Source of the DNA: Candidatus Aenigmatarchaeota archaeon
GTDB lineage: Archaea; Aenigmatarchaeota; Aenigmatarchaeia; Aenigmatarchaeales; JAHLMR01
DNA: 13,073 nt
Reading direction: 5' to 3'
Assembly: GCA_018920255.1 (NCBI GenBank)
Contig: JAHLMR010000013.1
Coordinates: forward strand, 1 to 13,073
The notes under the pieces are model-generated. The model was not told the DNA's origin. It saw nothing but the letters and a program-made list of their open reading frames with translations, and did no database searches. The position numbers and the translations under genes were made by a program. How positions within the stretch are numbered: the stretch's first letter is position 1; every line of letters starts with the position of its first letter. Below are positions 1 through 13,073 of the stretch, in pieces.

Positions 1-304
1 TATATATTTGTGCATAGATTCTTGCATTATCAACTAAAATTCTTCCATCAGCAAGAAAACCACAAATTACAGCACCAATATTATCATCAATTTGTTGTAT
101 TTTATCGCTTGCAGGATTTTGTTTTAAAAGCTCAATAGATGGCTTATGAGCTATAAGTACAACACCTTCATTAAAAACTATTCCTATTGATGTTGTACCT
201 TTTTTTACTGCTTCTCTTGCATATTCAACTTGAAACAATCTTCCATCAGGTGAAAATGTTACAATTGCACGATCATAACCCATAAATTCTGGCATGCCTT
301 CCAC
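1..304 (-). CDS. psmA: Proteasome subunit alpha, N-terminal part (runs off left edge)
   Basis: Seen: reading the minus strand from 304 gives about 101 open codons with no stop before the edge. The product has the N-terminal signature of archaeal/eukaryotic proteasome alpha subunits: YDRAIVTFSPDGR, then FQVEYAREAVKKGTTSIGI, then a strand ending in ICGFLADGRILVDNAR. Family knowledge: alpha subunits form the outer heptameric rings of the 20S proteasome, gate substrate entry and are not catalytic; the usual length is about 240-250 aa, so over half lies outside. Start: a GTG at 304-302 lies five bases after a strong Shine-Dalgarno (GAGGTGG, plus-strand 310-316), giving V-EGMPEFMGYDR. In-frame ATGs at 295 and 283 are alternatives, but their spacing to that site is poor. 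In many archaea psmA heads the SBDS/exosome operon; that would lie off the window and cannot be checked here. Confidence 0.96.
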   Translation of the reverse strand, partial: MEGMPEFMGYDRAIVTFSPDGRLFQVEYAREAVKKGTTSIGIVFNEGVVLIAHKPSIELLKQNPASDKIQQIDDNIGAVICGFLADGRILVDNARIYAQIY

Positions 305-350
305 AAAAACCACCTCTTATTTTAATAAATTTTATTGTATTGTATTTAAA
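305..350 (-). promoter_or_regulatory. Promoter and ribosome binding site of psmA
   Basis: On the minus strand an archaeal TATA-like box TTTAAATA lies at 350-343. About 25 bases downstream puts the transcription start near 320, leaving a short leader that carries GAGGTGG (316-310) five bases before the GTG start. This gene therefore looks leadered with an SD, unlike the divergent gatD. The TATA assignment rests on motif and spacing only. Confidence 0.55.
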
Positions 351-367
351 GATTATTATTTATTATT

Positions 368-376
368 TTTATAAAT
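368..376 (+). promoter_or_regulatory. TATA box of the gatD-gatE-TPM operon
   Basis: TTTATAAAT is centred at 372, 25 bases before the ATG of gatD at 397, and there is no Shine-Dalgarno before that ATG. This spacing fits a leaderless transcript starting at or next to the start codon. The same nine-base box occurs before lemA at 4450-4458. Confidence 0.6.
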
Positions 377-396
377 TATGAATATAATTAAATTTT

Positions 397-1797
397 ATGC
401 AAGAATTAGAATACTCTAAAGAAATAAAAAAAGAATTATTGAAAGAAGGAATAAAAATTGGAGAAAGAATAAGAGTAATTAAAAATAAAATTATTTTAGA
501 AGGAATTTTGTTACCAAAGGGGGAATTTGGAGATAAAAATTCAATTGTTTTAAAACTAGATTCTGGATATAATATAGGAATAAAATATGAAAATGGGGTT
601 AAAATTGAAAAGGCAAAAACATCAGAACCAAAAAAAATAAAAACTGAAACAGAAATTGAATTAGGAAAAATAAAAGAAAAATTTCTTGAAAGTTTAAAAT
701 GGGATGAAACAAAACCAAAAATTTCTTTAATAGCAACAGGCGGCACAATAGCTAGTAGAGTAGATTATAAAACTGGTGGAGTTTATATGATAATGAAACC
801 AGAAGAATTTCTTTATAATATACCTGAATTAAGAAATATTATAAAAATACAAAGAATCATAAATCCATTTAATAAAGCAAGCGAAGATATGGATGTAAAC
901 GATTGGAAAATTATTGCAAAAAATGTTGCAAATGAGTTAAACAAATCAGAAGGGGTTATTATAACTCATGGTACAGATACTTTACATTTTACTTCAGCTG
1001 CTTTATCTTTCATGTTAAGAAAAAAATCTGAAAATTGGGATGAAAAACATTCTGTTTCAAAGCCAGTAGTTTTAGTTGGAGCTCAAAGATCTTCAGATAG
1101 AGGAAGTAGTGATACAGCAATGAATTTAATTTGTTCTTCATATTTAGCTATTTCAGATATTGCAAATATTGGAATATGTATGCATGGAAGTGAAAGTGAT
1201 GATTTTTGTTATTTTATTCGTGGTACAAAAGTAAGAAAAATGCACACTTCTAGAAGAGATGCATTTAAACCAATAAACGAATTTCCTATTGCAAAAATAT
1301 GGAATAACGGAAAAATAGAAATTTTAAACAAAAATATTAATAAAAGAACTAATGAAAAAGTAATTGCTGATTTAAAATTTAATGACAAAATAGCAATTTT
1401 AAAAGCATATCCTGGAAGCGAACCAAAACTAATAAAATTTTTAATAAAGAATGATTATCAAGGAATAATAATTGAAGGTACTGGTTTAGGTCATGTTCCA
1501 ATATTTGCCAAGAAATCATGGACAAATGAAATAAAAAATGCATGTGAGTCTGGAGTTTTTATAGGTATTACATCACAAACAATATTTGGAAGAGTTAATA
1601 AATATGTTTATAGAAACTTAAGAATTTTATCAAAACTTGGAGCAGTTCATTTAGAAGACATGCTTACAGAAGTTGCATATATAAAACTTGGATATATTTT
1701 AGGGCATACAAAAAAACTAGAAAAAATAAAATCTGTAATGCTTACTAATATTTCAAACGAAATTACAGAACGTTCTGTTGGAGGTTTTATCGAATGA
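397..1797 (+). CDS. gatD: Glutamyl-tRNA(Gln) amidotransferase subunit D (asparaginase-like)
   Basis: 466 aa, close to the usual GatD length. GatD hydrolyses glutamine and supplies ammonia to GatE, which amidates Glu-tRNA(Gln); the route is cytoplasmic and archaea-specific. Seen: an N-terminal small beta domain (about residues 17-75) and a charged linker, then an asparaginase fold from about 107. It carries ATGGTIAS (114-117 is TGGT), THGTDTLHFTSAALSF (T193, D194), VLVGAQRSSDRGSSDTAMNL, and RKMHTSRRDAF with K281. By analogy with L-asparaginases the catalytic set would be T117, T193, D194 and K281, so the enzyme looks intact. The N-terminal domain distinguishes it from plain L-asparaginase, and the adjoining gatE confirms the identity. 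The ATG at 397 is chosen because the TATA box sits 25 bases upstream (leaderless). Its stop overlaps the gatE start by four bases, suggesting coupled translation of the two subunits. Confidence 0.97.
   Translation: MQELEYSKEIKKELLKEGIKIGERIRVIKNKIILEGILLPKGEFGDKNSIVLKLDSGYNIGIKYENGVKIEKAKTSEPKKIKTETEIELGKIKEKFLESLKWDETKPKISLIATGGTIASRVDYKTGGVYMIMKPEEFLYNIPELRNIIKIQRIINPFNKASEDMDVNDWKIIAKNVANELNKSEGVIITHGTDTLHFTSAALSFMLRKKSENWDEKHSVSKPVVLVGAQRSSDRGSSDTAMNLICSSYLAISDIANIGICMHGSESDDFCYFIRGTKVRKMHTSRRDAFKPINEFPIAKIWNNGKIEILNKNINKRTNEKVIADLKFNDKIAILKAYPGSEPKLIKFLIKNDYQGIIIEGTGLGHVPIFAKKSWTNEIKNACESGVFIGITSQTIFGRVNKYVYRNLRILSKLGAVHLEDMLTEVAYIKLGYILGHTKKLEKIKSVMLTNISNEITERSVGGFIE
1780..1785 (+). promoter_or_regulatory. 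Shine-Dalgarno of gatE inside the gatD 3' end
   Basis: GGAGGT lies eight bases before the ATG at 1794 and is embedded in the last codons of gatD. It decides the gatE start, which lies within the ATGA overlap (1794-1797). Confidence 0.75.
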
Positions 1798-3620
1798 AAT
1801 GCGGTATAGAAATTCATCAAAGATTATCAACTAAAAATAAATTATTTTGTAATTGTTCAACATCAGCATTTATAGAATCTCCAGAAAAAAATATAATAAG
1901 AAAATTACGTGCAGTTTCAGGAGAATTAGGAGAAATTGATCAAGCCGCAATATACGAAGCAATAAAAGGAAAAGAATATATTTATCAGACTTTTCCAAGT
2001 TCTACATGTTTAGTTGAACTTGATGATGAGCCACCACACGAAATAAATAAAGAAGCATTAGAAATAGCTTTAAAAGTTGCATTAATGCTTAATTGTTATA
2101 TTCCTGAAGAAATTCATATAATGAGAAAAACTGTTATTGATGGAAGTAATACCTCTGGTTTTCAAAGAACTGCATTAATAGGGATAGGAACTGATAAATC
2201 TTTTATTGAAACAGCAGAAGGAAAAGTAAGAATAAAAGATATAAATTTAGAAGAAGAATCAGCAGGAATTGTAGAAATCCTTCCAGATTCAAAAATTATT
2301 TATAGATTAGATAGATTAGGAATTCCACTTATTGAAATAGGTACAAAAGCAGATATAAAGTCAGCATCTCAAGCAAAAGAGGTTGCTCTTAAAATTGGAA
2401 TGTTACTTCGTAGTACAGGAAAAGCAATGAGAGGTATAGGTACAATAAGACAAGATGTTAATATATCAGTAGAAGGTGGAGCAAGAGTTGAAATAAAAGG
2501 TTTGCAAGAAATTGATTTAATAGAAAAAATTATTGAGAATGAAATAAAAAGGCAAGAAAAATTAATTGAACTAAAAAACTTTCTTTTAAATTCATTAGAA
2601 GTTAAAGGTCCGTTTGATGTTACTAATATTTTTAAAGAAACGCAATGTAGATTTATTTCAGGAATAATAAAATCAGGTGGTTTAGTTTATGCTATTTCTG
2701 TAAAGGGTTTAGAGGGATTATTAAAAACAGAATTATGTCCAGGAAAAACTTTAGGACGTGAACTTGCAGATTATGCAAATGCCTATGGTTGTAAAGGAAT
2801 TATTCATAGCGATGAAGATTTAAAAAAATATTATTTAGAAAATGAGTTTAAGGAAATCTCAAAATTGTATCCTGGAGCAATTATAATTATTGCAGAGAAA
2901 AAAGAAATAGCAGAAAAAACAATAAAAGCAGTAGCTGAAAGAATAAAACAACTTATTGTAGGTGTGCCAGAAGAAACAAGAGTTGCTTGTCCTGATGGTA
3001 CAACAAAATACACAAGACCGCTTCCTGGAGGGCAAAGATTATATCCAGAAACAGACCTCCCTCCAATAACTATTAATAAAAAATATTTAAAGAAACTTTC
3101 AAAAAATCTTCCAGAAACTTGGGAAGAAAAATTAAAAAAATTTAATAAAATTCTTCCAAAAGAACTTTCAGAAGAAATAATTAGAAGTGAGTATTTAGAG
3201 TTTTTTGAAAAATTATATATGAAATATGATCCAAAATTAGTTGCAAATACTTTTATTTCAACAATTAAAGAATTAAAAAGAGATGGTTATGAAATATCAA
3301 ATATAGCTTTTGAGCATTTTGATGAAATTTTTGAAATGGTAAGCAAGAAAATAATTGGAAAAGAAGCAATACCAGAAATAATAAAAATTATTTCAAAGAA
3401 TCCAAATTTGAAAATAGAAGATGCTATAAAAATTTTAGGAATAGAAAAAATAAGTATTGAAGAATTAGAAAAAATAATAAAAAATATTTTTAATAAATAC
3501 CCAGATTTGTATAAAGAAAAGAAAGTTTCTGCATTAATGGGAGAAGTAATGAAAGAAGTTAGAGGAAAAATAGATGGTGCAATAGTATTTAAAAAACTAA
3601 AAGAGATGATTGAAAAATGA
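1794..3620 (+). CDS. gatE: Glutamyl-tRNA(Gln) amidotransferase subunit E
   Basis: 608 aa, near the usual 600-640. GatE is the kinase/amidase subunit: it phosphorylates the glutamate on Glu-tRNA(Gln) and transfers ammonia channelled from GatD. Seen in order: a GatB/GatE catalytic core opening directly with MKCGIEIHQRLSTKNKLFCNC; the family signature MRKTVIDGSNTSGFQRT near residues 110-125; RGIGTIRQDVNISV; a GAD-type insertion (about 280-390, with GLLKTELCPGKTLGRELADYA and GIIHSDEDL) that separates GatE from GatB; the return to the core at PDGTTKYTRPLPGG and YPETDLPP (about 399-425); and a helical, Lys/Glu-rich YqeY-like tail (about 460-608) expected to bind tRNA. The N-terminus is slightly shorter than in many GatE proteins, but the Shine-Dalgarno GGAGGT eight bases before the ATG supports this start. 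The gene overlaps the genes on both sides by four bases. Confidence 0.97.
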   Translation: MKCGIEIHQRLSTKNKLFCNCSTSAFIESPEKNIIRKLRAVSGELGEIDQAAIYEAIKGKEYIYQTFPSSTCLVELDDEPPHEINKEALEIALKVALMLNCYIPEEIHIMRKTVIDGSNTSGFQRTALIGIGTDKSFIETAEGKVRIKDINLEEESAGIVEILPDSKIIYRLDRLGIPLIEIGTKADIKSASQAKEVALKIGMLLRSTGKAMRGIGTIRQDVNISVEGGARVEIKGLQEIDLIEKIIENEIKRQEKLIELKNFLLNSLEVKGPFDVTNIFKETQCRFISGIIKSGGLVYAISVKGLEGLLKTELCPGKTLGRELADYANAYGCKGIIHSDEDLKKYYLENEFKEISKLYPGAIIIIAEKKEIAEKTIKAVAERIKQLIVGVPEETRVACPDGTTKYTRPLPGGQRLYPETDLPPITINKKYLKKLSKNLPETWEEKLKKFNKILPKELSEEIIRSEYLEFFEKLYMKYDPKLVANTFISTIKELKRDGYEISNIAFEHFDEIFEMVSKKIIGKEAIPEIIKIISKNPNLKIEDAIKILGIEKISIEELEKIIKNIFNKYPDLYKEKKVSALMGEVMKEVRGKIDGAIVFKKLKEMIEK

Positions 3621-4444
3621 AACGTATAATATCTTTAATAGTTTTATTTCTTTTACTTTCACTTCAAACATATTCTATTCCTTCTTATAAAGGATTTGTA
3701 AATGATTATGCAAATGTTATTTCTAATAATTATGAAGTTTTAATAAATAATTATTTACTTGAGTTAAAGAAAAATACAAGTGCAGAGGTAGTTATTTTAA
3801 CTGTAAATGATACAGAATCTTATACACCAAAAGAATATGCAACATTAGTTTTTAATACTTGGGGAATAGGGAAAAAAGAAAAGGATAACGGATTATTAAT
3901 ACTTGTTTCTATGAAAGATAGAAGAATAGAAGTAGAAACAGGCTATGGGCTTGAAGGTATTTTACCTGATTCTAAAGTTGGAAGAATTTTAGATGAAAAT
4001 GTTATACCATTTTTAAAACAAGGAAATTATGATGAAGGATTATATAGAGCAGTAATAAGTTTTGGAGAAGTAATAATGAAAGGTAAATCTGAAATATATG
4101 TAGAAGATAATGAAAATATTCAAAAGTTTTATATCTTTTTTGCTTTTTTTATTATATTAATATTTTTTAATTTTTTCAGAACAATATTAAAGGTTCCTAA
4201 GTGTCCTTATGATAAAACAAAAATGAAGCTTATTTTAACAAGAACAGAAAGAACAACAGGATTTTTCCCTCAAGAATTTTATATTGAAGTTTATAAATGT
4301 CCTAAATGTGGATATGGATTAGAAAGAAGAGAAAAGAGAAGAAAACATATTTTTATTATAGGTGGAATTGGAGGTACTGGAGGAGTTTTTGGAGGGTTTG
4401 GTGGAGGAAGGAGTGGCGGTGGTGGTGCAGGAAGAGGTTTTTAG
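3617..4444 (+). CDS. TPM-domain (YgcG-like) membrane protein with zinc ribbon and Gly-rich tail
   Basis: 275 aa. Seen: a signal peptide (about 1-21, hydrophobic core SLIVLFLLLSL); a TPM domain (about 25-150) with FVNDYANVIS, AEVVILTVNDTE, FNTWGIGKKEKDNGLLILVS, RRIEVETGYGLEG and LPDSKVGRILDENVIPFLKQGNYDEGLYRA; a transmembrane helix (about 171-191); a short zinc-ribbon-like element with CPYD (C196) and CPKCGYG (C228, C231); and a C-terminal run of glycines (about 250-275). TPM domains face the outside of the membrane; their biochemical role is poorly known, with phosphatase activity reported for plant relatives. The lemA gene just downstream is the family's recurrent neighbour. The ATG at 3617 overlaps the gatE stop by four bases, with a weak SD-like AGAGATGAT before it (3602-3610). 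In the ribbon, Asp stands where a second Cys would be expected, so metal binding is uncertain. The link to GatDE is probably only co-transcription. Confidence 0.88.
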   Translation: MKRIISLIVLFLLLSLQTYSIPSYKGFVNDYANVISNNYEVLINNYLLELKKNTSAEVVILTVNDTESYTPKEYATLVFNTWGIGKKEKDNGLLILVSMKDRRIEVETGYGLEGILPDSKVGRILDENVIPFLKQGNYDEGLYRAVISFGEVIMKGKSEIYVEDNENIQKFYIFFAFFIILIFFNFFRTILKVPKCPYDKTKMKLILTRTERTTGFFPQEFYIEVYKCPKCGYGLERREKRRKHIFIIGGIGGTGGVFGGFGGGRSGGGGAGRGF

Positions 4445-4449
4445 TAAAC

Positions 4450-4458
4450 TTTATAAAT
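4450..4458 (+). promoter_or_regulatory. TATA box of lemA
   Basis: TTTATAAAT lies just after the TPM stop codon, centred 27 bases before the lemA ATG at 4481, with no Shine-Dalgarno before that ATG. This suggests a separate leaderless lemA transcript in addition to any read-through from gatDE. The same box precedes gatD. Confidence 0.55.
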
Positions 4459-4480
4459 TAATATTCTATTCATTATTTCT

Positions 4481-5077
4481 ATGGAAAAAGACTTTTTTTC
4501 AAAACATAAGGTTGCTATAATTATTCTAATAGTTTTAGCAATAATAATTATATCAATAATTGGAATGTATAATAATTTTGTATATCTTCAACAAAATATT
4601 AATGCAAAATGGTCTGAAGTTGAAAATCAATATCAGCGTCAGGCAGATTTAATTCCTAATTTAGTATCTACTGTAAGTTCTGCTGTTAAAGTAGAAGTTT
4701 CACTTTTACAAAACCTTACTGCAGCAAGATCTGCATGGGCAAATGCAAAAACTCCCTATGAAAAGGATGTTGCAGGTGTTCAAATGTCAAATTCACTTGC
4801 AAATTTTATAGGTGCTGTTGCTGTAGCTGAAAACTATCCTCAACTTCAGGCAAATAAGCAATATACAGCTTTAATGGATGAACTTGCGGGAACTCAAAAT
4901 AGAATAGCTACAGCTAGAACAAGATATATAGAAGCAATTCAAAAATTTAATACTGCAATAAAAACTTTCCCAGGAGTTTTATTTGCAGGTTTATTTGGAT
5001 TTAAAGAAATAGAATATTATAAAGCAGAAATAAAATCATTATCAACACCGCAATTAGGTTCTGGAGTTTTACCTTAG
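4481..5077 (+). CDS. lemA: LemA family membrane protein
   Basis: 198 aa, the usual LemA length. Seen: a short charged N-terminus, one transmembrane helix (about residues 11-29), then the family signature MYNNFVYLQQNINAKWSEVE followed by NQYQRQADLIPNLV (about 30-63). The rest is long amphipathic helices (TVSSAVKVEVSLLQNLTAAR, and later ALMDELAGTQNRIATARTRY, EAIQKFNTAIKTFPG), matching the helical-bundle fold known for the family. It ends with LFGFKEIEYYKAE, typical of LemA C-termini. The bulk should lie outside the membrane, on the same side as the TPM domain. The molecular function is unknown; LemA and TPM/YgcG genes are often adjacent, suggesting a joint envelope role, which I infer rather than see. 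The start is supported by the TATA box 27 bases upstream. The small membrane gene at 5087 follows after nine bases. Confidence 0.95.
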   Translation: MEKDFFSKHKVAIIILIVLAIIIISIIGMYNNFVYLQQNINAKWSEVENQYQRQADLIPNLVSTVSSAVKVEVSLLQNLTAARSAWANAKTPYEKDVAGVQMSNSLANFIGAVAVAENYPQLQANKQYTALMDELAGTQNRIATARTRYIEAIQKFNTAIKTFPGVLFAGLFGFKEIEYYKAEIKSLSTPQLGSGVLP

Positions 5078-5086
5078 GCGTTTTTA

Positions 5087-5323
5087 ATGCTTTCAAATAA
5101 ATTAAAATCAAATTTAATTATATTTTTAATTTCTTTATTAATTTCATTTTTAATTGTTTTTCTTTTTGATATACATCATAGTTTTTATACATGGCCATTT
5201 GAATTAAAATTTATTTTTAATAATTCTGCACCATATTTTTTATTTACAATATTGGGTGGAATTATAGGACTTATATTTATAAAAATAATTATTTATGCTG
5301 TTAAAATTGAAAATAAGAAATAA
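5087..5323 (+). CDS. Small two-helix membrane protein, unknown function
   Basis: 78 aa. I do not recognise the family. Seen: a basic N-terminus (MLSNKLKSN), a first hydrophobic helix (about 9-28), a short aromatic loop with HHSFYTWPF, a second helix (about 48-70, with FTILGGIIGLIFIKII), and a charged end (KIENKK). The positive-inside pattern places both ends in the cytoplasm. It starts nine bases after the lemA stop and ends 17 bases before desulfoferrodoxin, so it is probably co-transcribed with lemA. The ribosome site is weak (an AGGCG overlapping the lemA stop). Codon use resembles its neighbours and the frame is open throughout, so it is more likely a real small gene than chance. A role with LemA/TPM is only suggested by position. 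Confidence 0.7.
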   Translation: MLSNKLKSNLIIFLISLLISFLIVFLFDIHHSFYTWPFELKFIFNNSAPYFLFTILGGIIGLIFIKIIIYAVKIENKK

Positions 5324-5331
5324 CTATATTT

Positions 5332-5337
5332 GGTGAT
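5332..5337 (+). promoter_or_regulatory. Shine-Dalgarno of desulfoferrodoxin
   Basis: GGTGAT, an archaeal anti-SD match, lies three bases before the ATG at 5341. This fixes the start and suggests translation from a leadered or polycistronic message rather than a leaderless one. Confidence 0.65.
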
Positions 5338-5340
5338 AAA

Positions 5341-5727
5341 ATGACAGAATTAGGTCAAGTCTATAAATGTCAGATTTGCGGAAATATTGTAAGTGTAATG
5401 CATGCTGGAATAGGAATACTGGTTTGTTGTGGTCAGCCAATGGTTTTATTGAAAGAGAAGATAGAAGAAGAAGGAAAAGAAAAGCACTTACCAGTTGTTA
5501 CAATAAATAAAAACAATATACATGTAAAAGTTGGTTCAATTGAACATCCGATGGAAAGCAATCATTATATTGAATGGATTGAGGTTATAACTGAAAATAA
5601 AAAATATATAAAATTTCTTTCTCCAGGATCTAAACCAGAAGCAGATTTTGAAATTAAAGATAAAATAATTGCTGTCCGTGAATATTGTAATGTGCATGGT
5701 TTATGGAAAAAAATAGTAAAAAATTAA
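5341..5727 (+). CDS. dfx: Desulfoferrodoxin (two-iron superoxide reductase)
   Basis: 128 aa, the usual length of the two-domain form. Superoxide reductase reduces superoxide to hydrogen peroxide without making oxygen, a defence typical of anaerobes; it is cytoplasmic. Seen: an N-terminal desulforedoxin domain with YKCQICG (C10, C13) and VCCGQPM (C29, C30), which would hold the rubredoxin-like Fe(Cys)4 centre; then the catalytic domain with EKHLPVV (E47, K48, H49), VGSIEHPMESNHYIEW (H69, H75) and EYCNVHGLW (C116, H119). The four His and one Cys match the Fe(II) ligands of the active centre, and E47/K48 the conserved residues that assist superoxide binding, so both centres look complete. Electrons normally come from rubredoxin or similar; no such gene is in view. 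The stop lies only six bases from the 3' end of the opposing mTERF-like gene. Confidence 0.97.
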   Translation: MTELGQVYKCQICGNIVSVMHAGIGILVCCGQPMVLLKEKIEEEGKEKHLPVVTINKNNIHVKVGSIEHPMESNHYIEWIEVITENKKYIKFLSPGSKPEADFEIKDKIIAVREYCNVHGLWKKIVKN

Positions 5728-5733
5728 TTATTT

Positions 5734-6702
5734 TTAATATTTTTCATAAAAATATTCATCACTTGAACGAAATATTCTAGCTAAAGGAAGGTGTTTACCC
5801 TTACCCTTTAAATACTTAATTCTTTTTTCAATACATTCTAAAGATCTCCCCAGGCATGCTGGAAAATTCTCTATTTCTTCTATACTATATCCATTTTTTT
5901 CTAAATATTTGATTTTTTCATTTAAACTTTCAATTTTATAATTTAGTATAGCAGGATAAGAATTAATTAATTTTTTAATATTAAATCCGTGTTTTTCTAA
6001 ATTTTTTATTTTTTCCTCAATTGTTTTTTTGTTCTGGCCTAAAAAATTTGGATTTAATTCTATAACGTTTTTTAATCTACATCCTATTTCTTCAAGATAT
6101 TTAATTTTTTCTTCTAAAGTTTCTATTTTAAGACCTATTATTGAAGGACATTTTTCAACAACTTTTATTGTATCTATATCATTTTCTTTTAAAAAACTAA
6201 TTTTTTCATTTATATTTTCTAGAGAATAGTTAAAAATCTGTGGAAATTTTTCTATTACTTTTTTTGAATCGATATTTCTTTTATTTAAATATTCTATAAT
6301 TTCTTCCATTTTTTCCTTTGAACAACCAATATCAATACGATTTAAAATTTTACAAGATTCAATTCCGTAATTAGATAAAAGATTATAAATTTCTTTTAGT
6401 TTTCCACTTCCATGACTAAAGAATTTATCATTACATTTTATTTCCGTACCGTCGTTTATTTCTTTCAAAAACTTATATGTATTTATTATTTCTTCATATG
6501 AAATTTCAACTTCAGATTTTGGAACTTTACCAAAAAGATATTCTATAAATAATTTCTTTTTTTCCTTTTCTCCATATTTTGTATTATTTTTTACTCTCCT
6601 TAATGGATTTTGATATTCCCTATAATTTGCGCCCTTTTTTACTAATTCCGCAAGTAACTTACAATCATATTCAAATTCACTTTTTTCAAAATTACTTTTC
6701 AT
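5734..6702 (-). CDS. mTERF-like helical repeat protein
   Basis: 322 aa, no signal peptide or membrane segment, very Lys/Glu/Ile-rich, so probably cytoplasmic. Seen: an unassigned helical N-terminus (1-110), then a degenerate repeat (about 111-142) and five repeats of 32, 32, 32, 32 and 31 residues (143-301). Each reads roughly G-x-x-[IL]-K-K-[VL]-I-x-x-x-P-x-[IL]-[LI]-x-x-x-x-E-[ST]-[IL]-x-E-K-I-K-Y-L-E-x, with prolines at 154, 186, 218, 250 and 281. A short tail (302-322) has RSSDEYFYEKY. The proline position, repeat length and final SLE-IEKRIKYL-G-SD-F-KY layout match the mTERF family (mitochondrial/plastid transcription termination factors), superhelical nucleic-acid binders. That assignment comes from pattern recognition, without a profile search. 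If correct, a DNA- or RNA-binding role in transcription or RNA handling is inferred. Its own TATA-like box lies about 30 bases before the ATG. Another alpha-solenoid family is the main alternative. Confidence 0.7.
   Translation of the reverse strand: MKSNFEKSEFEYDCKLLAELVKKGANYREYQNPLRRVKNNTKYGEKEKKKLFIEYLFGKVPKSEVEISYEEIINTYKFLKEINDGTEIKCNDKFFSHGSGKLKEIYNLLSNYGIESCKILNRIDIGCSKEKMEEIIEYLNKRNIDSKKVIEKFPQIFNYSLENINEKISFLKENDIDTIKVVEKCPSIIGLKIETLEEKIKYLEEIGCRLKNVIELNPNFLGQNKKTIEEKIKNLEKHGFNIKKLINSYPAILNYKIESLNEKIKYLEKNGYSIEEIENFPACLGRSLECIEKRIKYLKGKGKHLPLARIFRSSDEYFYEKY
5736..5756. terminator. Inverted repeat with T-runs at a convergent gene junction
   Basis: A perfect 9-base inverted repeat (arms AATATTTTT at 5736-5744 and AAAAATATT at 5748-5756, 3-base loop) lies at the 3' end of the minus-strand gene, overlapping its stop and last codons. 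TTTTT runs at 5731-5735 and 5740-5744 follow the dfx stop on the plus strand; T-runs are the usual archaeal termination signal. The arms are pure A/T and could arise by chance in this composition. Confidence 0.3.
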
Positions 6703-6727
6703 ATAAAATTAAATTTAAATAGAAAAA

Positions 6728-6736
6728 TACTTAAAG
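6728..6736 (-). promoter_or_regulatory. TATA-like box of the mTERF-like gene
   Basis: Minus-strand CTTTAAGTA is centred 30 bases before the ATG at 6702, and no Shine-Dalgarno precedes the ATG. A second candidate (TTTATAAT, near 6755-6748) would give a leader of about 25 bases. It lies in the 59-base gap after the M20 gene on the same strand, so read-through from that gene is also possible. Confidence 0.35.
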
Positions 6737-6761
6737 GTTTATTAGAATTATAAATTACTTG

Positions 6762-7922
6762 CTATTTCAAAAAATTTCTTATAATCTCTTTGTAAATTTT
6801 TGCAGCATTTACTAAATCTTTTATTTCTATATACTCATCTTTTATATGACAATTTTCAGGCTTTCCCGGTCCAAAAACAATGCAAGGAAATCCATTAGAA
6901 ATAAAATAGCCAGCACCAGTTGCTCCATGTTCTCCAACTATTTTAGGTTCTTTATTTAAAACAGATCTTATAGATTCCTGTATTATTTTTATTGTTTTTT
7001 CATCATACGATGGTTTAACGGGTGGATAATACAGCAATTCTTTTATTTCTATTTTCATATTTTTATCTTCTTCTGACAATCTGTTTATAATTTCTCTTAT
7101 TAAATCTATAATTGCTTCTTTCTTTTCTTCAGGTATTAATCTTATATCAAGTTGAGCCTTTGCAATTCCTGGAATGACGTTTGTTTTTATTCCAGAATTA
7201 AATATTGTTATTGAAATAGTAGAGTTTCCTAATAATTCATTTTTCCCTTCAATTTTCATATTTTGAATATGATATAAAACTTTGTTTAATTTTTCTAATG
7301 CATTAACTCCTGTCCATGGCATTGATGCATGTGCTTCTTTTCCATAAGATATTAATTCAAGCCACAAAATTCCTTTTTCTGATACAACTAAATCAAAATT
7401 TGTTACATCACCAATTATTACTAAACTATTTTTTTGTTTTTTCATTTTTTTAATTATACCACGCATTCCAATTTCTTCATTATCACCCATTTCTTCATTT
7501 ACTGTGAAAATAAACTTAAGGCAGCCGTTTGGCTTCCACCCTTCACGTTTTAATGATGCTACTGCTTCTATCATTGAAGCTAGACAACCCTTCATGTCTG
7601 TTGCTCCTCTTCCATAGATTTTCCCATTTGTAACCTTTCCTTCAAATGGAGAATATTTCCATCCTTCTCCAGCAGGAACTGTATCTAAATGTCCATTTAA
7701 AATTAAAGTTTTTTCAGATTTTTCAGAACCAAGCGTTGCAATAATATTTGGTCTATTTTTTGCAATTTCAATTTGTTCTACCTTAAAACCAATTTGTTTT
7801 AAAAGATTTGAAATTAAATCAGATAACTTCTTTTCATTTCCGGGTGGATTTGAAGTATTTATTTGTATAAATTTTTTAGTTAAAGAAACAATTGCTTTTT
7901 CATCTATTTCTTGTTTTTTCAT
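6762..7922 (-). CDS. M20 family metallopeptidase/deacylase (ArgE/DapE/ACY1 type)
   Basis: 386 aa, the normal length. M20 enzymes are cytoplasmic two-zinc hydrolases of peptide or N-acyl bonds. Seen: the catalytic domain with NGHLDTVP (H78 zinc ligand, D80 catalytic), GRGATDMKG (D109, bridging zinc ligand), TVNEEMGD (E143 general base, E144 zinc ligand) and GDVT (D172, the usual ligand position); a dimerisation/lid domain (about 190-300) with GKEAHASMPWTGVNA and TNVIPGIAKAQLDIRLIP; and a return to the catalytic fold with GPGKPENCHIKDEY (H359, last ligand). All expected ligands are present, so it looks active. GATGAGYF stands where ArgE/DapE usually have a G-T/A-D motif; that Asp is not a metal ligand. 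Substrate cannot be told: acetylornithine, succinyl-diaminopimelate, acetyl-lysine or dipeptides are all possible, and no biosynthetic neighbours help. The start is supported by a TATA box about 25 bases upstream. Confidence 0.92.
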   Translation of the reverse strand: MKKQEIDEKAIVSLTKKFIQINTSNPPGNEKKLSDLISNLLKQIGFKVEQIEIAKNRPNIIATLGSEKSEKTLILNGHLDTVPAGEGWKYSPFEGKVTNGKIYGRGATDMKGCLASMIEAVASLKREGWKPNGCLKFIFTVNEEMGDNEEIGMRGIIKKMKKQKNSLVIIGDVTNFDLVVSEKGILWLELISYGKEAHASMPWTGVNALEKLNKVLYHIQNMKIEGKNELLGNSTISITIFNSGIKTNVIPGIAKAQLDIRLIPEEKKEAIIDLIREIINRLSEEDKNMKIEIKELLYYPPVKPSYDEKTIKIIQESIRSVLNKEPKIVGEHGATGAGYFISNGFPCIVFGPGKPENCHIKDEYIEIKDLVNAAKIYKEIIRNFLK

Positions 7923-7941
7923 ATTTTTATTAAGAAAGGAG

Positions 7942-7951
7942 TATTTTTAAA
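7942..7951 (-). promoter_or_regulatory. TATA box of the M20 gene
   Basis: Minus-strand TTTAAAAATA is centred about 25 bases before the ATG at 7922, giving a leaderless arrangement. It sits in an 80-base divergent region shared with the beta-helix operon. Confidence 0.5.
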
Positions 7952-7971
7952 TTTTATTGTTATTGTATTAA

Positions 7972-7982
7972 TTTTAAAAATA
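7972..7982 (+). promoter_or_regulatory. TATA box of the beta-helix protein operon
   Basis: TTTTAAAAATA is centred 26 bases before the ATG at 8003, with no Shine-Dalgarno, so the first gene is probably leaderless. This box and the M20 box lie about 30 bases apart on opposite strands, close enough for the two promoters to influence each other. Confidence 0.5.
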
Positions 7983-8002
7983 GAATATTTAATAAATATA
8001 TT

Positions 8003-11000
8003 ATGAAAAAATTTATCTATTTATTTATAATACAAATTTTAATTTTATCATTAAATGTGTATAGTGCAAATATTTATGTTTCTTCGAGCACATTTTGTCC
8101 TTCTAATACATCTTCTGATATTTATTATATAAATACAAATGTTGTTTTCAATTGTACTACTCCAATAAACATTAATACAACTTCTTATGCAATTATTATA
8201 AATTCAAATAATATTAAATTAGATTGTAACAATACTTTAATTTTTGGAAATAAAACTTTAATATCTACAACATATGGAATTTATGTATCTAACAAAAATA
8301 ATATTACAATAGAAAATTGTATTATTTCTGGATATACTAATGGAATTTATTTTAATTCTGTTTCAAATAGTAGTATAAAAAATTCTACATTATTTGAAAA
8401 TTCTAGAGAAGGAGGTTTTATGGAAGCTGCAATAATAATAAATGGAGGAAGAAATAATTCGATATTTGATTCATTAATATTTAATAATTCTGTTTCTGGA
8501 ATTTATTTAGAATCTACAAATAACAACACAATTTATAATACAACATTATTTGAAAACAGATATTTTGGATTATTTATTAGATATTCTTCATATACAAATA
8601 TATCAAACAATATTTTTTCAAAAAACGAATGGGCTGGAGTTTATTTAGAAGGTTCTCACAATAATTCTATAGAAAATAATATATTATCTGAAAATACTTA
8701 TAACGGAATAACATTTCATGTGAATAATAATTATAATTTAATAAAAAATAATATATTTATAAACAATACTAGAAGAGCACTTCATTTTTATTATTATCCT
8801 AAACATTCACAAATAATTAATAATACGTTTTTTGGAAGTGGTTTGTTTATAGACCCACAATATGAAACAATTTATGAGCCAACTAATTTTACAATATTAA
8901 ATAATACAGTTAATGGACTTCCTATAGTTTATTTAAAAAATATTAATAATTTAATATTTAATGAAGATGCAGGGCAAATAATTTTAGAAAATGTAACAAA
9001 TATTACAATATCTAATTATAATTTCTATGATAATTCAGTTGGAATAACTTTATTAAATGCTTACAATATAACATTAATAAATAATACTTTTCAAAACAGC
9101 GGGGTATTTTTACAACTTTCTAAAAATAATACATTTTTAAACAATTATGTAAATGGAAAACCTCTAGTATATTTAGAAAATAAAGATAATTATGTTGTAG
9201 AAGATGCAGGACAAGTTATAGTTATAGATTCAACAAATATATCAATAAAAAATTTAAATCTTTCAAATACGGTTTCTGGGATTTTTTTAATAAATGTTTC
9301 AAATAGTTTAATTTATAATAATTTTATAGCAAACAATTCTTTTAGTGGTATATACGTTACATCATCTTCAAGTAATGAATTCATAGAAATAGAAAACAAT
9401 ACTATAGAAAATTGTTCATGGCCAGGAATACTAAGTTTTAAAGATTATTTAAAAATTTCTAATAATAAAATTAAAAATAATTATCCAGATGGAATATGTA
9501 TTATTAATATGTATTCATTAATTTTTGATAATGAAGTAGTTGGAAATCAAGACGATGGTATTTCTTTATTATATTTTAAAAATTTTGTATACAACAATTA
9601 TGTTGAAAATAATAGATGGGGAATAGCATCACAGCCATATGAATATGGCTATAATTATATTTTTAAAAATATACTAATGAATAATACACAAATAGGTATA
9701 TTTTTAAAAAATAATAAAGATACAATAGTAAATGATAATTTATTAAAAGATAACATAATTGGTATTTATGGTTGTTGCGGTTATGGTTTAATTAATATTA
9801 CAATTATAAATAATACAATAATAAATAGTTATCATGCAATGAAATTTGATCCCCTTCCTGCAGGTAATACTAATATACAAATTTTAAACAATAAATTAAT
9901 AAATGGAAGTTATTATGGAATTTATGTAAGAAATATGACTGGACAAATTGAAAATAATAGTATTAGTAATTTTAAAATTAATTTTTATGTAAGAGATATT
10001 ATTTCTAATTTAAGTATAAAAAATAATACAATTTTAAATGGATTTGACTATGGAGTTTATTTATTAAACACAAATAATACAAATTTTCAAAATAATATTT
10101 TATATTTTAATAATAGATCAATTTACTTAACTTCTTCAAATAATAATAGTTTTGAAAATAATACAATTTGTTATAATAAATATGGTATTTATAATAATAC
10201 GCCAAACATAATAAAAAATAATATTTTTTGTGCAGATTTTATTAGTTTTCCACAAACTTGGACTATAAATCCTATTTCAAACATTTCAATAAATGTTTCA
10301 AATATCTTATTCCAACCAGCATCTTGTTATTTTAAAATTAATAATAATTTGCTTGGAATAAATGAAACTGTTTATGATTTTCAATTAATTAATTTTAATT
10401 TTTCAGAAATTTCTTCAGAAGGAGTTTATAATATAAATGTATATTGTAATGATAGCACAGGGACAAATTATGCAAACAATTCAAAATATTTTGTAATTGG
10501 AGATGTTTCTATTTTAGATTTAATTTTTGAACAAGAAACAATATATACTACAACAAATATAAATGCAAAACTATTATTAAATTCTTCTGGACCAGCAAAT
10601 TTAAATATAACTATTTATTTAAACGGAACTTATTTTTATTCAAATTTAACAAATATAGATTTAGGTATAAATGAAATACCAATAAATATTGGAAAGTTAA
10701 ATTCTGGAAGTTATGAAATAAAAGTACAAATAGATCCAGATAATAATTTATCAGAATTAAATGAAAGTAATAATGAAATTATAAAAAATATAATTGTTAA
10801 ATTAGCTCAATCCGGACCAACAATATTAGAGTCTCCTAAAGAATTTTCAAGTATTCAAATAATTCCAGCTCAAAAATTAATTAGTTTTGATTTTTTGAAC
10901 TATAGTATTTTTGAAATTGATTTAATTTTTTCAAAAGATGTTTCAAATATTTCATTATCATTAAATAAAACAAGTATATGTAGTCAAATAGAAGAAGTTC

Positions 11001-11497
11001 AAAGAAAAAATTATGATTGTTATGAAATTAAAAAAGTAAATTTTTTAGATTCAGATATTTTAAATGTATTTTTAAGATTTAAAGTTTCAAAGAAATGGAT
11101 TAAAGAAAATAATATAGAAAAATATTCAATAAAATTATATAGATATAATGATGGTGTCTGGAATGCAATTCAAACAAAATTAGTAGAGGAAGATGAAGAA
11201 TATATTTATTTTGTTTCTGAAACAAAGTATTTATCAATATATTCAATATCAGGACAAGTTAAAACAATAACAGCTCCAAGTGAAGAAAAGCCAACAGCTC
11301 CAACTGAAGAAAAACCAACTGAAAAGTCAACAGAAAAACCTGCAGATTATACAATGATTCTTTTAGGAATAATTATAATACTTTTAATTATAAATATTCT
11401 TATTAAAAAGTTTTTTAAATATAGAATTAAATCAAAAAATAAAAAAATGATTAAAATGAAAAGTCAAAAATTAAAAATAAGGAGGCGATTAAAATGA
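8003..11497 (+). CDS. Membrane-anchored parallel beta-helix (NosD-like) surface protein
   Basis: 1164 aa, complete. Seen: a signal peptide (about 1-22); a long right-handed parallel beta-helix region (about 30-740) of roughly 22-25 residue coils rich in Asn, such as GIYLESTNNNTIYNT and GVYLEGSHNNSIENN; two embedded NosD-type modules with NGLPIVYLKN...EDAGQIIL and NGKPLVYLEN...EDAGQVIV; an Ig-like segment (about 750-832); a CARDB-like domain (about 834-930, ending SELNESNNEIIKNIIV); a PGF-pre-PGF-like domain (about 945-1085, with FRFKVSKKWI-type core LRFKVSKKWIKENNIE and YIYFVSETKYLSIYSISG); a Pro/Thr/Glu/Lys stalk (about 1090-1114); one transmembrane helix (about 1117-1136); and a highly basic 28-residue cytoplasmic tail. 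Beta-helix coils of this type occur in polysaccharide-binding or cleaving proteins and adhesins; no catalytic residues are identified, so adhesion or surface-layer function is an inference. Many N-x-S/T sequons suggest heavy N-glycosylation. It overlaps the next gene by four bases. Confidence 0.9.
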   Translation: MKKFIYLFIIQILILSLNVYSANIYVSSSTFCPSNTSSDIYYINTNVVFNCTTPININTTSYAIIINSNNIKLDCNNTLIFGNKTLISTTYGIYVSNKNNITIENCIISGYTNGIYFNSVSNSSIKNSTLFENSREGGFMEAAIIINGGRNNSIFDSLIFNNSVSGIYLESTNNNTIYNTTLFENRYFGLFIRYSSYTNISNNIFSKNEWAGVYLEGSHNNSIENNILSENTYNGITFHVNNNYNLIKNNIFINNTRRALHFYYYPKHSQIINNTFFGSGLFIDPQYETIYEPTNFTILNNTVNGLPIVYLKNINNLIFNEDAGQIILENVTNITISNYNFYDNSVGITLLNAYNITLINNTFQNSGVFLQLSKNNTFLNNYVNGKPLVYLENKDNYVVEDAGQVIVIDSTNISIKNLNLSNTVSGIFLINVSNSLIYNNFIANNSFSGIYVTSSSSNEFIEIENNTIENCSWPGILSFKDYLKISNNKIKNNYPDGICIINMYSLIFDNEVVGNQDDGISLLYFKNFVYNNYVENNRWGIASQPYEYGYNYIFKNILMNNTQIGIFLKNNKDTIVNDNLLKDNIIGIYGCCGYGLINITIINNTIINSYHAMKFDPLPAGNTNIQILNNKLINGSYYGIYVRNMTGQIENNSISNFKINFYVRDIISNLSIKNNTILNGFDYGVYLLNTNNTNFQNNILYFNNRSIYLTSSNNNSFENNTICYNKYGIYNNTPNIIKNNIFCADFISFPQTWTINPISNISINVSNILFQPASCYFKINNNLLGINETVYDFQLINFNFSEISSEGVYNINVYCNDSTGTNYANNSKYFVIGDVSILDLIFEQETIYTTTNINAKLLLNSSGPANLNITIYLNGTYFYSNLTNIDLGINEIPINIGKLNSGSYEIKVQIDPDNNLSELNESNNEIIKNIIVKLAQSGPTILESPKEFSSIQIIPAQKLISFDFLNYSIFEIDLIFSKDVSNISLSLNKTSICSQIEEVQRKNYDCYEIKKVNFLDSDILNVFLRFKVSKKWIKENNIEKYSIKLYRYNDGVWNAIQTKLVEEDEEYIYFVSETKYLSIYSISGQVKTITAPSEEKPTAPTEEKPTEKSTEKPADYTMILLGIIIILLIINILIKKFFKYRIKSKNKKMIKMKSQKLKIRRRLK
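11481..11489 (+). promoter_or_regulatory. Strong Shine-Dalgarno of the second beta-helix gene
   Basis: GGAGGCGAT ends four bases before the ATG at 11494 and lies within the last codons of the first beta-helix gene. It fixes the start in the ATGA overlap and indicates strong, coupled translation. Confidence 0.8.
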
Positions 11498-13073
11498 AAA
11501 GTAATATATTAATAATTATATTAAGTCTTTTATTAGTTTTCGGAAGTTTTGGATTTTCTGTTGATATTGATACTTGTCAAGAAATAAATTCCGAGGGTGA
11601 ATATGTTTTAACAAAAGATTTAACAAGTGACGGTATATGTATAACAATTACAGCATCAAATGTTATTCTTGATGGTGCAGGATATTGGATAAACAGAACA
11701 GGGGGTTCTGGAGATGCTTATGGAATTTATGTTAATAATGTTGAGAATGTAACTATTAAAAATGTAAATGCTGCAGACTGGACTATTGGGATTTTTATAA
11801 GTTATTCCTCAAATATCAGCCTAACAAACAACACAGCAAATTCAAATGGTAACGGAATTTCTTTATATTTTTCCTCAAACAACACGCTAACAAACAACAC
11901 GGCAAACTCAAATGGTTTCGGAATTCATATATACAAATCATCAAACAACATCTTAATAAATAACATTGTAAATTCGAATAATCAGAATGGAATTATTTTA
12001 TCTTTTTCCTCAAACAACACATTAATAAACAACACCGCAGGCTCAAATGGAGTAGGAATTTATTTATATTCTTCCTCAAACAACACATTAATAAATAACA
12101 CAGCAAAGTCAAATGGTAACGGAATTTATTTACACGCTTTTTCATCAAACAACACTTTGACAAATAACATTGCAAGTACAAATAAAAACACCGGAATTTA
12201 TTTATATTCTTCCTCAAACAACACATTAATAAACAACACAATGAACAACAATACATATAATTTTGGCATGTATGGATACGCTATTTCACATTATTATCAA
12301 GATGTTGATACTTCAAACACAGTTGATGGAAAACCAATTTATTATTGGACAAATGAAAAAAACGCTCCAAATAACTGTAAAAACGCAGAAATAAATGAAT
12401 CAAGTAATGCTGGCTTTGTTGCATTAGTTTCTTGTGATAATATTACAGTAAAAAATTTAAATTTAAGTAAAAACTCTCATGGAATTTTATTAGTAAATAC
12501 AACAAATAGTAAAATTTCAAATAATAATATAAACTCAAATTGGCGTGGAATTTATTTATATTCTTCCTCAAACAACACTTTGACAAATAACATTGGAAGT
12601 ACAAATAACGACACCGGAATTTATTTATATTCTTCCTCAAACAACACGCTAATAAACAACACGGCAAACTTAAATTATAATGGAATTTATTTATATTCTT
12701 CCTCAAACAACACATTGACAAACAACAATGCAAGCTCAAATATTGATTACGGAATTTCTTTATACTCTTCCTCAAATAATACCCTGACAAACAACACAAT
12801 GAACAACAATAAATATAATTTTGGCATAGCTGGGGCGAGTATTTCACATTATTATCAAGATGTTGATACTTCAAACACAGCTGATGGAAAACCAATCTAT
12901 TATTGGACAAATGAAAAATATGCTCCAAATAATTGTAAAAATGCAGAAATAAATGAATCAATTAATGCTGGCTTTGTTGCATTAGTTTCTTGTGATAATA
13001 TTACAGTAAAAAATTTAAATTTAAGTAAAAACTCTCATGGAATTTTATTAGTAAATACAACAAATAGTAAAAT
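11494..13073 (+). CDS. Second parallel beta-helix (NosD-like) surface protein, C-terminus off window
   Basis: 526 complete codons with no stop before the right edge. Seen: a signal peptide (about 1-22, core ILIIILSLLLVFGSFGF); an N-terminal cap with two Cys (C28, C49) and ITASNVILDGAGYWI, typical of NosD-like proteins; then beta-helix coils of 22-24 residues, consensus G-I-Y-L-Y-S-S-S-N-N-T-L-x-N-N-T-A-x-S-N-x. These are interrupted twice by a roughly 95-residue module: YNFG, SHYYQDVDTSN, DGKPIYYWTNEK, APNNCKNAEINES, GFVALVSCDNITVKNL, SKNSHGILLVNTTNS. The module is the same NosD type as in the upstream protein but carries a Cys pair absent there, a possible disulfide. The coils are far more regular at DNA level than those of the upstream gene, with more AAC and TCC codons. 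The role is inferred as a cell-surface adhesin or glycan-binding protein co-expressed with its neighbour. Confidence 0.9.
   Translation, partial: MKSNILIIILSLLLVFGSFGFSVDIDTCQEINSEGEYVLTKDLTSDGICITITASNVILDGAGYWINRTGGSGDAYGIYVNNVENVTIKNVNAADWTIGIFISYSSNISLTNNTANSNGNGISLYFSSNNTLTNNTANSNGFGIHIYKSSNNILINNIVNSNNQNGIILSFSSNNTLINNTAGSNGVGIYLYSSSNNTLINNTAKSNGNGIYLHAFSSNNTLTNNIASTNKNTGIYLYSSSNNTLINNTMNNNTYNFGMYGYAISHYYQDVDTSNTVDGKPIYYWTNEKNAPNNCKNAEINESSNAGFVALVSCDNITVKNLNLSKNSHGILLVNTTNSKISNNNINSNWRGIYLYSSSNNTLTNNIGSTNNDTGIYLYSSSNNTLINNTANLNYNGIYLYSSSNNTLTNNNASSNIDYGISLYSSSNNTLTNNTMNNNKYNFGIAGASISHYYQDVDTSNTADGKPIYYWTNEKYAPNNCKNAEINESINAGFVALVSCDNITVKNLNLSKNSHGILLVNTTNSK
11854..12228 (+). repeat. 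Beta-helix coil repeats, first block
   Basis: Coils begin with GGAATT at 11854, 11920, 11989, 12055, 12121 and 12193, spaced 66, 69, 66, 66 and 72 bases. All steps are multiples of three. The core CCTCAAACAACAC is nearly invariant. These are coding repeats for 22-24 residue beta-helix turns. Confidence 0.88.
12193..12750 (+). repeat. 558-base in-frame tandem unit, copy 1
   Basis: The unit holds one coil, the Cys-containing NosD module (from about 12229 to 12515) and three further coils (starting 12547, 12616 and 12682). It equals 186 codons. The next unit starts directly at 12751. Confidence 0.85.
12751..13073 (+). repeat. 558-base in-frame tandem unit, copy 2 (cut by window edge)
   Basis: Matches copy 1 base for base at an offset of 558 without gaps. 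From 12799 on I count about 17 mismatches in 275 bases, most in one short patch (about 12827-12839). The last 111 visible bases (12963-13073) are identical to 12405-12515. More of the unit lies beyond the edge. Confidence 0.85.

What the first reader, a model, noticed from the sequence alone, without database searches (positions are those of the whole stretch)
5734..6702. mTERF-like repeat protein encoded in an archaeal genome
Five consecutive 31-32 residue helical repeats with prolines at 154, 186, 218, 250 and 281 and a C-terminal layout (SLE, EKRIKYL, SD, F, KY) look like a textbook mTERF array. The mTERF family is known mainly as organellar transcription and RNA factors of animals and plants, so an intact member between ordinary archaeal genes would bear on the family's origin or on transfer. 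It could be a transcription or RNA-binding factor not described for this lineage. Codon use and AT richness match the neighbours, so any transfer is not recent.
Basis: partly seen in the sequence, partly recalled or inferred. Interest (0 to 1): 0.65.

Follow-up and report, generated by a model that had tools for sequence, protein, structure and literature searches.

The report
Archaeal mTERF nucleic-acid-binding repeat protein
A tiny-genome archaeon carries an intact gene for a coiled repeat protein of the mTERF family, a DNA- and RNA-binding family described almost only in mitochondria and chloroplasts, and scattered relatives in other archaea suggest that the family has a largely undescribed prokaryotic branch.

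Summary
Window 5734-6702 (-) encodes a 322-aa protein that matches Pfam mTERF (PF02536) at E = 2.7e-30, 105.8 bits against a cut-off of 23.1. All five Pro-anchored repeats carry the canonical Pro8 / hydrophobic 11-18-25 motif. A model folded from this sequence alone matches human MTERF3 at Z 19.1 (2.5 A over 225 residues, to the last residue); the best non-mTERF fold, a TAL effector, reaches 8.6. Neighbours are archaeal (proteasome alpha, GatD, GatE).

It is not unique. PF02536 rings in 3 of 156 genomes of its phylum, 3 of 87 of a second archaeal phylum and 27 of 301 of a third, in at least three subfamilies. It was not found in five smaller archaeal phyla.

In nine archaeal arrays with near-identical repeats, variation between repeats peaks around the motif proline, at or next to the positions where human MTERF1 contacts DNA (R162, F243, F322). 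This favours modular base recognition, as shown experimentally for bacterial pTERF proteins (PMC11417379, 2024), which lack the canonical proline motif.

Most likely it is a cytosolic, sequence-specific nucleic-acid-binding protein acting in transcription or RNA metabolism. Binding and target are inferred. It is a new member of a known family in a domain of life for which I found no description.

The parts
5734..6702 (-). mTERF-family protein, 322 aa, pI 8.9, 38 kDa
   Evidence: Pfam PF02536 E=2.7e-30; human MTERF1/3/4 chains by phmmer 5e-7 to 7e-5; fold Z 19.1 to MTERF3
5842..6318 (-). repeat region, about five 31-32-residue three-helix mTERF repeats with prolines at residues 154, 186, 218, 250, 281 (residues 129-287)
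   Evidence: Lag-32 periodicity; helix pattern long-short-short per repeat in the model; Pro8 and hydrophobic 11/18/25 in 5 of 5 repeats
5737..5841 (-). C-terminal segment of the mTERF fold (residues 288-322: LECIEKRIKYLKGKG...RSSDEYFYEKY)
   Evidence: Profile match to position 313/314; structural alignment to MTERF3 residue 402 and MTERF1 residue 392
6319..6702 (-). N-terminal helical region (residues 1-128); residues 81-98 at low confidence
   Evidence: Model pLDDT and DSSP
6762..7922 (-). M20-family peptidase, upstream on the same strand with a 59-bp gap; possible co-transcription (inference)
   Evidence: PF01546 E=9e-42
5341..5727 (+). desulfoferrodoxin, convergent with the mTERF gene, stop codons 6 bp apart
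   Evidence: PF01880 and PF06397

Best explanation
The gene encodes a genuine mTERF-family protein: a right-handed superhelix of three-helix repeats closed by the family's C-terminal segment. It most likely acts in the archaeal cytosol as a sequence-selective nucleic-acid-binding protein, wrapping the major groove of DNA (or structured RNA) with the line of motif prolines, each repeat offering side chains next to its proline to the bases. The likely cellular role is control of transcription (pausing or termination as a roadblock) or of RNA and ribosome assembly. Shown here: sequence family, motif register, predicted fold, archaeal context, relatives, and the place of between-repeat variation in related archaeal arrays. 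Inferred: binding, choice of DNA over RNA, target and role.
For: PF02536 E=2.7e-30. phmmer to human MTERF1/3/4 in PDB. A profile built only from archaeal members aligns end to end with human MTERF3, C-terminal segment included, E=4.4e-17. A single-sequence AlphaFold2 model (pLDDT 77.6) shows the three-helix repeat and gives Z 19.1 to MTERF3 and 17.9 to DNA-bound MTERF1, against 8.6 for the best other fold. Canonical motif 15 of 15. Basic pI 8.9. In nine related archaeal arrays variation peaks at -1, +1, +5, +4, -2 from the motif proline; MTERF1 R162, F243 and F322 lie at -2, +1, +4. In MTERF1 the motif prolines line the major groove (PMC4705650). Bacterial pTERFs bind specific DNA with nM affinity (PMC11417379).
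Against: No binding data exist for any archaeal member. P0001's own repeats are too diverged for the array-variation test, so that evidence comes from relatives. Of four MTERF1 residues named in solved mutants, Y288 lies at +11, where the arrays do not vary. MTERF3 and MTERF4, close by fold, act on ribosome assembly (my knowledge), so RNA is as open as DNA. No conserved gene neighbourhood points to a pathway.
Confidence: 0.72

Rival explanations
1. An mTERF-fold RNA-binding factor working in ribosome or rRNA biogenesis, like MTERF3 and MTERF4, rather than a DNA-binding transcription factor.
For: Best fold match is MTERF3 (Z 19.1) and MTERF4 follows (14.3). A relative in G113 lies in a ribosomal-protein/RNA-polymerase gene cluster (L009; read by eye). 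Some plant mTERFs affect organelle RNA (PMC13126933).
Against: No rRNA methyltransferase partner next to the gene; most relatives are not near ribosomal genes. The MTERF1 match is nearly as good and longer (260 residues).
Confidence: 0.3
2. A generic or convergent alpha-solenoid that scaffolds proteins, resembling mTERF only through a helical repeat.
For: Low pairwise identity (about 20%) to human MTERFs; helical repeat proteins often match each other weakly.
Against: Only PF02536 passes its cut-off. Z stands 8-10 units above every non-mTERF fold. The non-repeated C-terminal segment also aligns.
Confidence: 0.04
3. A recent eukaryotic gene or contaminant sequence binned into the archaeal genome.
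For: The family is best known from eukaryotes.
Against: The contig holds proteasome alpha, GatD and GatE; the gene is intronless with local base composition and codon use. Homologues occur in independent archaeal genomes, one a single 0.93-Mb contig.
Confidence: 0.02
4. A secreted or host-directed repeat effector of an episymbiotic archaeon, whose repeats bind host nucleic acid, as TAL effectors do.
For: Variable repeat arrays in relatives; TAL effectors are the next fold neighbours; small genome suggests a symbiont.
Against: The N-terminus (MKSNFEKSEFEYDCKLLAELVKKG) shows no hydrophobic signal segment by eye; no secretion gene next to it.
Confidence: 0.05

Closest known systems
Human MTERF3 (PDB 3m66) and MTERF1 (PDB 3mva)
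   Same: Three-helix Pro-anchored repeats, superhelix, C-terminal segment; Z 19.1 and about 17.7; archaeal profile to MTERF3 E=4e-17
   Different: About 20% identity; no organelle; P0001's N-terminal 128 residues are only partly comparable; function in the archaeon untested
pTERF, bacterial prokaryotic mTERF-like proteins (Hu et al. 2024, PMC11417379)
   Same: Prokaryotic, metagenomic, mTERF-like three-helix repeats; shown to bind specific DNA
   Different: All reported pTERFs are bacterial (mostly Bacillota) and their authors state that Pro8 and the heptad leucines are not conserved in pTERF1; P0001 keeps both in all five repeats
TAL effectors / BurrH
   Same: Superhelical nucleic-acid-binding repeats of similar length; nearest other fold, Z about 8
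   Different: Far lower structural score; no TAL repeat profile match

Membership tests
mTERF (PF02536) | Profile match above the curated cut-off | tested here: met
   105.8 bits against 23.1
mTERF (PF02536) | Repeats of about 30-33 residues with Pro at position 8 and hydrophobics at 11, 18 and 25 | tested here: met
   5 of 5 prolines, 15 of 15 hydrophobics; background LIVMF 0.30; definition from PMC11417379 citing Roberti 2009
mTERF (PF02536) | Three short helices per repeat stacked into a superhelix like MTERF1/MTERF3 | tested here: met
   DSSP of the model; Z 19.1, rmsd 2.5 A, 225 residues. Predicted, not solved
mTERF (PF02536) | C-terminal non-repeat segment | tested here: met
   Profile to 313/314; alignment to residue 322
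mTERF (PF02536) | Nucleic-acid binding and role in gene expression | not testable with these tools
   No biochemical data
pTERF (bacterial mTERF-like) | Tandem units without the canonical Pro8 and heptad leucines (as described for pTERF1) | tested here: not met
   P0001 keeps both features. pTERF sequences themselves were not compared
TAL effector | TAL repeat profile match | tested here: not met
   No TAL effector family in the Pfam scan up to E=1; fold Z 8.6 at best

The most novel reading that the evidence does not exclude
Small-genome (probably DPANN) archaea hold an undescribed, diversified and horizontally spread branch of the mTERF family, including members with the canonical motif and the C-terminal segment of eukaryotic mTERFs. 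Their tandem repeats read bases through two to five variable positions around the motif proline, a modular recognition code comparable to that of TAL effectors. Eukaryotic organellar mTERFs would then descend from such prokaryotic stock.
Probability: 0.3. Interest if true: 0.85.

Novelty: new member of a known kind. Interest (0 to 1): 0.6.

Why it matters
mTERFs were long described as absent from prokaryotes (for example PMC3981765), and the only prokaryotic homologues reported in the literature I could search are bacterial and lack the canonical motif. Canonical members in several archaeal lineages give the family a prokaryotic side against which its origin can be tested. The near-identical archaeal arrays, varying around the residues that touch DNA in MTERF1, are also candidates for a new programmable DNA- or RNA-binding scaffold.

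Tried and rejected
Two genome-contig scans for relatives (P0001; a two-row alignment with an artificial second row to steer the peptide patterns) and five viral-contig scans found nothing. This tool needs exact 7-10-residue peptides, so its silence says little. tblastn of P0001 against phages and plasmids: nothing; the G113 relative gave one weak Streptomyces plasmid hit, annotated as a tetratricopeptide protein. Conserved neighbourhood: none across 12 flanks except a C39-peptidase-like gene near two members (L050, L055). A tree of 25 archaeal proteins gave few supported branches and no supported placement of P0001; origin and direction of transfer are therefore left open.

Full report
Observation. 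Window 5734-6702, minus strand, is a complete 322-codon ORF. Its C-terminal two thirds repeat with a period of 32 residues: the lag-32 BLOSUM62 sum is +140, against a best of 23 in 2000 shuffles.

Family. Against Pfam-A only mTERF (PF02536) passes its cut-off: E=2.7e-30, 105.8 bits. phmmer against PDB chains finds human MTERF1, MTERF4 and MTERF3 at 5e-7 to 7e-5 and nothing else below 0.006. All five repeats carry the canonical mTERF register, Pro at 8 and a hydrophobic at 11, 18 and 25, 15 of 15. No NCBIfam model names the protein.

Fold. AlphaFold2 on the single sequence gives mean pLDDT 77.6 and, in each repeat, one long and two short helices, the second short helix starting at the proline. 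Foldseek's top 17 PDB matches are all MTERF chains or complexes that contain MTERF4. VIA-align gives MTERF3 Z 19.1 (2.5 A, 225 residues), MTERF1 about 17.7 (260 residues), MTERF4 about 14 and a Tetrahymena mitoribosome protein 13.3; TAL effectors follow at 8.6. The alignments reach residue 322, so the C-terminal segment is part of the match, which a chance repeat resemblance would not give.

Context. The window is a whole 13,073-base contig of a 552-kb assembly, 94.6% complete. Neighbours are proteasome alpha, GatD, GatE, a TPM-domain protein, LemA, desulfoferrodoxin and an M20 peptidase, followed by two Asn-rich repeat proteins that look like parallel beta-helix surface proteins (by eye, not searched). 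GC, GC3 and codon use of the mTERF gene lie within the local range. The upstream 60 bases hold AAACCTTTAAGTATT, which resembles an archaeal BRE/TATA pair, but in sequence this AT-rich I give it little weight.

Distribution. With PF02536: 3 of 156 genomes of the same phylum; none among about 89 other archaeal genomes in a sample of relatives; 3 of 87 in a second phylum, two of them over the cut-off; 27 of 301 in a third, 24 of them over the cut-off; none in five others of 29, 19, 28, 6 and 34 genomes. A profile from the archaeal members adds no further genomes in the home phylum. No bacterial genomes beyond 14 control genomes (bacteria and archaea, none over the cut-off) could be surveyed.

Subfamilies. 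By eye and by tree there are (a) proteins with a C-terminal segment resembling the eukaryotic one (for example L015 SYSLNQRIIPRYEYM, L022, L024, L044), to which P0001 and G030 are closest in general layout; (b) proteins with GLTxxKIAxxAxLLGRDPETIQRN repeats and their own C-terminus, including G113 of the home phylum, 43-45% identical to members in another phylum, which points to transfer between archaeal phyla; (c) FPxFAGxDHERV repeats with a third kind of C-terminus (branch support 98). The host genome has a second member on contig C5 made of near-identical 39-residue units and cut by the contig end. The tree does not place P0001 with support.

How it may work. In MTERF1 the motif prolines line the major groove of DNA (PMC4705650). 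PDB mutants fix the register: F243 is +1 and F322 is +4 from a motif proline (seen in the 5crk and 5crj sequences), R162 is -2, Y288 is +11. That R162, F243 and Y288 stack on flipped bases in the MTERF1-DNA complex is from my own knowledge; F322 is taken as a contact only because it was mutated in a DNA complex. In nine archaeal arrays with near-identical repeats, between-repeat entropy is highest at -1, +1, +5, +4 and -2. With one value per subfamily, positions -2, +1, +4 average 0.79 bits against 0.43 (sd 0.10) under circular rotation, fraction reaching it 0.0012; including Y288's position, 0.0018; Y288's position alone is not variable (fraction 0.49). An earlier version with nine arrays weighted alike gave 0.00005. 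I looked at the arrays before making this test, they were chosen because their repeats are alike, and their register was set by the motif itself, so this is supporting rather than decisive evidence. It fits a modular reader of nucleic acid. Bacterial pTERF1 binds ACTNNNAGTC with Kd 1.87 nM, and pTERF2 a different motif (PMC11417379).

Novelty. Literature statements that mTERF is absent from prokaryotes (PMC3981765) were first broken by bacterial pTERF in 2024, described there as distant homologues without Pro8 or the heptad leucines. That paper does not mention archaea, and searches for mTERF with archaeal lineage names found nothing. The window protein is therefore a new, canonical member of a known family in a domain of life for which I found no description. 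It is not the only one, and most subscription journals and all preprints were out of reach.

Confidence. Membership about 0.97; nucleic-acid binding about 0.8; sequence-specific DNA rather than RNA about 0.6; specific role open.

Noticed in passing
L007:2292-3071 (G000 contig C5, 3' end): Second mTERF-cut-off protein of the same genome: near-identical 39-residue units (KFEKEGLTVEKYLKAACGQPSLFYRSPDTIESNIRNLVK) varying almost only around the proline; truncated by the contig end.
   Followed up: partly
L020, L021 (G607 C1 both ends; G583 C1 and C2 ends), L010 (G330): mTERF arrays lie at contig ends, in G607 at both ends of a single 0.93-Mb contig, so near-identical repeats seem to break assemblies and array lengths are underestimated.
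   Followed up: partly
L015 / L050:5523-6608 (G516), L016 (G555), L030 (G449): mTERF reading frames interrupted by one or two in-frame stops (TAG; TAG and TAA; two TGA): decay, sequencing error or read-through not distinguished.
   Followed up: no
L009:4082-8117 (G113): An mTERF-type gene sits directly between genes that look like Rpo3 and an intein-bearing ribosomal protein L2, in a cluster of ribosomal-protein-like genes (by eye).
   Followed up: no
L050:2806-3555 and L055:5878-6675: A C39-peptidase-like gene (59% identical) lies near the mTERF gene in two genomes of different families.
   Followed up: partly
window 8003-13071: Two adjacent Asn-rich repeat proteins (1164 aa and over 526 aa) with N-terminal signal-like segments, apparently parallel beta-helix (NosD-like) surface proteins; the second shows long internal duplications and is cut by the contig end.
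   Followed up: no
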